Shown here: piece by piece, positions 1-64,000 of the stretch | Numbering within the stretch: the stretch's first letter is position 1 | How the letters are laid out: each line of letters begins with the position of its first letter | DNA from: an uncultured Alphaproteobacteria bacterium | Lineage (GTDB): Bacteria > Pseudomonadota > Alphaproteobacteria > Rs-D84 | DNA: 64,000 nt | NCBI GenBank assembly: GCA_944389515.1 | Contig: CALXMQ010000004.1 | Location: 1-64,000 of the forward strand | Direction: 5' to 3' | Translations under genes and position numbers: made by a program | Notes under the pieces: generated by a model | The model's database searches: none | The model's input: the letters and a program-made list of their open reading frames with translations, nothing else | Told to the model about the DNA's origin: nothing

Positions 1-1
1 T

Positions 2-1183
2 GATGAACTGTATAATATTGCCCAGGGTATATTCTTGAACATTGATAACAATATGTTAGAACAATGTCAAAAGGCAGTTACTGATAAAATGATAGAATTA
101 TGTGGCGACACCGCAACATGTTCTGCATTTATGGACGACGATACAATCGGTACAGAAAGTTTAACCAGTTACACCGACAATGATGGAAATTATGTCATAG
201 ACGGTCTGATATCTTTTGGAAATATAGAAGTTGAAAAAATAGCCAAGGAATCAGAAAACAATCCTGGGCAAACATATACGACGTATGAAATAGACATAAA
301 TAATTATCGTGACCATTTGAACGCAACAGATCCGTCAACCGCACGTGTTGTATCTGCGTTGGAATCTGTGGCAAACAAAATCGAACAAAAAATTGCAATT
401 TTACGCCAAGACCCAGAAATACAAATGTGTGTCGAAGGTCGCAACATGTCACAAATACGCCGTGGCGCGGCACGCGACAATGCACGATTCCCATATTTAC
501 TGGATTCATCCATTATGGCAATCGTTGCCGGCGGACTAGACCAAGCGCGTTACAACTATACACGCAAATACGACGAATTGGTTGAAACAGCCCTGGAAAA
601 ACAAAACGACCAAGTAAAAGCCGTATTGTGTGCCGCCATGGCATCCAGCAGCGATCCGCAATGCGTAGAATATAAAACAAATGCAAATGGCGAAGCCATA
701 TGTTCTTCGTACGAAGCCCCATACATAGAAAACATATTCTCTGATGCAAATGCAGAAAATCAATCTGGTATTATTGGCACCGATTTATATTCGACCAAAT
801 ATGTTATTTCTGGTGCAAAAATATCAGATTTGGCATCTGTTCAACAACAAGGACATTCTGAATACATCCAAACCGACAACAAAGGCAACATGGTTGGACG
901 TATTGCTATGTCATCTGTATATTCACCAGACACCAACACTTGCACCATAACCACCACAACAACCATGTGCGATTCGATGAAGGAAATTGTTTTAACAGAC
1001 AGTTCTGTAACATGCGGTTCTGGTGGGTTATCAATTCTGGGTGGCGGTGGATGCACCGGCGGCGGCGGTTTGATAAATATTGGTGGCGGCAAAAAAACGA
1101 CCACAACAACCCAATCTTTCGAAGGTGTCGCATGCCAATCATTTATGGATCCTGTTACCGTTTCCACAAATGTAAAGATGTAA
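2..1183 (+). CDS. Unknown protein, 5'-truncated by window edge
   Basis: The reading frame is open from base 2, so the TTG at 35 is not a safe start and the gene begins outside the window. At least 393 codons are visible. I recognise no domain. The visible part is acidic and mixed, then ends in low-complexity sequence: two runs of five Thr flank a Gly-rich block (GGGGCTGGGG). Several Cys are present, which fits an exported protein, but no signal peptide can be seen because the N-terminus is missing. It converges on rplQ across a shared terminator. Confidence 0.75.
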   Translation, partial: DELYNIAQGIFLNIDNNMLEQCQKAVTDKMIELCGDTATCSAFMDDDTIGTESLTSYTDNDGNYVIDGLISFGNIEVEKIAKESENNPGQTYTTYEIDINNYRDHLNATDPSTARVVSALESVANKIEQKIAILRQDPEIQMCVEGRNMSQIRRGAARDNARFPYLLDSSIMAIVAGGLDQARYNYTRKYDELVETALEKQNDQVKAVLCAAMASSSDPQCVEYKTNANGEAICSSYEAPYIENIFSDANAENQSGIIGTDLYSTKYVISGAKISDLASVQQQGHSEYIQTDNKGNMVGRIAMSSVYSPDTNTCTITTTTTMCDSMKEIVLTDSSVTCGSGGLSILGGGGCTGGGGLINIGGGKKTTTTTQSFEGVACQSFMDPVTVSTNVKM

Positions 1184-1195
1184 CAATATAAAAAA

Positions 1196-1219
1196 TCTGT
1201 GGATTTTATTATCCACAGA
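1196..1219. other. Inverted repeat after the first gene
   Basis: TCTGTGGAT (1196-1204) and ATCCACAGA (1211-1219) form a perfect 9-bp stem with a 6-base loop. There is no T-tract directly after it; the true terminator follows about 20 bases later. Confidence 0.6.
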
Positions 1220-1235
1220 CAATGTTCAAATAATA

Positions 1236-1267
1236 AAAAAAAAAACGGGGTGTTACCCCGTTTTTTT
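1236..1267. terminator. Bidirectional terminator between the first gene and rplQ
   Basis: A CGGGG/CCCCG stem lies between an A-run on the left and a T-run on the right, so it can end transcription from both converging genes. The rplQ stop codon lies inside the T-run. Confidence 0.85.
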
Positions 1268-1826
1268 ATTTACCTGTTGCACGACGTTTAACGGCAACTG
1301 TCTTTTTTGCACCCGTGGATTTTGCAGCCTTTGGTGCTTCTGTATCTACCTTGGATGCTGGGGCTTTGGCTGATTTTTCTTTTTTGTCGGCCTTGTCCGC
1401 AGCTTTATCTGTCGCCTTGTCTTCGGACGCCGCAGCAGTTTTTACAACCTTTTTCGCATTTACATCACGATCAACCAATTCAATGATTGCCATGGGTGCT
1501 GCATCCCCATAACGGAAACCAGCCTTTAACACACGTGTATAACCACCTGGGCGTTTTGCATAACGTGGTCCCAACACCGTGAACAATTTTTTCACAGTCG
1601 CATCAGAACCGTTGCCCAATTCACTGGCAACCAAACGACGATTTGCCACAGTATCAACCTTGGCACGGGTAATCAATTTTTCAACCACGCCACGCAGGTC
1701 TTTTGCCTTAGGCAAAGTTGTTTTAATCTGTTCTTTTTCAATCAAATTTTTCGCCAGACCAATAAACAAGGCCTTGCGTGCATTAGTGTCGCGATTAAAA
1801 GTGCGACCTGCCTTCATGTGTCTCAT
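1266..1826 (-). CDS. rplQ: 50S ribosomal protein L17
   Basis: Bacterial L17: N-terminus [18 protein letters not shown] and the later [11 protein letters not shown] segment are family hallmarks. I chose the ATG at 1826 over the TTG one codon upstream, because AGGAG then sits 6 bases away. The protein is 186 aa, longer than the usual 120-140, because of an Ala/Lys-rich tail after about residue 130. It is the last gene of the rpoA transcript and ends in a terminator. Confidence 0.96.
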
Positions 1827-1851
1827 CAATTACTCCTTTTATTTGTTTCCG

Positions 1852-1868
1852 CCCCAAAACATTTGGGG
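1852..1868. repeat. Hairpin just upstream of rplQ
   Basis: CCCCAAA and TTTGGGG form a perfect 7-bp stem with a 3-base loop, about 25 bases before the rplQ start. No T-tract follows in the direction of transcription. Confidence 0.6.
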
Positions 1869-1923
1869 ATTGGATTAGAGACGCCACACCCTAAAATTTC
1901 TTTCAGCAGCGTGGAATTTTTAT

Positions 1924-2061
1924 TTACTTTGTCTTGGATGTACCAAACAGCACAATTCTGAACATTTGGGCAAAAACATTGTCACGCTGTAAAAACGGCA
2001 CGCGCTTTTTACCCTGTTTATAAGAATCTGTTTTTTGCTTTTTTGATACCACCTGCGACAT
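1924..2061 (-). CDS. Small basic protein (45 codons), possible gene
   Basis: An open frame in the unusually wide rpoA-rplQ gap reads MSQVVSKKQKTDSYKQGKK and goes on to a hydrophobic FRIVLFG stretch and a KTK end. It is strongly basic, like a ribosome-associated peptide, and shares strand and transcript with its neighbours. The ATG lacks a well-placed Shine-Dalgarno; GTG at codon 4 is an alternative with AGG 9 bases upstream. I do not recognise a family. Coding status is an inference from position, composition and the otherwise empty gap. Confidence 0.45.
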   Translation of the reverse strand: MSQVVSKKQKTDSYKQGKKRVPFLQRDNVFAQMFRIVLFGTSKTK

Positions 2062-2104
2062 CCTGTTTTTTTCAAGAAATTAAATTTTATGGGGTGAATG
2101 CAGT

Positions 2105-2153
2105 CGTTCACAGTTCCGACGTGTATTAGACATACACAAGGAATCTGTGAACG
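2105..2153. repeat. Long composite hairpin between rpoA and rplQ
   Basis: CGTTCACAG (2105-2113) pairs with CTGTGAACG (2145-2153). Inside, TTCC pairs with GGAA and GTGTAT with ATACAC, making one long interrupted stem of 19 pairs. There is no T-tract, so it is unlikely to be an intrinsic terminator; an RNA processing or stability element is more likely. Confidence 0.7.
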
Positions 2154-2178
2154 GCGACAGACACCCACATAATTTAAT

Positions 2179-3207
2179 TTATTTATATGGGTCTTCGTAT
2201 TTCTTGGCCAACTCTGCAATATTTTCTGGTGGCCATCCCGGTACTTCCATACCCAAACTTAAACCCATTGCTTCCAGTTGAACTTTGATTTCGTTCAAAG
2301 ATTTGCGACCAAAGTTTGGTGTTTTCAACATATCTGCTTCGGTCTTTTGAACCAATTCGCCCAACCAGTTGATTTTGTCGTTCTTCAAACAGTTGTTTGC
2401 ACGAACAGACAATTCCAATTCATCAACATGCTTTAACAATTTTGGATCGAACGGCAATGCATCCTTGGCTTTTTCTTCTTCGGCCGGTGCATTGATTTGT
2501 GCCGGATCTTCAAAATTGATAAATACAACCAACTGATCTGTCAATATACGCGCCGCCAATGCGATTGCATCTTCGGGTGAAACAGAACCATTGGTTTTTA
2601 CTGTCATTTCCAATTTGTCGTAATCGGTGCTTTGCCCTACGCGGGTTTCAGACACTTCGGTTGCAACGTTCAAAATTGGTGAAAAGATTGAATCAACCGG
2701 GATAACACCCAACGGTAAACCATCTGCGTGTGCAGACGCCGGAACATACCCACGACCAGTGGACAAAGTTATTTCCATATCCAAATTTGCGCCATCATCC
2801 AAAGTACAAATTTCTGCATCTTTGTTCATAACTTCGACACCGCCAGTGGTTTCAATCATCCCAGCAGTAACCACCGCTGGACCCTTGGCCTTTAATGTTA
2901 CCTTGTGCTGACCTTCGGTCAAAGCTTTGAAATACACGCCTTTCAGATTTAATACAATATCCGTCACATCTTCACGAACACCGGAAATACTGGAAAATTC
3001 ATGCTGTACACCATCAATCTTGATATAAATTGGCGCACATCCCTGTAACGAAGACAACAAAACACGACGCAGTGCTGTACCCAACGTCAAACCGAAACCT
3101 TTTTCCAACGGTTCCGCAACCAGTGTCGCTTGATTTGGATTATGTTCATCAACCTTGATATTCAGTTTTTTGGGTTTAATCAATGTAACCCAGTTTTTTT
3201 CAATCAT
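2179..3207 (-). CDS. rpoA: DNA-directed RNA polymerase subunit alpha
   Basis: RpoA of 342 aa. The N-terminus [15 protein letters not shown] and the assembly-domain segment [18 protein letters not shown] are characteristic. The N-terminal dimerisation domain covers about residues 1-235; the C-terminal UP-element/activator domain follows after a linker and contains [11 protein letters not shown]. It would scaffold polymerase assembly. The gene has its own promoter because two plus-strand genes separate it from rpsK, and it is followed by rplQ. Confidence 0.98.
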
Positions 3208-3246
3208 AAAATCCTCCCATTAGGCTTAGTTTATCATTTTCGCCAA

Positions 3247-3257
3247 TGCGGCCGCGA
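3247..3257. promoter_or_regulatory. GC palindrome in rpoA leader shared with rpsL leader
   Basis: GCGGCCGCGATT lies at 3248-3259 on the plus strand, inside the short rpoA leader. The same 12 bases occur in the rpsL leader near 22131. An eight-base GC palindrome is unexpected in this AT-rich intergenic DNA. Function unknown. Confidence 0.35.
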
Positions 3258-3281
3258 TTGGAAATCCCAATGCGCCCGGCA

Positions 3282-3310
3282 ATTTTATAACACAAATCTG
3301 CAAAAGTCAA
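3282..3310 (-). promoter_or_regulatory. Promoter of rpoA-rplQ
   Basis: On the minus strand TTGACT (3305-3310), a 17-base spacer and TAAAAT (3282-3287) form a sigma-70 type promoter about 75 bases before the rpoA start. Its core TTGACTTTTGC is repeated in the rpsM promoter. Confidence 0.6.
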
Positions 3311-3390
3311 ACATTTACTTAGAATATTTCCGTTTTATACATAACAAACAATAACGCATATTAAAAGTTGACAACATACAAATATTGTAC

Positions 3391-3401
3391 TAATGTATAA
3401 T
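3391..3401 (+). promoter_or_regulatory. Probable -10 region of the 3424 gene
   Basis: TATAAT at 3396-3401 precedes the gene start by 22 bases. A TTGACA lies upstream at 3368-3373, but the 22-base spacing is too long, so the exact -35 is unclear. Confidence 0.4.
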
Positions 3402-3423
3402 CACACATCTAAAAGGATTATTT

Positions 3424-3822
3424 ATGAAAAAAGTATTATTTTTATGGGCATTTGTTGGTTTAATCGGATTCTGTGCAAACGCGGCATACGCTGGTTATAC
3501 AGAAACAGAAACCACAAACACGTATGAAGTAATTACAATCGATACTGTAAAATACACTGATGCTGCATATATTGCACCCCGTTGCGCACGCACTGCCAAA
3601 ATCGCGCCATGCCGCACAGCATCATCATTGGATGTAAAAAAATGCAAGTGCAACCCACAACCACAACGCAAATTAAAACCAGTACGTGTAAAAACATATA
3701 CCGAAGTTATTGATCATTACCAAGTATATCAGCCAGTTGTTACATACAAACCAGCAAGCGAATACACAACACGCAGATATATTGATATTCCAAATCCAAA
3801 ATTTGGTACATGCGCACGCTGA
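3424..3822 (+). CDS. Small secreted protein of unknown function
   Basis: 132 aa with a clear signal peptide: MKK, a hydrophobic core, and probable cleavage after ANAAYA. The mature part begins with Tyr/Thr-rich sequence, carries five Cys around residues 58-78 (CARTAKIAPC, CKC), then a basic Lys/Arg/Val stretch. AGGA lies before the ATG. I do not recognise the family. With the next gene it forms a plus-strand island inside the alpha ribosomal region. Confidence 0.85.
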   Translation: MKKVLFLWAFVGLIGFCANAAYAGYTETETTNTYEVITIDTVKYTDAAYIAPRCARTAKIAPCRTASSLDVKKCKCNPQPQRKLKPVRVKTYTEVIDHYQVYQPVVTYKPASEYTTRRYIDIPNPKFGTCAR

Positions 3823-3844
3823 TATAAATATAATAACTATACCT

Positions 3845-3872
3845 TAAAAAACGCCCAAATGGGCGTTTTTTC
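3845..3872 (+). terminator. Terminator after the 3424 gene
   Basis: ACGCCC and GGGCGT stem with a 4-base AAAT loop, flanked by A-run and T6. Confidence 0.85.
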
Positions 3873-4012
3873 TATTGCAAAAAATGAAAAATCCAGATAA
3901 AATTTATGCATAACTTTTATCAAAAATATGCTGAATCCAAACGGACGATTAGATTCCCCATTTTTATAAAATCTGTTTTTATTGTTTTTACTGACATTTT
4001 ACACTCCTGTAT

Positions 4013-4669
4013 TTGCCGAAAATAAACGTCGGTTTTTGTATGGCAATATTGTTATATACATGTCCAGCCGATGCACGATTAAAAGATTTCACTGAATTAC
4101 AGGATAATTGTGGTGCATATTGTTATACTGAAAATTCTGGCGCATCAGATTTTGTCGCATACTGCCTGGAAACATACTGTTATGATTCGCTTGATGAATT
4201 TGAAAATCAAGACAATGGACGGATATTATGCGAATCCACCCAGGCCGCCAATGACCCCAATGGATGTTGGTTAAATACAGGAAATATTCCCGGTATGGAT
4301 GATATTAGGCTAACAATCGTATGCGCACCTAAAAATTTACAATTTGATAACAGTTGGGAAATATTCTTCAAAACCCAACCTGATTATCTTAGTGGCAGCG
4401 ACTTAAATACATGGAATCAATATTACTATGATGACGATGTTGGCGGTGCATGCCAACTTGGCTGGGACATGTATTGCGAACGCGGTGAATATTATTCAAA
4501 AAATGAATATGGTTGCCTGCCCTGTCCAACCAACGGAATCAACGGATCTGGGACAACAAACCAATCTGGTTTTAATTCTATCACAGATTGTTATATCCCC
4601 AGTAACCAAAACCAACGGGATGGTTCTGGCACATACAGTTTTTCCCAAGATTGTTATTATAAACAATAA
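4013..4669 (+). CDS. Cys-rich secreted-type protein, damaged or unusual 5' end
   Basis: About 218 codons, acidic, with many Cys; the C-terminal third has a C-x-x-C-P repeat-like module and ends in CYYKQ. This tail matches the genes at 24698 and, in part, 52546. The start is doubtful: TTG at 4013 and ATG at 4040 both lack a Shine-Dalgarno. A good signal peptide (hydrophobic core LFLLFLLTF, cleavage after PVFA) lies in another frame at about 3970-4020, behind a stop at 3967-3969. This suggests an old start loss plus frameshift. It may be a decaying gene, or it may use a rescued start. Function unknown. Confidence 0.6.
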   Translation: MPKINVGFCMAILLYTCPADARLKDFTELQDNCGAYCYTENSGASDFVAYCLETYCYDSLDEFENQDNGRILCESTQAANDPNGCWLNTGNIPGMDDIRLTIVCAPKNLQFDNSWEIFFKTQPDYLSGSDLNTWNQYYYDDDVGGACQLGWDMYCERGEYYSKNEYGCLPCPTNGINGSGTTNQSGFNSITDCYIPSNQNQRDGSGTYSFSQDCYYKQ

Positions 4670-4694
4670 AAATCCGCCAATGGCGGATTTTTAT
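4668..4694 (+). terminator. Terminator after the 4013 gene
   Basis: AATCCGCCA and TGGCGGATT meet with almost no loop, flanked by A-run and T5. Confidence 0.85.
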
Positions 4695-4785
4695 TTAACG
4701 CACTTTTTATGACAATTCTGTTACGTATAACATTTGTGAAATAAAATTACCTGAACAACACAAAGACATCCAAAATCATAAAATA

Positions 4786-4815
4786 TAAAATCCCACGATT
4801 GTGGGATTTTATAAA
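4786..4815 (-). terminator. Terminator after rpsK
   Basis: AAAATCCCAC and GTGGGATTTT stem lies directly downstream of the rpsK stop on the minus strand. It separates rpsM-rpsK transcription from the inserted genes and from rpoA. Confidence 0.8.
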
Positions 4816-4816
4816 A

Positions 4817-5200
4817 TTAAACACGACGCACTTTTTTCGGGCGGCAACCATTATGCGGAATACGTGTCGTATCAGTAATAGATTGTACAATCAATCCTGC
4901 ATTTGCCAACCCACGGACAGCAGATTCACGACCCTGACCAATACCGCGCATCAACACATCAACTGTTTTCATACCCATTTCTGCAACTTTTTTACCAACT
5001 GCGTCGGCAACAACTGTTGCTGCATACGGTGTAGATTTTTTTGCACCCTTAAAATTATTTGCACCTGCGGTGGCCCATGTCAACACAGCCCCCGATTGAT
5101 CAGTGATTGTAATACGTGTATTATTATTTGTCGCAACCACGTGGGCAATGCCGTGTGATACTTTTTTTACGACTTTCTTTTTCGCTTTTGTTACTGCCAT
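4817..5200 (-). CDS. rpsK: 30S ribosomal protein S11
   Basis: S11 of 127 aa. It has GIAHVVATNNNTRITITD near the N-terminus, the STPYAA segment, RGIGQGRESA, and the typical C-terminus PHNGCRPKKVRRV. S11 sits on the platform of the small subunit. It follows rpsM by 64 bases. In most relatives rpoA comes next in the same transcript; here a terminator and two foreign-strand genes intervene. Confidence 0.98.
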   Translation of the reverse strand: MAVTKAKKKVVKKVSHGIAHVVATNNNTRITITDQSGAVLTWATAGANNFKGAKKSTPYAATVVADAVGKKVAEMGMKTVDVLMRGIGQGRESAVRGLANAGLIVQSITDTTRIPHNGCRPKKVRRV

Positions 5201-5264
5201 TATTTTTTACCTTTGCTTATAGATGTCTTCAACTGACTATCGTGTCAATCTCTACCTATTGTTA

Positions 5265-5642
5265 TTATTTACCCTTGACCGCAGATCCGGCAACAACAAC
5301 ACGTTTGCCTTTGCGTGTACGGGCATTAGTTTGCGTACGTTGACCGCGAACCGGCAAACGATTACGGTGACGAATACCGCGATATGTTTTCAGGTCTTGC
5401 AAGCGTTTAATGTTCATTGCAACTTCGCGACGAACATCACCTTCGACCTTAAAGTTTTGTTCAATATAATTAGAAATTTTAACAACATCCTCGTCAGTTA
5501 AATCCTTGGCGCGCAACCCGTCTTTTAACTTCAAAGCCTTGCAAATTTGTGCAGACTTTGCCGGGCCAATCCCATGGATATACTGTAACGCAATTTCAAT
5601 GCGTTTTTCTGTCGGAATGTTCACACCTGCTATACGTGCCAT
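5265..5642 (-). CDS. rpsM: 30S ribosomal protein S13
   Basis: S13 of 125 aa, starting [19 protein letters not shown], with the helix-two-turn region ([14 protein letters not shown]) and the basic tail [19 protein letters not shown] that contacts tRNA sites in the head of the subunit. It has its own promoter downstream of secY. No rpmJ or adk is found between secY and rpsM, where they often lie. Confidence 0.98.
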
Positions 5643-5745
5643 CTTTTATTTTCCTTTTTATTTTCTGCGACGCGCGATTTCACGCACCGATATAAACGCT
5701 TTGCTTCAACTATTATCTGCCCAGCGTATTTTATTTTGCTGCATT

Positions 5746-5773
5746 ATTTTATACAAAATGCCGCAAAAGTCAA
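5746..5773 (-). promoter_or_regulatory. Promoter of rpsM-rpsK
   Basis: On the minus strand TTGACT (5768-5773), a 16-base spacer and TAAAAT (5746-5751). The core TTGACTTTTGC is the same as in the rpoA promoter. It predicts a leader of roughly 95 bases before rpsM. Confidence 0.6.
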
Positions 5774-5803
5774 ATTTTTATTATATTTCCGCCAAATATA
5801 ACT

Positions 5804-7120
5804 TTAACGGAAACGCCCCTTTCGTTGTGCTTTTTTAATAACACTTCTATACTGCTTTGCAACCAAATAAGATTGCACTTGGTTCATTGTATCCAATACC
5901 ACCCCAGCAACGATTAAAACGCTGGTTCCACCGATGGTCAATGGCATACCTGCGTGTGAATTCAAAATAATTGGTACCACGCAAACCACCACCAGATACA
6001 GAACACCGATTGCTGTTGTACGTGAAACAACAGAATCTAAATAATGCATTGTTTGTTCACCCGGACGTACACCCGGAATATATCCACCTGCATTTTTCAA
6101 ATTATTCGCCGTTTCTTCGGAATTGAAAATAACCGCCGTTTGGAAATACGCAAAGAACGCAATCAATACCGTATATGTTATGATATAAGACCATGTTCCA
6201 TACGTAAAGAATCCCATAATAGATTGCACAATCGGATTTTCACTTTGTACGAATCGTTGAATAAACGCCGGTAACATCATAATACTTGCCGCAAACACCG
6301 GCCCCATAACCCCAGACATATTTACTTTGATTGGCAAATAAGACGCATTTGTATTCATAACCCCATTTGCCATAACCTGACGTGGGTACAAAATTTGAAT
6401 ACGACGTTGTGCCTGTTCAAAGAACGCAATCAACGCAACAATGCCGACCACAAACGCCACAATCAATGCAATCATCGCTGGCGAAATCTGACCAACCGAC
6501 CCCAACGAGAATAATTGTGCGATTCCCCCTGGTACTTCGGCAATAATCCCGGCAAAAATCAGCAAAGATGCACCTTGGCCGATACCACGCGCAGTAATTT
6601 GTTCTGCCAACCACATAACAAATACCGTACCACCAACCAACGCGATAATTGCAGATAATTCAAACGCAAATCCCGGATTTACAACCGCTGCGACACCATT
6701 GACTGGCGCCATAGATTCCAATCCACGCACCACGGCCCAACCCTGGACAACGGCCAAGAATACCGCCAAATAACGTGTATATTGGTTTATTTTGATACGG
6801 CCTGATTCACCTTCTTTGCGCAATTCGTTCAAAGATTTGCTGGTTGCCGTCAACAACTGTAATACGATAGATGCAGAAATATACGGGAAAATATTTAATG
6901 CCAACACCGACATACGTGATAACGAACCACCGGCAAACATATCAAACATGCCCATCATGCCGCTGCCTTCACCCGTAAACAGATGCAATACCGCAGACGC
7001 ATTTACCCCTGGTAATGGAATAAACGAACCGATACGATATACAATCAACGCACCAATCGTAAACAATATGCGTTTTTGTAAATCGGACATACTTCCAAAA
7101 AATTCTCTCAAAAACTTCAT
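5804..7120 (-). CDS. secY: Preprotein translocase subunit SecY
   Basis: SecY of 438 aa, the channel of the Sec translocon in the inner membrane. About ten membrane segments are visible, with family motifs RRIQILYPRQ, SYLPIKVNMSGVMGPVFA and GYIPGVRPGEQT. It is the last gene of the spc block and follows rplO. Full length, no defect seen. Confidence 0.97.
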   Translation of the reverse strand: MKFLREFFGSMSDLQKRILFTIGALIVYRIGSFIPLPGVNASAVLHLFTGEGSGMMGMFDMFAGGSLSRMSVLALNIFPYISASIVLQLLTATSKSLNELRKEGESGRIKINQYTRYLAVFLAVVQGWAVVRGLESMAPVNGVAAVVNPGFAFELSAIIALVGGTVFVMWLAEQITARGIGQGASLLIFAGIIAEVPGGIAQLFSLGSVGQISPAMIALIVAFVVGIVALIAFFEQAQRRIQILYPRQVMANGVMNTNASYLPIKVNMSGVMGPVFAASIMMLPAFIQRFVQSENPIVQSIMGFFTYGTWSYIITYTVLIAFFAYFQTAVIFNSEETANNLKNAGGYIPGVRPGEQTMHYLDSVVSRTTAIGVLYLVVVCVVPIILNSHAGMPLTIGGTSVLIVAGVVLDTMNQVQSYLVAKQYRSVIKKAQRKGRFR

Positions 7121-7142
7121 GCGAACGAACTTTTAATTATTT

Positions 7143-7168
7143 ATTTGCACCCGAAAACGGGTGCAAAT
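7143..7168. repeat. Perfect 11-bp hairpin between rplO and secY
   Basis: ATTTGCACCCG and CGGGTGCAAAT flank an AAAA loop. The downstream minus-strand sequence is A-rich, not T-rich, so it is not a standard terminator. Confidence 0.75.
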
Positions 7169-7175
7169 ATGTACA

Positions 7176-7634
7176 TTATTTGTTTTTAATTGTGCCACCT
7201 GCTTTGACAATCGCTGCTTCGGCCGCCTTGGACCATTTATCTGCAACGATATTCACAGATGTTTTTAATTCGCCTTTGGCCAAAACTTTCAAACCGTCTT
7301 TGGTACGATTGATAATTTTTGCATCAATCAACGAATCGATAGTAATTGGTGATTTTGCATCAATTTTACCAGATGCAATAAACTTTTCGATATCACCCAA
7401 ATTGATTGTAACATATTCTTTTGCAAAAGGATTATTAAAACCAAATTTTGGGAAACGACGCAAAATTGGCATCTGACCACCTTGGAAGGTCGCTTGCTTG
7501 CGTGAACCACTGCGTGCTTTTTGTCCCTTATTACCACGACCAGATGTTTTGCCCATCCCAGAACCAATACCACGGCCAACGCGTTTTGCATTACTGCGTG
7601 CACCGTAATTATCCATCAAAGCATTTAATTTCAT
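7176..7634 (-). CDS. rplO: 50S ribosomal protein L15
   Basis: L15 of 152 aa. The Gly/Arg-rich N-terminal arm (GRGIGSGMGKTSGRG, then KARSGSRK) and FEGGQ-like FQGGQMPILRRFPKFGF are typical. It lies between rpmD and secY as in other bacteria. Confidence 0.97.
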   Translation of the reverse strand: MKLNALMDNYGARSNAKRVGRGIGSGMGKTSGRGNKGQKARSGSRKQATFQGGQMPILRRFPKFGFNNPFAKEYVTINLGDIEKFIASGKIDAKSPITIDSLIDAKIINRTKDGLKVLAKGELKTSVNIVADKWSKAAEAAIVKAGGTIKNK

Positions 7635-7657
7635 TTTTTATTTTCCTTTTATCCTGC

Positions 7658-7679
7658 GAATCATATTTTACCATGATTC
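7658..7679. repeat. Hairpin between rpmD and rplO
   Basis: GAATCAT and ATGATTC form a 7-bp stem with an 8-base AT-rich loop, about 24 bases before the rplO start. No T-tract. Confidence 0.5.
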
Positions 7680-7718
7680 TGTGTCGCACGCCTATATGAC
7701 GTACTCGGTTTAACAAAA

Positions 7719-7898
7719 TTATTTTTCCACAATTTCAACCAAATGTGAAACCTTGGCAACCATGCCACGCACAGACGGTGTATCTTCGACTTCGTGCATT
7801 TTGCCAATACGCCCCAACCCCAAAGCCGCAACAACTTTACGCTGTGCTTCTGGACGGCCGATAATACTTTTAACTTGTTTAACAACTATTTTTGCCAT
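7719..7898 (-). CDS. rpmD: 50S ribosomal protein L30
   Basis: A 59-aa frame starts [20 protein letters not shown] and contains [20 protein letters not shown], the standard L30 signature. GGAG lies 7 bases before the ATG. Position between rpsE and rplO is canonical. Confidence 0.96.
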
Positions 7899-7930
7899 AA
7901 CTAATCTCCGTTTCTATATGTCGGGACAAA

Positions 7931-8494
7931 TTATTTATCTTCTGATGCAGTATCTGCGTTGTCCATTTTTCTGCCGTCACGACCAGCGATAATTTCTGCA
8001 ACGCTTTTACCACGACGTGCCGCCACAGTTTTCGGTGAATTCATTTTTTCAAATGCCAAAAACGCTGCACGAATCATGTTGTTTGGATTATTTGAACCTT
8101 GGGATTTCACAACGACGTCCTGAACGCCCAAACATTCAAACACCGCACGCAACGCACCCCCAGCAATAATACCAGTACCAGGCACAGCACTGCGTACAAC
8201 CAATTTACTTGCACCGTATTTCGCAGAAATATCATGATGCAACGTGCGCCCTTCTTTTAACGGTACACGAATCATTTTTGCCTTGGCTGCCTTGGTTGCT
8301 TTTTGAACTGCACTTTGTACTTCCAATGCTTTACCTTTGCCAAAACCTACGCGGCCAGCCTTGTCACCAACAACAACCAACGCCGCAAAAGACATGTTAC
8401 GACCACCCTTTACGGTTTTAGAAACACGGTTGATAGAAACCAATTTGTCTACCAAATTATCCGTTTGTAATTTTTTATCATCAAAACGTGCCAT
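7931..8494 (-). CDS. rpsE: 30S ribosomal protein S5
   Basis: S5 of 187 aa with the double-stranded RNA-binding fold at the N-terminus ([20 protein letters not shown] is the fidelity-centre loop) and the C-terminal domain with [16 protein letters not shown] short charged tail ([10 protein letters not shown]) extends past the usual end. It lies between rplR and rpmD. Confidence 0.97.
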
Positions 8495-8516
8495 TATAAA
8501 CTCCGTATATTACCGA

Positions 8517-8873
8517 TTAAATTCTTACACCACCTGCGCGGACAGCTTCGCACAATGCCTTGATTCTGCCGTGATAACGATAACCGCCACGATCGAAATA
8601 GCAATTATCAGCGATACCTGCTGCAACTACGCGTTCAGCAAAATTTTTACCAACCAATTCGGCACCTGCGACGTTCCATCCTTTGCCTTTGAAATCTTTT
8701 TCTTTGGACGAAGCGGCACATACCGTACGTCCATGCACATCATCGATGGCCTGGATTTCAATATGACGTCCCGAACGGAAAACCGACAGACGGATTTTGC
8801 CCGGATTTTTTCTTTTCAACGCACCGCGATTTGCCAACGTGCGTCTTTCTTCTGCAGACAAATGTTTCAACAT
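8517..8873 (-). CDS. rplR: 50S ribosomal protein L18
   Basis: L18 of 118 aa, the 5S rRNA-binding protein. [18 protein letters not shown], the AASSKEKDF segment and the C-terminal [19 protein letters not shown] are family features. N-terminus has the usual basic start. Confidence 0.97.
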
Positions 8874-8892
8874 TTTGTTTCCTTTTTTATCC

Positions 8893-8914
8893 GATTTCCG
8901 TAACAGCGGAAATC
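8893..8914. repeat. Hairpin between rplF and rplR
   Basis: GATTTCCG and CGGAAATC form an 8-bp stem around TAACAG. The loop and inner pairs CCGTAACAGCGG recur nearly identically in the rplX-rplE gap. Confidence 0.6.
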
Positions 8915-8924
8915 TATTTATTTA

Positions 8925-9476
8925 TTATTTCTTTTTACCTTCTTTGCGGCGGATTCTTTCGCCCTTATAGAAAATACCTTTACCCTTGTACGGATCAGCC
9001 TTGCGAACCTTATGAACTTTATCCGCAAATTGCCCGACCAAGCATTTATCTGTACCACTGATTGCAAATTCAGTTGGTGTTTCACCCATTTTTACAGACA
9101 AACCTGCTGGTATTTCCATAATAACATCATGGGAATATCCTGCAACCAAAACCAATTTATTACCACTGACAGATGCCTTGTAACCAACACCTTTCATGTA
9201 CATTTCTTTGGTAAAACCATCCGTTACACCATCGACCGCTGCACGAACATTACGTGTCATAGTTCCCCACATTGCACGTGATGTTTTATCTTCGGCATCT
9301 TTTGGTGTAACAACGATTTGGTCTGATTCAACAACAACATCAACCAATCCTGCATGTTTGGTATCCAAAGCAACTTTTAATTCGCCCTTGGGCCCTTTGA
9401 TAGTCAGCACATCGTCCGCGATTGCTGCCGACACACCATCTTTCAATTTAACTGGATGTTTTCCTGCACGAGACAT
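8925..9476 (-). CDS. rplF: 50S ribosomal protein L6
   Basis: L6 of 183 aa. I chose the ATG at 9476 (MSRAGKHPVKL) rather than TTG at 9482, because AGAGG lies 7 bases away and the family starts MSRxGK. It has two repeated alpha/beta domains and the typical C-terminus DPYKGKGIFYKGERIRRKEGK. Confidence 0.97.
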   Translation of the reverse strand: MSRAGKHPVKLKDGVSAAIADDVLTIKGPKGELKVALDTKHAGLVDVVVESDQIVVTPKDAEDKTSRAMWGTMTRNVRAAVDGVTDGFTKEMYMKGVGYKASVSGNKLVLVAGYSHDVIMEIPAGLSVKMGETPTEFAISGTDKCLVGQFADKVHKVRKADPYKGKGIFYKGERIRRKEGKKK

Positions 9477-9495
9477 TTTCAATCCTCTTACCTAA

Positions 9496-9894
9496 TTAAA
9501 TAACCTTGCACAATACTTCGCCACCGACGTTCATCAGGCGTGCCTTGTGATCAGTCATAACCCCGTTTGGCGTAGAAACAATCGCAATACCCAAACCGTT
9601 CAAAACACGCGGCATTTTGGCACTGCCAGAATACACACGACGTCCAGGTTTGGAAACAACTGTAATTTCTTGGATTGCACCGTTTCCGCCAACATATTTC
9701 AATTCGATTACCAAATTAGCACGATGTTCGTCAATTTGTTCTTTGCGGAAATCAGTAATAAAACCTTCATCCTTTAATACAGACAAAACTGCTGCACGCA
9801 ACTTGCTGTTTGGAACAGTTACAAATTCTTTACCGGCATTCTGACCATTACGAATACGGGTCAGCATATCTCCGATTGGGTGTGATAATGACAT
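9496..9894 (-). CDS. rpsH: 30S ribosomal protein S8
   Basis: S8 of 132 aa: SHPIGDMLTRIRNGQ at the start and GLGIAIVSTPNGVMTDHKAR toward the end match the family. S8 binds the central domain of 16S rRNA and in enterobacteria also represses its own operon near rplE. Confidence 0.97.
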   Translation of the reverse strand: MSLSHPIGDMLTRIRNGQNAGKEFVTVPNSKLRAAVLSVLKDEGFITDFRKEQIDEHRANLVIELKYVGGNGAIQEITVVSKPGRRVYSGSAKMPRVLNGLGIAIVSTPNGVMTDHKARLMNVGGEVLCKVI

Positions 9895-9976
9895 CTTATG
9901 TTACTCCTTGTTACTCTTTGGGTTTCCCCTCAGACCCCAGCTGCATTGTCCACAACTGGTGTTAAAAAATACGCAA

Positions 9977-10279
9977 TTACCAACTGGATTTACGTACACC
10001 TGGCAATTTACCTTCGGACGCCATTGTACGTACCTGTTGACGGCACAGACCGAACAAACGGAAATAACCGCGTGCACGTCCTGTTACAGAACAACGATTA
10101 TGCAAACGTGTTGGATTTGCATTACGTGGTAACTTCGCCAATTTCTTCATCGCTTCCATACGTTCATCCGGCGTCGCGTTCACAGACATTTTTGCCTTAA
10201 TCGCTTCGCGTTTTTTGGCGTATTGTGCGACCATTTTTTCACGTTTTTTCTGTTTATTTATCAACGCTAATTTAGCCAT
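9977..10279 (-). CDS. rpsN: 30S ribosomal protein S14 (zinc-free type)
   Basis: S14 of 100 aa, the long C-minus form: it lacks the two CxxC pairs of the zinc type and has the RCSVTGRARGYFRLFGLCR core and C-terminal GKLPGVRKSSW. It lies 16 bases after rplE. Confidence 0.97.
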   Translation of the reverse strand: MAKLALINKQKKREKMVAQYAKKREAIKAKMSVNATPDERMEAMKKLAKLPRNANPTRLHNRCSVTGRARGYFRLFGLCRQQVRTMASEGKLPGVRKSSW

Positions 10280-10295
10280 CTTTTAATACCTTTTA

Positions 10296-10841
10296 TTATT
10301 TCAGAACCAACGGCAAACCGATTTTAGTCAGCAATGCGCGCGCTTCATCGTCTGTTTTTGCAGTTGTTGCGATAACGATATCCATACCACGAATCGCATC
10401 AATTTTATCAACAGATATTTCTGGGAATATCAAGTGTTCCTTGATACCGAACGCATAATTTCCACGACCATCAAATTTAGATTTTGACAGACCACGGAAA
10501 TCCTTGACACGTGGCAACGCAACAGTAATCAATTTATCCAAGAAATCATACATCCTTTTGCCACGCAATGTAACTTTGCACCCGATTGGCTGACCTTCGC
10601 GCAAACGATACGTCGCAATAGATTTTTTTGCATGTGTGATAACAACTTTTTGCGCGGCAATCGCCGTTAAATCAGCCGCCGCAGAATCTAACTTCTTTTT
10701 ATCAGACACTGCTTCGCCAACACCCATGTTCAAAACAATTTTGGTCAGTTTTGGTACTTCCAATGCATTTTTGTACCCGAATTCTTTAACCAATTCAGGA
10801 ACAATTTGTTTTTCATAAATTTCACGCAATCTGCTTTGCAT
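10296..10841 (-). CDS. rplE: 50S ribosomal protein L5
   Basis: L5 of 181 aa, 5S rRNA-binding. [20 protein letters not shown], the [11 protein letters not shown] strand and [18 protein letters not shown] are diagnostic. Order rplX-rplE-rpsN is canonical. Confidence 0.97.
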
Positions 10842-10862
10842 TTTTTTATTCCTTAACGTTTT

Positions 10863-10880
10863 GTCCCCGTAACAGCGGGA
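10863..10880. repeat. Hairpin between rplX and rplE
   Basis: TCCCCG and CGGGA pair around TAACAG a few bases ahead of the rplE start. It shares its loop with the rplF-rplR hairpin. In E. coli S8 binds mRNA near this position, but I see no proof of the same role here. Confidence 0.5.
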
Positions 10881-10891
10881 ACCAGTTATTT

Positions 10892-11194
10892 TTATAATTC
10901 TGCACCTGATTTTTTAGCAATACGAACTTTTTTATCGCCATCAATTTTGTATCCAACGCGCGTGGCTTTTTTGGTTTTTGGATCCAACAACGCAACATTA
11001 GAAACATGAATCGGTGCTTCGCGGTCAACAATATGACCTGGTTGTTCTTGTGTTGGTTTCACGTGCCATTTATGACGATTGACACCTTCGACAACAACAC
11101 GGGATTCAGACGGACGTGCTTCCAGAACTTTGCCTTTGACGCCCTTGTATTTTCCTGAAATAACTACGACTTCATCGCCTTTTTTGATTTTCAT
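10892..11194 (-). CDS. rplX: 50S ribosomal protein L24
   Basis: L24 of 100 aa with a KOW motif ([20 protein letters not shown]) and [19 protein letters not shown] start it at the ATG at 11194, eight codons inside the longer frame, because AAGGG sits 7 bases upstream and the family starts MKIKKGD. Confidence 0.96.
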
Positions 11195-11226
11195 TTTATA
11201 ACCCTTTGTCTGTTGCATTGCCCGAC

Positions 11227-11601
11227 TTAAATAACTTCGGGTGCCAAAGATACAATTTTCTGAACGTCATATTTGCGACGAACTTCACGCGCAATCGGCC
11301 CAAAAATACGTGTACCAATCGGTTCAAAATTATTTTTATTTATCAATACGACTGCATTATCGTCAAAGCGAATAATCGAACCATCCGGACGTTTAACCGG
11401 AAATTTTGTACGAACGATAATTGCACGCTGCACAGTACCTTTTTGTACTTTACCACGTGGAATCGCTTCTTTGATGGCAACAACAATCTTGTCCCCAACT
11501 GTCGCATAACGACGATGTGAACCGCCTAAAACCTTGATGCACATGGCTTTACGTGCACCCGAGTTATCAGCCACAGTCATAACTGTTTCATTTTGTATCA
11601 T
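11227..11601 (-). CDS. rplN: 50S ribosomal protein L14
   Basis: L14 of 124 aa. [20 protein letters not shown] and the [21 protein letters not shown] end match the family. L14 forms part of the factor-binding and subunit-bridge surface. Confidence 0.97.
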
Positions 11602-11653
11602 AACACTTCACCTTTTATCCTGCATATGGGGCAATCCCCCACAGCTTTGTTTC

Positions 11654-11689
11654 GGGTTCCGACTGCACTAAACGTACCTCAAAGAACCC
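11654..11689. repeat. Hairpin between rpsQ and rplN
   Basis: GGGTTC and GAACCC form a 6-bp stem 24 bases apart; a second small stem GGGG/CCCC lies at about 11627-11640. No T-tract. Confidence 0.45.
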
Positions 11690-11699
11690 ACATGTGATT

Positions 11700-11969
11700 T
11701 TATTCTGCAACATCCACTGTTTCGTCTTTGGATACACCAACGCGACCCTTGACTATCCAAGTTTTTGTCTTGGAAATTGGACGATGCTCTTCTATTGCGA
11801 CGATATCACCAACCTTGTATTCGTTGTTTTCATCGTGCGCCTTATACTTTTTATTCTGCTTTACGAACTTGCCATACAGTGGATGACGGAAACGACGTTC
11901 AACTTCTACAACGACGGTTTTGTCATTTGCTGTACTTTTCACTGTTCCTTGCAGTATACGTCTTGGCAT
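11700..11969 (-). CDS. rpsQ: 30S ribosomal protein S17
   Basis: S17 of 89 aa: OB-fold protein starting [20 protein letters not shown] with [23 protein letters not shown]-type core and [12 protein letters not shown]. It is separated from rpmC by an unusually wide 136-base gap holding a strong hairpin. Confidence 0.97.
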
Positions 11970-11994
11970 AACTTTTGTCCCTTATCATTTATAC

Positions 11995-12035
11995 TGATTT
12001 ATGCGTTTTCCAAACAAATTTGGGCGCATAAATCA
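11995..12035. repeat. Strong composite hairpin between rpmC and rpsQ
   Basis: TGATTTATGCG (11995-12005) pairs perfectly with CGCATAAATCA (12025-12035), and CCAAA pairs with TTTGG inside. Sixteen base pairs in all, without a T-tract. Confidence 0.75.
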
Positions 12036-12105
12036 ACCACTTTTTTTACCCGATTTCGCAATATGATAACTAAAAATTTAGAAATCTCAACAAAAATCGG
12101 CAATT

Positions 12106-12300
12106 TTATTTTTTCGCAGCGTTTATTTGTGTTTTCACACGTGCGATTTCACGACGGGTCTGACGCATAACATGCGTTTTTGGCATCTGACCCGCAGCAT
12201 GCTGAAAGCGTTGATTCATCTGATCTTTTTTCAGATTTTCCAATTTGCTTTGCAATGCTTCTGCTGTCAAAGATTCTTTTTCAACTTTCTTTTCTGCCAT
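12106..12300 (-). CDS. rpmC: 50S ribosomal protein L29
   Basis: L29 of 64 aa, starting at ATG 12300 (MAEKKVEKESLTAEAL), with AAGG 8 bases upstream. Two-helix protein with LKKDQMNQRFQHAAGQM and the basic end ARVKTQINAAKK. Longer in-frame starts lie upstream but have no ribosome site. Confidence 0.95.
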   Translation of the reverse strand: MAEKKVEKESLTAEALQSKLENLKKDQMNQRFQHAAGQMPKTHVMRQTRREIARVKTQINAAKK

Positions 12301-12353
12301 TTTTTTAACCTTTTTGCCCTGCCCCATTTAACTGGTGTGCAATTTGTATAATC

Positions 12354-12767
12354 TTAGTTGACTTTACGTTCAACAACTTTGGTTTTAACCGGCAACTTTG
12401 CCGCCGCCAGTGCAAACGCTTCATACGCAACTTCTGGTTTTACACCGTCCAGTTCGAACAAGATACGACCCGGTTTTACACGACAAATCCAGTATTCTAC
12501 GGCACCTTTACCTTTACCCATACGGACTTCGGCTGGTTTTTTAGTAACTGGAACATCAGGAAACACACGAATCCACAATTTCCCCATACGTCTCATATGA
12601 CGGGTAATTGCGCGACGTGCTGCTTCGATTTGACGCGCGGTAACACGTTCCGGCGTCATCGCTTTCAGCCCAAAAGAACCAAATGCCAATTCGCTGCCAC
12701 CTTTGGCGACACCGTGAATACGGCCTTTGTGCTGTTTGCGAAATTTTGTTTTATTTGGCATCAACAT
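12354..12767 (-). CDS. rplP: 50S ribosomal protein L16
   Basis: L16 of 137 aa: [19 protein letters not shown], then the conserved [21 protein letters not shown] region near the A-site. Canonical position between rpsC and rpmC. Confidence 0.98.
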
Positions 12768-12795
12768 AATAACAACCTTTTAATTTCTGTGTTTC

Positions 12796-12836
12796 ATTTT
12801 TGATTGGCCGGCACCATATAGGATACCGTCAAAAAT
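12796..12836. repeat. Hairpin between rpsC and rplP
   Basis: ATTTTTGA and TCAAAAAT form an 8-bp stem that reaches into the rpsC stop codon; a CGG/CCG pair extends it inside. Confidence 0.5.
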
Positions 12837-13537
12837 TACTTGCTCTTTTTTTCGCTGCTGCCTGCATATTCCGCAGGACGCGCCATTTCCGACGCCAGCT
12901 TTTCTTTATTTACAACGTCACCTGTGTAAATCCAAACTTTTACACCAATAACGCCATACGTTGTTTTTGCCTGAATTGACGCATAGTCAATATCAGCACG
13001 CAATGTATGTAACGGTATGCGACCTTCGCGAATTTGTTCGCTGCGAGCAATTTCTGCACCGTTCAGACGACCAGAACACATAACCTTGATACCCTGGGCG
13101 CCAGCTTTGACTGCGTTCTGCACAGCCTTTTTCATTGCGCGTTTGAAGGAAACACGACCTTCGATTTGTTGCGCGATATTTTGCGCAACTAATTGTGCGT
13201 TCAAATCCGGACGACGGACTTCATAAATATTTACAACGACTTGGTCATTTTTAACCAATTTTTTAATATCGTTGCGCAACGCCTCGATATCAGCACCATT
13301 TTTACCAATAATCATCCCCGGACGTGAAGTGTGGATTGTAACCACAACTTTTTTGGCAAAGCGTTCAATAACAACCTTGGCCAAACCAGCTTTTTTCAAT
13401 TTTTTTTCAATAAACTTGCGAATTTTGATATCTTCTGCCAATAAATTCGCATAATCACGTTTGCCTGCAATCCAACGTGAATCAGTTACTTTATTTATAA
13501 ATTCACGCAGTGATACCGGTGATACTTTCTGTCCCAT
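12836..13537 (-). CDS. rpsC: 30S ribosomal protein S3
   Basis: S3 of 233 aa. Starts [16 protein letters not shown], contains the KH motif [14 protein letters not shown] and the C-terminal domain [20 protein letters not shown]. It lies at the mRNA entry channel. Full length. Confidence 0.98.
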
Positions 13538-13561
13538 TTTAATTATTCCTTACTGTTTTGA

Positions 13562-13624
13562 CGGCAAGTGTTCTTGAAGACAGGCATTGTCTTTATTCAG
13601 GATTTTCATCCATACCACTTGCCG
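13562..13624. repeat. Composite hairpin between rplV and rpsC
   Basis: CGGCAAGTG (13562-13570) pairs with CACTTGCCG (13616-13624), and AAGACA pairs with TGTCTT inside. No T-tract in the direction of transcription. Confidence 0.7.
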
Positions 13625-13630
13625 AAATTA

Positions 13631-14056
13631 TTATTTTGCCTTTTGCTTTTTATCTGCCTTGGCCTTTGGTGCCTTGGCTTTTTTCACAGGTGCCACCCCA
13701 GATTCTAAAACGATTGTCAAATTTGAAAAAGGTTTCAAAATCGGACGTGCACTGCCACGTGGTCCTGGGAAAATGCGTTTCATTGTCAATGCTTTGCCAC
13801 ACCAAATTTCTTTGATGTATAAACTTTCCACCGGCAGATTTTTGTTATGTTCTGCATTTGCGATGGCCGACAACAAAGTTTTCAACACTTCGCCAGATAC
13901 GCGTTTTTTAGAAAATTTCAAGACATCTATTGCACGTTCAACCGGCAAACCGCGTACCAAATCACACACCAAATTCAATTTTTGATGGCTGATACGAATC
14001 AGTTTATTGAACGCACGCACTTGATTATCTTTGATTCCATATCTTGTTGTTGTCAT
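13631..14056 (-). CDS. rplV: 50S ribosomal protein L22
   Basis: L22 of 141 aa. The extended loop region with GPRGSARPILKPFSNLTIVL lines the exit tunnel. The C-terminus carries a Lys/Ala-rich tail of about 25 residues that is longer than in many relatives. Confidence 0.96.
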   Translation of the reverse strand: MTTTRYGIKDNQVRAFNKLIRISHQKLNLVCDLVRGLPVERAIDVLKFSKKRVSGEVLKTLLSAIANAEHNKNLPVESLYIKEIWCGKALTMKRIFPGPRGSARPILKPFSNLTIVLESGVAPVKKAKAPKAKADKKQKAK

Positions 14057-14071
14057 AACTGTAACCCTTTA

Positions 14072-14353
14072 TTATTTGGCCGCTGCGGCTTTTTTATTTG
14101 CTGCATGTCCTTTGAACGTACGTGTCGGGGCAAATTCACCCAACTTGTGTCCAATCATATCTTCGACGATTGACACAGGAATAAATTTATTGCCATTGTG
14201 AACTTCGAACGTCAATCCCACCATTGGCGGCACAATCGTACTGCCACGTGACCAAGTTTTAATTGGCTTATGATCATTTTTTTCATTTGCCGCCGCAACT
14301 TTCTTCAAGATGGACGGATGAACATACGGCCCTTTCCATATTGAACGAGACAT
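14072..14353 (-). CDS. rpsS: 30S ribosomal protein S19
   Basis: S19 of 93 aa: [16 protein letters not shown] and [20 protein letters not shown] are diagnostic. ATG at 14353 is preferred over TTG at 14356, because GGAG then lies 6 bases away, the same arrangement as in rplQ. Confidence 0.97.
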
Positions 14354-14374
14354 CAATTACTCCGTTTTTTTATA

Positions 14375-15208
14375 TTATTTTTTCTTTGCCAAATGTCTGC
14401 TGCGGATAATCATCTTTGCAGTACGTTTATTGCTACGGGTACGATATCCCTTGGCCGGAATACCTGTACGTGATACTGGTTCATGGCCTTTAGAATGACC
14501 ATTACCACCACCCATCGGGTGATCAACTGGGTTTTGTGCCATACCACGAACAGATGGACGAATGCCCAACCAACGTGCGCGGCCTGCTTTACCCAAATTG
14601 ACGTTACGTTGGTCAGGATTAGAAACACTGCCAACTGTCGCCATACAATCGGAATGAACTTTACGCAACTCTCCGCTGTTCATTTTAATCTGGGCATAAA
14701 CACCGTCTTTACCCATCAACTGTGCATAACAACCTGCACTGCGTGCCAACTGGCCACCAGCCCCAGGTTTTAATTCAACATTATGCACAATAGTACCGAT
14801 TGGCATATTTTTCAAAGGCATTGCATTACCTGGTTTAATATCTTCACGATCACCAGAAATTACAACATCACCAACTTTCAAATCGCGCGGTGCCAAAATA
14901 TAAGAACGTGCACCATCTGTATATTCAATCAACGCAATAAACGCGGTACGATTTGGATCGTATTCTAAACGTACAACCGTTGCCGGCACACCACGTTTTT
15001 TACGTGCAAAATCAATCAAACGATATTTACGTTTATGACCACCACCCTGGTGCATAACAGTAACGTGACCAAAATTATTACGTCCACCTTTGGACTTTAA
15101 GCCAACCGTCAACGCCTTTTCTGGCGCACCGCGATGCAATTCGCTGCGATCCACCTGGGTCAAACCACGATTACCCGGTGTTGTTGGCTTATAATGTTTC
15201 AATGCCAT
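14375..15208 (-). CDS. rplB: 50S ribosomal protein L2
   Basis: L2 of 277 aa. Contains [19 protein letters not shown] and the peptidyl-transferase proximal segment [20 protein letters not shown] with the conserved His. Canonical position between rplW and rpsS. Confidence 0.98.
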
Positions 15209-15229
15209 TTTTTCTTACCTTATGTTTAT

Positions 15230-15272
15230 CCCAGAACACTAACATCCATATACTTGGGTTCTCTGCCCTGGG
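15230..15272. repeat. Hairpin between rplW and rplB
   Basis: CCCAG (15230-15234) can pair with CTGGG (15268-15272) and GAAC with GTTC inside, with a small bulge. Confidence 0.45.
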
Positions 15273-15281
15273 TATGTTTGT

Positions 15282-15617
15282 TTATTGTACGTTTGCCGAT
15301 AAATCCAATTTTGCATCTGCCGGCAAAGATACATATGCTTTTTTAACAGTACGTTTTGTTCCCACGCCACGACCACGGAAAGATTTTTCTTTTCCTTTGA
15401 CAACAACGATATTTACCTTGGTTGGTTTTACGTTGTAAATCGCCTGGATGGCGCGTGCAACATCTGCCTTGGTTGCATCGGCGGCAACTTCAAATGCAAC
15501 ACCGTTGCTTTCGGACAATTTTGCTGCCTTTTCCGAGATTATCGGGCGACGCAGTATATCATAAATACCAGCGGTGCGCACGACTTTTTTCTCTGATGTA
15601 ACTTTCTTTTCTGCCAT
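15282..15617 (-). CDS. rplW: 50S ribosomal protein L23
   Basis: L23 of 111 aa with IYDILRRPIISEKAAKL, the VEVAA-like core and the loop GKEKSFRGRGVGTKRTVKKAYV. It borders the exit tunnel, where trigger factor and SRP dock. A 229-base gap separates it from rplD. Confidence 0.97.
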   Translation of the reverse strand: MAEKKVTSEKKVVRTAGIYDILRRPIISEKAAKLSESNGVAFEVAADATKADVARAIQAIYNVKPTKVNIVVVKGKEKSFRGRGVGTKRTVKKAYVSLPADAKLDLSANVQ

Positions 15618-15717
15618 TTTGTTCTCGTTTACTTTGTTTTTACCAAACTTTTCAAAAACATAACATGAATTTGAAAAGATTTTCTTTGGTTCATTTTTTT
15701 GCGATAACGCCTTTTTG

Positions 15718-15836
15718 TTTTGATATTTACCCCAAACATTTGCTTTTATTCTTTTGGTGCATACCAGTGGGTTATATTACAATTCTTATCAGAACTATGA
15801 TACAAGACCCTGTTTAATGTCCAAAGCAAATATCAA
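15718..15836. repeat. Long-range inverted repeat in the rplD-rplW gap
   Basis: On the plus strand TTGATATTT and GCTTT (15719-15746) match AAAGCAAATATCAA (15823-15836), giving 14 pairs with one 13-base bulge. A weak promoter-like TTGGAC-N16-TATCAT is also visible on the minus strand near 15800. The gap codes for nothing I can see. Confidence 0.4.
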
Positions 15837-15846
15837 CCCCATAACA

Positions 15847-16467
15847 TTATCCCAATCTTGCTTCCACCGCTTTGACCGCATCAGCCGTCAAAACCAATTT
15901 GCTGTGATTCAGAATATCTAACACGTTCAACCCGATTGTCGGCAACGCATCAATATTCGGAATATTCGCCGCAGATTTTTGGAAATTAGCATCCAATGCA
16001 TCTGCCCCAACAAACAACGCGGAATCCAAATTCAGTTTTTTCAACTGCTTGGCCAACGCACTTGTTTTTACCGCAGCCAATTTTTCAGAATCAATAACAA
16101 TTAAATTACCATCCTTGGCCTTGGACGACAGTGCCATTTTCAATCCCAACGCGCGAATCTTTTTCGGCAAATCAATCGCATGATCGCGAACGACCGGCCC
16201 GTGCACAACGCCACCGCCACGCATATGAACATTATATCTTTCACCCTGACGTGCGTTACCTGTCTTTTTCTGTTTGAACGCCTTTTTACCACTGCCGGCG
16301 ACATCAGATACAGTTTTCACAGCATGTGTACCTGCACGTGATTTTGCACGTTGCCATGTTACAACGCGATGTAAAATATCTGCGCGCGGTTCAACGCCAA
16401 AAATCTGGTCTGCTAAATCAACTTTACCGACCGCTTTGCCATCAAAATTTATAACATCTATTTGCAT
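15847..16467 (-). CDS. rplD: 50S ribosomal protein L4
   Basis: L4 of 206 aa with the tunnel loop segment TGNARQGERYNVHMRGGGVVHGP and the globular C-terminal part ending in the LTADAVKAVEARLG helix. ATG 16467 is used (MQIDVINFDGKAVG), as AAGG lies 8 bases away; GTG 16476 would add three residues. Confidence 0.96.
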   Translation of the reverse strand: MQIDVINFDGKAVGKVDLADQIFGVEPRADILHRVVTWQRAKSRAGTHAVKTVSDVAGSGKKAFKQKKTGNARQGERYNVHMRGGGVVHGPVVRDHAIDLPKKIRALGLKMALSSKAKDGNLIVIDSEKLAAVKTSALAKQLKKLNLDSALFVGADALDANFQKSAANIPNIDALPTIGLNVLDILNHSKLVLTADAVKAVEARLG

Positions 16468-16502
16468 CTTTTCCACCTTACTCTAATCTGTTGCCCCTGT
16501 TA

Positions 16503-17246
16503 TTATTCCGCAACAGGTTCTGTTTCGGTTTCTGCTGTTGGTGCATCTTCCGTAACTTGTTCTGCGGATTGCGCCGCTTGTGCCTTTGTCGGAACTGGCA
16601 AATCAGCCTGTTCTTTTTTAATTGCATCTGAAACCAATACAAACGTTCCGTTTGCACCCGGCACAGCGCCTTCGACAAAGATTAAATTTTCTGCTTCGTC
16701 CACACCAAATACTTTCAAATTTTGTACGGTGACAGTTTCATTACCCATCTGTCCCGCCATTTTTTTACCCTTCAAAACACGGCCTGGCCATTCACGCATA
16801 CCTGTACCACCGATTGAACGATGCGCCTTTAACACACCATGGGACGCTTCTTTACCACCAAAATTATGGCGTTTCATTGCCCCTTGGAATCCTTTACCTT
16901 TGCTGGTTGCCTGAACATCGACAAATTGCCCGGCAATAAAATGTGCTGCTGATAATACAGTTCCCACAGGAATCACACAATCATCAGACACGCGGAATTC
17001 AACAACTTTGCGATATGGTTTTACACCTGCTTTTTCCGCAGCCACCGCCTGGGGCTTTGCAACATGCTTTGCTTTGGCTTCGCGCATACCCAATATGTTT
17101 GCGACATACCCATTTTTTTCCATTGTACGATTGCCAATAACCGTGCAATCACCGACGGACAAAACAGTCACCGGATGTGCCACGCCACCGTCGTCATACA
17201 AGCGTGTCATACCTATTTTTGTTGTTATTAAACCGCTACGTTTCAT
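16503..17246 (-). CDS. rplC: 50S ribosomal protein L3
   Basis: L3 of 247 aa: MKRSGLITTKIGMTRLYDD and the MKRHNFGGKEASHGVLKAHR methylation-loop region are typical. The last 35 residues are an unusual Ala/Glu/Thr-rich acidic tail (EDAPTAETETEPVAE). Confidence 0.97.
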   Translation of the reverse strand: MKRSGLITTKIGMTRLYDDGGVAHPVTVLSVGDCTVIGNRTMEKNGYVANILGMREAKAKHVAKPQAVAAEKAGVKPYRKVVEFRVSDDCVIPVGTVLSAAHFIAGQFVDVQATSKGKGFQGAMKRHNFGGKEASHGVLKAHRSIGGTGMREWPGRVLKGKKMAGQMGNETVTVQNLKVFGVDEAENLIFVEGAVPGANGTFVLVSDAIKKEQADLPVPTKAQAAQSAEQVTEDAPTAETETEPVAE

Positions 17247-17271
17247 TTTATTTGCCTTTATTCGTTAGTAG

Positions 17272-17310
17272 GTTGGACGATTGTACACACCATTGTTTCG
17301 CCCGTCCAAC
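17272..17310. repeat. Hairpin between rpsJ and rplC
   Basis: GTTGGACG and CGTCCAAC, perfect 8-bp stem with a 23-base loop. Confidence 0.6.
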
Positions 17311-17325
17311 ACAAACATTTAACTT

Positions 17326-17637
17326 TTACAATTTAATTTTTACATCTACACCGGACGCCAAATCCAACTTCATCAATGCATCTACTGTCTGAGGGGTTGG
17401 ATTAACAATATCAACAACCGCTTTATGATTGCGAATTTCGAACTGTTCACGTGATTTTTTATGAACGTGAGGAGAACGGTTTACAGTAAATTTCTTAATC
17501 AATGTCGGCAAGCGAACGGGTCCAACTACATCTGCGCCTGTGCGCTTTGCAGTTTTGACTATCTCATCCACAGATTCCATCAAGACTCTGTGGTCAAACG
17601 CTGTCAATTTGATGCGAATTTTAGATGCTGGTACCAT
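17326..17637 (-). CDS. rpsJ: 30S ribosomal protein S10
   Basis: S10 of 103 aa: [17 protein letters not shown] and [20 protein letters not shown] are diagnostic. Start at ATG 17637 gives the family length, and AAGGA lies 10 bases upstream. It follows tuf directly, so str and S10 operons are joined. Confidence 0.97.
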
Positions 17638-17659
17638 TTGCTCGTTTTCCTTATCGTTA

Positions 17660-17705
17660 CTCGGGCCGGTAATCACTGGCGTTTTTCATCCAGTTACACC
17701 GACCC
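17660..17705. repeat. Hairpin between tuf and rpsJ
   Basis: CGGG-CGG-TAA matches TTA-CCG-CCCG with small bulges, and CTGG/CCAG pairs inside. Confidence 0.45.
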
Positions 17706-17717
17706 GTTATCATTTAA

Positions 17718-18905
17718 TTATTTAATGATTTTTGATACAACACCAGCGCCAACTGTGCGTCCGCCTTCACGGATAGCAAAGCGACGACCTTCGTCCATAG
17801 CAATAGGTGCAATCAATTGCACTGTGATACGAACGTTATCACCTGGCAGAACCATTTCTTTGTCTGCAGGCAAGGTAATTGTACCTGTTACGTCTGTTGT
17901 GCTGAAGTAGAACTGAGGACGATAGTTGCTAAAGAACGCAGTATGACGTCCACCTTCTTCTTTCGTCAAGATATAAACTTCAGCTTCGAAGTCTGTGTGT
18001 GGTGTGATGGAACCTGGTTTGCAAATAATCTGACCACGTTCTACATCTTCCTTCTTTGTACCACGCAACAACAAACCTACGTTATCACCGGCTTCACCTT
18101 GATCCAACAATTTGCGGAACATTTCTACGCCAGTAACAGTTGTTTTCTGTGTTGGACGCAAACCAACGATTTCGCATTCATCACCAACCTTTACGGTACC
18201 TGCTTCGATACGACCTGTAACAACAGTACCACGACCAGTGATAGAGAACACGTCTTCAATTGGCATCAAGAAAGGTTTATCAACTGGACGTTCTGGCAAT
18301 GGGATGTATTCATCGCAAGCTTTCAACAAAGCATCGATAGATTCTTTGCCCAAACCATCGTTTTTACCTTCCAAAGCAGAAACTGCAGAACCACGAATGA
18401 TAGGAACGTTTTCACCGTCAAAATCATTTGCAGACAACAGTTCACGAATTTCCATTTCGACCAATTCCAACAATTCAGGATCGTTTGCCAAATCGCATTT
18501 GTTCAAATAAACAACGATTTTTGGAATGCCAACCTGACGTGCCAACAAGATGTGTTCACGTGTCTGTGGCATTGGACCATCAGTTGCAGCAACAACCAAA
18601 ATCGCACCGTCCATCTGGGCAGCACCAGTAATCATGTTTTTAACATAGTCCGCGTGCCCTGGGCAGTCAACGTGTGCATAATGACGATTTTCTGTTTCAT
18701 ATTCAACGTGTGCAGTATTGATTGTTATACCACGTGCACGTTCTTCTGGTGCGTTATCGATTTGATCAACACCTTTGGACTGGTCTGCACCAACACCATA
18801 GTAGTGAACGATAGCGGCCGTCAATGTTGTTTTACCATGGTCAACGTGACCAATCGTACCAATATTGACGTGTGGCTTGGTTCTTACATATTTTTCTTTT
18901 GCCAT
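17718..18905 (-). CDS. tuf: Elongation factor Tu
   Basis: EF-Tu of 395 aa. GTP-binding motifs [16 protein letters not shown] and NKCD are intact, followed by beta-barrel domains II and III. It delivers aminoacyl-tRNA to the ribosome. Downstream of fusA in the str cluster; strong TCTCCTT-type ribosome site. Confidence 0.98.
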
Positions 18906-18931
18906 AGTTTTCTCCTTAGGGCTTTGTTAAA

Positions 18932-18990
18932 TTTGATTTCTGAAATCTGATTTCCGATTCATTACCATAAATCATAAACCAGAAATCAAA
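18932..18990. repeat. 11-bp inverted repeat between fusA and tuf
   Basis: TTTGATTTCTG (18932-18942) and CAGAAATCAAA (18980-18990) are perfect complements. AT-rich, no terminator tail. Confidence 0.65.
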
Positions 18991-19013
18991 AATCACAATC
19001 TTTTTTTATTTTT

Positions 19014-21095
19014 TTATTTTGTCAGTTTCTTTATAACCTCGTCTGCGACATTTTTCGGCACTTCGGCATAGTGGGACAATTCCATATACGGATTTGCACG
19101 CCCCTGTGACAAAGAACGCAATGTCTTGACATACCCGAACAAATTCGCCAACGGAACATACGCAGAAATCAACTGGTTACCAAATTGTGTTTCAATACCA
19201 TTGATTTGTCCACGACGACTGTTCAGATCCCCGATGATATCACCGACATATTCTTCCGGTGTATTGACCGAAAGTTTCATAATCGGTTCCAACAACTTCG
19301 GCGCAGCTTTTTTCATTGCTTCGCGGAAGCACGCACGCGCCGCAATTTCAAAGCACAACACATTGGAATCGACTTCGTGGTATTTACCATCAACCAACGT
19401 TGCTTTGAAATCTACCGTAGGATAGCCAATCAGCACACCTGTCTGTTGGGCTATCTTCAAACCTTTTTCAACACCAGGGATGTATTCTTTTGGAATCGCA
19501 CCACCAACAATCTTGTTTTCAAATTCGTACCCAGTACCTGGTTCCAACGGTTCAAATTCAATTTTAACCTGGGCATACTGACCCGAACCACCAGACTGTT
19601 TTTTATGCGTGTATTCTTCGGTAACCGGTTTACCAAAAGCTTCGCGGTATGCAATACGTGGTTCACCAACATTTACATCAACCTTGAATTCACGTGACAA
19701 ACGGTCAACCAAAATTTCCAAATGCAATTCACCAACACCTGCCAAAATTGTTTGACCAGATTCTTCGTCCACAGATACATGGAACGATGGATCTTCTTTG
19801 GCCAACGCTTGCAGACCCAAAGACATTTTTTCAATATCAGCCTTGGTTTTTGGTTCTACTGCAATACTCATAACCGGATCTGGAACGTGAATATTTTCCA
19901 AAATAATTGGATTTGATTCATCGCACAATGTATCACCAGTAATTGTTTCCTTCATACCAACCAATGTAACGATGTCACCTGCGGACGCTTCTTTAATTTC
20001 TTCACGTTGATTTGCATGCATCAACAGCATACGTCCCACACGTTCACGTTTATCACGGTTAGAATTGTAAATATACGAACCCGATACCAATTTACCAGAA
20101 TAAATACGGATAAACATCAGGTTTCCAACAAACGGATCATTTGCGACCTTAAACGCCAACGCACTGAACGGTTCTTTTGGATCAGCATGACGTTCAATCA
20201 CAGTCTTTTTATCCATGGCTGTACCTTTAATTGCCGGTATATCCAATGGACTTGGCAAATAATCAACGATTGCATCCAACAAAGGCTGAACACCTTTGTT
20301 TTTGAACGCAGTCCCACACAACACAGGATTAAAGTTCTGTGCAATCGTGCCTTTGCGTATCAATTTTTTAATGGTTGCGACATCAGGCTTGTTGCCTTCC
20401 ATATACGCTTCCATAATATCATCATCCAACGTCACAACTTCTTCTATCAATTTGTTGTGCAATTCTTCGGCTTTTTCCTTCAAATCATCTGGAATATCAA
20501 CGATTTGCGGATCTTTACCCAAATCATCTTCCCAAACAATGGCGCGCATTTCAACGACATCAACAACACCACGGAAATCAGATTCTGCGCCGATCGGGAA
20601 ATTCACGACCAACGGATTGGCCCCCAAACGTTCACGAATCATATCAACACAGCGGAAAAAGTTTCCACCAATACGATCCATTTTATTCACAAAGCAAATA
20701 CGTGGAACATTGTAACGATCAGCCTGGCGCCACACAGTTTCTGTTTGTGGCTGAACCCCAGATACAGATTCAAACACCGCAACGGCACCGTCCAATACAC
20801 GCAAAGAACGTTCTACTTCCATTGTAAAGTCCACGTGCCCCGGCGTATCAATCAAATTGATACGATGATCGCGCCAAAAGCATGTTGTTGCCGCAGACGT
20901 AATTGTGATACCGCGTTCTTGTTCCTGTTCCATCCAGTCCATTGTGGCACCACCATCGTGCACTTCGCCAATTTTATATGTTTTACCGGTATAGAACAAA
21001 ATACGTTCCGACGTTGTGGTTTTACCGGCGTCAATATGCGCCATAATACCAATATTGCGGTACATATCCAAAGGTGCTGTTTTTCCAACTGACAT
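19014..21095 (-). CDS. fusA: Elongation factor G
   Basis: EF-G of 693 aa, the translocase. Motifs [17 protein letters not shown] and NKMDRIGG are intact. Domains II-V follow, with the domain IV segment [19 protein letters not shown] and the C-terminal [17 protein letters not shown]. Lies between rpsG and tuf. Confidence 0.98.
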
Positions 21096-21143
21096 GTTAT
21101 TTGTTCCCTTCTGTTGTTGATTTCTTTGTGTTTGCCCAGTGTA

Positions 21144-21617
21144 TTACCAACGGAAATGTGCAAACGCTTTATTCGCTTCGGCCATCTTATGTGTATCAAT
21201 TTTCTTTTTGAACGCACCGCCTTGGCCATTTAATGCATCACGCAGTTCACCAAACAATCTGTCTTCCATTGAACGTTCGCCACGTTTACGTGCAAACATA
21301 ACCAACCAACGCAATGCCAATGTCTGCTGACGCGCCGGTCTGACATCGACCGGAACCTGATATGTTGCACCGCCAACACGACGGCCCTTGACTTCCACAG
21401 ATGGTTTCAATGCATCAACCGCTTCTAAGAACGCTGCCAATTCATCGCCGTCTTTTGCAACTTTTTTCAGTTTATCCAATGCACCATAAACGATATTTTC
21501 GGCAACTTCTTTTTTGCCGTCCCACATAACAACATTTATACATTTTGCAACAACCAGATTATTATACTTAGAATCTGGCAAAATTTCACGTTTAGTTGCA
21601 CTTTTACGTCTTGACAT
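21144..21617 (-). CDS. rpsG: 30S ribosomal protein S7
   Basis: S7 of 157 aa: [40 protein letters not shown] and the C-terminal FAHFRW are typical. It nucleates assembly of the head domain. Confidence 0.98.
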
Positions 21618-21690
21618 ATTTTTTCCTTTTTTATTTCTTCATCTGGGAATATCCCAAATTACTCACACGGACACGCCGCGTGTACAATTA

Positions 21691-22062
21691 TTATTTTGCC
21701 ACCTTGGCACCATACAGGGAACGTCCCTGTTTTCTGCTTTCCACACCCTTGGTATCCAAAACACCACGGATAATATGGTATTTAACACCCGGCAAGTCCT
21801 TTACACGACCACCACGAATCATAACAACACTGTGTTCCTGTAAATTATGACCTTCACCTGGGATATACGCAGTAACTTCGCGCCCATTAGCCAATTTAAC
21901 ACGGGCCACTTTACGTTGGGCAGAGTTAGGTTTTTTTGGCGTAGTTGTATACACACGTGTGCAAACACCACGCTTTTGCGGAGCCTGCATCATATCAGGC
22001 GCAGTGGATTTCACAACAACCTTTTTACGCGGCTTCCGAATCAGTTGATTTACTGTTGGCAT
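21691..22062 (-). CDS. rpsL: 30S ribosomal protein S12
   Basis: S12 of 123 aa: [19 protein letters not shown], the decoding-centre segment [18 protein letters not shown] (Lys of the PNSA loop intact) and [26 protein letters not shown]. First gene of the long str-S10-spc transcript. Confidence 0.98.
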
Positions 22063-22130
22063 TCAAAATCTCTTTGTTTTTTGTACTTTTTTATCTGCAA
22101 GAAACATCTGTTCAGAATTATTTCAACGGC

Positions 22131-22142
22131 GCGGCCGCGATT
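22131..22142. promoter_or_regulatory. GC palindrome in rpsL leader
   Basis: GCGGCCGCGATT on the plus strand, the same 12 bases as in the rpoA leader. It lies roughly 70 bases into the predicted transcript. Confidence 0.35.
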
Positions 22143-22209
22143 ATAAATCTGTCAGAACATGCAGAATTCTGTGTTTTTTTCTTTCCTTGTTTACACGGAA
22201 AGCGAACAT

Positions 22210-22238
22210 ACTATAACCACGAACCCACATATTGTCAA
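22210..22238 (-). promoter_or_regulatory. Promoter of the str-S10-spc cluster
   Basis: On the minus strand TTGACA (22233-22238), a 17-base spacer and TATAGT (22210-22215): near-consensus sigma-70. The leader would be about 140 bases. Between this promoter and the terminator at 22415 I see only AT-rich DNA. Confidence 0.8.
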
Positions 22239-22414
22239 GGGAAATCTGGGGATTTTTACCAAAAAAACAGGTGGAAATTCCCAAAAATCCGCCATGTATA
22301 AAAATTCAACAAATGACAATTTTTTTATTAGTACAACTGATACACCCCTCCACTTGCAACTATCTATTTATTGCAACACCCAAAACCAATAAAAACACAA
22401 CACCGCGTGATAAT

Positions 22415-22442
22415 AAAAAACGGGACAAACGCCCCGTTTTTT
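22415..22442 (-). terminator. Terminator after the 22459 barrel gene
   Basis: CGGGGC/GCCCCG-type stem (CGGG pairs CCCG) flanked by A6 and T6, just downstream of the gene's stop on the minus strand. Confidence 0.75.
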
Positions 22443-22458
22443 ATTGCCTATTTGGTTT

Positions 22459-23226
22459 TTAGAATTCAATACCAAACTTTACACCATATGTAAAGCCGTC
22501 TTTAATGTCCCAAGAACCAGCTGTTGATTCATGAACCATTTCTTTACCAACATATGCACCAATGAATTTGGCGTCATCGATGTTATAGTTTACACCAATT
22601 TTACCCAACCATGTGCCACGGTTATCACCATCGGCCATATCATCAATCTGGTATTCAGCACCCAATACCAATGACCATTGCATATTCATTGCAAATAATG
22701 CATCAGCACCAACGCGTAAAGAATGAATGCCATCATCACCCCAGTTAAATGATTCTGAATTCAAATAATCATATGCGATATGCCCCGCAACTGTCCATTC
22801 TGCTGTTTCATAACCAATACTGGCGCCAACCGTCCATGCATACAAGGTATTTTCTTCGCCCAAAAATGTCTTGCCATATGGCCAAACACCACTGAATCCA
22901 TATGAACCAAATACATCAGCCTTCCAATTCGCACCGTCAAATACGCGGTAATTCAAACCAACACCAAATGTATCCCAAGAATTTTGGTCAAACCAATTCG
23001 CTGTTGATGCGGTTGTTTCCAAACCAACCGCCAATCTGTCTGTAATACCATAACCAAATGCTTCACCCAATGTATAAGTATTTGTTGACTTTGACGATGA
23101 TTCCAACGCCGTCACACTGTAAAAACGACCCTGGTCCGGACGATACAACGGATTATCGTTGATTGCCGCGTTTGCGCCCGTGGCCGCGAAAACTGCTAAT
23201 AAAGATGTCAAAACTAATTTTTTCAT
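22459..23226 (-). CDS. Outer-membrane beta-barrel protein
   Basis: 255 aa. Signal peptide ending ATGANA. The rest is a series of alternating amphipathic strands rich in aromatic and Gly residues, and the last residue is Phe (GVKFGIEF), the usual barrel-assembly signal. About ten to twelve strands are plausible. No specific family recognised; a porin-like or opacity-type surface protein. A promoter and an AAGGA site precede it. Confidence 0.8.
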   Translation of the reverse strand: MKKLVLTSLLAVFAATGANAAINDNPLYRPDQGRFYSVTALESSSKSTNTYTLGEAFGYGITDRLAVGLETTASTANWFDQNSWDTFGVGLNYRVFDGANWKADVFGSYGFSGVWPYGKTFLGEENTLYAWTVGASIGYETAEWTVAGHIAYDYLNSESFNWGDDGIHSLRVGADALFAMNMQWSLVLGAEYQIDDMADGDNRGTWLGKIGVNYNIDDAKFIGAYVGKEMVHESTAGSWDIKDGFTYGVKFGIEF

Positions 23227-23280
23227 ACTATATCCTTATGGTTTAGTTAGAAAACTAGATTATCTACCTAGCTAGGAATA

Positions 23281-23310
23281 ATTGTATCCTGCGATTCGCC
23301 CATCGCGCAA
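23281..23310 (-). promoter_or_regulatory. Probable promoter of the 22459 barrel gene
   Basis: Minus-strand TTGCGC (23305-23310), 18-base spacer, TACAAT (23281-23286). The spacer contains GCGAATCG; the same 8-mer (inverted) occupies the promoter spacer of the fibre gene at 43579. Confidence 0.5.
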
Positions 23311-23322
23311 GGTAAAAGATTT

Positions 23323-23420
23323 TTGCTTTTTACCCAAAAATATGCTATGTTATTGCGGTGCGCGAATCGGATTTGATTCCAATAAAATATCTAAACCGCC
23401 CATTTACTGGGCGGTTTATC
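23323..23420 (+). ncRNA. Possible small RNA with promoter and terminator
   Basis: Plus-strand TTGCTT (23323-23328), 17-base spacer, TATGTT (23346-23351), followed about 45 bases later by the GC-rich hairpin AACCGCCC/GGGCGGTT. The transcript would be about 65 bases, with a small inner stem GAATC/GATTC. The hairpin could equally be only the mltG terminator, so this is tentative. Confidence 0.25.
23393..23420 (-). terminator. Terminator after mltG
   Basis: AAACCGCCC and GGGCGGTTT form a 9-bp stem about 65 bases past the mltG stop. T-rich on both sides, so it may work in both directions. Confidence 0.6.
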
Positions 23421-23481
23421 GTTATATATAAATATTTATTCAAAAACTAAATCATTAAACAATTTAACAAATTACGTTTTT

Positions 23482-24498
23482 TTATTTTTTATTTTGAATT
23501 TTTTTTATTACGCGCCAGTCAGCATGATTTTTCATATGCTGTTCATATGTGCGCGCAAATCTGTGTCCACCATTGCCATCTGCTACAAAAAACAGATAAT
23601 TTGTATCTGCCGGCGATAATACAGCATGAATCGCATCCAGCCCAACATTTGCAATCGGTGCCGGTGGCAACCCCGACCGCGTATATGTATTATACGGACT
23701 GTCCATTTTCAAATGCTTACGCAATAACGGTCGACCACGCATATCCCCCAAACCACCCGTCAATGCATACACAACTGTTGGATCGGCCTGTAATCGCATA
23801 CCATCACGCATACGATTCAAATACACACTGGCAATAATCGGCATTTCTGATTTTTTTGACGTTTCTTTTTGAACAATAGACGCCAATGTAATAACATCGT
23901 TCCATGTTTTCAATGGTCGTGGCGCAACACGCCCACCGCGTTCCCAATTTTTTTCTAAATCCACCATTTTTTTGCGCATTAAATCCAATAACGCCAACCG
24001 CGATGTCCCACGCGCAACACGATACGTATCAGGAAACAAATCACCATCACGCAGATTACATACTGGCAAATCAGTACCTGGGCCACATTCAACATCACCA
24101 GTCAACCCAGTATCAGCCATCAATAATTCTTTAATTTGTTTTACGGTTAAACCTTCGGGTATAACAACGGTGGTGGCCGCAACATCACCATGTGCGAACA
24201 TATCCGCGATACGCCATACACTGGTACCACGCGGAATATCATATTGCCCAGATTGCACTGCCCCACCATTTCCGCGCACCGCCAATTTGAACATAAATTG
24301 CGAATCGATTAAATCACGGGATTCCAGTTGGGCTGCAATATCTGACACAGACGCCCCACGCGTCACATTAAATACAACATCACGTTCCACAACAGACCTG
24401 AAACCAAAGACATACACCAGCGCAATAACAATAATTATCACCGCGGCACATATAATATTTACAAACTTATTTGATGGAATTATTTTTTTTATTTTCAT
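23482..24498 (-). CDS. mltG: Endolytic murein transglycosylase MltG
   Basis: YceG/MltG family, 338 aa from ATG 24498. One N-terminal membrane helix (about residues 13-33), a LysM-like segment (VTRGASVSDIAAQL), then the catalytic domain with IVQKETSK (catalytic Glu) and MDSPYNTYTRSGLPPAPIANVG. It cuts nascent glycan strands in the periplasm. The ATG has no Shine-Dalgarno and a promoter ends 9 bases upstream, so the mRNA is probably leaderless or nearly so. Confidence 0.93.
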   Translation of the reverse strand: MKIKKIIPSNKFVNIICAAVIIIVIALVYVFGFRSVVERDVVFNVTRGASVSDIAAQLESRDLIDSQFMFKLAVRGNGGAVQSGQYDIPRGTSVWRIADMFAHGDVAATTVVIPEGLTVKQIKELLMADTGLTGDVECGPGTDLPVCNLRDGDLFPDTYRVARGTSRLALLDLMRKKMVDLEKNWERGGRVAPRPLKTWNDVITLASIVQKETSKKSEMPIIASVYLNRMRDGMRLQADPTVVYALTGGLGDMRGRPLLRKHLKMDSPYNTYTRSGLPPAPIANVGLDAIHAVLSPADTNYLFFVADGNGGHRFARTYEQHMKNHADWRVIKKIQNKK

Positions 24499-24507
24499 GG
24501 CACAGCA

Positions 24508-24535
24508 ATTATACAGATAAAAATCAAACATGCAA
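24508..24535 (-). promoter_or_regulatory. Promoter of mltG (near-leaderless)
   Basis: Minus-strand TTGCAT (24530-24535), 16-base spacer, TATAAT (24508-24513). Only nine bases separate the -10 from the ATG. Confidence 0.65.
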
Positions 24536-24658
24536 AAACAAAATACTTAAAACATTTGTTATAAAAAAATGTGCCGAAAACAAAGGTTGGTTTGGATTCC
24601 AACTAAAATACACTAACAATTTTTGCCGTTTTTCACCACTTTTGTCAAACAAAAAATG

Positions 24659-24697
24659 CCGAATCTAATCCAACAATTTTTTACAGGAGATTAGATT
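24659..24697 (+). promoter_or_regulatory. Leader hairpin around the ribosome site of the 24698 gene
   Basis: AATCTAATC and GATTAGATT form a perfect 9-bp stem whose 3' arm lies between the AGGAG and the ATG. Its loop holds the Shine-Dalgarno, so folding could limit translation. Confidence 0.4.
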
Positions 24698-25234
24698 ATG
24701 AAAAAATTTTCAAAAATACTTTTCATACTGGGTGCAATGACAATTTTACCCACCCCATCACTGGGCGCATCTGTCCAACTTGCTGTATGCGAAGCAGTTT
24801 GGGCCGTGGCAGAACAAATATATAATGCCACTGACCATTTTGAAGATTGGGTCGGCCAAATGGAACGAACGTGTGGCAATCTGCCAAGTCAATATGTAAC
24901 ATTTTGCGAATCTTGCATAAATGAAATATTTTACCAGGCACTCGAAGACGGTATGTCCGCAAACGAAGATACATGCGCCGCAATATATATGCCTGGTGGT
25001 GGGACGTTAAATTGTACCCCAGGCGAATACAAAAATGACAACCAATGTAAAATATGCCCTAATGGGTCATATAACCCAACCGCCAACAACACATATTGCA
25101 CAAACTGCCCACAACCCGGAACCACCAGTGGTACCAGCGCATCTGATTTTGACAGTGTAACAGATTGTTACGTACTGTCTGGGACAGATTCATATGGAAC
25201 ATACGAATATACACAAAAATGTTATTATAAATAA
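24698..25234 (+). CDS. Cys-rich secreted protein, CYYK-tail family
   Basis: 178 aa with signal peptide (core LFILGAMTILPTPSLG) and AGGAG before the ATG. The mature N-terminal half has paired Cys (ERTCGN, FCESC). The C-terminal half is a CTPGEYKNDNQCKICP module resembling the Cys repeats of GCC2/GCC3 or TNFR type, then SVTDCYV and the end KCYYK. The same tail appears in the gene at 4013. Function unknown; probably periplasmic or surface-exposed with disulfides. Confidence 0.8.
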   Translation: MKKFSKILFILGAMTILPTPSLGASVQLAVCEAVWAVAEQIYNATDHFEDWVGQMERTCGNLPSQYVTFCESCINEIFYQALEDGMSANEDTCAAIYMPGGGTLNCTPGEYKNDNQCKICPNGSYNPTANNTYCTNCPQPGTTSGTSASDFDSVTDCYVLSGTDSYGTYEYTQKCYYK

Positions 25235-25235
25235 T

Positions 25236-25266
25236 AAAAAGGCGCGGTATTACCGCGTCTTTTTAT
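25236..25266. terminator. Bidirectional terminator, 24698 gene and acyl-CoA synthetase
   Basis: CGCGGTA/TACCGCG stem between A5 and T5, shared by two converging genes. Confidence 0.8.
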
Positions 25267-25267
25267 T

Positions 25268-26950
25268 TTATTTTTCTTCATCTTTGCCCAGACCAATTAC
25301 ATTTTTCACAGGTTCTATAATCGTATCTTTGGCACTGTCCAATGTTCGTATCAATGCCCGTCGTATTTTACCAGATATTGTCATTGGCAAACTGTCCACG
25401 AATTCAATAACACGCGGATATTTATACGACGCCGTACGGGCACGCACATGGTCTTGTAATTGACGTACCAAAACATCTGTGCCTTGGAAATACTTGTTCA
25501 AAACAATCGTTGCCTTGACCGCCATACCACGCGACGCATCTGGAATCCCAGTAACCGCAACTTCACGTACCGCTGGATGTTCCAATAAAACACTTTCGAC
25601 TTCGAACGGACTGACACGATATCCAGACGTTTTAATTAAATCATCATTGCGTCCAACGAACCAATAATACCCATCTGCATCACGATATGCGACATCCCCA
25701 GTATGATAAAATCCGTCACGAAAAACCTTGGCCGTCAATTTATCATTTTTATGATATCCTTGGAACAATCCAACTGGGCGCCCTTTTTTCAAAGACACAC
25801 ATATTTCACCAACTGTACCATCTGACACTGGGCGTCCACCTTCGTCCAGTAATTGAACATCCCACCCAGCAGCCGGCATACCCATACTGCCAGGTTTTGG
25901 TTCTATCCATTGATTTGTAAACATCATAACACAAGTTTCCGTTTGACCGAATCCTTCGTGTAATTTTATACCTGTGGCCGCATGAAACCGTTCAAAAACT
26001 TCTGGATTCAATGCTTCGCCGGCAACATCTGCCTTGGATAAAGCAGACAAATCATACTTGCTGAAATCTGCATGTATCAGCATTTTATACACTGTCGGTG
26101 GTGCACAAAAAGATGTTATATGATATTCAGACATTGCATGCAACAAATCATGCGCCGTTGCAATACCTGAAAAATCAAACACAAAAACAGTGGCACCAGC
26201 CAACCATTGCCCATACATTTTACCCCATGAACATTTTGCCCACCCAGATTCAGATAATGTAAAATGTACATCACCATCGTGCAAACGTTGCCAAAATATC
26301 GCTGTATTTATATGCCCCAACGGATACATAAAATTATGCGCAACCATTTTTGGTAAATCAGTTGTACCACTGGTAAAATAAATTACCATGGTATCCGTAT
26401 TTTCATTTGGTACACGTTCAATAGTATCCGGCATAGTATCGATTGCTTCTGCCACTTCGTCATTAGAAATCAGTTGAACATCCCGTGTGCCGATTGCTGT
26501 TTTAATTTCGTTCACAATATGCCCATCATCAAACGCAATAATTACACGCGATTCCGCCTGCTCTATGCGATATTCGATATCTTCGGCCTTTAATTGATTT
26601 GTCGACGGAATAGGAATCACACCAATTTTATGCATGGCCAGCATTAAAATCCAATATTCCCAACGACGCCGCATAAACAGCAACACCGTATCCCCACGAT
26701 GCAAACCACGCGACGTCAGAAAATTAGCCACAGAATTAGACATCCGTGACAATTCACGAAACGTAAATTCTTTTTTATCCCCATGGTCATCCGCCCACAA
26801 CAACCCAATTTTAGTAGGTTCTTCGCGCGCCAACACATCAATTACATCATAAGAAAAATTAAAATGTTCTGGGACAATGGGCGCACCATTTTGGACATAA
26901 TCTTTATAATCATCAAATTTATCTTTTTTCAAAAATTTCAAAGCGAACAT
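25268..26950 (-). CDS. AMP-forming acyl-CoA synthetase (medium-chain type)
   Basis: 560 aa, adenylate-forming superfamily. Motifs: YFTSGTTDLPKMV (P-loop-like A3), HEGFGQTETC (A5), FYHTGDVAYRDADGYYWFVG (A7-A8 with GRNDDLIKTSGYRVSPFE) and the C-terminal catalytic Lys in SGKIRR. Best fit is the ACSM/acetyl-CoA-synthetase-like group that activates short or medium carboxylic acids with ATP and CoA; substrate cannot be read from sequence. Single gene ending at a shared terminator. Confidence 0.88.
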   Translation of the reverse strand: MFALKFLKKDKFDDYKDYVQNGAPIVPEHFNFSYDVIDVLAREEPTKIGLLWADDHGDKKEFTFRELSRMSNSVANFLTSRGLHRGDTVLLFMRRRWEYWILMLAMHKIGVIPIPSTNQLKAEDIEYRIEQAESRVIIAFDDGHIVNEIKTAIGTRDVQLISNDEVAEAIDTMPDTIERVPNENTDTMVIYFTSGTTDLPKMVAHNFMYPLGHINTAIFWQRLHDGDVHFTLSESGWAKCSWGKMYGQWLAGATVFVFDFSGIATAHDLLHAMSEYHITSFCAPPTVYKMLIHADFSKYDLSALSKADVAGEALNPEVFERFHAATGIKLHEGFGQTETCVMMFTNQWIEPKPGSMGMPAAGWDVQLLDEGGRPVSDGTVGEICVSLKKGRPVGLFQGYHKNDKLTAKVFRDGFYHTGDVAYRDADGYYWFVGRNDDLIKTSGYRVSPFEVESVLLEHPAVREVAVTGIPDASRGMAVKATIVLNKYFQGTDVLVRQLQDHVRARTASYKYPRVIEFVDSLPMTISGKIRRALIRTLDSAKDTIIEPVKNVIGLGKDEEK

Positions 26951-27028
26951 TGTTTAACCTTTATACACTACCGGGAAATTATTGCAGATATTTTTCATAT
27001 GTAAAAGGAAAATAACAAATAAAAAATG

Positions 27029-27057
27029 TTGATTTTTGATATAAAAGGTTGCATAAT
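27029..27057 (+). promoter_or_regulatory. Promoter of tRNA-Pro
   Basis: TTGATT (27029-27034), 17-base spacer, CATAAT (27052-27057), 20 bases before the tRNA. Confidence 0.65.
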
Positions 27058-27077
27058 CGCCCTGCTTATAAAGTTAT

Positions 27078-27154
<77 letters not shown>

Positions 27155-27155
27155 C

Positions 27156-27185
27156 AAAAAAAACGGGGGCTTGCCCCCGTTTTTT
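27156..27185. terminator. Terminator between tRNA-Pro and fabF
   Basis: CGGGGGC/GCCCCCG stem between A7 and T6; serves the tRNA on plus and fabF on minus. Confidence 0.85.
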
Positions 27186-28437
27186 ATTCTGCAAATCGCT
27201 TGATAATCAAACTGGCATTGGTACCCCCAAAACCAAAAGAATTACTCAATGCAACATTGACAGGTCTGTTCTGGGCAACATTTGGCACCAGATTAAAATC
27301 ACCAACCTCTTCTTCTGGATTTTCCAAATTGATTGTTGGTGGCACAATTCCGTCACGAATTGACATTACACAGAATATCGCTTCTACTGCACCCGCAGCC
27401 CCCAACAAATGCCCAGTCATTGATTTTGTTGATGACATGCACGCATTGGTACCACCAAATAAAGTTTTCACAGCGGCCAATTCACCCATATCACCCAATC
27501 CAGTTGATGTCCCATGTGCATTTATATAATCAACATCACCTGGTTGCATACCAGCATCACGCAACGCCGCCTGCATTGCGCGCATACCACCTTCGCCACC
27601 TGGGGCTGGTGCAGTAATATGATATGCATCACCAGACAAACCATAACCTGCAACTTCTGCATAAATTTTTGCACCACGTGCAACGGCGTGTTCATATTCT
27701 TCCAGAACCAAAATACCGGCGCCTTCGGCCATAACAAATCCATCACGGTCTTTATCCCATGGGCGCGACGCTTTTTCTGGCGCATCATTACGCGTAGACA
27801 ACGCCTTCATCGCACAGAAACCTGCGACACCAATTTTTCCAACGGCACCTTCGGATCCGCCTGCGACCATAACATCGGCATCGCCATGCTGAATCAAACG
27901 AACTGCTTCGCCAATCGAATGCGCCGCAGATGCACATGCCGTCACCACAGATAAATTTGGTCCCTTTAACCCATATTTAATAGACACATGCCCTGCGGTC
28001 ATATTTATAATAACCTTTGGGATAAAAAACGGACTGATATGGCGTGGCCCATTTACATATAATTCTGCGCAATTATCATAAATTGTATTTAATCCACCAA
28101 TTCCTGCGCCAATCGATACCCCCATCCGAGTTTTATCACCATCATAATCTGCCAATCCAGCATCACGCATTGCTTCATCTGCTGCGACAACACCATAAAT
28201 AATGCACTTGTCCATTTTACGCTGTTCACGAACATCAACAACCGCATCAGGATTATATTGTCCTGGTTCTGTGCCAACAATCGGCAAACCTGCAATTTGT
28301 GATGTTAAATCAGACGCATCAAAAGTATCAATTTTACGCACGCCAGAAACACCATTTACAATGTTTTTCCATGCATATTCAATACCCGTTCCAACTGGTG
28401 ATACAATTCCCATACCAGTGATAACAACTCTTTTCAT
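27184..28437 (-). CDS. fabF: Beta-ketoacyl-ACP synthase II
   Basis: KAS II of 417 aa, the chain-elongating condensing enzyme of fatty-acid synthesis. Active site Cys in VTACASAAHSIGEAV (about residue 167), catalytic His in NAHGTSTGLGD and in KSMTGHLLGAAG. C-terminal GFGGTNASLI matches the family. Downstream of acpP, with a hairpin between them. AAAGGA ribosome site. Confidence 0.97.
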   Translation of the reverse strand: MKRVVITGMGIVSPVGTGIEYAWKNIVNGVSGVRKIDTFDASDLTSQIAGLPIVGTEPGQYNPDAVVDVREQRKMDKCIIYGVVAADEAMRDAGLADYDGDKTRMGVSIGAGIGGLNTIYDNCAELYVNGPRHISPFFIPKVIINMTAGHVSIKYGLKGPNLSVVTACASAAHSIGEAVRLIQHGDADVMVAGGSEGAVGKIGVAGFCAMKALSTRNDAPEKASRPWDKDRDGFVMAEGAGILVLEEYEHAVARGAKIYAEVAGYGLSGDAYHITAPAPGGEGGMRAMQAALRDAGMQPGDVDYINAHGTSTGLGDMGELAAVKTLFGGTNACMSSTKSMTGHLLGAAGAVEAIFCVMSIRDGIVPPTINLENPEEEVGDFNLVPNVAQNRPVNVALSNSFGFGGTNASLIIKRFAE

Positions 28438-28507
28438 ACTTATTCCTTTATAAGTTTTTTTATTTGAACACGACCATATAATAAACTGTTTCTATCAACA
28501 CGTACAG

Positions 28508-28549
28508 AAAAAAATCCGTCAACGACAAAAAACATCGTGACGGATTTTA
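28508..28549 (-). terminator. Hairpin/terminator between acpP and fabF
   Basis: AAATCCGTCA and TGACGGATTT form a 10-bp stem with a 16-base loop, T-rich end on either strand. It may attenuate rather than stop acpP transcription. Confidence 0.6.
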
Positions 28550-28573
28550 TTATCTGGCATAAATACCCCAGAA

Positions 28574-28807
28574 TTATTTTTGGTGTGCTTCGATATATTC
28601 AACTGCTTTACCAACAGTATCCAATTTCGCTGCATCTTCATCTGGGATTTGGATGCCGAATTCTTTTTCAACTTCCATAACGAATTCAACAACGTCCAAA
28701 GAATCTGCGCCCAAATCATTTACGAACGAAGATTTTTCTTCAACTCTTGCTTCTGGAACACCCAGTTTATCCACTACAATTTTTTTTACTTTTTCAAAAG
28801 TAGTCAT
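28574..28807 (-). CDS. acpP: Acyl carrier protein
   Basis: ACP of 77 aa from ATG 28807 (AAAGGA upstream). Phosphopantetheine site Ser in [12 protein letters not shown], helix [15 protein letters not shown]. Strongly acidic. Carries acyl chains for FabF and PlsC, which are both in this window. Confidence 0.97.
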
Positions 28808-28885
28808 TTTTTTTCCTTTGTTTTTGTTAAATTTGTGGCCCAACACTGGGCGTCATTACTTAAAACTATCATTTTATGCCCCCAG

Positions 28886-28891
28886 TGTCAA
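28886..28891 (-). promoter_or_regulatory. -35 element upstream of acpP
   Basis: Perfect TTGACA on the minus strand; the -10 is weak (ATAGTT near 28864). Just upstream lie two direct copies of TTATAATTT. Confidence 0.35.
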
Positions 28892-28941
28892 GAAATTATA
28901 ACAAATTATAACAAACGCTTGACAAAGGCAAAAATATATGA

Positions 28942-29940
28942 CTATGCCATAATCTCGGACAACAAATTATTCATATTGGTACGAAAGTCTTCTTTATCAG
29001 ATGCCCACGTCAGTTGACGCATAATAAATTTATTTACATCATCCATTGTCAAATTTGGTATACCTGCGGCACGTGCCACACGTTGCCACGCAATCCGCGG
29101 ATCTGTTAAATGCCCACGACCACGCCCTGGGAAAACCCAACGACCATCTTGGGGTAAATCTTGCAATAACACAACCGCCATATCAGACAAAGGCATATCA
29201 CGCCAAGTATAATGATTAAAATCTAAATCGCGCCACTGCATCGAAAACACCTGGGACTTTGATGCGAAACCATATATCAGCATTAAAAATGCCGCACGTA
29301 AATTTGTATCCGCCACATTTTCAATGGCATGCACCAATCGATGAAACCCAGATTTATTCAACGGCCGTATACGACGATTTTGTTGTATCTTTGGCAACCC
29401 AACCCCAGGATTGATTTTGGCATATCCTGTATCAACCGCATACTTAAAAACACTTTGCAAGAATTCTTGCATGCGTCCTGCGATTGCCGGCCCATTGATT
29501 TGTGAAATCGTATTTGTAATATCATCAGATGTTATATCTGTAATATTTTTATCCATCAGTGGGACTAAATGCCGTGCAATGGCGCGTTCTAATTTATCAC
29601 GTGATACACTGTTACGACGCACACGTTTTTCCAAATATATATCCAGAAATTTTTTTAATGTAATTTTTTTACGGTGCACATGCGGTTTTTCCATCGCAGC
29701 CGCCAACACATCTGCAACCGCGCCACGCGCAGTTTCAATATCAACATCAGGATAATTACCAATTATAATACGACGATCACGACCATGAACACGTCTGCGT
29801 ACAAAAAAAGTTTTCACCCCACGACTGGTTACATACATGCGCAGGCGCGGTTCAGATATATCCTGGACAACATCAAATCCGACACTGGGTGCTGGTAAAT
29901 TATCCAATATGAACGGATTAAAAAAGAACTGATGCGCCAT
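28942..29940 (-). CDS. Degenerate tyrosine-recombinase-like protein
   Basis: 332 aa. Residues about 20-85 resemble the arm-type DNA-binding domain of phage and island integrases (YVTSRGVKTFFVRRRV, IIIGNYPDVDIETARG). A SAM-like core-binding domain and a catalytic-domain fold follow (FLMLIYGFASKSQVFSMQW). The catalytic set is missing: the first Arg position reads SKSQ, the HxxR box is replaced by MDDVNKF, and no C-terminal Tyr stands in context. So it probably binds DNA but does not recombine. It is the last gene after the three paralogs at 29966-31401, 25 bases downstream. Confidence 0.7.
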   Translation of the reverse strand: MAHQFFFNPFILDNLPAPSVGFDVVQDISEPRLRMYVTSRGVKTFFVRRRVHGRDRRIIIGNYPDVDIETARGAVADVLAAAMEKPHVHRKKITLKKFLDIYLEKRVRRNSVSRDKLERAIARHLVPLMDKNITDITSDDITNTISQINGPAIAGRMQEFLQSVFKYAVDTGYAKINPGVGLPKIQQNRRIRPLNKSGFHRLVHAIENVADTNLRAAFLMLIYGFASKSQVFSMQWRDLDFNHYTWRDMPLSDMAVVLLQDLPQDGRWVFPGRGRGHLTDPRIAWQRVARAAGIPNLTMDDVNKFIMRQLTWASDKEDFRTNMNNLLSEIMA

Positions 29941-29965
29941 GACCCGCCCCTTTTGTTACATTTAA

Positions 29966-30577
29966 TTATCTCGCATTTTGGTCAAACAATTTATTACGCC
30001 AAAAATTCATAAGTTTACCTACACTGTCTTCATATTTTACCTTGGTCTGGAAATAATCTTTATTACGCTGATAAAACGCACAATCTTTATTTCTGCAACG
30101 ACCACCATATAAATTATCTGGATGAAAGCTACGACAAAGTTTCGTAGTGTAATCAAACGCATCTTCACGGCACAAAATTTTTACACATGCCGTGCAATTT
30201 TCATCTGTATACGTTTTACTATCAAATGCGCGCACTAACGCATCATATTTATCTGTTACATCAATATGCAACGCTTCGCAGTCTTTATTTAATTGACGCC
30301 AATCTTTGATGCATTGATACGCCCGTCCAACAAACGTGGTTCTTGGTCTGGGTTGCTGATTGATATATTCTACAATATCACCAACTGTGTCACAGTGAAC
30401 CGCATAATCATATGGGATTCGTACATTTAATTTTTTTTCAATCGCCCCAATCAGTACAACCTTGTCCAGGCTATCCAAGCCACAATCTGTATCCAATACA
30501 GTATTATTATTGATATACTTTTTATTGATACGAAAATGTTCAGATATAATTTTTTTCACAGAATTTTCAGTATTCAT
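29966..30577 (-). CDS. ACP domain fused to Cys-rich module (paralog 3)
   Basis: 203 aa from ATG 30577 (AAAGGA upstream). Residues about 1-75 are an acyl-carrier domain: helix pattern KKIISEHFRINKKYI, phosphopantetheine Ser in CGLDSLDKVV, then IPYDYAVHCDTVGDIVEYI, matching the nearby AcpP line by line. The rest is related to the two genes upstream: CRNKDCAFY, KDYFQTKVKYE and NFWRNKLF. A DSL-type carrier on an unknown basic Cys module suggests delivery of an acyl or other phosphopantetheine-bound group. Function unknown. Confidence 0.75.
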   Translation of the reverse strand: MNTENSVKKIISEHFRINKKYINNNTVLDTDCGLDSLDKVVLIGAIEKKLNVRIPYDYAVHCDTVGDIVEYINQQPRPRTTFVGRAYQCIKDWRQLNKDCEALHIDVTDKYDALVRAFDSKTYTDENCTACVKILCREDAFDYTTKLCRSFHPDNLYGGRCRNKDCAFYQRNKDYFQTKVKYEDSVGKLMNFWRNKLFDQNAR

Positions 30578-30591
30578 TTTACTAATCCTTT

Positions 30592-30969
30592 TTATCTGCA
30601 ATTTGCGAATTTTTGTGCCCAATAAATTTTACGCTGCTTGACCAAAGCACGATACACATGCTTGGCTTCGAAATAACGTACATTATTTTGATAATATGGA
30701 CACACAGATGTATCACACGGCTTTTCACAATTAAATCGCATACAATTACCCTGTCCTATACGGGCAAAAATTATATTATCATATTTGAAATCTGGAACCA
30801 TACACGCATATGTTGTAACACAACCTGCGTCATGCCCAGACAACTTCTTTTTCGCCAATTTGAATTTACGTGCCGCCGTTTTTACATCAGCGCACAGCTT
30901 TTTATATTCCGCATAATCTGCATGAATTGTGTACCGTGGCGTTTTTGTTATATACGTCCATCCAGACAT
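30592..30969 (-). CDS. Unknown Cys-containing protein (paralog 2)
   Basis: 125 aa, basic, no signal peptide. N-terminal HADYAEYKKLC helix matches paralog 1 (CADFTEYRKLN). C-terminal module: CMRF, CDTSVCPYY, VRYFEAKHVYRAL and IYWAQKF. Four or five Cys could bind a metal. Gap of 14-15 bases to each neighbour, so one transcript. No family recognised. Confidence 0.7.
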   Translation of the reverse strand: MSGWTYITKTPRYTIHADYAEYKKLCADVKTAARKFKLAKKKLSGHDAGCVTTYACMVPDFKYDNIIFARIGQGNCMRFNCEKPCDTSVCPYYQNNVRYFEAKHVYRALVKQRKIYWAQKFANCR

Positions 30970-30984
30970 AATTACTTCCTTTTT

Positions 30985-31401
30985 TTATTTTATACGATTA
31001 AATTTTTCACGCCAAAAGACATTACGATTACGTTTCAAAACTTCGTATTGTATTTTGTTTTCAAAATATTCCCGATTAAATGAATAATATTTGCATTTAT
31101 CTTTATCACACGGCCAACAACTTTTAACAAAATTTGGACATTCAAATTCATATTCACGCAATACAGGCATCCCCGTTTCAAAATCCAGTTCTGGCCGCCA
31201 TACCTTTTGCACACACCCAGCAAAAATCTGGGCTGGTGGCACAATCCCATAATTTTTACCAACATTTGCCATCATACCAATATACGCACGACGCATATTT
31301 CGATGCACATTTGATATTTGTGAATTTAACTTTCGATATTCTGTAAAATCTGCACAAATTTGTTTTCCAGAATTATTCATTAAATATTTAATTATTTTCA
31401 T
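30985..31401 (-). CDS. Unknown Cys-containing protein (paralog 1)
   Basis: 138 aa, starting 19 bases after lepA, with AAGG 8 bases before ATG 31401. Same architecture as the next two genes: N-terminal CADFTEYRKLN helix, then CPNF, CDKDKCKYY, REYFENKIQYEVL and VFWREKF. No membrane segment or signal. Function unknown; position ties it to lepA. Confidence 0.7.
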   Translation of the reverse strand: MKIIKYLMNNSGKQICADFTEYRKLNSQISNVHRNMRRAYIGMMANVGKNYGIVPPAQIFAGCVQKVWRPELDFETGMPVLREYEFECPNFVKSCWPCDKDKCKYYSFNREYFENKIQYEVLKRNRNVFWREKFNRIK

Positions 31402-31420
31402 GGCAACGCCTTTGGTATTA

Positions 31421-33217
31421 TCAGTTTACTTTTAATGCATTTATAAATGCAGACTGTGGAATTTCTACATTTCCAAATGTCCGCATACGTTTTTTTCCCT
31501 CCTTTTGCTTTTCCAGCAACTTGCGCTTACGCGTAATATCACCACCATAACATTTGGCAGTCACATCTTTACGATACGCCGCAATGGTTTCACGTGCGAT
31601 AATTTTCCCACCGATTGCGGCCTGTAATGGTATTTTGAATTGATGCCGTGGGATTAAATCCTTTAACCGTTCAACGATTTGCCGACCGCGTTTTTCTGCG
31701 AAACTGCGATGACACATAAACGACAAAGGTTCTACATTTTCATCATTGACCAATATTGATACCTTAACCAAATCAGACGGCCGATACCCCTGAACCACAT
31801 AATCAAACGACGCATATCCTGATGATATAGATTTAACCCGGTCATAAAAATCGAACACAATTTCTGCCAATGGTAATTGATAAACCAACACGGCCCGATT
31901 TCCAACATATGAAATATTTTCCTGAACCCCACGCCGTTCTGCACACAACGACATAATTCCACCCATATATTTATCAGGCATCATAATTGTCGCACGCACC
32001 CACGGTTCTTCAACAGATGCGATTCGTGTTGGATCTGGCATATCAGCAGGATTTTCTAAATCCATAACCGACCCATCACGTAAATAAACCTTGTATAACA
32101 CACTGGGCACAGTGTTTATCAAATTCAGTCCAAATTCACGTCGCAACCGTTCACTGATTATTTCCATATGCAGCAAGCCTAAAAATCCGCAACGCAACCC
32201 AAACCCCAGCGCAGATGATTTTTCAACAGTAAATACAAACGATGCATCGTTTAACGCTAACTTTTCTGCCCCATCACGCAACGCCGGATAATCATCTGCT
32301 TCGACCGGAAAGAACGATGCAAACACCACCGGCACAGATGGCTTGAACCCAGGTAACGGAACACAACTTGCCCCACTGCGCGCATCAACAATAGTATCCC
32401 CAACCTTGCAGTCATGGATTGTTTTCATACCTGTGATAATAAATCCAATTTCACCCGTTTCCAACGAATCGACATCAACCATCTTAGGTGTAAAATATCC
32501 AATTTTTTCAATAATATATTCTGCACCGGTTGCCATAAATCGTATTTTTTGTCCGCGCGACAGATTACCATCCACAACGCGCACCAACACCACAACCCCC
32601 AGATATGAATCATACCAAGAATCCACCAACAACGCACGTGCCGGCGCATTTTCATCGCCACGTGGTGCCGGTAATTTTTGCACAATTTCTTCTAATAATT
32701 CTGGAACACCTGCCCCAGTTTTACCAGACACGCATAACGCATTTGCCGCGTCCAATCCGATTACATCTGCAATTTGTTCACGTGTTGCATCAACATCACT
32801 GGACGGCAAATCAATTTTATTCAGCACAGGCAACATTTCTAAATCATTATCCAATGCCAAATACGCATTTGCCAACGTTTGCGCTTGGACCCCTTGGGTT
32901 GCGTCAACTAAAATCAACGCACCTTCGCATGCCGCCAAAGAACGTGATACTTCATACGAAAAATCGACATGGCCTGGTGTATCCATCAAATTTAACTGAT
33001 ACGTTTGACCATCTTTGGCTGTGTAATTCAATCGAACTGTTTGCGCCTTTATCGTGATACCCCGTTCACGTTCTATATCCATCGAATCTAAAACCTGAGC
33101 CTTCATTTCGCGTGATTGCAAACCACCAGTATATTCAATCAACCGATCAGACAATGTTGATTTTCCATGATCAATATGCGCAACAATGGCAAAGTTTCTA
33201 ATATTATGCTGTTTCAT
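31421..33217 (-). CDS. lepA: Elongation factor 4 (LepA)
   Basis: 598 aa. GTPase motifs [17 protein letters not shown] and NKIDLP are intact; the LepA-specific C-terminal domain is present ([24 protein letters not shown]). Acts on stalled or mis-translocated ribosomes and in assembly. It has a promoter and a small leader hairpin (CTGGTG/CACCAG). Likely drives the three unknown genes downstream. Confidence 0.97.
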
Positions 33218-33254
33218 ACAAAAATCCTGGTGCAGACCATCAAACTATGCGGCA

Positions 33255-33283
33255 ATGATACACCAGTATATATAAACTTGCAA
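33255..33283 (-). promoter_or_regulatory. Promoter of lepA and downstream genes
   Basis: Minus-strand TTGCAA (33278-33283), 17-base spacer, TATCAT (33255-33260). Confidence 0.6.
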
Positions 33284-33290
33284 TCTGTTT

Positions 33291-33758
33291 TTATCTTTTA
33301 TTTGTATTTAATATTTTGCCCATTATGTATTTACCACCAATATTGATATATCCATGCCTGGAATAAAATTGTGCGGCTTGGATTGTCGGCACACGTTGCA
33401 ATACAATCGCACCGACGCCATTTGCACAACAATATTCTTCATACGTTCGCAGCAATGTTCCACCAATTCCAGACCGATGATACCGCTTGTCCACAAATAA
33501 ACTGTCTATCTTGGACTGAACAATGTTTCCGCACCACTGCTGAAATACTGGTGCACCTAAAATTTTACCTTTGATAAATCCCAATGGTCCCCATACACCG
33601 TTATACAAGAATAAAATATGCCCACGACTTTGCACATCATCACGCAATGTACCCTGTATCCCAATCGCAGCCCCCGGCCGCACCTGATCCACAATACAAT
33701 ACAGACTGTTCACCAAAGAATCACTTACATTAAAAACTTGATTTACTGGCGATTTCAT
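33291..33758 (-). CDS. GNAT-family N-acetyltransferase
   Basis: 155 aa. The acetyl-CoA loop is DKRYHRSGIGGTLLRTYEE (motif A) and motif B is QAAQFYSRHGYINIGGKYIMGK. Substrate not readable. Its ATG directly follows the rbfA stop, so translation is probably coupled. Confidence 0.82.
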   Translation of the reverse strand: MKSPVNQVFNVSDSLVNSLYCIVDQVRPGAAIGIQGTLRDDVQSRGHILFLYNGVWGPLGFIKGKILGAPVFQQWCGNIVQSKIDSLFVDKRYHRSGIGGTLLRTYEEYCCANGVGAIVLQRVPTIQAAQFYSRHGYINIGGKYIMGKILNTNKR

Positions 33759-33759
33759 A

Positions 33760-34113
33760 TTATTCGCTTAAACCATCTAATAATTTATCAATGCGTTCTG
33801 CCCGGTCCAAAGTATCATCATATTCGAATCGGATTTCAGGCACATATTTTTGATTCATCCGCGCTGCTAATTCATACCGCACAGTCTTGGTAATTTCGTC
33901 TAATCGTTTTTGTACCATGGCAATATCGTTATTACGCGAATAATAAAACAAGCGCACAAATTGCAATCCACCATGCGCCACCGCCCCCACCAATGACACC
34001 CCAGATACAATTTTATCATCACCAAAATCATCGCGCAGAATTTCTGCAACCAAAGTCTGAACTTTACTGGCAATACGCTGTGCACGATTAGAATTATTAT
34101 TTTGCCGTTTCAT
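33760..34113 (-). CDS. rbfA: Ribosome-binding factor A
   Basis: 117 aa, KH-like fold. RAQRIASKVQTLVAEILRDDF at the start and the VPEIRFEYDDTLDRAERIDKLL end are family hallmarks. Helps 30S maturation. First gene before the GNAT gene. Confidence 0.93.
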   Translation of the reverse strand: MKRQNNNSNRAQRIASKVQTLVAEILRDDFGDDKIVSGVSLVGAVAHGGLQFVRLFYYSRNNDIAMVQKRLDEITKTVRYELAARMNQKYVPEIRFEYDDTLDRAERIDKLLDGLSE

Positions 34114-34199
34114 GCTTTATCCATTTATATATTCGATTGTAAATTATAAAATAATAAATTACAATCAAGTAAATTTTTTGTCCAACGGAAAGGAAACTT

Positions 34200-34775
34200 A
34201 TGAAATTCGCAGAATATATTTTAAGTAAATCAGAAAGTCGCGCATACGCATGGATTGTATTTATTTTAACAATCTGCGAATCGATATTTTTGTTTATTCC
34301 ACCCGAAGTATTTATGACCCCACCAATTATTGCGAATAAAAAGCGCGCTGTTCCGATAACGATTGCGGCATCATTGGGATCTATTGTTGGCGGTATATTG
34401 GCATATATGATTGGCGCCTGGTTATGGGATTCTTTGGGCCAATGGATAATACACACATTTACCAATCCAGAATTGATTGAAACGGCAATAAAACCGATGT
34501 TCAGCAAATATGGCATTTTAATAATTGTGCTGACTGCTGTTACCCCGATACCATATAAATTATTAGCCATATGGTTGGGATTTATCGGATATCCACTGTG
34601 GATATTTGTTGGTGTATCTGCGATATTCCGCACTGGTCGTTTTGCAATAATTGCGACGTTATTGTATTTTTTCCAAGAACGCGCGAACGCAATCGTCAAG
34701 AAATACTTTTGGCCATTGACAATCGGTGCAATTATTGCGGCCGGATTGGGCATCGGATTGATATCACTGTTTTAA
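34200..34775 (+). CDS. DedA/VTT-family membrane protein
   Basis: 191 aa, four to five membrane helices, with the VTT-type pattern: ESIFLFIPPEVFMTPP re-entrant segment, GSIVGGILAYMIG, and AVTPIPYKLLAIWLG. Family members move lipids such as undecaprenyl phosphate across the inner membrane; YqaA-like subgroup likely. AAAGGA before ATG. A minus-strand frame over the same DNA is a shadow. Confidence 0.85.
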   Translation: MKFAEYILSKSESRAYAWIVFILTICESIFLFIPPEVFMTPPIIANKKRAVPITIAASLGSIVGGILAYMIGAWLWDSLGQWIIHTFTNPELIETAIKPMFSKYGILIIVLTAVTPIPYKLLAIWLGFIGYPLWIFVGVSAIFRTGRFAIIATLLYFFQERANAIVKKYFWPLTIGAIIAAGLGIGLISLF

Positions 34776-34783
34776 TTAAAATA

Positions 34784-35344
34784 TTAAAAGACAAAATTAA
34801 ACCGCAACCCCACGCTTTGTGTATCTGCACTGACAACAACTTGCTTTTTTTCGTCCGCAAAAATCCATGCAGATAAAAAACCGATTGCGGCACCTGCCAA
34901 AACATCATGCGTATAATGCATGCGCGCCTCTACCCGTGAAAAGCCAACAAATGTGGCCAACACATATGGCACAATCGCCTGCTTGATACCATAACGCCGA
35001 TGAATAAATGCCGCCTGTGCAAATGCATTTGCCGTATGACCAGACGGGAAACTGTCACCCCCACTGCCATTGGGACGCATTTCAAAAACATTTTCTTTTA
35101 TACCATCGACAACTGTGGATTTTATCAAATTGACTACTATCAGTTGTTTTAATCCGTTCCAATCGTAATCATACCACTTGTCCCAATCAGAATTATATAC
35201 AGTGGCACCAAAAGAATACACAGGCAAAATTTTAAAAGAAATAAAATCTCCCATTTTTTCGATAAAGTCACCACCACACGCACCAGACACCGCCCCACAC
35301 GACACAGCAACACATACCGCGCCCACTAATAAAAATCGCGACAT
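34784..35344 (-). CDS. PAP2-family phosphatase, exported
   Basis: 186 aa with an N-terminal signal sequence. The three PAP2 motifs are complete: K-x6-RP (KENVFEMRP), PSGHT and SRVEARMHYTHDV. Likely a lipid phosphatase or undecaprenyl-pyrophosphate phosphatase acting on the periplasmic side; the DedA-like gene next door would fit lipid-carrier recycling. AAGGG lies before the ATG. A terminator inside its own leader suggests control by attenuation. Confidence 0.88.
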   Translation of the reverse strand: MSRFLLVGAVCVAVSCGAVSGACGGDFIEKMGDFISFKILPVYSFGATVYNSDWDKWYDYDWNGLKQLIVVNLIKSTVVDGIKENVFEMRPNGSGGDSFPSGHTANAFAQAAFIHRRYGIKQAIVPYVLATFVGFSRVEARMHYTHDVLAGAAIGFLSAWIFADEKKQVVVSADTQSVGLRFNFVF

Positions 35345-35359
35345 TACACATCCCTTGGT

Positions 35360-35388
35360 AAAAAAACACCTGATCAGTGTTCAGGTGT
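35360..35388 (-). terminator. Terminator in the leader of the PAP2 gene
   Basis: On the minus strand ACACCTGA pairs with TCAGGTGT (7-base loop), followed by T7. It lies only 16 bases before the PAP2 start codon, so it must be bypassed for expression. Confidence 0.75.
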
Positions 35389-35850
35389 CGGGAAGTTAGT
35401 CATTCAAATATAACGATGAATCCGTTGCCTTTACCCAATGGGCTGTTGTATAGCAAACGACTTCCCGACAACTATCATGTCGGGAACACAAAGGTTAGTT
35501 ATTGCGTTATATTCGGGTGACTAAACCCGTCTACTAACACTGATGTTCATTGTAATTCTGAAACCAGAATTACGAAAAAATTTTACGCTGGGACAACAGA
35601 TAAATCAAGTCCAAAATTCCCACACACATTGTTACTATGTGACACTGGGTGCAAAACACAGATTCATACCATCATGTGCCGTGGGACAAAACAAAATACT
35701 ATTGTGTATCACCACCGTCTCACACGGTGGTTATAATTCCGTACCACCATAAAAAACATTTGTATTTATGGGGTTTTGATTGGCATCCACTGCATTATCA
35801 CCCAGTGGATTTGACCATAAAATACCATACTTATTTTTTAATTATACATC
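35360..35850 (-). promoter_or_regulatory. Long structured leader, attenuator or riboswitch-like
   Basis: This 600-base gap has no credible gene but many perfect stems: TTCCCGACA/TGTCGGGAA (35462-35486), its rival TGTCGGGAAGT/ACTTCCCGACA (35386-35470, 11 bp), CAGAATTAC/GTAATTCTG (35552-35573), ACCACCGT/ACGGTGGT (35711-35731) with rival GGTGGT/ACCACC, and ATCCACTG/CAGTGGAT (35785-35810). Read leftward, segment 2 can pair with segment 1 or with segment 3; segment 3 overlaps the base of the terminator. TATAAT at 35841-35846 could be the -10. No known riboswitch class recognised. Confidence 0.5.
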
Positions 35851-35911
35851 ACTGAATAAAGAAAAATATGTATTACGAATAAACATGCAACTTAAAATCT
35901 TTCTAATTAAA

Positions 35912-35946
35912 TAAAAAAAATCCCACCATGCGGTGGGACTTTTTAT
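35912..35946. terminator. Terminator after the 35943 fibre gene
   Basis: TCCCACC/GGTGGGA stem with a 4-base loop, T8 on the minus side and T5 on the plus side. Confidence 0.85.
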
Positions 35947-37637
35947 TCTACCCAAATTGTTGCATATGTTGTGCCACTTTCACCACCAACCGGAATTTTA
36001 ACATTTCCCTTGGTTACGGATACTTTTCCATCTGTTTGTGACACATCCGTCACAACCGCACCACTTCCCGTCACCGTACCTTTCAATGCAGTTATCTGGG
36101 ACTTGGTCGCATAAGTGCTTGCAATATTATTCCCAGATGCATCCGCCGTTGCACGTGCCGCAGTACCATCTTTATCCAACTTGTCTGCCAATGCAGTTGT
36201 CAGTCCAGAAATCTTGCTTTGTGCGATTGCAGCAGAACTGGAAATATTCGCATTTGTAATCAACGCAGGCGCAACATTACCCGACGAATTTACCACCATC
36301 ACATCATTTGCATTTGATGTACCTTGGGCTGTTGCAACCTTGCCACTCAATTCAGTCTTGGTTGCATACGTGGATGTAATAACATTTCCACTGCCATCTT
36401 GTGTTGCCTTGGTCGCGGACGTCGCGGTGGTCGCAGTATCTGCCGTATCAGCATGATCCGCGTTTGTCGCATTGGTTGCATTGGTTGCATTTGTGGCTGT
36501 TGTTGCACTGGTTGCAGTATCCGCCTTGGTTGCACTGTTTACCGTTACAACACCTGTTGAACTGACAGATATATCACCACCAGATTTCACACCACCCAAC
36601 GCATCAGCGGTCGCAGCCTTCAACACATATTCATCTGGTAAATCAGCCGATGTAATAAATCCACTGTTGTTGGTCAGCTGGCTGGTTGTGGTCGGCACAG
36701 TAATATTAATCGTTTTATTCGCAGACGCATTGGCAGTAAACGTGTCAACAGTCGCACCATTTTTCTGAATAGTCAACGTTGCATTATTTACCGTCGGAAT
36801 TGTTGGCGTGTCTGTCAAATCATCATACGAACCACTGGTTGCCACATCTGCCAACCCAGAAATCTTAGATGCCGCAATCGCTGCACTGGCTGATATATCT
36901 GCATTTACGATTGTGCCATCTGCGATTTTAGCTGACGTAACCGCACTATTTGCCAAATTATCATTTGCAACCGCACCCGTACCAATTTTTGCAGATGTAA
37001 CCGCATCATCAGCAATCATGCCACTGGATATTGTTCCTGTTGTAACATTACCAGATGAATTTGTAATAACCGCTTTATTGGCTGCGTCTGTCCCTTGGGC
37101 AATGGCGACTTTGCCATTTGCTGCTGTCTGGGCGGCACTGGCTGTGCTTTGTGCTGTTTTGGCCGCTGCGGCGGCGTCATCTGCCGCTTCTTGTGCCGCT
37201 TCGGCGGCCGCCTGGGCGGTACTGGCCGCATTTGTTGCAGTGCTGACCTTGCCAGAAACTTCCTTGATTGCGGTTACAACTGTTGTTGCAGTTGTCCCCA
37301 TATTTGTTGCATTTACTGTTCCAACCTGGGCGTTATATGTCGCGGTTGGCAATTTTGAATTCGCTGCCGTTTGGGCTGCTGCGGCTGCATCAGCCGCATC
37401 ATCAGCCGTGCTTTGCGCTGCTTCTGCTGCACTTTGGGCATTCGCAGCGGCACTGGCCGCATTTGTTGCAGTGGTACGAACAGTACCCAACGCAGAATTG
37501 GTGGCGTAATCGCCCGCAACCTGTCTGGTGCCAACCTGTTGGTCAACGTATCCCTGGGACGCAATATTTGCGTTTGCCACACTGACCGCCATCATGGCCA
37601 TAAAAGAAACTGCGAAAATACTTTTTGACTTTATCAT
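35943..37637 (-). CDS. Secreted Ala-rich coiled-coil fibre-like protein (copy 4)
   Basis: 564 aa. Signal peptide ending SVANA, then the family mark NIASQGYVDQQVG. The body is Ala/Thr/Ser coiled coil (AAEAAQSTADDAADAAAA) alternating with beta-type repeats (SAKIGTGAVANDNLANSAVT). DKDGTAARATADASGN is identical in copy 3. It ends with a compact ATIWVE. Looks like a trimeric fibre such as a phage tail fibre or autotransporter stalk, but has no membrane anchor. Function unknown. Confidence 0.75.
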   Translation of the reverse strand: MIKSKSIFAVSFMAMMAVSVANANIASQGYVDQQVGTRQVAGDYATNSALGTVRTTATNAASAAANAQSAAEAAQSTADDAADAAAAAQTAANSKLPTATYNAQVGTVNATNMGTTATTVVTAIKEVSGKVSTATNAASTAQAAAEAAQEAADDAAAAAKTAQSTASAAQTAANGKVAIAQGTDAANKAVITNSSGNVTTGTISSGMIADDAVTSAKIGTGAVANDNLANSAVTSAKIADGTIVNADISASAAIAASKISGLADVATSGSYDDLTDTPTIPTVNNATLTIQKNGATVDTFTANASANKTINITVPTTTSQLTNNSGFITSADLPDEYVLKAATADALGGVKSGGDISVSSTGVVTVNSATKADTATSATTATNATNATNATNADHADTADTATTATSATKATQDGSGNVITSTYATKTELSGKVATAQGTSNANDVMVVNSSGNVAPALITNANISSSAAIAQSKISGLTTALADKLDKDGTAARATADASGNNIASTYATKSQITALKGTVTGSGAVVTDVSQTDGKVSVTKGNVKIPVGGESGTTYATIWVE

Positions 37638-37704
37638 AACTGTATTTACCTACACTAAATCGTTTCGTTCCACTGCTTTATTTATTTTATTCAACTGTTC
37701 CCTG

Positions 37705-37734
37705 TTGTGTGCGGTGTATTTGCACCGCACACAA
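37705..37734. repeat. 12-bp perfect hairpin between fibre genes
   Basis: TTGTGTGCGGTG and CACCGCACACAA around a 6-base loop, just after the copy 3 stop. T5 follows only on the plus side, so on the transcribed strand it is more like a stability element. Confidence 0.65.
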
Positions 37735-37741
37735 TTTTTCA

Positions 37742-39208
37742 CTATTCACCATCTGTGCTGCGTTCAATAACTTCCCATGCATATTGAGAATTATTATACG
37801 TCAACACGCATTTGTTGGTCGGTTCTGCACATGTTCCAGACGGTTTTGGAATCGCCGCATTTGCAGTTGTTTGCGCCTGGGTCGCAGTTGATTGTGCTGC
37901 TTCTGCTGCACTTTGGGCTGTTGCTGCATCTTCTAATGCCTGGGTGGCATCTTCCTGGGCAGCGGCCGCCGCAGATTGTGCCGCGGTTGCAGTACTGCTG
38001 GCTGTATTTGCCGTACCACGCACTTCGTTGATTGCGCCTACAACAGTCTTGTTCGTTGTTTCCAGACCTTCATCAGTCTTGTCTTGCTTTAATGCCAAGT
38101 TATCATCAGTTGCCATATTGGCAATTTCTGCCTTGGTTGCATACGTTGTTGTGATTACATTACCAGACGCGTCCGCCGTTGCACGTGCCGCGGTACCATC
38201 TTTATCCAACTTGCCTGCCAAACCACTTGTCAACGCACCTGTTGTTGCAAATTCTGCTGCATTATGCGTTACGATATCACCATATCCTTCGATGGTAGAT
38301 TCAACCGCATCAACCGCATTCTGCGCACCTGTTGCTGTTGTTTGTGCTGCGGCCGCCTTTGATGCAACTTCATTGATTGCTGCGACTGCATTAGTTTTGG
38401 CTTGGGTTGTCAATTCAGACAATGTACCAATGTTTGTCAATGCCGATTGCGCGTTTGTGCTGGCCGTGTTGGCAACTGTTTCTATTGATTTCACTGCATA
38501 ATCAGCATCTGCATCTGTCTTGGTTACATATTCTGCCAAATCAGCCTGTTGCAATGCTGTATCTGCCTTGTCCAAAGATGCATTGACTGTATCCGACAAT
38601 TTTGCTTCTGTCACAGCCTTGTCCGCAATATCAACGGTTGCAACTGCGCCATCTGTAATCTGGGCACTGCCCACAGCATCCAATTCTGCCAATGCGCCCA
38701 AATCAGCCGTATTCGCTTTGCCAGTCATCTGTGTTTGCAATGTGTCAATTTCACCTTCGGCGGTAGTAACACGTGTACCTAATGCATCCAAATCACCACT
38801 GCTGGCGATACCTTCGGTTTCTGTCTGGATGGTATCCCATACCGCCTTGGCTGATGGATATTGTGCATCTGTTGATTCTGCTGACAATGTTTGTGTTTTG
38901 TTTGTCGTTCTTTCAACATTGGTTATATCACCTGGCTGAACCGCGGTATCCGCCAACGCCCCTTGGGCTGCGGTTGCATATTCTGCTGAATTATGCGTTA
39001 CGATGTCGCCATATGTTTCCATTGTATCTTGGATTTCACCAATCGATGTTGTATGTCCAGATACTGTGCCTTGTAACGTTGAAACCGTTGATGAAACACC
39101 ACCAACCCGTTGATCAACGTATCCTTTTGATGCGATACTTGCATTTGCGGCATTGGTCGACACAACGGCCAATAACGTTGCAAATATTCCTGCTGTCAGT
39201 TTCTTCAT
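37742..39208 (-). CDS. Secreted coiled-coil fibre-like protein (copy 3)
   Basis: 488 aa. Signal peptide ending ANAS; family mark SIASKGYVDQRVGG; heptad-type Ala coiled coils; segment AESTDAQYPSAKAVWDTI shared with copy 1. The C-terminus has two Cys (GTCAEPTNKCVLTYN) and YAWEVIE, like copy 2. No anchor. Probably cotranscribed with its neighbours. Confidence 0.75.
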   Translation of the reverse strand: MKKLTAGIFATLLAVVSTNAANASIASKGYVDQRVGGVSSTVSTLQGTVSGHTTSIGEIQDTMETYGDIVTHNSAEYATAAQGALADTAVQPGDITNVERTTNKTQTLSAESTDAQYPSAKAVWDTIQTETEGIASSGDLDALGTRVTTAEGEIDTLQTQMTGKANTADLGALAELDAVGSAQITDGAVATVDIADKAVTEAKLSDTVNASLDKADTALQQADLAEYVTKTDADADYAVKSIETVANTASTNAQSALTNIGTLSELTTQAKTNAVAAINEVASKAAAAQTTATGAQNAVDAVESTIEGYGDIVTHNAAEFATTGALTSGLAGKLDKDGTAARATADASGNVITTTYATKAEIANMATDDNLALKQDKTDEGLETTNKTVVGAINEVRGTANTASSTATAAQSAAAAAQEDATQALEDAATAQSAAEAAQSTATQAQTTANAAIPKPSGTCAEPTNKCVLTYNNSQYAWEVIERSTDGE

Positions 39209-39257
39209 TTTTCCTTCTTTTTTCTTACTTTATTTCTTTTTCAAATTCCCTGTGGTA

Positions 39258-41051
39258 TTATTCAGCCGGCTGCGTTACCGCCACCCATGCCAAATCACCT
39301 TCTGGTGTCACAGATAATACGCACAGATTTGAATCCGCAACGCAATCCGCCGTTGGCGCCGGCAACGCGCCATTTATTACTGAAACCAAATCATCACTCA
39401 ATTTATCTTCGGTTACAGCATTATCTTTAATTTTTTCTGTGGTAACAGCCCCATTTGCAATTTTTTCTGTTGTAATTGCATTTGGCCCGATATTATCAGG
39501 ATTTACCGGTATACCATCAGTTGACAACTGTTGAATTTGTTGGTCTGTCCACGTGGTGATTGCGCCAATTGTCGGGAACAGTGTTTCAGACGATTTATTG
39601 CCATCATTGATTATTTTGGTCTTATTAGATGTATCTTCTTTGTCTGCCAATCCAGACGTCAACGCACCCGTTGTTGCATACCCAGCCAAAGCACTTTCAT
39701 CGGCCTTGGCATCCAACAGACCATCTGTTTCGGTCTTGGTATACGCATCGGTTATGCCATAACCAGCCAACGTGGTTGCCTTGTCCGCTTTGCCGTCAAC
39801 GGTTGTTTCCAACGCATCGACTGCATCCTGGGCGGCGCCAGCCGCATCGGCCGCTGCATCAGCCGCATTTTTGGCATCGGTAACATCTTTGACCAAACCA
39901 GATTCGGCATTACCAATTTGCTGGGTAATATTTGTAATCTGTTGGGTTAAACCATTTTCTTCATTGTTTATCGTGTCACCCAAATTCGTCACTGTTTCGT
40001 TGATTGTTTTATATTGTTCCGTAACATTGGTGACATTTTGTTCAATTTCTTCCAACGCGGTTGTATCGGCCTTGCCCGCCAAAGCCGTGGTCAAACCAGT
40101 AACCTTGTCCTGGCCGATTGTCGCGGCGGATGTAATATTACCAGACGCATCAGTTGTCACGATATGATTTTCGTGACCGACACCCATTGCAATGTCCTGC
40201 TTGCCAGAAATATCGGCAATTTGTCCCGCCAATGTTTCATCCAATTTATCGGATGTCACGGCACCATCGGCAATATCATCAGTACCAACCGCACCGTCTG
40301 CAATCTGGCCCGAACCAACGGCATCATCAGCAATTTTGTCAGATGTCACCGCATCATCGGCGATTTTATCAGTTGTGACCGCGCCATTTTCCAATTTACT
40401 GCCAGCAATAGTTCCATCTTCGATATTACCGGGGTTAACTGGCAACCCAGTATCAGACAAATCCGCAATCTTTTTATTAGTCCATTGAACGATTGCGCCC
40501 ACTGACGGATATGCTGTTGGCGATGTTTGATTACCTTCGTTGATTTCAGCCGCCTTGTTTGATAAAACTTCATATGTTGTTGCAGCGGTTGCAGAATCCA
40601 ATTTGGAATCCATTTCTGTATCCAACTGACCAACCGTTGTTTGCAATCCACCGACCGATGTTTCCAAATCATTTACATCTTTGACCAAACCAGATTCCGC
40701 ATCACCAACGGTTGCCCCCAATGCCTCTACCGCGCTTTGTGCGCCGGCTGCAGTTGATTGGGCGGTATCAGCGGTTTGTTTCGCTTCGGCCGCAGCGGCA
40801 GCAGCATCGTCAACCTTGGCCGCCAGACCAGTATCTTCGTTATTGATTGTATCACCCAACTGGGTAACCTGTTCAGTCAGGTTTGTAACATTTTCCTTGG
40901 TTTCATATGTATTGCTGACCGTTTGCAGGATTGACGTTTCACGATTATCAACGTACTGCTTGCTGGCAATTTGGGTTGCAGCGTTGGCCGCACCGGCACT
41001 GAACAGTATCGCCGCCATAAATCCAGAAAATACAATATTTTGTTTTTTCAT
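39258..41051 (-). CDS. Secreted coiled-coil fibre-like protein (copy 2)
   Basis: 597 aa. Signal peptide ending AANA, then QIASKQYVDNRETS. Two copies of a module of about 75 residues start near residues 172 and 482 (YPSVGAIVQWTNKKI; FPTIGAITTWTDQQI), each followed by GLPVNPGNI or GIPVNPDNI and then ladder repeats (IADDAVTSDKIADDAV). LGDTINNE recurs between coils. C-terminus: DCVADSNLCVLSV with LAWVAV. Only 14 bases from copy 1. Confidence 0.75.
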   Translation of the reverse strand: MKKQNIVFSGFMAAILFSAGAANAATQIASKQYVDNRETSILQTVSNTYETKENVTNLTEQVTQLGDTINNEDTGLAAKVDDAAAAAAEAKQTADTAQSTAAGAQSAVEALGATVGDAESGLVKDVNDLETSVGGLQTTVGQLDTEMDSKLDSATAATTYEVLSNKAAEINEGNQTSPTAYPSVGAIVQWTNKKIADLSDTGLPVNPGNIEDGTIAGSKLENGAVTTDKIADDAVTSDKIADDAVGSGQIADGAVGTDDIADGAVTSDKLDETLAGQIADISGKQDIAMGVGHENHIVTTDASGNITSAATIGQDKVTGLTTALAGKADTTALEEIEQNVTNVTEQYKTINETVTNLGDTINNEENGLTQQITNITQQIGNAESGLVKDVTDAKNAADAAADAAGAAQDAVDALETTVDGKADKATTLAGYGITDAYTKTETDGLLDAKADESALAGYATTGALTSGLADKEDTSNKTKIINDGNKSSETLFPTIGAITTWTDQQIQQLSTDGIPVNPDNIGPNAITTEKIANGAVTTEKIKDNAVTEDKLSDDLVSVINGALPAPTADCVADSNLCVLSVTPEGDLAWVAVTQPAE

Positions 41052-41065
41052 TTTTCAAATTCCCC

Positions 41066-43579
41066 TTACATTGCTATTTCATACCAAACCGGATTACCTT
41101 CGCCGTCGGTACCCAGTACGCTGTTTTCAGACGCACCCGCCATACTTACAGCATCAGCAGCCTTGTCCAAAGCCGCCTGAACATCCAATGCCAATTTTTC
41201 TTTCGCGATTTCCGCATCATCTGCAACATCGTCGTTCTTTATCTGGTCTTTTTTTGCCAATGCACCCAAATCTGCTTCATCTGCTTTGCCGTCAATTTCT
41301 GCCTTTAATTCATTAGACAATTTGTCCGCAGTCACAGCCCCATTGGCAATATTGATTGTATCAATCGCACCTTCACCGATACTGTCTGGGTTTACCGGTA
41401 TACCAGAATCAGCCAATTCATTTATCTTGGTATTTGTCCACTGCGTAATTGCCCCAACCGTCGGATATTCATCAGACGACGATTGATTATCCGCAGTAAT
41501 TGTACCCACCTTATTTGCTAAAACTTCATACGTATTGGCTGCTGTGCCGGCATCTAACTTGGAATCTAATTCAGTATCCAAACCACTGACCGTTGTTTCT
41601 AATGTACCAACTGTTGTACCCAAATCATTTACATCTTTGACCAAACCTGATTCTTCATTACCAACAACGCCTTCTAATACATCAACTGCACCTTGGGCAC
41701 CCGTCGCCGTATTCTTGGCTTCTTCGGCCGCTGTTTGTGCCGCACTTGCTGCATCTACTGCATCCTTAACCTGGGCTGCTAAACCAGTGTCTTCATTATT
41801 GATTGTGTCGCCCAATTCAGTTACCGTTTCGTTTATCATTTCGTATTGATTGGTAACGTTGGTTACACTTTCTTCTATCGCATCCAATGCCGACGCATCT
41901 GCCTTGCTGGACAACGCCGTTCTAACCGCAACCGCAGATGGATATTGGTCCGATGTTGATTCTGCTGTTATTTCTTGTATCTTGTTTGATTTGTCTTCTT
42001 TACCATCAATTTCAGCGTTTAATGCAGTATCCAAATCACCTGAACTGATTGTACCGTCCGCTATATTATCAGTCGTGATTGTATCATCTGCAATCTTGTC
42101 GCCTGTGATGGTGCCATCTTCTAATTTATCACCGGTAATTGACCCTGGGGTAATATTATCTGGATTTACCGGGATACCCGTTTCACCTAAACCAGAAATC
42201 TGTTCCCCAGTCCACTCAACAACCGCCTTGATTGACGGATACGCATCTGTGGATGTTTGGTTACCGGCATTGATTGCATCTGCCTTGTTTGTTAAAACTT
42301 CGTACGTACTGGCCGCGGTACTGGCATCTAACTTGGAATCTAATGCAGACTTATCCGCCTTGTTACCCAACGCCGATGTAACATTTGCAACCCCCAACGC
42401 CGTATCTGTTACCAAGTCATTTATTTCATCCAGTTCTGTATCCAACGCAGTAACCGAACCGACCGTCGCATAATTACTTAGTTCTGATTTATCAGCCTTG
42501 GTTGCCAACTGGTTATCAACATACGTTTTATCTGCCTTGGCATCCAGCGCCGCACTAACATCACCAGAAACACCCTGGTCAATCATGCCATCGATTTCTG
42601 TTTTATTATAAACCTGTGACTTGGTATAAACATCTGCCACGTTTGCCTTGGTATCTAACTGGGCATTTACATCTACTGTATTTGCCTTGGCCGCTACTTC
42701 ACGTTCTAACTTTTGAAAATCTGTCTGCGAAACATATGTATTTGCCAAATTCGTAATCGCATTACTGATTGCCAAATTCATTTCTTCTGTTGTTGAATAC
42801 GCTTCTAAATCAGCTGCCTCGCCCGGTTCACCCTTTTCCCCTTGGGGACCTGTAATTTCAGATTTAGAAATCAAAACACGCCAATCATTATCACCATCGC
42901 CACTGTAACGCCATAATAAATCAGTATCATTTGACCCCAATTCAACTTCGCGTCCATCCTGGCCAGCGACCAAATCCAGCGCACTTTCTAATGCATCAAC
43001 ATCAACAAAGATTTCATTGGTCATATCATCAATCACGATATACCCATCTTCGCCCGGATATATTTTATCCTGTTTATCCAACAACGCATCTGTTATCGTA
43101 TCATCTGCGTCACGCAAATCTTCCATATCACGATGTAATTGATCAACTTCTTGCCGCAATTCAGACGCAATATCAGGATCCATACTGCCACCACCACCAG
43201 TTGATGACCCACCCCCAGACGAACCCGGTGTTTGTGGGCGCAATGAACTGCCCCCACTGACGGATGTACCACCACCCAAATAATGTCCGATTGATAAACG
43301 CGGCGTTGTCGCAACACGCCCACTGGTTGTTGTACCTGCTTCTATTGTTGTGCTGGTCCCAGACACCCCAGACGTCGGATTCACACGCACCGAACCACCA
43401 CGCACAGACGCAGTCGAACTGGTTGAACCACTGCCTGCGGCGGCCGCGCTGGATGCACTGGTATACGTTCCGGCACCACCCAACGAACGAACCGAAGACG
43501 CGCCATACGCCCCAGATACAGCAGCCGTACATAATACGCAAATTATTGCCAGTGTTGAAGTTTTCAGATCTCTTTTCAC
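41066..43579 (-). CDS. Secreted coiled-coil fibre-like protein (copy 1, largest)
   Basis: 837 aa. Signal peptide ending AYG, a Ser/Gly/Thr-rich low-complexity region to about residue 135, a coiled coil (ELRQEVDQLHRDMEDLRD), a collagen-like stretch GPQGEKGEPGEA near residue 241, then coils and two YPS/YPT-WT modules near residues 438 and 696 with GIPVNPDNI and IADGTI ladders. It ends in VWYEIAM. Largest of the four paralogs, first in the cluster, with its own promoter. Surface fibre or adhesin role is an inference. Confidence 0.75.
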   Translation of the reverse strand: MKRDLKTSTLAIICVLCTAAVSGAYGASSVRSLGGAGTYTSASSAAAAGSGSTSSTASVRGGSVRVNPTSGVSGTSTTIEAGTTTSGRVATTPRLSIGHYLGGGTSVSGGSSLRPQTPGSSGGGSSTGGGGSMDPDIASELRQEVDQLHRDMEDLRDADDTITDALLDKQDKIYPGEDGYIVIDDMTNEIFVDVDALESALDLVAGQDGREVELGSNDTDLLWRYSGDGDNDWRVLISKSEITGPQGEKGEPGEAADLEAYSTTEEMNLAISNAITNLANTYVSQTDFQKLEREVAAKANTVDVNAQLDTKANVADVYTKSQVYNKTEIDGMIDQGVSGDVSAALDAKADKTYVDNQLATKADKSELSNYATVGSVTALDTELDEINDLVTDTALGVANVTSALGNKADKSALDSKLDASTAASTYEVLTNKADAINAGNQTSTDAYPSIKAVVEWTGEQISGLGETGIPVNPDNITPGSITGDKLEDGTITGDKIADDTITTDNIADGTISSGDLDTALNAEIDGKEDKSNKIQEITAESTSDQYPSAVAVRTALSSKADASALDAIEESVTNVTNQYEMINETVTELGDTINNEDTGLAAQVKDAVDAASAAQTAAEEAKNTATGAQGAVDVLEGVVGNEESGLVKDVNDLGTTVGTLETTVSGLDTELDSKLDAGTAANTYEVLANKVGTITADNQSSSDEYPTVGAITQWTNTKINELADSGIPVNPDSIGEGAIDTINIANGAVTADKLSNELKAEIDGKADEADLGALAKKDQIKNDDVADDAEIAKEKLALDVQAALDKAADAVSMAGASENSVLGTDGEGNPVWYEIAM

Positions 43580-43600
43580 GATATTCTCTCTACCTAATCA

Positions 43601-43630
43601 ATAATATCATATTCTTGCGAATCGGGTCAA
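43601..43630 (-). promoter_or_regulatory. Promoter of the fibre cluster
   Basis: Minus-strand TTGACC (43625-43630), 18-base spacer, TATTAT (43601-43606). The spacer starts with CGATTCGC, also seen in the promoter of the 22459 barrel gene. Confidence 0.55.
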
Positions 43631-43643
43631 TACCTATTTTGTG

Positions 43644-44375
43644 TTAAAATTCATATCTGATACCGACTGATATCGAATTATCCAATATGAAATCTATATC
43701 ATTTTGGAACCAATGCACGCCATTTTGGTTATCATATATATCATTTATACGATGATCTGCACCAAACAGACCAGACAAACGATACCGCACATCCAAAACC
43801 AGGTTATAATCCAATTCATAAGAATATCCCAACATTACACCAGCCATCGGTGAAAATCCGTATTCTGTACGGTCACTGCCATCAGCCCAAACCATATCGA
43901 TGGTGGTTATTGGCATTGCCGCACCAATACCAGCCCCCAAATACAGACCATTTGTAAAATCATAATATCCATTTAACATCACATACGGAATCTGCATTGT
44001 AAATTCAGCCGCCGCATCTTTGTCCTGGAAATACCCCAGATAGCCTGCTTCTAATTCAGCACGCCAAAAATATGCAAATCGCGTACCACCAAACAAACTG
44101 CCACCAAATACTGGTTCAAAAGAATATTCATCACTGCTGTAACCAGTATCAACGATACCCAATTCAATCATCGCATCATCAACACTGTATTTATTTTTCC
44201 AATTCCAGAAATTCAAATCAGCCCGTGCACCGATATACCAACCAGTTTTTGCCTTGTCCGTATAATCATACGTAACGACATATCCGCCCTGTCCATCGCG
44301 TGTCAGATAACTGGGCGCCGCCACCGCAGGCATAGTCAACCCAAGTAAAACAGCCAAAGATACTAATCTTTTCAT
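43644..44375 (-). CDS. Outer-membrane beta-barrel protein (opacity-like)
   Basis: 243 aa. Signal peptide ending AVAA, then strands alternating with Gly/Tyr-rich turns (GWYIGARADLNFWNWK, GGTRFAYFWRAELEAGYLG) and a terminal ISVGIRYEF. Resembles the eight-strand OmpA/opacity group by length, without a peptidoglycan domain. AAGGAAGG ribosome site. It lies directly before the fibre cluster, 64 bases upstream. Confidence 0.8.
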   Translation of the reverse strand: MKRLVSLAVLLGLTMPAVAAPSYLTRDGQGGYVVTYDYTDKAKTGWYIGARADLNFWNWKNKYSVDDAMIELGIVDTGYSSDEYSFEPVFGGSLFGGTRFAYFWRAELEAGYLGYFQDKDAAAEFTMQIPYVMLNGYYDFTNGLYLGAGIGAAMPITTIDMVWADGSDRTEYGFSPMAGVMLGYSYELDYNLVLDVRYRLSGLFGADHRINDIYDNQNGVHWFQNDIDFILDNSISVGIRYEF

Positions 44376-44448
44376 ATTTCCTTCCTTTATTATTTTGCCA
44401 TAATTATATCACAAAGCCCCCATGCATAAAAAGTAGAAAAATCACATA

Positions 44449-44478
44449 TTGACAACTTTTTATAAAATCTGCTAAGTT
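44449..44478 (+). promoter_or_regulatory. Promoter of pal
   Basis: TTGACA (44449-44454), 18-base spacer, TAAGTT (44473-44478). Confidence 0.55.
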
Positions 44479-44513
44479 TTATACATAAATCAAGAAATTA
44501 AAAGGGGAGTAAA

Positions 44514-44927
44514 ATGAAAAAGTTTTTATTGTGCGGTGCTGTATTGACTTTGGCAGCATGCAGCGGTGTTCCAAGCAATATAAATGATGATAAAGTATTT
44601 TTTGCATTTGATTCTGCTGTTATCACAGATGAATCACGCGAAGCATTGGAAACACAGTCATTGTACCTGAAAAAAAATCCGGAAAAAACTGTTGTCTTAG
44701 AAGGTCATTGTGACGAACGTGGTTCAACAGAATATAATTTAGCATTGGGTGCGCTGCGCGCTGGTAATGCGGCACACGTTATGATTGCTGATGGCATTGA
44801 ACCAGAACGCATAAAAACAATTTCATACGGCAAAGAACGCCCACAATATCCTGGCACAGGCGAAGAAGTATGGGCATTAAACCGCAATTCGACAACCAAG
44901 GTTATTGATGCCGAACAAGAAAAATAA
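44514..44927 (+). CDS. pal: Peptidoglycan-associated lipoprotein
   Basis: 137 aa. Lipobox LAAC with Cys16, then an OmpA-like domain with VFFAFDSAVI and LEGHCDERGSTEYNLALGALRA. Anchors the outer membrane to peptidoglycan and works with TolB, which is 5 kb away here. AGGGGAG ribosome site. Monocistronic with own terminator. Confidence 0.95.
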   Translation: MKKFLLCGAVLTLAACSGVPSNINDDKVFFAFDSAVITDESREALETQSLYLKKNPEKTVVLEGHCDERGSTEYNLALGALRAGNAAHVMIADGIEPERIKTISYGKERPQYPGTGEEVWALNRNSTTKVIDAEQEK

Positions 44928-44952
44928 AAAATGCGCCACGGCGCATTTTTTA
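44926..44952 (+). terminator. Terminator after pal
   Basis: AATGCGCC and GGCGCATT with an AC loop, then T6. Confidence 0.85.
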
Positions 44953-44965
44953 TTTTTATGTATGC

Positions 44966-44994
44966 TTGACCATATAACCTTTTTCTAATATTAT
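44966..44994 (+). promoter_or_regulatory. Promoter of ftsE (leaderless)
   Basis: TTGACC (44966-44971), 17-base spacer, TATTAT (44989-44994). Only 7 bases separate the -10 from the ATG, so transcription should begin at or next to the start codon. Confidence 0.65.
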
Positions 44995-45001
44995 TTTTGA
45001 T

Positions 45002-45802
45002 ATGGAAGATAACACAGCAATTTCTTTTGCAAATGTTGGCGCACGATATGATGACAACGCACGCGAAGTATTATCGGATGTTTCTTTTAACATCAGTGCC
45101 GGCGCATTTTATTTTCTGTCTGGTGCATCTGGCGCAGGTAAAACAACATTATTACGTTTAATATATCAATTACACAAACCATGCCGTGGACAAATTAAAT
45201 TATTTGGTCGTGTAACAAATGATATGACACGTGATGAAATCGCGCGATTGCGCCACAAAATGGCCATTGTATTCCAAGAATATTCATTACTGTCACACAT
45301 GTCTGTATTTGATAATGTGGCATTACCATTACGTGTACGCGGCATATCAGAATCAAAAATAAAAAAATTGGTTATCAAGGTTTTAGAATGGGTTGGCTTG
45401 GCAAAATATGCTGATGCAAATCCTAAAACATTATCCGGGGGTCAGCAACAGCGTGTATCTGTTGCCCGTGCCATTATTATTCAACCTGCAATATTACTGG
45501 CCGACGAACCAACGGGTAATTTGGACGATGAAAATGCGTCACGTTTAATGGAACTGTTTGTCCAGATGAATAAAACATTTGGCACAACGATTATTTTGGC
45601 AACACACAGTACTAAATTGATGGAAACATATAAATTTCCTGTGATTCATGTTGAAAATCATCGTGTAAACTTTATCGGTTCATATAACAATGAAAAAAAA
45701 GAACCTGAAAACACACAAACAAAAAAGATATGGAAGGGTCCCAAACCGCAAAACTATTTCACAGAATTATCAAAACAATTTGACGATATCGGAAACGCAT
45801 AA
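45002..45802 (+). CDS. ftsE: Cell division ATP-binding protein FtsE
   Basis: ABC ATPase of 266 aa. Walker A SGASGAGKTT, signature LSGGQQQR, Walker B ILLADEPTGNLD and H-loop ATHS are intact. A charged C-terminal extension of about 40 residues goes beyond the usual end. Partner of FtsX, whose start follows without a gap; together they activate murein hydrolases at the septum. No Shine-Dalgarno; predicted leaderless mRNA. Confidence 0.93.
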   Translation: MEDNTAISFANVGARYDDNAREVLSDVSFNISAGAFYFLSGASGAGKTTLLRLIYQLHKPCRGQIKLFGRVTNDMTRDEIARLRHKMAIVFQEYSLLSHMSVFDNVALPLRVRGISESKIKKLVIKVLEWVGLAKYADANPKTLSGGQQQRVSVARAIIIQPAILLADEPTGNLDDENASRLMELFVQMNKTFGTTIILATHSTKLMETYKFPVIHVENHRVNFIGSYNNEKKEPENTQTKKIWKGPKPQNYFTELSKQFDDIGNA

Positions 45803-46645
45803 ATGATAAAGAAACCCATTGTATTTTCATTGGTTCAAGACCAGTCAATATTTATGACTGCGATTATGTCATTGCTTACTTTCTTGGCGGTACTGGCATT
45901 TGGTATTGCATTGGCCATTGGTACGGGCGTTATGCGTTGGAATAATCAATGGGATTTAACCGCAACCGTACAAATTATGGATGCAGATAATACATCCAAT
46001 GTAAAAAAAATAATTGATTCCAATCACGATAAAATTACCACCGCAACAGAAATATCAACCGACCAAATGCGCGACTTATTACGTCCATGGATGTCTGGGG
46101 GTGGCGACGCACTGGAAAATTACCTGCCTAAAATGTATGAATTACAATTTAATTCAACCGATGATTTGAAATCTGTGGGCGAACAAATATCAAAACACGC
46201 ACGCTTTTTAACCCATGCAGATGCACTGCAAAGCGCGATGTCATCTGGATGGAAAATGATTTTAATTTCATCATTTGTATTATTACTGACCCTGGGGGCG
46301 ATTGGTATTTGTATTTCATACATTGCCCGTAATACTGCATTATTGCACCGACGCGAATTGGAAATATTAAACCAAATTGGTGCCACAGATGGTTACGTTG
46401 CCCGTCAAATGCAAATAATTATTGCAAAAATATGCACTGTTGCTGGCGCAATGGGATTTATTGTTGCGGCGCCTGTATTGCTGTTGATATTGGGGGCTGC
46501 GCACAGTGCACGCGTTGGTTTAATGGCAATGTTATCAATCAGCGGATGGGGATGGTTTACATTGGCATTATTACCAGTTGCAATAATCATATTTGCAATC
46601 TGGATTACAAAACGCACAACAATAAATATCTTAAAGAATAATTGA
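45803..46645 (+). CDS. ftsX: Cell division protein FtsX
   Basis: 280 aa. One membrane helix near the N-terminus, a periplasmic domain (about residues 45-150) and three helices in the C-terminal half, the FtsX/permease layout. RRELEILNQIGATDGYVARQ is the typical coupling segment. Starts one base after ftsE stops. Confidence 0.92.
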   Translation: MIKKPIVFSLVQDQSIFMTAIMSLLTFLAVLAFGIALAIGTGVMRWNNQWDLTATVQIMDADNTSNVKKIIDSNHDKITTATEISTDQMRDLLRPWMSGGGDALENYLPKMYELQFNSTDDLKSVGEQISKHARFLTHADALQSAMSSGWKMILISSFVLLLTLGAIGICISYIARNTALLHRRELEILNQIGATDGYVARQMQIIIAKICTVAGAMGFIVAAPVLLLILGAAHSARVGLMAMLSISGWGWFTLALLPVAIIIFAIWITKRTTINILKNN

Positions 46646-47154
46646 TGAAATTATTGACCCCATCTTTATTGATAATCACGATATTTGTAATTGGTGGCAT
46701 GGTTTTCAAATCAATGGCGCCACGCAGATGTTCAACCATTTTGCCAGACGATACAATATTTGTTTTAACTGGCGACATGCGCAGAATTCCATTTGCAATG
46801 CGTCAACTGCGCAAACACCCGGGCACAGATTTATATATAATTGGTGCCGGCGCGAACAGTTCTTTTGAAATGGCGCAACGTGTTACAATCGAATCGGAAT
46901 CAAAATCTACATATGAAAATGCATTGGCAATCAAAGACATTGCCCAACGCAGTGGTCTGGACAGAATTGTCATTATCACAACCGAAGATCATATGAATCG
47001 CGCCAAATATTTAATAGAACACGAATTACCATATTCTGAAATTGTTGCATGCCCAGTACCATTGACTGACATGCCCGTGACAAAAAGACTTGAAAGATGG
47101 GCGATTGAATATATAAAATACATCGCCACATTATTTGGCATCAAAGAAGGTTAA
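46645..47154 (+). CDS. DUF218 / YdcF-SanA-type protein
   Basis: 169 aa from ATG 46645, which overlaps the ftsX stop (TGATG). One N-terminal membrane anchor, then a DUF218 domain: DTIFVLTGD, SESKSTYENAL and IVIITTEDHMNRAKYL. Family members such as ElyC and SanA affect envelope integrity and peptidoglycan precursor use; exact chemistry unknown. Confidence 0.82.
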   Translation: MKLLTPSLLIITIFVIGGMVFKSMAPRRCSTILPDDTIFVLTGDMRRIPFAMRQLRKHPGTDLYIIGAGANSSFEMAQRVTIESESKSTYENALAIKDIAQRSGLDRIVIITTEDHMNRAKYLIEHELPYSEIVACPVPLTDMPVTKRLERWAIEYIKYIATLFGIKEG

Positions 47155-47171
47155 ATTAAAAAAGGGAAAAA

Positions 47172-47879
47172 ATGTTCAGAACTGTTTTATTCAAAATCGT
47201 ACTTGCATTACACTTTATTTTATGGGCACCAGTATTATTGATTGGCCTGGTATCAAATTGGTTAAACAGATTTTTTGTTTTATCGTGTGCACGTGGCGTA
47301 CTGTTTTGGGCACGCGTTGTTGCTGGGATAAAATATGAAATACACTATCCCCCAATGGAAGAAAACGGTATCCCTGTTGCACCAAACGGTAATATCCGAC
47401 TGGATGGTAAATCAATAATCGCCGCGAAACATATGTCTATCCTAGAAATTGCGATTTTATCAACCCATATTCCAAATTCATTTTTTATAATAAAGCGTGA
47501 ATTATTATGGATTCCTATTTATGGTTGGGCATTTTGGCGCATGGGGTTACAGCCTGTGAACCGCGCCCGTGGCGCAACAAACATGCAAAAACTGACCCAC
47601 GCCGTTGCAAAAAAAATCATGGATGGCCAAGTATTGATTATCTTTCCCGAAGGCACACGTGCAAAACCTGGCCAGAAAGTCAAATTAAAACGCGGCCTGT
47701 TATTTTTAGCACACGAATTAAAATTACCGATTTTACCAGTCGGCACAGACGCCGGTCTGTACTGGCCAAAACGTGGCCGTGTGCACAGTGGAACTGCAAA
47801 TGTATGGTTTGAACCGATGTTGCCATGCAATGCGTCACTGGACGAAATTGCCGACGCAATCAATCGCCACAGCGCATAA
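47172..47879 (+). CDS. plsC: 1-acyl-sn-glycerol-3-phosphate acyltransferase
   Basis: 235 aa, PlsC family. The FPEGTRAKPGQKVKLKRG block and LPILPVGTDAG are canonical. The catalytic box reads KHMSILEIAIL, i.e. HX4E where HX4D is usual. N-terminal hydrophobic anchor. Makes phosphatidic acid from lysophosphatidic acid. Fourth gene of the ftsE operon. Confidence 0.9.
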   Translation: MFRTVLFKIVLALHFILWAPVLLIGLVSNWLNRFFVLSCARGVLFWARVVAGIKYEIHYPPMEENGIPVAPNGNIRLDGKSIIAAKHMSILEIAILSTHIPNSFFIIKRELLWIPIYGWAFWRMGLQPVNRARGATNMQKLTHAVAKKIMDGQVLIIFPEGTRAKPGQKVKLKRGLLFLAHELKLPILPVGTDAGLYWPKRGRVHSGTANVWFEPMLPCNASLDEIADAINRHSA

Positions 47880-47896
47880 AATAATCAAAAAACGTT

Positions 47897-49192
47897 TTAT
47901 CGTTCTTTTGCAACACGCGCACGATTCATATTGTGCGCGTTGTACATTTGACGCAACCGTGTAATAAATTGATTATACCCAGGCTTTGCACGCAAACCAT
48001 CATGCCATTTATTAAATTCACCAACAATTCGGGTTATCCTTTTGTCTGTTGTTGCGGCTATGTTTTTATTATATTCATCGACTGATTTGAAAACGCCCTC
48101 TGGATTACGTGTATTACGCGCGATAACACCATCTGCATGTTTATGCAAATTTGAATTCAGCGACGACACGCCAATTAAATCCTGAACAAACAAATCAACA
48201 TATGAACCATTTTCATAACCAGATTTTATAAAATCAAACAAAGTATCAAAATCCCCAGATTTTGACATCAATCCCCCGGGTCTGAACCATGTTCCATCAT
48301 GCAATAATTCATCCACACCCAACTGTGCTTTTTCTAAATAATAAGACGGCGATAAAGAATGACCTTTATTTGAAGCAATCCCAACAGTACCCATTTTCGT
48401 TGCAGCCTGGGCCGCACTGCGTGCAACATCAGACGCATCTGCAACATTATCTATATAACGATACCCCATATTTTGAAATGTTTCGCGCACTGCGACACTG
48501 CGCACCACATTGGATAAAAACGCATTTTGTGCATCGATACACATACCACGAATAACTGCATTTTTATCACGCGCAGAATCGTACAATTTTCTTGCAGTTT
48601 TCCCTGCGGTATCCAACATCATTTGAATTTCGTCATCAGAAAAATCATCGCGCCATCCCAAATTGTCATAGTCGCGCCGCTGATATTTATCCATGTATTT
48701 TTCATAAATAAATTTCTTTTGTTCAGGCGTAAAACCATCCATTTTATATAACGTTTCATTACCTTTTATTTCATATATCGCGTCCGCCCCCACATCACCA
48801 GGCCGCACCAATCGCGTACCCGATGGCAAAACCAATCCAGTATTTACATCTGGCGCAAAGAAAGTATCAAATATAGATAACTGTAACGGGTTTTCATTTT
48901 CTTTTACAACATCATTATATGGCGCCAAAACAACATAAGGCATATCATCCCAACTGCCAAAGCCCACAGTCCCAACAACAATATGATTCAACGCAGTATG
49001 CACCGTTGCACGCGGTATTTCAAAATCAGTCGCCATCGCTGTGGTTTTTATTGCCATCTGGCCATTTTTTAACCTTGGCGGCATATATTTTGTGGTATGA
49101 ACCACCAACCAATTACCAGGGTTTGCCATATATTCAATTTCTGCATTTTCATTTGACAATTTTTTTAAGGCATTTTCAAAATCACTTTTCAT
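47897..49192 (-). CDS. Unknown protein, 431 aa
   Basis: Start at ATG 49192 (G-rich GGGGGG site upstream). No signal peptide. N-terminal half is a mixed alpha/beta region with GTVGFGSWDDMPYVVLAPYN and SGTRLVRPGDVGADAIYEI; the C-terminal half is helical with DARNKNAV-like and SLNSNLHKHADGVIARNTRNPEG segments. I do not recognise the family. It faces plsC tail to tail, and the gap shows no clear terminator. Confidence 0.75.
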   Translation of the reverse strand: MKSDFENALKKLSNENAEIEYMANPGNWLVVHTTKYMPPRLKNGQMAIKTTAMATDFEIPRATVHTALNHIVVGTVGFGSWDDMPYVVLAPYNDVVKENENPLQLSIFDTFFAPDVNTGLVLPSGTRLVRPGDVGADAIYEIKGNETLYKMDGFTPEQKKFIYEKYMDKYQRRDYDNLGWRDDFSDDEIQMMLDTAGKTARKLYDSARDKNAVIRGMCIDAQNAFLSNVVRSVAVRETFQNMGYRYIDNVADASDVARSAAQAATKMGTVGIASNKGHSLSPSYYLEKAQLGVDELLHDGTWFRPGGLMSKSGDFDTLFDFIKSGYENGSYVDLFVQDLIGVSSLNSNLHKHADGVIARNTRNPEGVFKSVDEYNKNIAATTDKRITRIVGEFNKWHDGLRAKPGYNQFITRLRQMYNAHNMNRARVAKER

Positions 49193-49246
49193 ATCGCCCC
49201 CCAAAAATTCCAAGTAATTATACCAGAAATTGTAACAAAAGGCAAT

Positions 49247-49666
49247 TTATTCACACCACGGCGCACGCCGCCCACCATCATATGGCCGCCCCAGATTTTC
49301 ATCCAATAAAATTTTTGATAAACTGCGCCCATCAGACAAATAAACATCTGCATCAATTCGTCCCAGATATTTATCATCGGTAATATTTTTCAAATCAACC
49401 ACACTGCCCCCAGGCAACAAATCCGCAATTCTGTCACGTGCCCGTAACGCCATTTTGATTTCATCATCGCATTGCCCATGGATTTCAGGCGTATCAACAT
49501 CCGCCAATCGCACACGCGCAGAAATTCTGATATTATTTTCCACAATCACATGCGCTGCAAACGTATCACCGTCCAGAACATAATCAACCACCGCCGGTAT
49601 TGCCGACGCTGAACCACCCACAAATGCAATAACCCCAACCAATATTACGGCAATTTTGGTGACCAC
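49247..49666 (-). CDS. Secreted thermonuclease-like (SNase fold) protein
   Basis: 139 aa with signal peptide (VGVIAFVGGSASA). The staphylococcal-nuclease core is visible: DYVLDGDTF, RVRLADVDTPEIHGQCDDE and a later DADVYLSDGRSLSKILL. The GTG start lies inside tolB (22-base overlap), so translation is coupled. Likely a periplasmic or secreted nuclease. Confidence 0.85.
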   Translation of the reverse strand: MVTKIAVILVGVIAFVGGSASAIPAVVDYVLDGDTFAAHVIVENNIRISARVRLADVDTPEIHGQCDDEIKMALRARDRIADLLPGGSVVDLKNITDDKYLGRIDADVYLSDGRSLSKILLDENLGRPYDGGRRAPWCE

Positions 49667-50964
49667 GTTGGTTCCACCCCATAAACCCCATCAGGCAACG
49701 GAATATCGTAAATATTCTGGCCAGTAATATCAACACTGCGAATATGACTCATCCGTTCCATACCATCCAAAGATTTTTCTGTTTCATAATACACAACCCG
49801 ACGTGACCCTGGGGCCCAAGACGGAGCCTCCATATACCAACCCCCGGCCAAGATTTTTTCATTACGCCCACGTGGATCCATTATACCGATATAGAACGTA
49901 TCATCCGCCATTTTAGTAAAAGCAATAAACTGGCCATCTGGCGACCATGCTGGCGTGGCATATCGCCCTGCCCCATATGTGATACGTTCAACATCACCAG
50001 TTTCTAAATCCAATACATAAATCTGTTGATTACCACTGCGGTCAGAATTAAACGCCATTTTTTTACCATCTGGTGAATATGCAGGACTGGTATTCAGCGA
50101 ATATCCAAACGTCAACTGGCGCAATGATTTTGACGCGATATCATATTCATAAATATGCGTTATACCATTTTTCACCAAAGACAACGCAATCTTTGTACCA
50201 TCTGGTGAAAACCGGGGTGCAAAGTTCATCCCACCAAACTGCCCCAAACGACGTTGTTCACCTGTTTCTAAATCCAACGTCCAGACCATTGGATCATCAT
50301 CACGAAACGACAAGAACACAATCGTCTGCATATTAGGTGAAAAATGCGGTGACATTACAAAAGTATCTTCATCAGACAAATAACGCAAACCATACCCATC
50401 TTGATCCATAATTGCCATACGCTTTATCCGACTTTGCACAGGCCCCGTTTCTGCAATAAACACTATTTGAGTATCAAAATATCCAACTTCGCCAGTCAAA
50501 CGTTCATAAATTGCATCAGCCATAATATGCGCCAAACGCCGCGCAGATTTCTTAGACGCGACCAAACTTTGTGCTTCTATCTGCTCTTTACCATTTACAT
50601 CCCAAACATAGAATTCCAGATTATATCGCCCACCTGATTCCGCAGACAACTTGGCTTGAACTAACACCTGGGCATGAACCGCGTTCCACAACGTAAAATC
50701 AGGCATTTTACCCATTTGCACAAATTCAGGCAACGCATCACGCGACACGATACGGAATAACCCCGTTGACTTCAAATCCGCATCAACGACATCACGTATC
50801 ATTTTGGCATCATCATCAGATACATTTCCAGCTGTTTCTATTTTTTGAACGGCCACAGATATCGGTTCCGCAGCCCCAGCAATAATATCAACCTTTAATT
50901 CCGCATGTGCAGGCACAACCGCCATAATACACAAAGCGAATAAAACCAGTAATTTTTTAATCAT
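49645..50964 (-). CDS. tolB: Tol-Pal system protein TolB
   Basis: 439 aa from ATG 50964 (AAAGGA upstream). Signal peptide ending VPAHA, an N-terminal alpha/beta domain, then a beta-propeller with repeated SPDGTKIALS, SPDGKKMAFNSDRSG and SPDGQFIAFT blades. Periplasmic partner of Pal. TolQ, R and A are not in this window. Confidence 0.95.
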   Translation of the reverse strand: MIKKLLVLFALCIMAVVPAHAELKVDIIAGAAEPISVAVQKIETAGNVSDDDAKMIRDVVDADLKSTGLFRIVSRDALPEFVQMGKMPDFTLWNAVHAQVLVQAKLSAESGGRYNLEFYVWDVNGKEQIEAQSLVASKKSARRLAHIMADAIYERLTGEVGYFDTQIVFIAETGPVQSRIKRMAIMDQDGYGLRYLSDEDTFVMSPHFSPNMQTIVFLSFRDDDPMVWTLDLETGEQRRLGQFGGMNFAPRFSPDGTKIALSLVKNGITHIYEYDIASKSLRQLTFGYSLNTSPAYSPDGKKMAFNSDRSGNQQIYVLDLETGDVERITYGAGRYATPAWSPDGQFIAFTKMADDTFYIGIMDPRGRNEKILAGGWYMEAPSWAPGSRRVVYYETEKSLDGMERMSHIRSVDITGQNIYDIPLPDGVYGVEPTWSPKLP

Positions 50965-51082
50965 ATATAAAATCCTTTCCAACATACAATGGTTTAATTC
51001 TATATGCATATTTTATAAAAAGCAAGGAATCCCCACATCATCACCCAAACAAACACATATTAAACAGCGACAAAAACACACC

Positions 51083-51214
51083 AACACAATCGCCATTACA
51101 AACGCCACTACAACCGTAATTACAACCATATTGACACCTGCAATTACAAATGTATTGACAAGCGTCAATACGATGATATAGTCAGTTGTAAGTACGGCAG
51201 TATTGCCACCTGTA
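51083..51214. repeat. Degenerate 12-bp tandem repeat array before the RHH gene
   Basis: Eleven consecutive 12-base units, loosely WTTACAANCGTA. Good copies begin at 51095, 51107, 51119 and 51143; weaker ones at 51131, 51155, 51179 and 51203. The array covers the promoter and reaches the ribosome site. A period of just over one helical turn is what stacked RHH dimers would use. Confidence 0.65.
51152..51182 (+). promoter_or_regulatory. Promoter and operator of the RHH gene
   Basis: TTGACA (51155-51160), 16-base spacer, TATAGT (51177-51182). A perfect palindrome GTATTGAC-AAGC-GTCAATAC (51152-51171) covers the -35, as expected for autorepression. Confidence 0.65.
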
Positions 51215-51227
51215 TAGGAGATTGTGT

Positions 51228-51470
51228 ATGCCAAACGTAATGCAACAATTATTCATTATGAATATCGAAGCACTGTTAAAAGAATACGCGGCATATCGCG
51301 CATTTAACAAATCCAACAGTGTTATAAACATGCGTATTCCACATCAAATATTGGAACGCATAAAAAAACTGGCTGAACAGCAACATGTCCCATACCAGTT
51401 ATTGATTTCATCTGTATTATATTCATTGGTCAGCGCAGATGAATCCCAACCACAAATAAGCGCAATATAA
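51228..51470 (+). CDS. Ribbon-helix-helix DNA-binding protein
   Basis: 80 aa from ATG 51228; AGGAG lies 7 bases upstream. The C-terminal half NMRIPHQILERIKKLAEQQ followed by VPYQLLISSVLYSLVS fits the CopG/BrnA-type RHH fold. No toxin gene of the BrnT type is adjacent. With the palindrome and 12-bp repeats in front of it, it is most simply an autoregulated repressor. Confidence 0.72.
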   Translation: MPNVMQQLFIMNIEALLKEYAAYRAFNKSNSVINMRIPHQILERIKKLAEQQHVPYQLLISSVLYSLVSADESQPQISAI

Positions 51471-51483
51471 ATAAAAATAAAAA

Positions 51484-51560
51484 AAGCGCGGACAAACCAT
51501 CCGCGCCAATTATCCCCCCCCCAAAAAAACAGGCGGTCATTTCTGACCGCCCATTATATT
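51484..51560 (-). terminator. Tandem terminators after the VirB2-like gene
   Basis: GGCGGTCA/TGACCGCC (51532-51551) then GCGCGGA/TCCGCGC (51486-51506), each followed by a T-run on the minus strand. Between them is a run of nine C and seven A (51514-51529). Confidence 0.65.
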
Positions 51561-51561
51561 A

Positions 51562-51924
51562 TTACCAATTCTGAATCAATTCCGGACAATCAATCATATT
51601 TAATCCGGCATTTGTAAACAGGAAGAATTGTAACACGACACCGATACCAAACAACAACACAAACCCAACCAGCATACCAGTGCCTTTCTTTTTCAAATCT
51701 TCCATTTTAACTTCACCGGCAGAAATATATCCCCATGCCCAACCAGCAATAATAAATGCCGCACCAACAAACGCCAATGTACGCAATATTTTGAACACAC
51801 TGTACATTTGTCCAATCAATCCGCATAACCCAGCCGAATTACCAGCCACTGCCGCCAACGCAGGTACCGCGCCAGCCAAAACAATAACCCCGGCAAATCC
51901 TAATTTTTTTAACACGTTTTTCAT
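51562..51924 (-). CDS. TrbC/VirB2-like pilin subunit
   Basis: 120 aa from ATG 51924 (AAAGGGG upstream). Signal peptide ending ALAA, a short segment with Cys (GLCGLIGQMY), then two long hydrophobic helices separated by a charged loop (SAGEVKMEDLKKKGTG). This is the VirB2/TrbC layout of type IV secretion pilins. No other type IV secretion gene is visible in the window, so it stands alone here. Confidence 0.68.
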   Translation of the reverse strand: MKNVLKKLGFAGVIVLAGAVPALAAVAGNSAGLCGLIGQMYSVFKILRTLAFVGAAFIIAGWAWGYISAGEVKMEDLKKKGTGMLVGFVLLFGIGVVLQFFLFTNAGLNMIDCPELIQNW

Positions 51925-51999
51925 ATAAATCCCCTTTGCTTTTTCTATAATTTTATCATAAACCGCGCCGGTATTCAAGCAACATAAACACATAAAAAA

Positions 52000-52027
52000 A
52001 AGCGACGACATAAACGCCGCCGCTTTT
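52000..52027 (-). terminator. Probable terminator after the 52044 lipoprotein
   Basis: Minus-strand AGCGGCG/CGTCGCT stem (one mismatch) followed by T8. Confidence 0.55.
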
Positions 52028-52043
52028 CCTATGCTTTTTTATA

Positions 52044-52433
52044 TTACATAGCAGGAACGATGATATATCTGCGTTTCAAAACAGGTTGCGCCTTGGCACA
52101 AGATGTGCAAGAAACCTTTTCAACCTGGGCTGCACAAGAATCACATGGAACGACACGTGCCGCCGGTGTCAAAATCTGACGATCATGACGTAGTTCTTGG
52201 CCAAAATTATCGATTGCATACAAATCTTCACAGCGTGTATTGCGATAAACAATTTTTTTACCAGAATCCAATCCGCCAACATAATGCGAATAATTACGGC
52301 CATGTTCACCGACATAATAAATGCAATCTTGGCCATCTTGGGTATATCTAACATCACCCTTGTAATAATCATAATACGCGCCACAACCGGCCAAAGCAGT
52401 CAACGCGATTGCAGAAACCAGAACTTTTTTCAT
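52044..52433 (-). CDS. Lipoprotein of unknown function
   Basis: 129 aa. Lipobox LAGC with Cys17. Tyr-rich mature start (AYYDYYKGDVRYT), a GRNYSHYVGG segment, and several Cys near the end (PCDSCAAQVEKVSCTSC). Family not recognised. Single gene. Confidence 0.8.
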   Translation of the reverse strand: MKKVLVSAIALTALAGCGAYYDYYKGDVRYTQDGQDCIYYVGEHGRNYSHYVGGLDSGKKIVYRNTRCEDLYAIDNFGQELRHDRQILTPAARVVPCDSCAAQVEKVSCTSCAKAQPVLKRRYIIVPAM

Positions 52434-52545
52434 ATCTCGTACCTTTTGACTTTAATTCTGTTATTCCCTGACCTGCTCCCCGATTCGTACTTTAATTGTT
52501 GCACAAAATCATTGGTTGTCAAGTTTGTTTTATTGTTCACAACCA

Positions 52546-53877
52546 TTATTGTGCCGGATTTTGCGTCGAACTTTGCGCTGAATTTTGTGTTGTATCTGAT
52601 GGTGGATTTTTCGGTATTTTGCCATTACCTGGTAAATAGAAACATTTTCCTGTACCATCACAAAATTTCGTTCCACCATCACCGGCCTTCATATAACAAT
52701 CTGCATCACTCGCCGCCCCAGGGTCACTGGTTGTACCAGACGGACACGGTTGCGGATCCGCCCCAGAACAAAAATGACCCTCTGGGCAATCGGCAAATTT
52801 TGGTTTCAAATGAATTTCTCTCCCATCTGGCAAAACATCGTCACCTGGCACAACTGTACTTGTTGAACAATTTTTCTCGGCCCCACTTTCGTCAACATAT
52901 GTACAAGAATAACTTTCAAAAATAGCACCATCAGGTAACAGTCCGCCATATCCTTGTACAGTAAAACCACCATCTTCGGAATCATCATTCACAGTATACT
53001 TATCGGTTTTCCAAGTGTCAGGGGTCATGCCTTCTGGATTAAAATATAGTATCTGCACCTCTAAATTATCCCAACACGTATATAATCTTTTTGTATTTTC
53101 TGCAGAATCTGCCAACCCGAATAAAGCATCCCAATTATTGTTGAATTTTGCTTTTACTGTACCATCCTGCTCTTCCCTAGCAAAAAACATTGTTCCTGCA
53201 CAATCTTCTTTTGAAGTATACCCCTTAAAAGTTTTTATCGGTCTGTCACCCTGTACGGCACTTTGTGGCAAATAATCTTTATCCCACGTGGTTGACGTTT
53301 CGCTGCTGGCAAATCCACTGCCATATTTTGCATAGGCTACTTTATCTTGCCACCACAACAGCCACGTATTTCTTTGCAAATCCAGTTTATACACTTTCCC
53401 ATCACAAACATTTTCTTTGTTTTTATTTGTTATCGCAGCCAGTAACTCTAAAAGATTATTTATTGTTATAGTATAATCACCAGATTCTTTACTATTATAA
53501 TAACTGCCACATTGTTTGCATCCAAAGCCCCCAGATTCACCCACATTCGTTACATCAATATATTCGTCTTTGGCACAACTTATTGTAAATGGGCAATACG
53601 CATTTTCATTACCCTCAACATTCGCCACCCACGCCCATTTTTTCCCTTCTTCACCACTGGGGTGTATACACGCTTTACAACTTGTTTGCCCACTTTCGCT
53701 GGTATATGTCCCCGTTTCACATACCGCACAACCAGATCTGCCATCCCAAAAACATCCAGCAGGACATGTTTCTTGGGTTGTTGCATTTGAACACTCTTCT
53801 GTGGTAACAGCGTATGATTGCATCGAAACAAGGCATAAAAACAAAACCTGTATTGAAAAAAATATAAATTTTCTCAT
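52546..53877 (-). CDS. Large Cys-rich secreted protein
   Basis: 443 aa from ATG 53877 (GGGG 8 bases upstream). Signal peptide ending QSYA. Cys modules at both ends: CPAGCFWDGRSGCAVCETGTY near residue 40, and CPEGHFCSGADPQPCPSGTTS with DADCYM near residue 395. The middle has a YFNPEG...GYGGLLPDG region resembling InlB-type B repeats. It shares the C-x-x-C-P and DCY elements with the genes at 4013 and 24698. The end is a Gln/Asn/Ser-rich tail. Likely surface protein; role unknown. Confidence 0.75.
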   Translation of the reverse strand: MRKFIFFSIQVLFLCLVSMQSYAVTTEECSNATTQETCPAGCFWDGRSGCAVCETGTYTSESGQTSCKACIHPSGEEGKKWAWVANVEGNENAYCPFTISCAKDEYIDVTNVGESGGFGCKQCGSYYNSKESGDYTITINNLLELLAAITNKNKENVCDGKVYKLDLQRNTWLLWWQDKVAYAKYGSGFASSETSTTWDKDYLPQSAVQGDRPIKTFKGYTSKEDCAGTMFFAREEQDGTVKAKFNNNWDALFGLADSAENTKRLYTCWDNLEVQILYFNPEGMTPDTWKTDKYTVNDDSEDGGFTVQGYGGLLPDGAIFESYSCTYVDESGAEKNCSTSTVVPGDDVLPDGREIHLKPKFADCPEGHFCSGADPQPCPSGTTSDPGAASDADCYMKAGDGGTKFCDGTGKCFYLPGNGKIPKNPPSDTTQNSAQSSTQNPAQ

Positions 53878-53941
53878 CACCATTACCCCAAAATAATTAT
53901 ATTAAAATGGTTGCATATTTTATAATATACTGTCAAACATT

Positions 53942-53972
53942 AAAAAATCCGGTATTACCGGATTTTTTTAAT
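53942..53972 (-). terminator. Terminator after the 53968 lipoprotein
   Basis: AATCCGGTA/TACCGGATT stem between A and T runs. Confidence 0.85.
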
Positions 53973-54405
53973 ATTGATAATCACTTAATGGACGATATTT
54001 ATTAATTGTCCACCCCTGTTGTGTTATCCACAAACTATCTTCTGGTACTTTTGATGCCTGACCCGGATAAAAATCAAAATCCCCCTTGCCACGAACTTTG
54101 GGTGAAATATCAATCGCTGGACGCAAAGTAGTTTTTGTAAATCTGGAAATATTACTTGCCCAAAAATTATCCCATCCACCGGTTGGAATCAAATAAACAG
54201 TGCGCACATCTGGTTGGTCTGCAATTTCTTGTATTATACTTGGATTTTCAAATATTTCCCAAATGTTATCATTTGCAAAAAATAATTCCACATCCCGTTG
54301 TGGTTCGTTTTTCTCGCATCCGCCTAAAAACAATGATGCCCCTGCGATACCCAACATCGGAATCAATCTTTTTAATTTATATGGTACAACCTGTTTGAAC
54401 TGCAT
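53968..54405 (-). CDS. Small lipoprotein of unknown function
   Basis: 145 aa. Lipobox LGGC (Cys30) after a basic N-terminus and hydrophobic core. Mature part has VELFFANDNIWEIFENP and ISRFTKTTLRPAIDISP. The ribosome site AAAGGAGG is the best in the window. Family not recognised. Confidence 0.8.
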   Translation of the reverse strand: MQFKQVVPYKLKRLIPMLGIAGASLFLGGCEKNEPQRDVELFFANDNIWEIFENPSIIQEIADQPDVRTVYLIPTGGWDNFWASNISRFTKTTLRPAIDISPKVRGKGDFDFYPGQASKVPEDSLWITQQGWTINKYRPLSDYQY

Positions 54406-54463
54406 GTGTGCCTCCTTTGGTTTGGCGTTGCGTACTTATCATGAAAAAAATCCTGATAAATAC

Positions 54464-54493
54464 AAAAAAGTCCGGAAAAATCCCGGACTTTTA
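54464..54493 (-). terminator. Terminator after the 65-codon gene
   Basis: AGTCCGG/CCGGACT stem followed by T6 on the minus strand, overlapping the gene's stop. Confidence 0.7.
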
Positions 54494-54688
54494 TCCTATG
54501 TTTGACACAAAATCATCGTCGGCGTCAAATATAATCGCAGCAGAAATATCATCCCCACGATCCCCCCACGCACGACATATGTCGCACGGTGGCCAATCAG
54601 GCGATGCACCTGAATTAAAACGATAAAGATGCGTTATCTGAATCATATTTAACCCCACCGATGCACTTTGCATCGTTTGTTCGTTCAT
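54491..54688 (-). CDS. Small leaderless gene, 65 aa, unknown
   Basis: MNEQTMQSASVGLNMIQ at the start, then a CDICRAW motif and an acidic end (FDADDDFVSNIG). A perfect promoter ends 5 bases before the ATG and a terminator sits on the stop codon, so this is a compact, separately transcribed unit. Coding is likely but a small RNA cannot be excluded. No family recognised. Confidence 0.55.
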   Translation of the reverse strand: MNEQTMQSASVGLNMIQITHLYRFNSGASPDWPPCDICRAWGDRGDDISAAIIFDADDDFVSNIG

Positions 54689-54693
54689 TTATA

Positions 54694-54721
54694 ATTATAG
54701 ACAAAACAAAAACATTGTCAA
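54694..54721 (-). promoter_or_regulatory. Consensus promoter of the 65-codon gene
   Basis: Minus-strand TTGACA (54716-54721), 16-base spacer, TATAAT (54694-54699). Confidence 0.75.
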
Positions 54722-54777
54722 GCCATAACTGCACGTAAACTTTCCCACAATTTATTCGGGCACATATGCATGCTTTG

Positions 54778-54786
54778 TGTTATAAT
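54778..54786 (+). promoter_or_regulatory. Extended -10 of fba
   Basis: TGTTATAAT (TGn plus TATAAT at 54781-54786), 22 bases before the start codon; no clear -35. Confidence 0.5.
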
Positions 54787-54808
54787 CCATACAAAATGGG
54801 GGAAAATT

Positions 54809-55756
54809 ATGGACTACAAAGATTTTGGATTGGTAAACACAAAACAAATGTTCGCAAACGCATTGGCAAATCATTATGCGGTACCGGCATTTAATTTTTA
54901 TAATATGGAAACATTGGCATCTATTATCAACGCTGCACACGACACACACAGTCCGGTCATCTTGGCGGTATCTGAATCTGCATTACAATATATGGGGTCT
55001 GATTTATTGCGTGGCATGATTTGGGGATTGAATATAAATCCAAACGAAAACGTCGCATTACATCTGGATCATGGTTCTTCATTTGAATCATGCGTTCATG
55101 CAATCGAAATCGGATTTTCATCTGTAATGATTGATGGTTCAAAATTACCATTTGATGCAAATGCAGAATTGGCACGCACGGTCACTGAATACGCACATAA
55201 ATACAATGTTTCTGTCGAAGCCGAACTGGGCACATTGGCCGGCATCGAAGACGAAAATACACACAGCCATGAATCCAGTTATACAAACCCAGATGACGTT
55301 GTAAACTTTGTAAACCAAACCGGCATCGATTCACTGGCCATTGCAATCGGAACCAGTCATGGCGCATATAAACGTAAATCTGACGACGAAGAATTACGAT
55401 TCGATATTTTAGATAAAATTGCCGAACAATTACCAGATTTTCCATTGGTTCTGCACGGCGCATCCAGTGTACCGGCACACTTTGTAAAAACCATAAATGA
55501 ATTTGGTGGAAAAATGTCAAACGCGCGTGGAATTGCGCCTGAACAACTGCGCCGCGCAACACAAAAAAATATTTGCAAAATAAACATAGACAGCGACCTG
55601 CGCCTGGCATTTACCGCCGGCGTGCGTGAAACATTGGCATTAAATCCAGAAAAATTTAATCCACGCGATTATTTAACAAACGCACGTAAAAACATGTACG
55701 ACACATGCGTTGACGAAATAAAAAACATAATGGGTTCAGATAATAAATTAAAATAG
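54809..55756 (+). CDS. fba: Class II fructose-bisphosphate aldolase
   Basis: 315 aa from ATG 54809 (GGGGG 6 bases upstream). Zinc ligands in LHLDHGSSFE, EAELGTLAGIEDE, the GTSHGAYK loop and LHGASSVP (usual HGASG). Cleaves fructose-1,6-bisphosphate to triose phosphates; the tagatose-bisphosphate type cannot be excluded. Single gene. Confidence 0.93.
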   Translation: MDYKDFGLVNTKQMFANALANHYAVPAFNFYNMETLASIINAAHDTHSPVILAVSESALQYMGSDLLRGMIWGLNINPNENVALHLDHGSSFESCVHAIEIGFSSVMIDGSKLPFDANAELARTVTEYAHKYNVSVEAELGTLAGIEDENTHSHESSYTNPDDVVNFVNQTGIDSLAIAIGTSHGAYKRKSDDEELRFDILDKIAEQLPDFPLVLHGASSVPAHFVKTINEFGGKMSNARGIAPEQLRRATQKNICKINIDSDLRLAFTAGVRETLALNPEKFNPRDYLTNARKNMYDTCVDEIKNIMGSDNKLK

Positions 55757-55808
55757 TTTGCTGGTCGTATAAAAAATGCCACTGTAAAATAAATTAAAAC
55801 GGTATAGA

Positions 55809-55868
55809 TGTAAACGATGACGATTGCTGATGTAACGTTTGTACACTACGCAATCGCCATCGCTTACA
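55809..55868. repeat. 19-pair hairpin between fba and efp
   Basis: TGTAAACGATGACGATTGC and GCAATCGCCATCGCTTACA pair over 19 positions with two mismatches that become G-U on the minus-strand RNA. No T-run of terminator type. It lies downstream of both converging genes. Confidence 0.7.
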
Positions 55869-55884
55869 GATATATTATTATAAT

Positions 55885-56454
55885 TTATTTAGCGCGTTCA
55901 ACGTATTCCAACGTTTCAGTATTTACCACAATCTTTTCACCTTGTTCAATAAACAATGGTACTTGCACACGCACACCATTATCCAAGATTGCAGGTTTAC
56001 CACCACTGTTAGAAACAGTTTGTCCCTTTAACGCCGGTTCTGTTTCTTCAACAGTTGCAATAACAGTCTTTGGTAATGATACAGATACTGGTTGACCTTC
56101 GACAAAATTGACCTTGACGTTCATTTCAGGCGCCAAAAATTTCATCTGTTCGCCCAATGATTCCACTGATACAGTAAATTGTTCATAATTCGACAAATTC
56201 ATAAAGTATGCATCTGTACCATCAGAATACAAGAATTGACATTCGACATCTTCGACCATCAACTTTTCAACCTTGTCTTCGGCACGCCAACGGTCATTAC
56301 CCTTATTACCAGAATCAATATCACGTAAATCCGCCTGGACAAACGCACCACCCTTGCCAGGTTTAACCTTGGTTATCGACATTACAGAATAACGTTTACC
56401 GTTATGCGAAATAACCCAACCCACACGCATATCATTTGCAATATATGATGCCAT
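55885..56454 (-). CDS. efp: Elongation factor P
   Basis: 189 aa, three beta-barrel domains. The modification loop VKPGKGGAF carries the conserved Lys. Relieves stalling at proline runs. A lysine-modifying enzyme (EpmA type) is not in this window. Confidence 0.96.
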   Translation of the reverse strand: MASYIANDMRVGWVISHNGKRYSVMSITKVKPGKGGAFVQADLRDIDSGNKGNDRWRAEDKVEKLMVEDVECQFLYSDGTDAYFMNLSNYEQFTVSVESLGEQMKFLAPEMNVKVNFVEGQPVSVSLPKTVIATVEETEPALKGQTVSNSGGKPAILDNGVRVQVPLFIEQGEKIVVNTETLEYVERAK

Positions 56455-56516
56455 AATAATACCTCTTTATTTTTGTGAACTTATTATAAAATCCGCATAC
56501 GCCCTGGGCAAGCAAT

Positions 56517-57059
56517 TTATTGCCCCGACCGTTTATGTGCCCAATATCGATCAATACTGTCCATAATCAATTTATCCGCCGTGGCACGATCGGCCCACCC
56601 TTTTACCTTTGACCATGCGTTCGGTTGCAAATCTTTATAATGATGGAAAAAGTATTCTATCTTTGAACGCAAAATCGCCGGCAACTGTTCTACATATTCC
56701 GTATCGGTATAATACGGATCTATATTATCACGTGGTACGCAAATAATTTTTTCGTCACCACCGGCCTGATCTTCCATCAATAACGCACCAATCGGACGCA
56801 CTTCTATCAACACACCTGGACGCAATGGCGCATTACATACAACAACACAATCCAATGGGTCACCATCATCCCCCAGTGTTCCTGGGAAATATCCATAATT
56901 TGCCGGATACGCCATCGGTGTATGCAAAATTCTGTCCACACGTGGCAACCCAGTTGTTTTATCTATCTCATATTTCACATATCCATTTTCAGGAACTTCT
57001 ATAATCGCGTTCATCTTTTTTGGTGGCTCTTTGCCTGGCATAATTTCTTCTATACTCAT
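56517..57059 (-). CDS. ppa: Inorganic pyrophosphatase (family I)
   Basis: 180 aa from ATG 57059. Contains YEIDKTTGLPRVDRIL, the GDDGDPLDCVVV signature and ICVPRDNIDPYY with the metal-binding Asp set. Hydrolyses pyrophosphate. Lies 62 bases upstream of efp on the same strand. Confidence 0.94.
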   Translation of the reverse strand: MSIEEIMPGKEPPKKMNAIIEVPENGYVKYEIDKTTGLPRVDRILHTPMAYPANYGYFPGTLGDDGDPLDCVVVCNAPLRPGVLIEVRPIGALLMEDQAGGDEKIICVPRDNIDPYYTDTEYVEQLPAILRSKIEYFFHHYKDLQPNAWSKVKGWADRATADKLIMDSIDRYWAHKRSGQ

Positions 57060-57183
57060 AATCCATATATCCTTTATTTTCGGCGCAATATTATCATAAA
57101 AAATTAAATTTGCAATTCGAATCGGCAAAAATAAAAGCCCCGTAACACTGAATTCACGGGGCATTGCAACAAATTACACAAAC

Positions 57184-58302
57184 CTACATACGCATTGGCA
57201 TCAATACAAACAACGCATCTGTATTTTTGTCTGTTGATTTAATGATTGTTGGTGACAAAGGATCTTGCATTTCCATCTGGAATTTTTCACCTTCGACCTG
57301 GCCTGCAACATCCATCAAGAACTTTACATTAAATACAACCGTGAACGAACTGTCCCCATTGTATTCGATATCTAATTCCTGGGTTGCTGTACCTGCATCT
57401 GGACTGGATGCATTTACAACCAATTTATTCATCGTGAACGTCAACTGAACAGATTTTGTTTTATCCACACTGGCAACAGACACCAAATCCACCGCGTTCA
57501 AGAATTGCTTTCTGTCTAAAACCGCGATTTTATCGTTACCTTTTGGAATAACAACACGATAATTTGGATATTGTGCATCAACCAACTTGCTGGTCAATGT
57601 TGCTGGTCCAACAGTAAAACGCGCCTTGGTATCAGACAATTCAACCATAACATCATCAACAGTTGCATCTTCTAATAACTTTGACAATTCACCAATCACA
57701 CGACGCGGCAAAATAACCGCTGGCATTTCTGCACTGCCTGCTGGGGCTGGCATTGCACATAACGCCATACGCTGGGCATCAGTGGCCACAGCCGTCAACA
57801 TTTTTTCTTTGCCTTCGTCAGAAATATGGAAATAAATTCCCCCCAAATGATAACGTACATCATCTGTTGGAATTGCGAATTTAGTCTGATTTATCAAATG
57901 CGCCAAATCACCCGTCGTCATTTGAAATTTTGTGGTTAAATTACTGCCTGCCATCGCAGGAAAATTTTCTGCTGGCAACGTTGGCAAATGGAATACCGCA
58001 CGTCCACTGGATACAACCAACTGATCCCCAGATTGCTTAAAAGAAATTTCCGCATCATCTGGCAATTTACGCACAATATCATACAACATTTGCACTGGCA
58101 CAGTTGTTTTGCCGCCCAATGTTATATCCGCAGCCACATGTTCAACCAATTCCAAATCAACATTTGTCGCAGACAAAATTAAATCATCTGCCACTTCTAG
58201 TTTTACATTCATCAAAATCGGCAATGTTGCACGTTTTTCTACAATAGATTGCATATGCCCCAGCGCACGAATTAAAACCTGACGAAACACTGAAAATTCC
58301 AT
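57184..58302 (-). CDS. dnaN: DNA polymerase III sliding clamp (beta subunit)
   Basis: 372 aa, three similar clamp domains; C-terminal DALFVLMPMRM is the typical end that closes the peptide-binding pocket. AGGAG before ATG. dnaA is not adjacent, unlike the classic origin arrangement, so no origin is inferred here. Confidence 0.95.
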   Translation of the reverse strand: MEFSVFRQVLIRALGHMQSIVEKRATLPILMNVKLEVADDLILSATNVDLELVEHVAADITLGGKTTVPVQMLYDIVRKLPDDAEISFKQSGDQLVVSSGRAVFHLPTLPAENFPAMAGSNLTTKFQMTTGDLAHLINQTKFAIPTDDVRYHLGGIYFHISDEGKEKMLTAVATDAQRMALCAMPAPAGSAEMPAVILPRRVIGELSKLLEDATVDDVMVELSDTKARFTVGPATLTSKLVDAQYPNYRVVIPKGNDKIAVLDRKQFLNAVDLVSVASVDKTKSVQLTFTMNKLVVNASSPDAGTATQELDIEYNGDSSFTVVFNVKFLMDVAGQVEGEKFQMEMQDPLSPTIIKSTDKNTDALFVLMPMRM

Positions 58303-58422
58303 TATATGCTCCTGTTAAATATATTTTCGTCCTACATCCTATCGGGATAATTTTAGCAAAAAAGGCCGATTCGGTGCAAGGGTTATTAGAACATACTTTG
58401 CCACATACTAAAAAATGTATCG

Positions 58423-60528
58423 TCAATCGTTATTCTGCGAAATCGGCGTGTTATTTATCATACTGGTTGCCAAATCAGTTACTGATAAATTCATCCATTG
58501 TGGGTCGCCACGCCGTGATGGCGCGCCCTTTTCCAACGCTGTTTCACAAGGATTATCATCTGCCAACCAATTTTCAATCAAATCGCCAGCCAACAAACCA
58601 ACACCTGCCCCTGCGACCAAACCAATTCCCCCAGTAAACGGCGCCAACAGCAATCCAATCCCTGTTGCAGACGCAACCTTGCCTGCGACGGCCGCACCAC
58701 TGATACGAATTGTTGGTTCTGCTAAATTTCCTGTTATTTCAATCGAATTCACGACATTACCAGTCAAAGATAATTTTAATCCACGCACTGGCACAGTCGT
58801 CAAAGACAACTGAATTGTTTCCTTGCCTAAATCAAGGCTGCCACCCAAACGGATATTTATTGCATTTGTTTCAACTGCAACACCGTTTTGTGTTTCTATT
58901 AAACCTTGGCGTAACTTGGTATTTACAGATGCACATGAAATTTTAATTTGATTATATCTTTTTTCAGAACTGAACAAATCTGTGATACTGTGCCGTAATG
59001 TGGTCAAGAAATCAGTACCATACATATTTGATACCAATGCTGAATGTGCATATCCTGGCGCCGCAGAATACACACGTACCGGACCTGTTATTGTATGCAT
59101 CCAATCTGACAAATTACTGCCGTACGTTTCCACATACATATCAAAATTCACTGGTAATTCAGAAATCAGATTATTTATATGTATTTGATTTAATAAATTT
59201 CCAATAACAATTTCGCGCCCCATACCACCAACACGCGCAAATATACGCCCATCTGCATCAATATTCACATTACCGGCGGCGCGCACTGCGCCACCTGCAA
59301 TAATTGTTGATACATCAACACGCCCCTGGGCATTATTTAATACCAGTTTTACATCCATATCCTGTAAATTAAAATCACGATACACAATAAAGTTATCTAA
59401 CATAACATGTATATCCGCATTAAATTTCAGCAATTCATCACCATACAATGGTATATCATGAAATACATTTAATTCACGATTTGGCCGCACCCAATCACCA
59501 TCATATAAATCAGGAAACAATTCTGTTAAATTGACAGATTTAGATTCAATAATTGCTGTTATCATCGGCAAATCACCCGACCAATCAACAACCCCAGAAA
59601 ACGACAATGTATTTCCACGCACCGTAATCGAAGAATTCCGCAACGACAATTTTTGCCAATCGTACCCCCCAGAAATATTCACACGCATCGTTGGCATTGG
59701 TTCTAAATCCAGATTAAATATATCACCAATCGCTGCGACATCTGGGATATCACCTTTGATAATAAAATCAATCGGTGCGCGACTGGTTCCTTCTAATGCA
59801 ACATTTGCGATCAACGCATCCCCCCCAGTCGCAAATGCGATACGCATTGGATAAACCTTGCGTTCTGCATTATATTGTGAAAAAGAAATTATAAATGGAT
59901 AAACCGCTGTATCAGATTTTATCCAACCACTGTATTCACGCGTATCATTATGCGGAATATATCTGATTTGAAAACTGGGCACAGAATATTTTGCACCAAC
60001 GATATCAACATCCAAACCATCAACTTCTAATCCCCCCAATCCCGGGTCAACGAACGGAAATTCATCTGGCCCAGAATCAGCCGTTGCATCAGATGATATC
60101 ACTGCATCCGTATTCACATCTGGGGCGATTGACAATTCACCCTGTTCATTTTGTTCTATACGGACAACAGCATCATAAACCTTGATACTTTTAATAGTAG
60201 GCCTGTCTTGGAACAAAGAAATTAAATCCAACGTAACATCAATTTTTTCTGCAGTCAGTGCATTTTTATTTTTTGCCCAATCAGCATTTGGCACACGCAC
60301 CTTGTTTAATTCTATTTGTGGTCGCAAAGAAAAACTCCATGCAACAGCACCATCAATTTCGATTGGTAACCCCGTTGCATCACGCAATACCACCAAAACA
60401 TTTCCACGCAATGTTTCCAAATTTATCTGTGACAACGCAATTATCACAGCAACCACCATCCCCATCACGAACAGGGTCAACACGCGCATTATCTTGAAAA
60501 AAGTCCCATTTTTCTTTTTTTTAGCCAT
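58423..60528 (-). CDS. AsmA-family envelope protein
   Basis: 701 aa. One N-terminal membrane helix (about residues 14-34), then a long beta-rich periplasmic region with AsmA-type opening IDGAVAWSFSLRPQIELNKV and repeated LDLxxD-type strands. A Gly/Ala-rich segment (GIGLLLAPFTGGIGLVAGAG) stands near the end. AsmA-like proteins are thought to bridge the periplasm for lipid transport. Starts 4 bases after the pseudouridine synthase gene. Confidence 0.82.
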   Translation of the reverse strand: MAKKKKNGTFFKIMRVLTLFVMGMVVAVIIALSQINLETLRGNVLVVLRDATGLPIEIDGAVAWSFSLRPQIELNKVRVPNADWAKNKNALTAEKIDVTLDLISLFQDRPTIKSIKVYDAVVRIEQNEQGELSIAPDVNTDAVISSDATADSGPDEFPFVDPGLGGLEVDGLDVDIVGAKYSVPSFQIRYIPHNDTREYSGWIKSDTAVYPFIISFSQYNAERKVYPMRIAFATGGDALIANVALEGTSRAPIDFIIKGDIPDVAAIGDIFNLDLEPMPTMRVNISGGYDWQKLSLRNSSITVRGNTLSFSGVVDWSGDLPMITAIIESKSVNLTELFPDLYDGDWVRPNRELNVFHDIPLYGDELLKFNADIHVMLDNFIVYRDFNLQDMDVKLVLNNAQGRVDVSTIIAGGAVRAAGNVNIDADGRIFARVGGMGREIVIGNLLNQIHINNLISELPVNFDMYVETYGSNLSDWMHTITGPVRVYSAAPGYAHSALVSNMYGTDFLTTLRHSITDLFSSEKRYNQIKISCASVNTKLRQGLIETQNGVAVETNAINIRLGGSLDLGKETIQLSLTTVPVRGLKLSLTGNVVNSIEITGNLAEPTIRISGAAVAGKVASATGIGLLLAPFTGGIGLVAGAGVGLLAGDLIENWLADDNPCETALEKGAPSRRGDPQWMNLSVTDLATSMINNTPISQNND

Positions 60529-60532
60529 CGTA

Positions 60533-61504
60533 TCACGGTAATTTGAATTCTAAAAACTTTATCACAGGCTGCATAAAATCAGGTATCGACGCACGAATTG
60601 TCATCATTTTACCAGTCCCAGGATGCTGAAATGTTATCCTGTATGCCAACAAAAACAAGTTTTTTGTTGCCAACATAGATTGTAACGCCCCGTCTAATTT
60701 TTTACCCACACCATACAATTCATCACCAACAATCGGTGCGTGTAATGTCAGCGCACTGTGCATACGCAACTGATGCGTTCGGCCTGTTTTTGGTGAAAAT
60801 AACACCCATGATAAATGCCCACCTGCACTGGACAAAACGCGATATTCTGTAATTGCGCGCTGGGGCCGTTGCCCAGTACCATTATTTATGCGCGCTGGAC
60901 TGTCAAATATCTGACCTTTGACCATATAGTTATCAATAACACCATACTCCGGATGCACATCACCATTTAATAATGCCAAATATTCTTTATGCGCAGATTT
61001 ATTTTGAAATTCACTGGCCAATACTTGGGCGGCACGTTGATTTTTAGCAACAACCAAAACACCACTGGTTTCACGATCTAAACGATGCACCAATGAAATT
61101 TTATCATATGGGAATAATGCCGCCGCCATTTTATCCACAGATTTGCGAATACCCGTTCCCCCCTGTACCGCCAATCCAGCCGGCTTGTTAAAAATAACAA
61201 TATCTGAATCATCATGAATTATACACTGGCGCAGCATTTCTAAATCTGCCAATGAAAATCGTGAACCACTTTCCGTTTTTTTACACTGGGTACACGCATA
61301 ACTAGCCAACGTTGGCGGCACACGTACAACATCACCTGTACGCAAGATTTCCTGGCCACGGGCACGTGAAGAATTCACACGAATTTGCCCACCACGACAT
61401 AATTTGTAAAATTCACGCTGGGGCATAGATGGATACCGCCGCAAAAACCACCGCAGTAATCGCGTTCCATCTTCTGTTCTGGAAACTTCTATCATTTCCG
61501 CCAT
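60533..61504 (-). CDS. Ribosomal large-subunit pseudouridine synthase, RluC/D type
   Basis: 323 aa from ATG 61504 (AAGGA 9 bases upstream). S4-like RNA-binding start, then the RluA-family catalytic motif HRLDRETSG (catalytic Asp) and FSPKTGRTHQLRMHSALTLHAPIVGDELYG. RluC is the best guess by length and S4 domain. Confidence 0.9.
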   Translation of the reverse strand: MAEMIEVSRTEDGTRLLRWFLRRYPSMPQREFYKLCRGGQIRVNSSRARGQEILRTGDVVRVPPTLASYACTQCKKTESGSRFSLADLEMLRQCIIHDDSDIVIFNKPAGLAVQGGTGIRKSVDKMAAALFPYDKISLVHRLDRETSGVLVVAKNQRAAQVLASEFQNKSAHKEYLALLNGDVHPEYGVIDNYMVKGQIFDSPARINNGTGQRPQRAITEYRVLSSAGGHLSWVLFSPKTGRTHQLRMHSALTLHAPIVGDELYGVGKKLDGALQSMLATKNLFLLAYRITFQHPGTGKMMTIRASIPDFMQPVIKFLEFKLP

Positions 61505-61522
61505 ACGCACGCGTCCTTGGAC

Positions 61523-61987
61523 TTATTCCCCATATGTTATCTGGACAACATTTTGACCATTTTTATCGGTACACGTACCCGTTGCGCCACTTTCCGTACG
61601 TCCAGACATTTCATATCCAACAGACCCATCCCATCCCTTGGTTATAAAATATTCACAATCAGATTGGCTAAGCCCATTGATAGAAACAATAAATTGCCGT
61701 GAATTAGATGGATTTACAGAAATTTCATATGTACCCCCATACGGATTCTGATTCGACATACCGATTGCACCAAATATTGTGGCATTATTGATATTAGAAA
61801 AATCATCATATTCCGTAAACAGTTGGCGTACTTGGGTAACCATTTGCAAAACTTCATCATTTACTTCATTATGCTTTTGCATATTCATGGCACTAGATAT
61901 CGCCACAATCGCACCAACCGTGATAACCCCCATAATCGCCAACACGCCCATCATTTCAATCATTGAACGACCAGATTCTTGTTTCAT
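61523..61987 (-). CDS. Type IV pilin-like protein
   Basis: 154 aa. Prepilin start MKQESGRSMIEMMGVLAIMGV: processing after Gly6, Glu at +5, hydrophobic helix. Mature part has NPYGGTYEISVNPSN and a C-terminal Cys pair (SDCEYF, GTCTDK) like PilS/PilV-type pilins. No pilus machinery or prepilin peptidase lies in this window. Confidence 0.82.
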   Translation of the reverse strand: MKQESGRSMIEMMGVLAIMGVITVGAIVAISSAMNMQKHNEVNDEVLQMVTQVRQLFTEYDDFSNINNATIFGAIGMSNQNPYGGTYEISVNPSNSRQFIVSINGLSQSDCEYFITKGWDGSVGYEMSGRTESGATGTCTDKNGQNVVQITYGE

Positions 61988-62001
61988 ATTTCAACCTCTA
62001 T

Positions 62002-62030
62002 TTGATATTTAGTTTTTTATATTCTATCAT
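62002..62030 (+). promoter_or_regulatory. Promoter of uvrC (leaderless)
   Basis: TTGATA (62002-62007), 17-base spacer, TATCAT (62025-62030), then 7 bases to the ATG: the same geometry as ftsE. Confidence 0.6.
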
Positions 62031-62037
62031 ATTCAAT

Positions 62038-63462
62038 ATGAATATTCAATTTTCTGATTTGATTGAAAACAGTCCCAACGCCCCAGGCGTCTACAAAATG
62101 TACGATGCAGATGGCAACCTGTTATATGTTGGCAAGGCTAAAAATTTATCAAAACGCCTGCGACAATATTTGGACATTTCAAAACTGGAATTACATAAAC
62201 AGGTTATGCGTACATTGGTTACCCGGGTTGATTGGGAAATCACCCCAACTGAATCAGACGCGTTATTACTAGAACAAAATTTAATAAAAACGTTAAAACC
62301 CAAATATAATATCATGCTGACCGATGGGAAAATGTACCCAATGATTGCGCTGACCCAATCAGAATTTCCCCGTCTGCTAAAATTTCGTGGCAAAATATCA
62401 CAACGCCGTGATGTATACGGGCCATATCCATCTGTCACCGCATTAAACGAAACAATTAAAACAATTCAAAAGGTATGCCGCCTGCGCACATGCACAGACA
62501 CGTTCATGCGCAATCGAACACGTCCATGCTTGTTATATCAAATTGGTCGGTGCAGTGCACCATGCACCATACCACAAACTGATTATTCAGACAACGTCGC
62601 ATTGGCACGTCGAATTTTAACCGGCGACAGTGAACCAATTATCGCAGATTTAACCAAACAAATGAAAAAATTTTCCGATAAAATGGATTTTGAATCTGCG
62701 GCGGCTGTGCGCGATAACATCGCCGCATTGACACAAACATCAACACGCGGTATACGCCGGAATCATGCACATAGCGCGAATTTTGATTGGCCAGATGCAG
62801 TCAATGATTTAGAAAATTGGTTGGGCATAAAAATTGAAAATGTGGGTGTATTTGATAATTCACATTTGTTTGGTCGCAATCCCGTTGGCGCAATGATAAC
62901 ATTTGGTCATAACGGATTTATAAAATCAGGTTATCGACACTTCAAATTACGCGATGCGGCACGTGCTGGCAACGACATTGCAATGATGGCTGAATTTGTA
63001 TCACGTGCAACAGAACGTGGCCCAAAACTGGATTTAATAATTGTTGATGGTGGCCCGGCACAATGGAATATTGCACACAAAACTGCACCAAACATACCAA
63101 TTCTTGGTGTTACCAAGGGCGTTGTTCGTGACGGCGACGAACATTTTATATTACCCGATGGAACGGTTTGTCACGACATACCAAAAGATTCACGTTTATT
63201 TTTGTTACTGCGCGCTGTTCGTGACGAAGCGCACCGTTTCGTAATCACATTTCATCGCACAGTACGTGCAAAACAAATGACATCATCTGTTCTGGACGAA
63301 ATTGACGGTATCGGCCCAACACGGAAACGCGCGTTATTAAATCACTTTGGTTCTGTTCGCGCAATCACAGATGCAAATTTAGACGCATTAAAACGCGTTC
63401 CTGGGCTTGGTAATGCCGCCGCTGAAAAAATTTATGCCCATTTCCATACAGAAGTGATATAA
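62038..63462 (+). CDS. uvrC: Excinuclease ABC subunit C, shortened
   Basis: 474 aa from ATG 62038, against about 600 in most bacteria. GIY-YIG-type nuclease at the start (APGVYKMYDADGNLLYVGKAKNL), Cys cluster (CLLYQIGRCSAPC), UVR motif (DFESAAAVRDNIAAL), RNase H-like nuclease (VFDNSHLFG, IVDGGPAQ, DEAHRF all present), and C-terminal HhH (GIGPTRKRALL, VPGLGNAAAEKI). The linker between UVR and the second nuclease is about 40 aa instead of about 150. Both catalytic sites look intact. No Shine-Dalgarno. Confidence 0.93.
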   Translation: MNIQFSDLIENSPNAPGVYKMYDADGNLLYVGKAKNLSKRLRQYLDISKLELHKQVMRTLVTRVDWEITPTESDALLLEQNLIKTLKPKYNIMLTDGKMYPMIALTQSEFPRLLKFRGKISQRRDVYGPYPSVTALNETIKTIQKVCRLRTCTDTFMRNRTRPCLLYQIGRCSAPCTIPQTDYSDNVALARRILTGDSEPIIADLTKQMKKFSDKMDFESAAAVRDNIAALTQTSTRGIRRNHAHSANFDWPDAVNDLENWLGIKIENVGVFDNSHLFGRNPVGAMITFGHNGFIKSGYRHFKLRDAARAGNDIAMMAEFVSRATERGPKLDLIIVDGGPAQWNIAHKTAPNIPILGVTKGVVRDGDEHFILPDGTVCHDIPKDSRLFLLLRAVRDEAHRFVITFHRTVRAKQMTSSVLDEIDGIGPTRKRALLNHFGSVRAITDANLDALKRVPGLGNAAAEKIYAHFHTEVI

Positions 63463-63491
63463 TACACACATTGATATAAAGGAGAATCATT

Positions 63492-64000
63492 ATGAAATTT
63501 TTTGTAAACTTTTTATCTGCCTTCCGCATTGCTGCGGCATTTGCCATTATTCCAACATTGATGTTTGGTATGTATTGGACAACATTTATATTATTCCTGT
63601 TGGCGGCCATGTCCGATTGGTTTGATGGTTTTTTGGCACGTAAATATAATGTCTGCACCAAACTGGGTGGTGTTATGGATCATATTGGTGATAAATTATT
63701 GGTTGTAAATACAATGATTATGCTGACTGTTATGATGCCTGTTTGGTTTATCGTTATTCCAATCATTTTGATGGTTGCACGCGAATTATACATCAGTGGT
63801 CTGCGTGAATTTCTGGGAACACAAAAAATTGAAATGCCTGTACCCAAGGCACGTTTTTCATTGGGCAAAGTAAAAACAACATTACAAATGATTGCGATTT
63901 GTGCATTTCTGTTATTATTTGCCATTGGGACATTGGTTACCGCTGAATCCGACAGCAGATTTTTAACATGGTTGATATATGCACTGCCATACATTGGAAT
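63492..64000 (+). CDS. pgsA: CDP-diacylglycerol-glycerol-3-phosphate phosphatidyltransferase, 3'-truncated
   Basis: 169 codons visible, running off the right edge. CDP-alcohol phosphotransferase motif is complete: SDWFDGFLARKYNV followed by GGVMDHIGDKLL. Several membrane helices. GGAG before ATG, 29 bases after uvrC. First step of phosphatidylglycerol synthesis. Confidence 0.92.
   Translation, partial: MKFFVNFLSAFRIAAAFAIIPTLMFGMYWTTFILFLLAAMSDWFDGFLARKYNVCTKLGGVMDHIGDKLLVVNTMIMLTVMMPVWFIVIPIILMVARELYISGLREFLGTQKIEMPVPKARFSLGKVKTTLQMIAICAFLLLFAIGTLVTAESDSRFLTWLIYALPYIG

Follow-up and report, generated by a model that had tools for sequence, protein, structure and literature searches.

A four-cysteine protein family encoded behind lepA in Candidatus Enterousia and allies

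Comparison with described systems

Structural C4 zinc domains of the treble-clef and zinc-ribbon kinds combine four cysteines with a beta-hairpin and a helix after it, prefoldin-type coiled-coil hairpins link two antiparallel helices by beta structure, and LYR-motif proteins are small, basic, and helical, bind acyl-ACP (acylated acyl carrier protein) in mitochondria, and in some cases act in ribosome assembly. Each bears some likeness to the products of three genes, paralogs A, B, and C, that follow the translation GTPase gene lepA in the 64-kb stretch of DNA analyzed here (the window). The zinc domains share their cysteines, beta-hairpin, and following helix with this family, but the family has no CxxC or CPxC knuckle, its site lies at the tip of a long hairpin of two helices, and neither a profile nor a fold match joins the two. 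Prefoldin (6nr8_1), which shares the hairpin of antiparallel helices, had the highest target-normalised TM-score (0.53) among the PDB matches listed; it was rejected, the match having a Foldseek E of 3.5, a probability of 0.20, and an rmsd of 10.3, with no match in the sequence search, and prefoldin is not known to have a zinc site. The resemblance to LYR-motif proteins, as small basic helical proteins partnered with ACP, serves as a lead only, as the family shows EY[KR] in place of a clear LYR motif, carries four cysteines, is a two-helix hairpin, and is accompanied by an ACP in one subclade only; a Pfam scan of 51 members, with matches counted up to E 0.1, gave no LYR family model.

Two further comparisons concern parts of the proteins. 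The second half of the family matches the zinc subdomain of T4 gp32 (2a1k, profile E 0.016; likewise weakly 2atq, 1gpc, and 8gme), and both have C-x9-C, then CxY..N..Y and a later YW..N, but gp32 has C-x2-C where the family has C-x4-C. The pattern is not kept across eight aligned gp32 relatives and hhalign gave a probability of 14%, so we regard the likeness as coincidental. The N-terminal domain of C resembles the acyl carrier proteins of PF00550, including the DSL serine, but it is fused to a four-cysteine domain and is additional to the housekeeping acpP.

The initial annotation had recognized no known family, and profile searches, together with structure prediction and Foldseek, bore this out in the libraries searched, none of which held a named homolog. 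Paralogs A and B had no credible match in Pfam or PHROGs, searches of the four-cysteine family against PDB sequences, PHROGs, NCBIfam, and PADLOC were empty or chance-like, and the fold search returned no match at E <0.001 in the PDB or the viral library. A Pfam match to Occludin_ELL (E 0.0093 for B) was below its cut-off and was seen in 2 of 51 members, and we attribute it to chance. Our literature search found nothing on this family. As measured against every library searched, the family is undescribed.

The lepA locus, the cysteine motif, and the predicted fold

The family genes lie in a tight run of genes (Table 1), in which 19 bases separate lepA from A, 15 separate A from B, 14 separate B from C, and 25 separate C from an integrase-like gene. 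The coordinates of the three genes and the gaps of 14-19 bases behind lepA in the initial annotation were correct on recheck. Scans of the run for promoters and terminators gave a signal near the shuffled background, which is indecisive as to the transcript; the family genes are presumably co-transcribed with lepA. Elsewhere in the window, a GNAT acetyltransferase gene (33291-33758) lies between rbfA and lepA and has patchy matches among relatives, so this slot is variable too. Four large acidic proteins (564, 488, 597, and 837 aa) are encoded in succession at 35943-43579 with no Pfam domain above cut-off, the first having, as judged by eye, a signal-peptide-like start, and an outer-membrane beta-barrel gene (43644-44375) adjoins this cluster.

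Table 1. Features of the lepA locus in the window, and counterparts of the fourth family copy in other genomes
Feature	Coordinates	Strand	Remarks
lepA (translation GTPase EF4), heads the tight run	31421..33217	-	Pfam GTP_EFTU + LepA_C
Paralog A, 138 aa	30985..31401	-	cysteines C63, C88, C98, C103; AlphaFold model
Paralog B, 125 aa	30592..30969	-	cysteines C50, C76, C85, C90, matching those of A
Paralog C, whole gene, 203 aa	29966-30577	-	ACP domain + four-cysteine domain
ACP domain of paralog C, residues 1-76	30350..30577	-	PF00550; DSL attachment serine S36; helical in model
Four-cysteine domain of paralog C	29966..30349	-	cysteines C131, C148, C161, C166; helix, beta strands, helix in model
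Degenerate tyrosine-recombinase-like (integrase-like) gene, ends the run in almost every relative	28942..29940	-	catalytic Arg, HxxR, and Tyr missing
Housekeeping acpP, the next gene past the integrase-like one; separate from the ACP domain in C	28574..28807	-	start taken as the Met of MTTFEKV
fabF-type ketoacyl-ACP synthase, next after acpP	27184..28437	-	Pfam scan + comparison with relatives
Counterparts of the fourth copy	L299:1501-1872, L300:1501-1872		

It is clear from local alignments scored against 1000 shuffles that A, B, and C are paralogs, as had been claimed: the z-scores were 15.7 for A-B, 8.6 for A-C, and 6.5 for B-C, and 0 of 1000 shuffles equalled the observed scores. The motif [CH]AD[YF]xEY[KR]KL was found in A and B as initially described, and the C-terminal motifs CxxF, C-C-x-[FY]Y, YFxxKxxY, and [FY]WxxK are present in A, B, and C, although the spacing between the paired cysteines is x4 in all three rather than the x3-5 first given. 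That description was also incomplete, having overlooked a fourth invariant cysteine upstream (in AGCV in A and B and in TACV in C). The shared C-terminal pattern survives alignment with 104 real and diverse homologs, in which the four cysteines are conserved without exception (in A: C63, C88, C98, and C103) at a mean column identity of ~21%; other strong positions in A are Y6, D18, E21, Y22, L25, F91, N109, Y112, F129, W130, and K133. The cysteines of A are spaced C-x24-C-x9-C-x4-C. Longer relatives of 196-369 aa occupy the same slot in some genomes (L207:2041-2823, L207:2830-3939, L224:1536-2324, and L228:5042-5632), and one 260-aa protein at L207 has two four-cysteine modules. A pI >8 is found in 98% of family members, with a net charge of ~+5 per helix and ~0 at the tip; since 55% of predicted ORFs in the window also exceed 8, the high pI is weak support for an adaptor that binds through its basic helices.

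The AlphaFold model of A, built on the family alignment (pLDDT 91.7, pTM 0.80), has helices at 12-43 and 106-137 and a beta-hairpin with strands at 64-72 and 79-87; C63 and C88 stand at the two feet of this hairpin and C98 and C103 just ahead of the last helix. The model of C (pLDDT 92.0) has an ACP-like helical domain and then the same order of elements as A. From the models, whose secondary structure would suit such an arrangement, we infer that the cysteines probably form a C4 site, most probably holding one zinc ion, that locks the tip of the helical hairpin. The cysteines could instead be redox-active or bind an Fe-S cluster, with the protein sensing or handling oxidative stress, and the conservation of all four in a gut bacterium that ferments and has no respiratory chains (PMC12306168) could be taken in that direction. 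A conserved CxxC pair is absent, however, and the placement of the cysteines on a beta-hairpin and at the start of a helix is typical of structural zinc, making a redox or Fe-S role very doubtful.

Distribution, turnover, and exchange

The source genome (947 kb, 98.6% complete) belongs to the order Rs-D84, whose members are known for genome reduction and probably depend on partners to live (PMC12306168), and its named relatives are Candidatus Enterousia and allies. Of the order's 201 genomes, 119 have the family; they are distributed over 4 of 23 genera that all fall in one taxonomic family, mainly in Ca. Enterousia, and 289 genomes sampled across the class gave matches only in the window's own genus. 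With the integrase-like gene as bait, we collected loci for comparison of gene order, and 78 of them (window included) held both lepA and the integrase-like gene. The family lies between the two in 71 of the 78, with 1 copy in 34 loci, 2 in 14, 3 in 17, 4 in 5, 5 in 1, and 0 in 7. Two of the seven zero-copy loci (L215 and L241) have short ORFs with a similar cysteine pattern, as judged by eye, and in the remaining five the integrase-like gene begins 6-28 bases past lepA. The same order is found in another genus of the same taxonomic family (L259), and copies away from lepA occur in other genomes (e.g., L076, L080, L255, and L256).

The gene order that the initial annotation drew from this one locus is thus kept across the genus, but as a run of 0-5 copies and not as a fixed triplet. 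Likewise, its description of the genes as locked behind lepA fits most relatives, in which they follow lepA tightly, but not the 7 of 78 loci without a recognized copy, the copies elsewhere, or a copy, described below, that has been exchanged. Nor can a tandem triplication be upheld as an event: in the family tree, A, B, and C fall in orthologous groups common to several species, so that the triplication predates this species. The best reading is that the family evolves by birth and death, through tandem duplication, loss, and occasional transfer.

A profile search detected a fourth family member in the same genome, a protein of 123 aa encoded on another contig (G000 contig C3, L285:8120-8491). 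Close counterparts, at 89-90% protein identity, were present in only 2 other genomes of the 96 searched in the genus; the shared stretch is just 0.5-0.6 kb, and the sequences flanking it there bear no relation to those around the fourth copy here. When this genome is compared with the other two, dS of the fourth copy is 0.03-0.05, whereas lepA and fabF in these pairs give ~1.0-1.15, and on this evidence the copy is a recent transfer between species. Its dN/dS in these comparisons is 1.2-1.6, a ratio that comes from few changes. One of the two counterparts (L299) is flanked by imperfect inverted repeats of ~73 nt (1241-1313 and 2087-2159).

Such mobility, together with fast divergence, might be expected of a defense or counter-defense component in conflict with phages or mobile elements, one that turns over rapidly downstream of a housekeeping gene with steady expression. 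In one relative (G029), A is 53% identical, whereas lepA is 93% and the integrase-like protein 73% identical, and lepA is 87-97% identical in nearly all genus genomes searched. The variable copy number and the exchange of one copy as a short unit at unrelated sites fit a conflict as well. We nevertheless consider a role in conflict unlikely, as no PADLOC or PHROGs family is common to the members, the PADLOC matches being weak and limited to single members; neither A nor the fourth copy had a relative in viral contigs; dN/dS is low in close pairs; and no defense neighbors were seen. A known anti-phage defense family is rejected on the PADLOC result, and a phage origin on the viral contigs, the PHROGs searches, and the lack of a fold match in the viral library.

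Alternatively, the copies could be weakly constrained or selfish passengers for which the interval from lepA to the integrase-like gene is a permissive place to accumulate, which would suit a copy number of 0 to 5, the empty loci, and the one mobile copy. Against this, the cysteines are invariant in all 104 members, and close family pairs have dN/dS values of 0.13-0.39, indicative of purifying selection and hence of genes under constraint. The spacing is tight, the orthologous groups are long-lived, and the integrase-like protein, having lost its catalytic residues, is unlikely to be the enzyme that inserts family copies. Passengers are for these reasons an improbable explanation, and constrained genes that undergo birth and death are preferred.

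At E ≤1e-15, 176 of the order's 201 genomes have the integrase-like gene, almost all of them members of the window's taxonomic family, and it is mainly a single gene inherited vertically. The protein is strongly conserved, with a mean column identity of 71% across 17 diverse homologs. Its likeness to tyrosine recombinases covers their arm- and core-binding parts, and the alignment of lambda Int to it stops at lambda Int residue 224. The column of the first catalytic Arg of lambda Int is Ser or Pro, and the C-terminus is without HxxR and Tyr. The missing catalytic residues and the vertical inheritance rule out an active integrase, and the gene is an old resident that probably encodes a domesticated DNA-binding protein and probably does not mark a mobile element.

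The acyl carrier link and a proposed role

C opens with a true ACP domain of 76 residues, as initially proposed, which matches PF00550 over residues 7-72 (E 6.7e-8; 33.1 bits against a gathering cut-off of 20.8) with the attachment motif GLDSLD at S36. A second, divergent ACP at the lepA locus was found only in the window and in 5 of 80 named loci: the window, L182, and L183 have it as a fusion with a family member, L187 and L194 as a separate ACP between family members, and L174 as a tandem double. The DSL serine is kept in all seven extra ACP domains, as it is in acpP, and the genome encodes a phosphopantetheinyl transferase (PF01648), which supports a real carrier function for the extra ACP in this subclade. 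Because only one subclade has the extra ACP, the family in general can do without it, and to speak of a dedicated system with an ACP, as the initial annotation did, was too strong.

The initial annotation had also suggested that the four-cysteine domain handles a group bound to ACP as a thioester. The fused, separate, and double forms with their retained serines, the transferase, and the presence of acpP and fabF after the integrase-like gene could all be accommodated in such an ACP-dependent pathway. The core of the family is independent of ACP, however, the four cysteines look structural and unlike a catalytic dyad or triad, and no enzyme of thioester chemistry is encoded in the interval from lepA to the integrase-like gene. 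A role of this kind is doubtful for the family, and thioester chemistry is conceivable for the ACP-bearing members only.

Given the predicted fold, the constraint, and the turnover, we tentatively favor, with somewhat less than even confidence, a lineage-specific family of non-enzymatic, basic helical-hairpin adaptors with structural zinc that evolves by birth and death and most likely binds RNA, ribosomes, or other proteins. Each would be a small cytosolic protein, having no signal peptide, in which two long basic helices pack as an antiparallel hairpin whose tip is locked by the beta-hairpin and the C4 site, zinc playing a structural part only. The basic helical faces would grip a partner, for which RNA or the ribosome is the likeliest candidate because the gene is nearly always directly behind that of the ribosomal GTPase LepA. 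The protein would be made together with LepA, and gain and loss of copies by tandem duplication and occasional transfer could let partner specificity shift fast. In one subclade, a second ACP joined the locus, and its pantetheine arm or an acyl group would there tether the adaptor to acyl metabolism. LepA is not dependent on the family, since some loci have no copy and some copies lie away from lepA, and the operon position may reflect expression level rather than function. The family could even represent a new class of zinc hairpin proteins, associated with ribosomes or RNA, in a gut lineage of reduced genomes; one branch would have recruited a second ACP and later fused it, so that, as in the mitochondrial LYR-ACP modules, the acylation state controls a translation-linked adaptor, but this is a long shot.

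One would not expect bacteria whose genomes are <1 Mb to retain and amplify a fast-evolving gene family, yet this is what most Enterousia species do, and at one and the same site. With its four invariant cysteines and a confident model that has no fold match, the family is a well-defined target for biochemistry, and the series of separate, doubled, and fused ACPs offers a before-and-after picture of a carrier protein recruited to a new partner.
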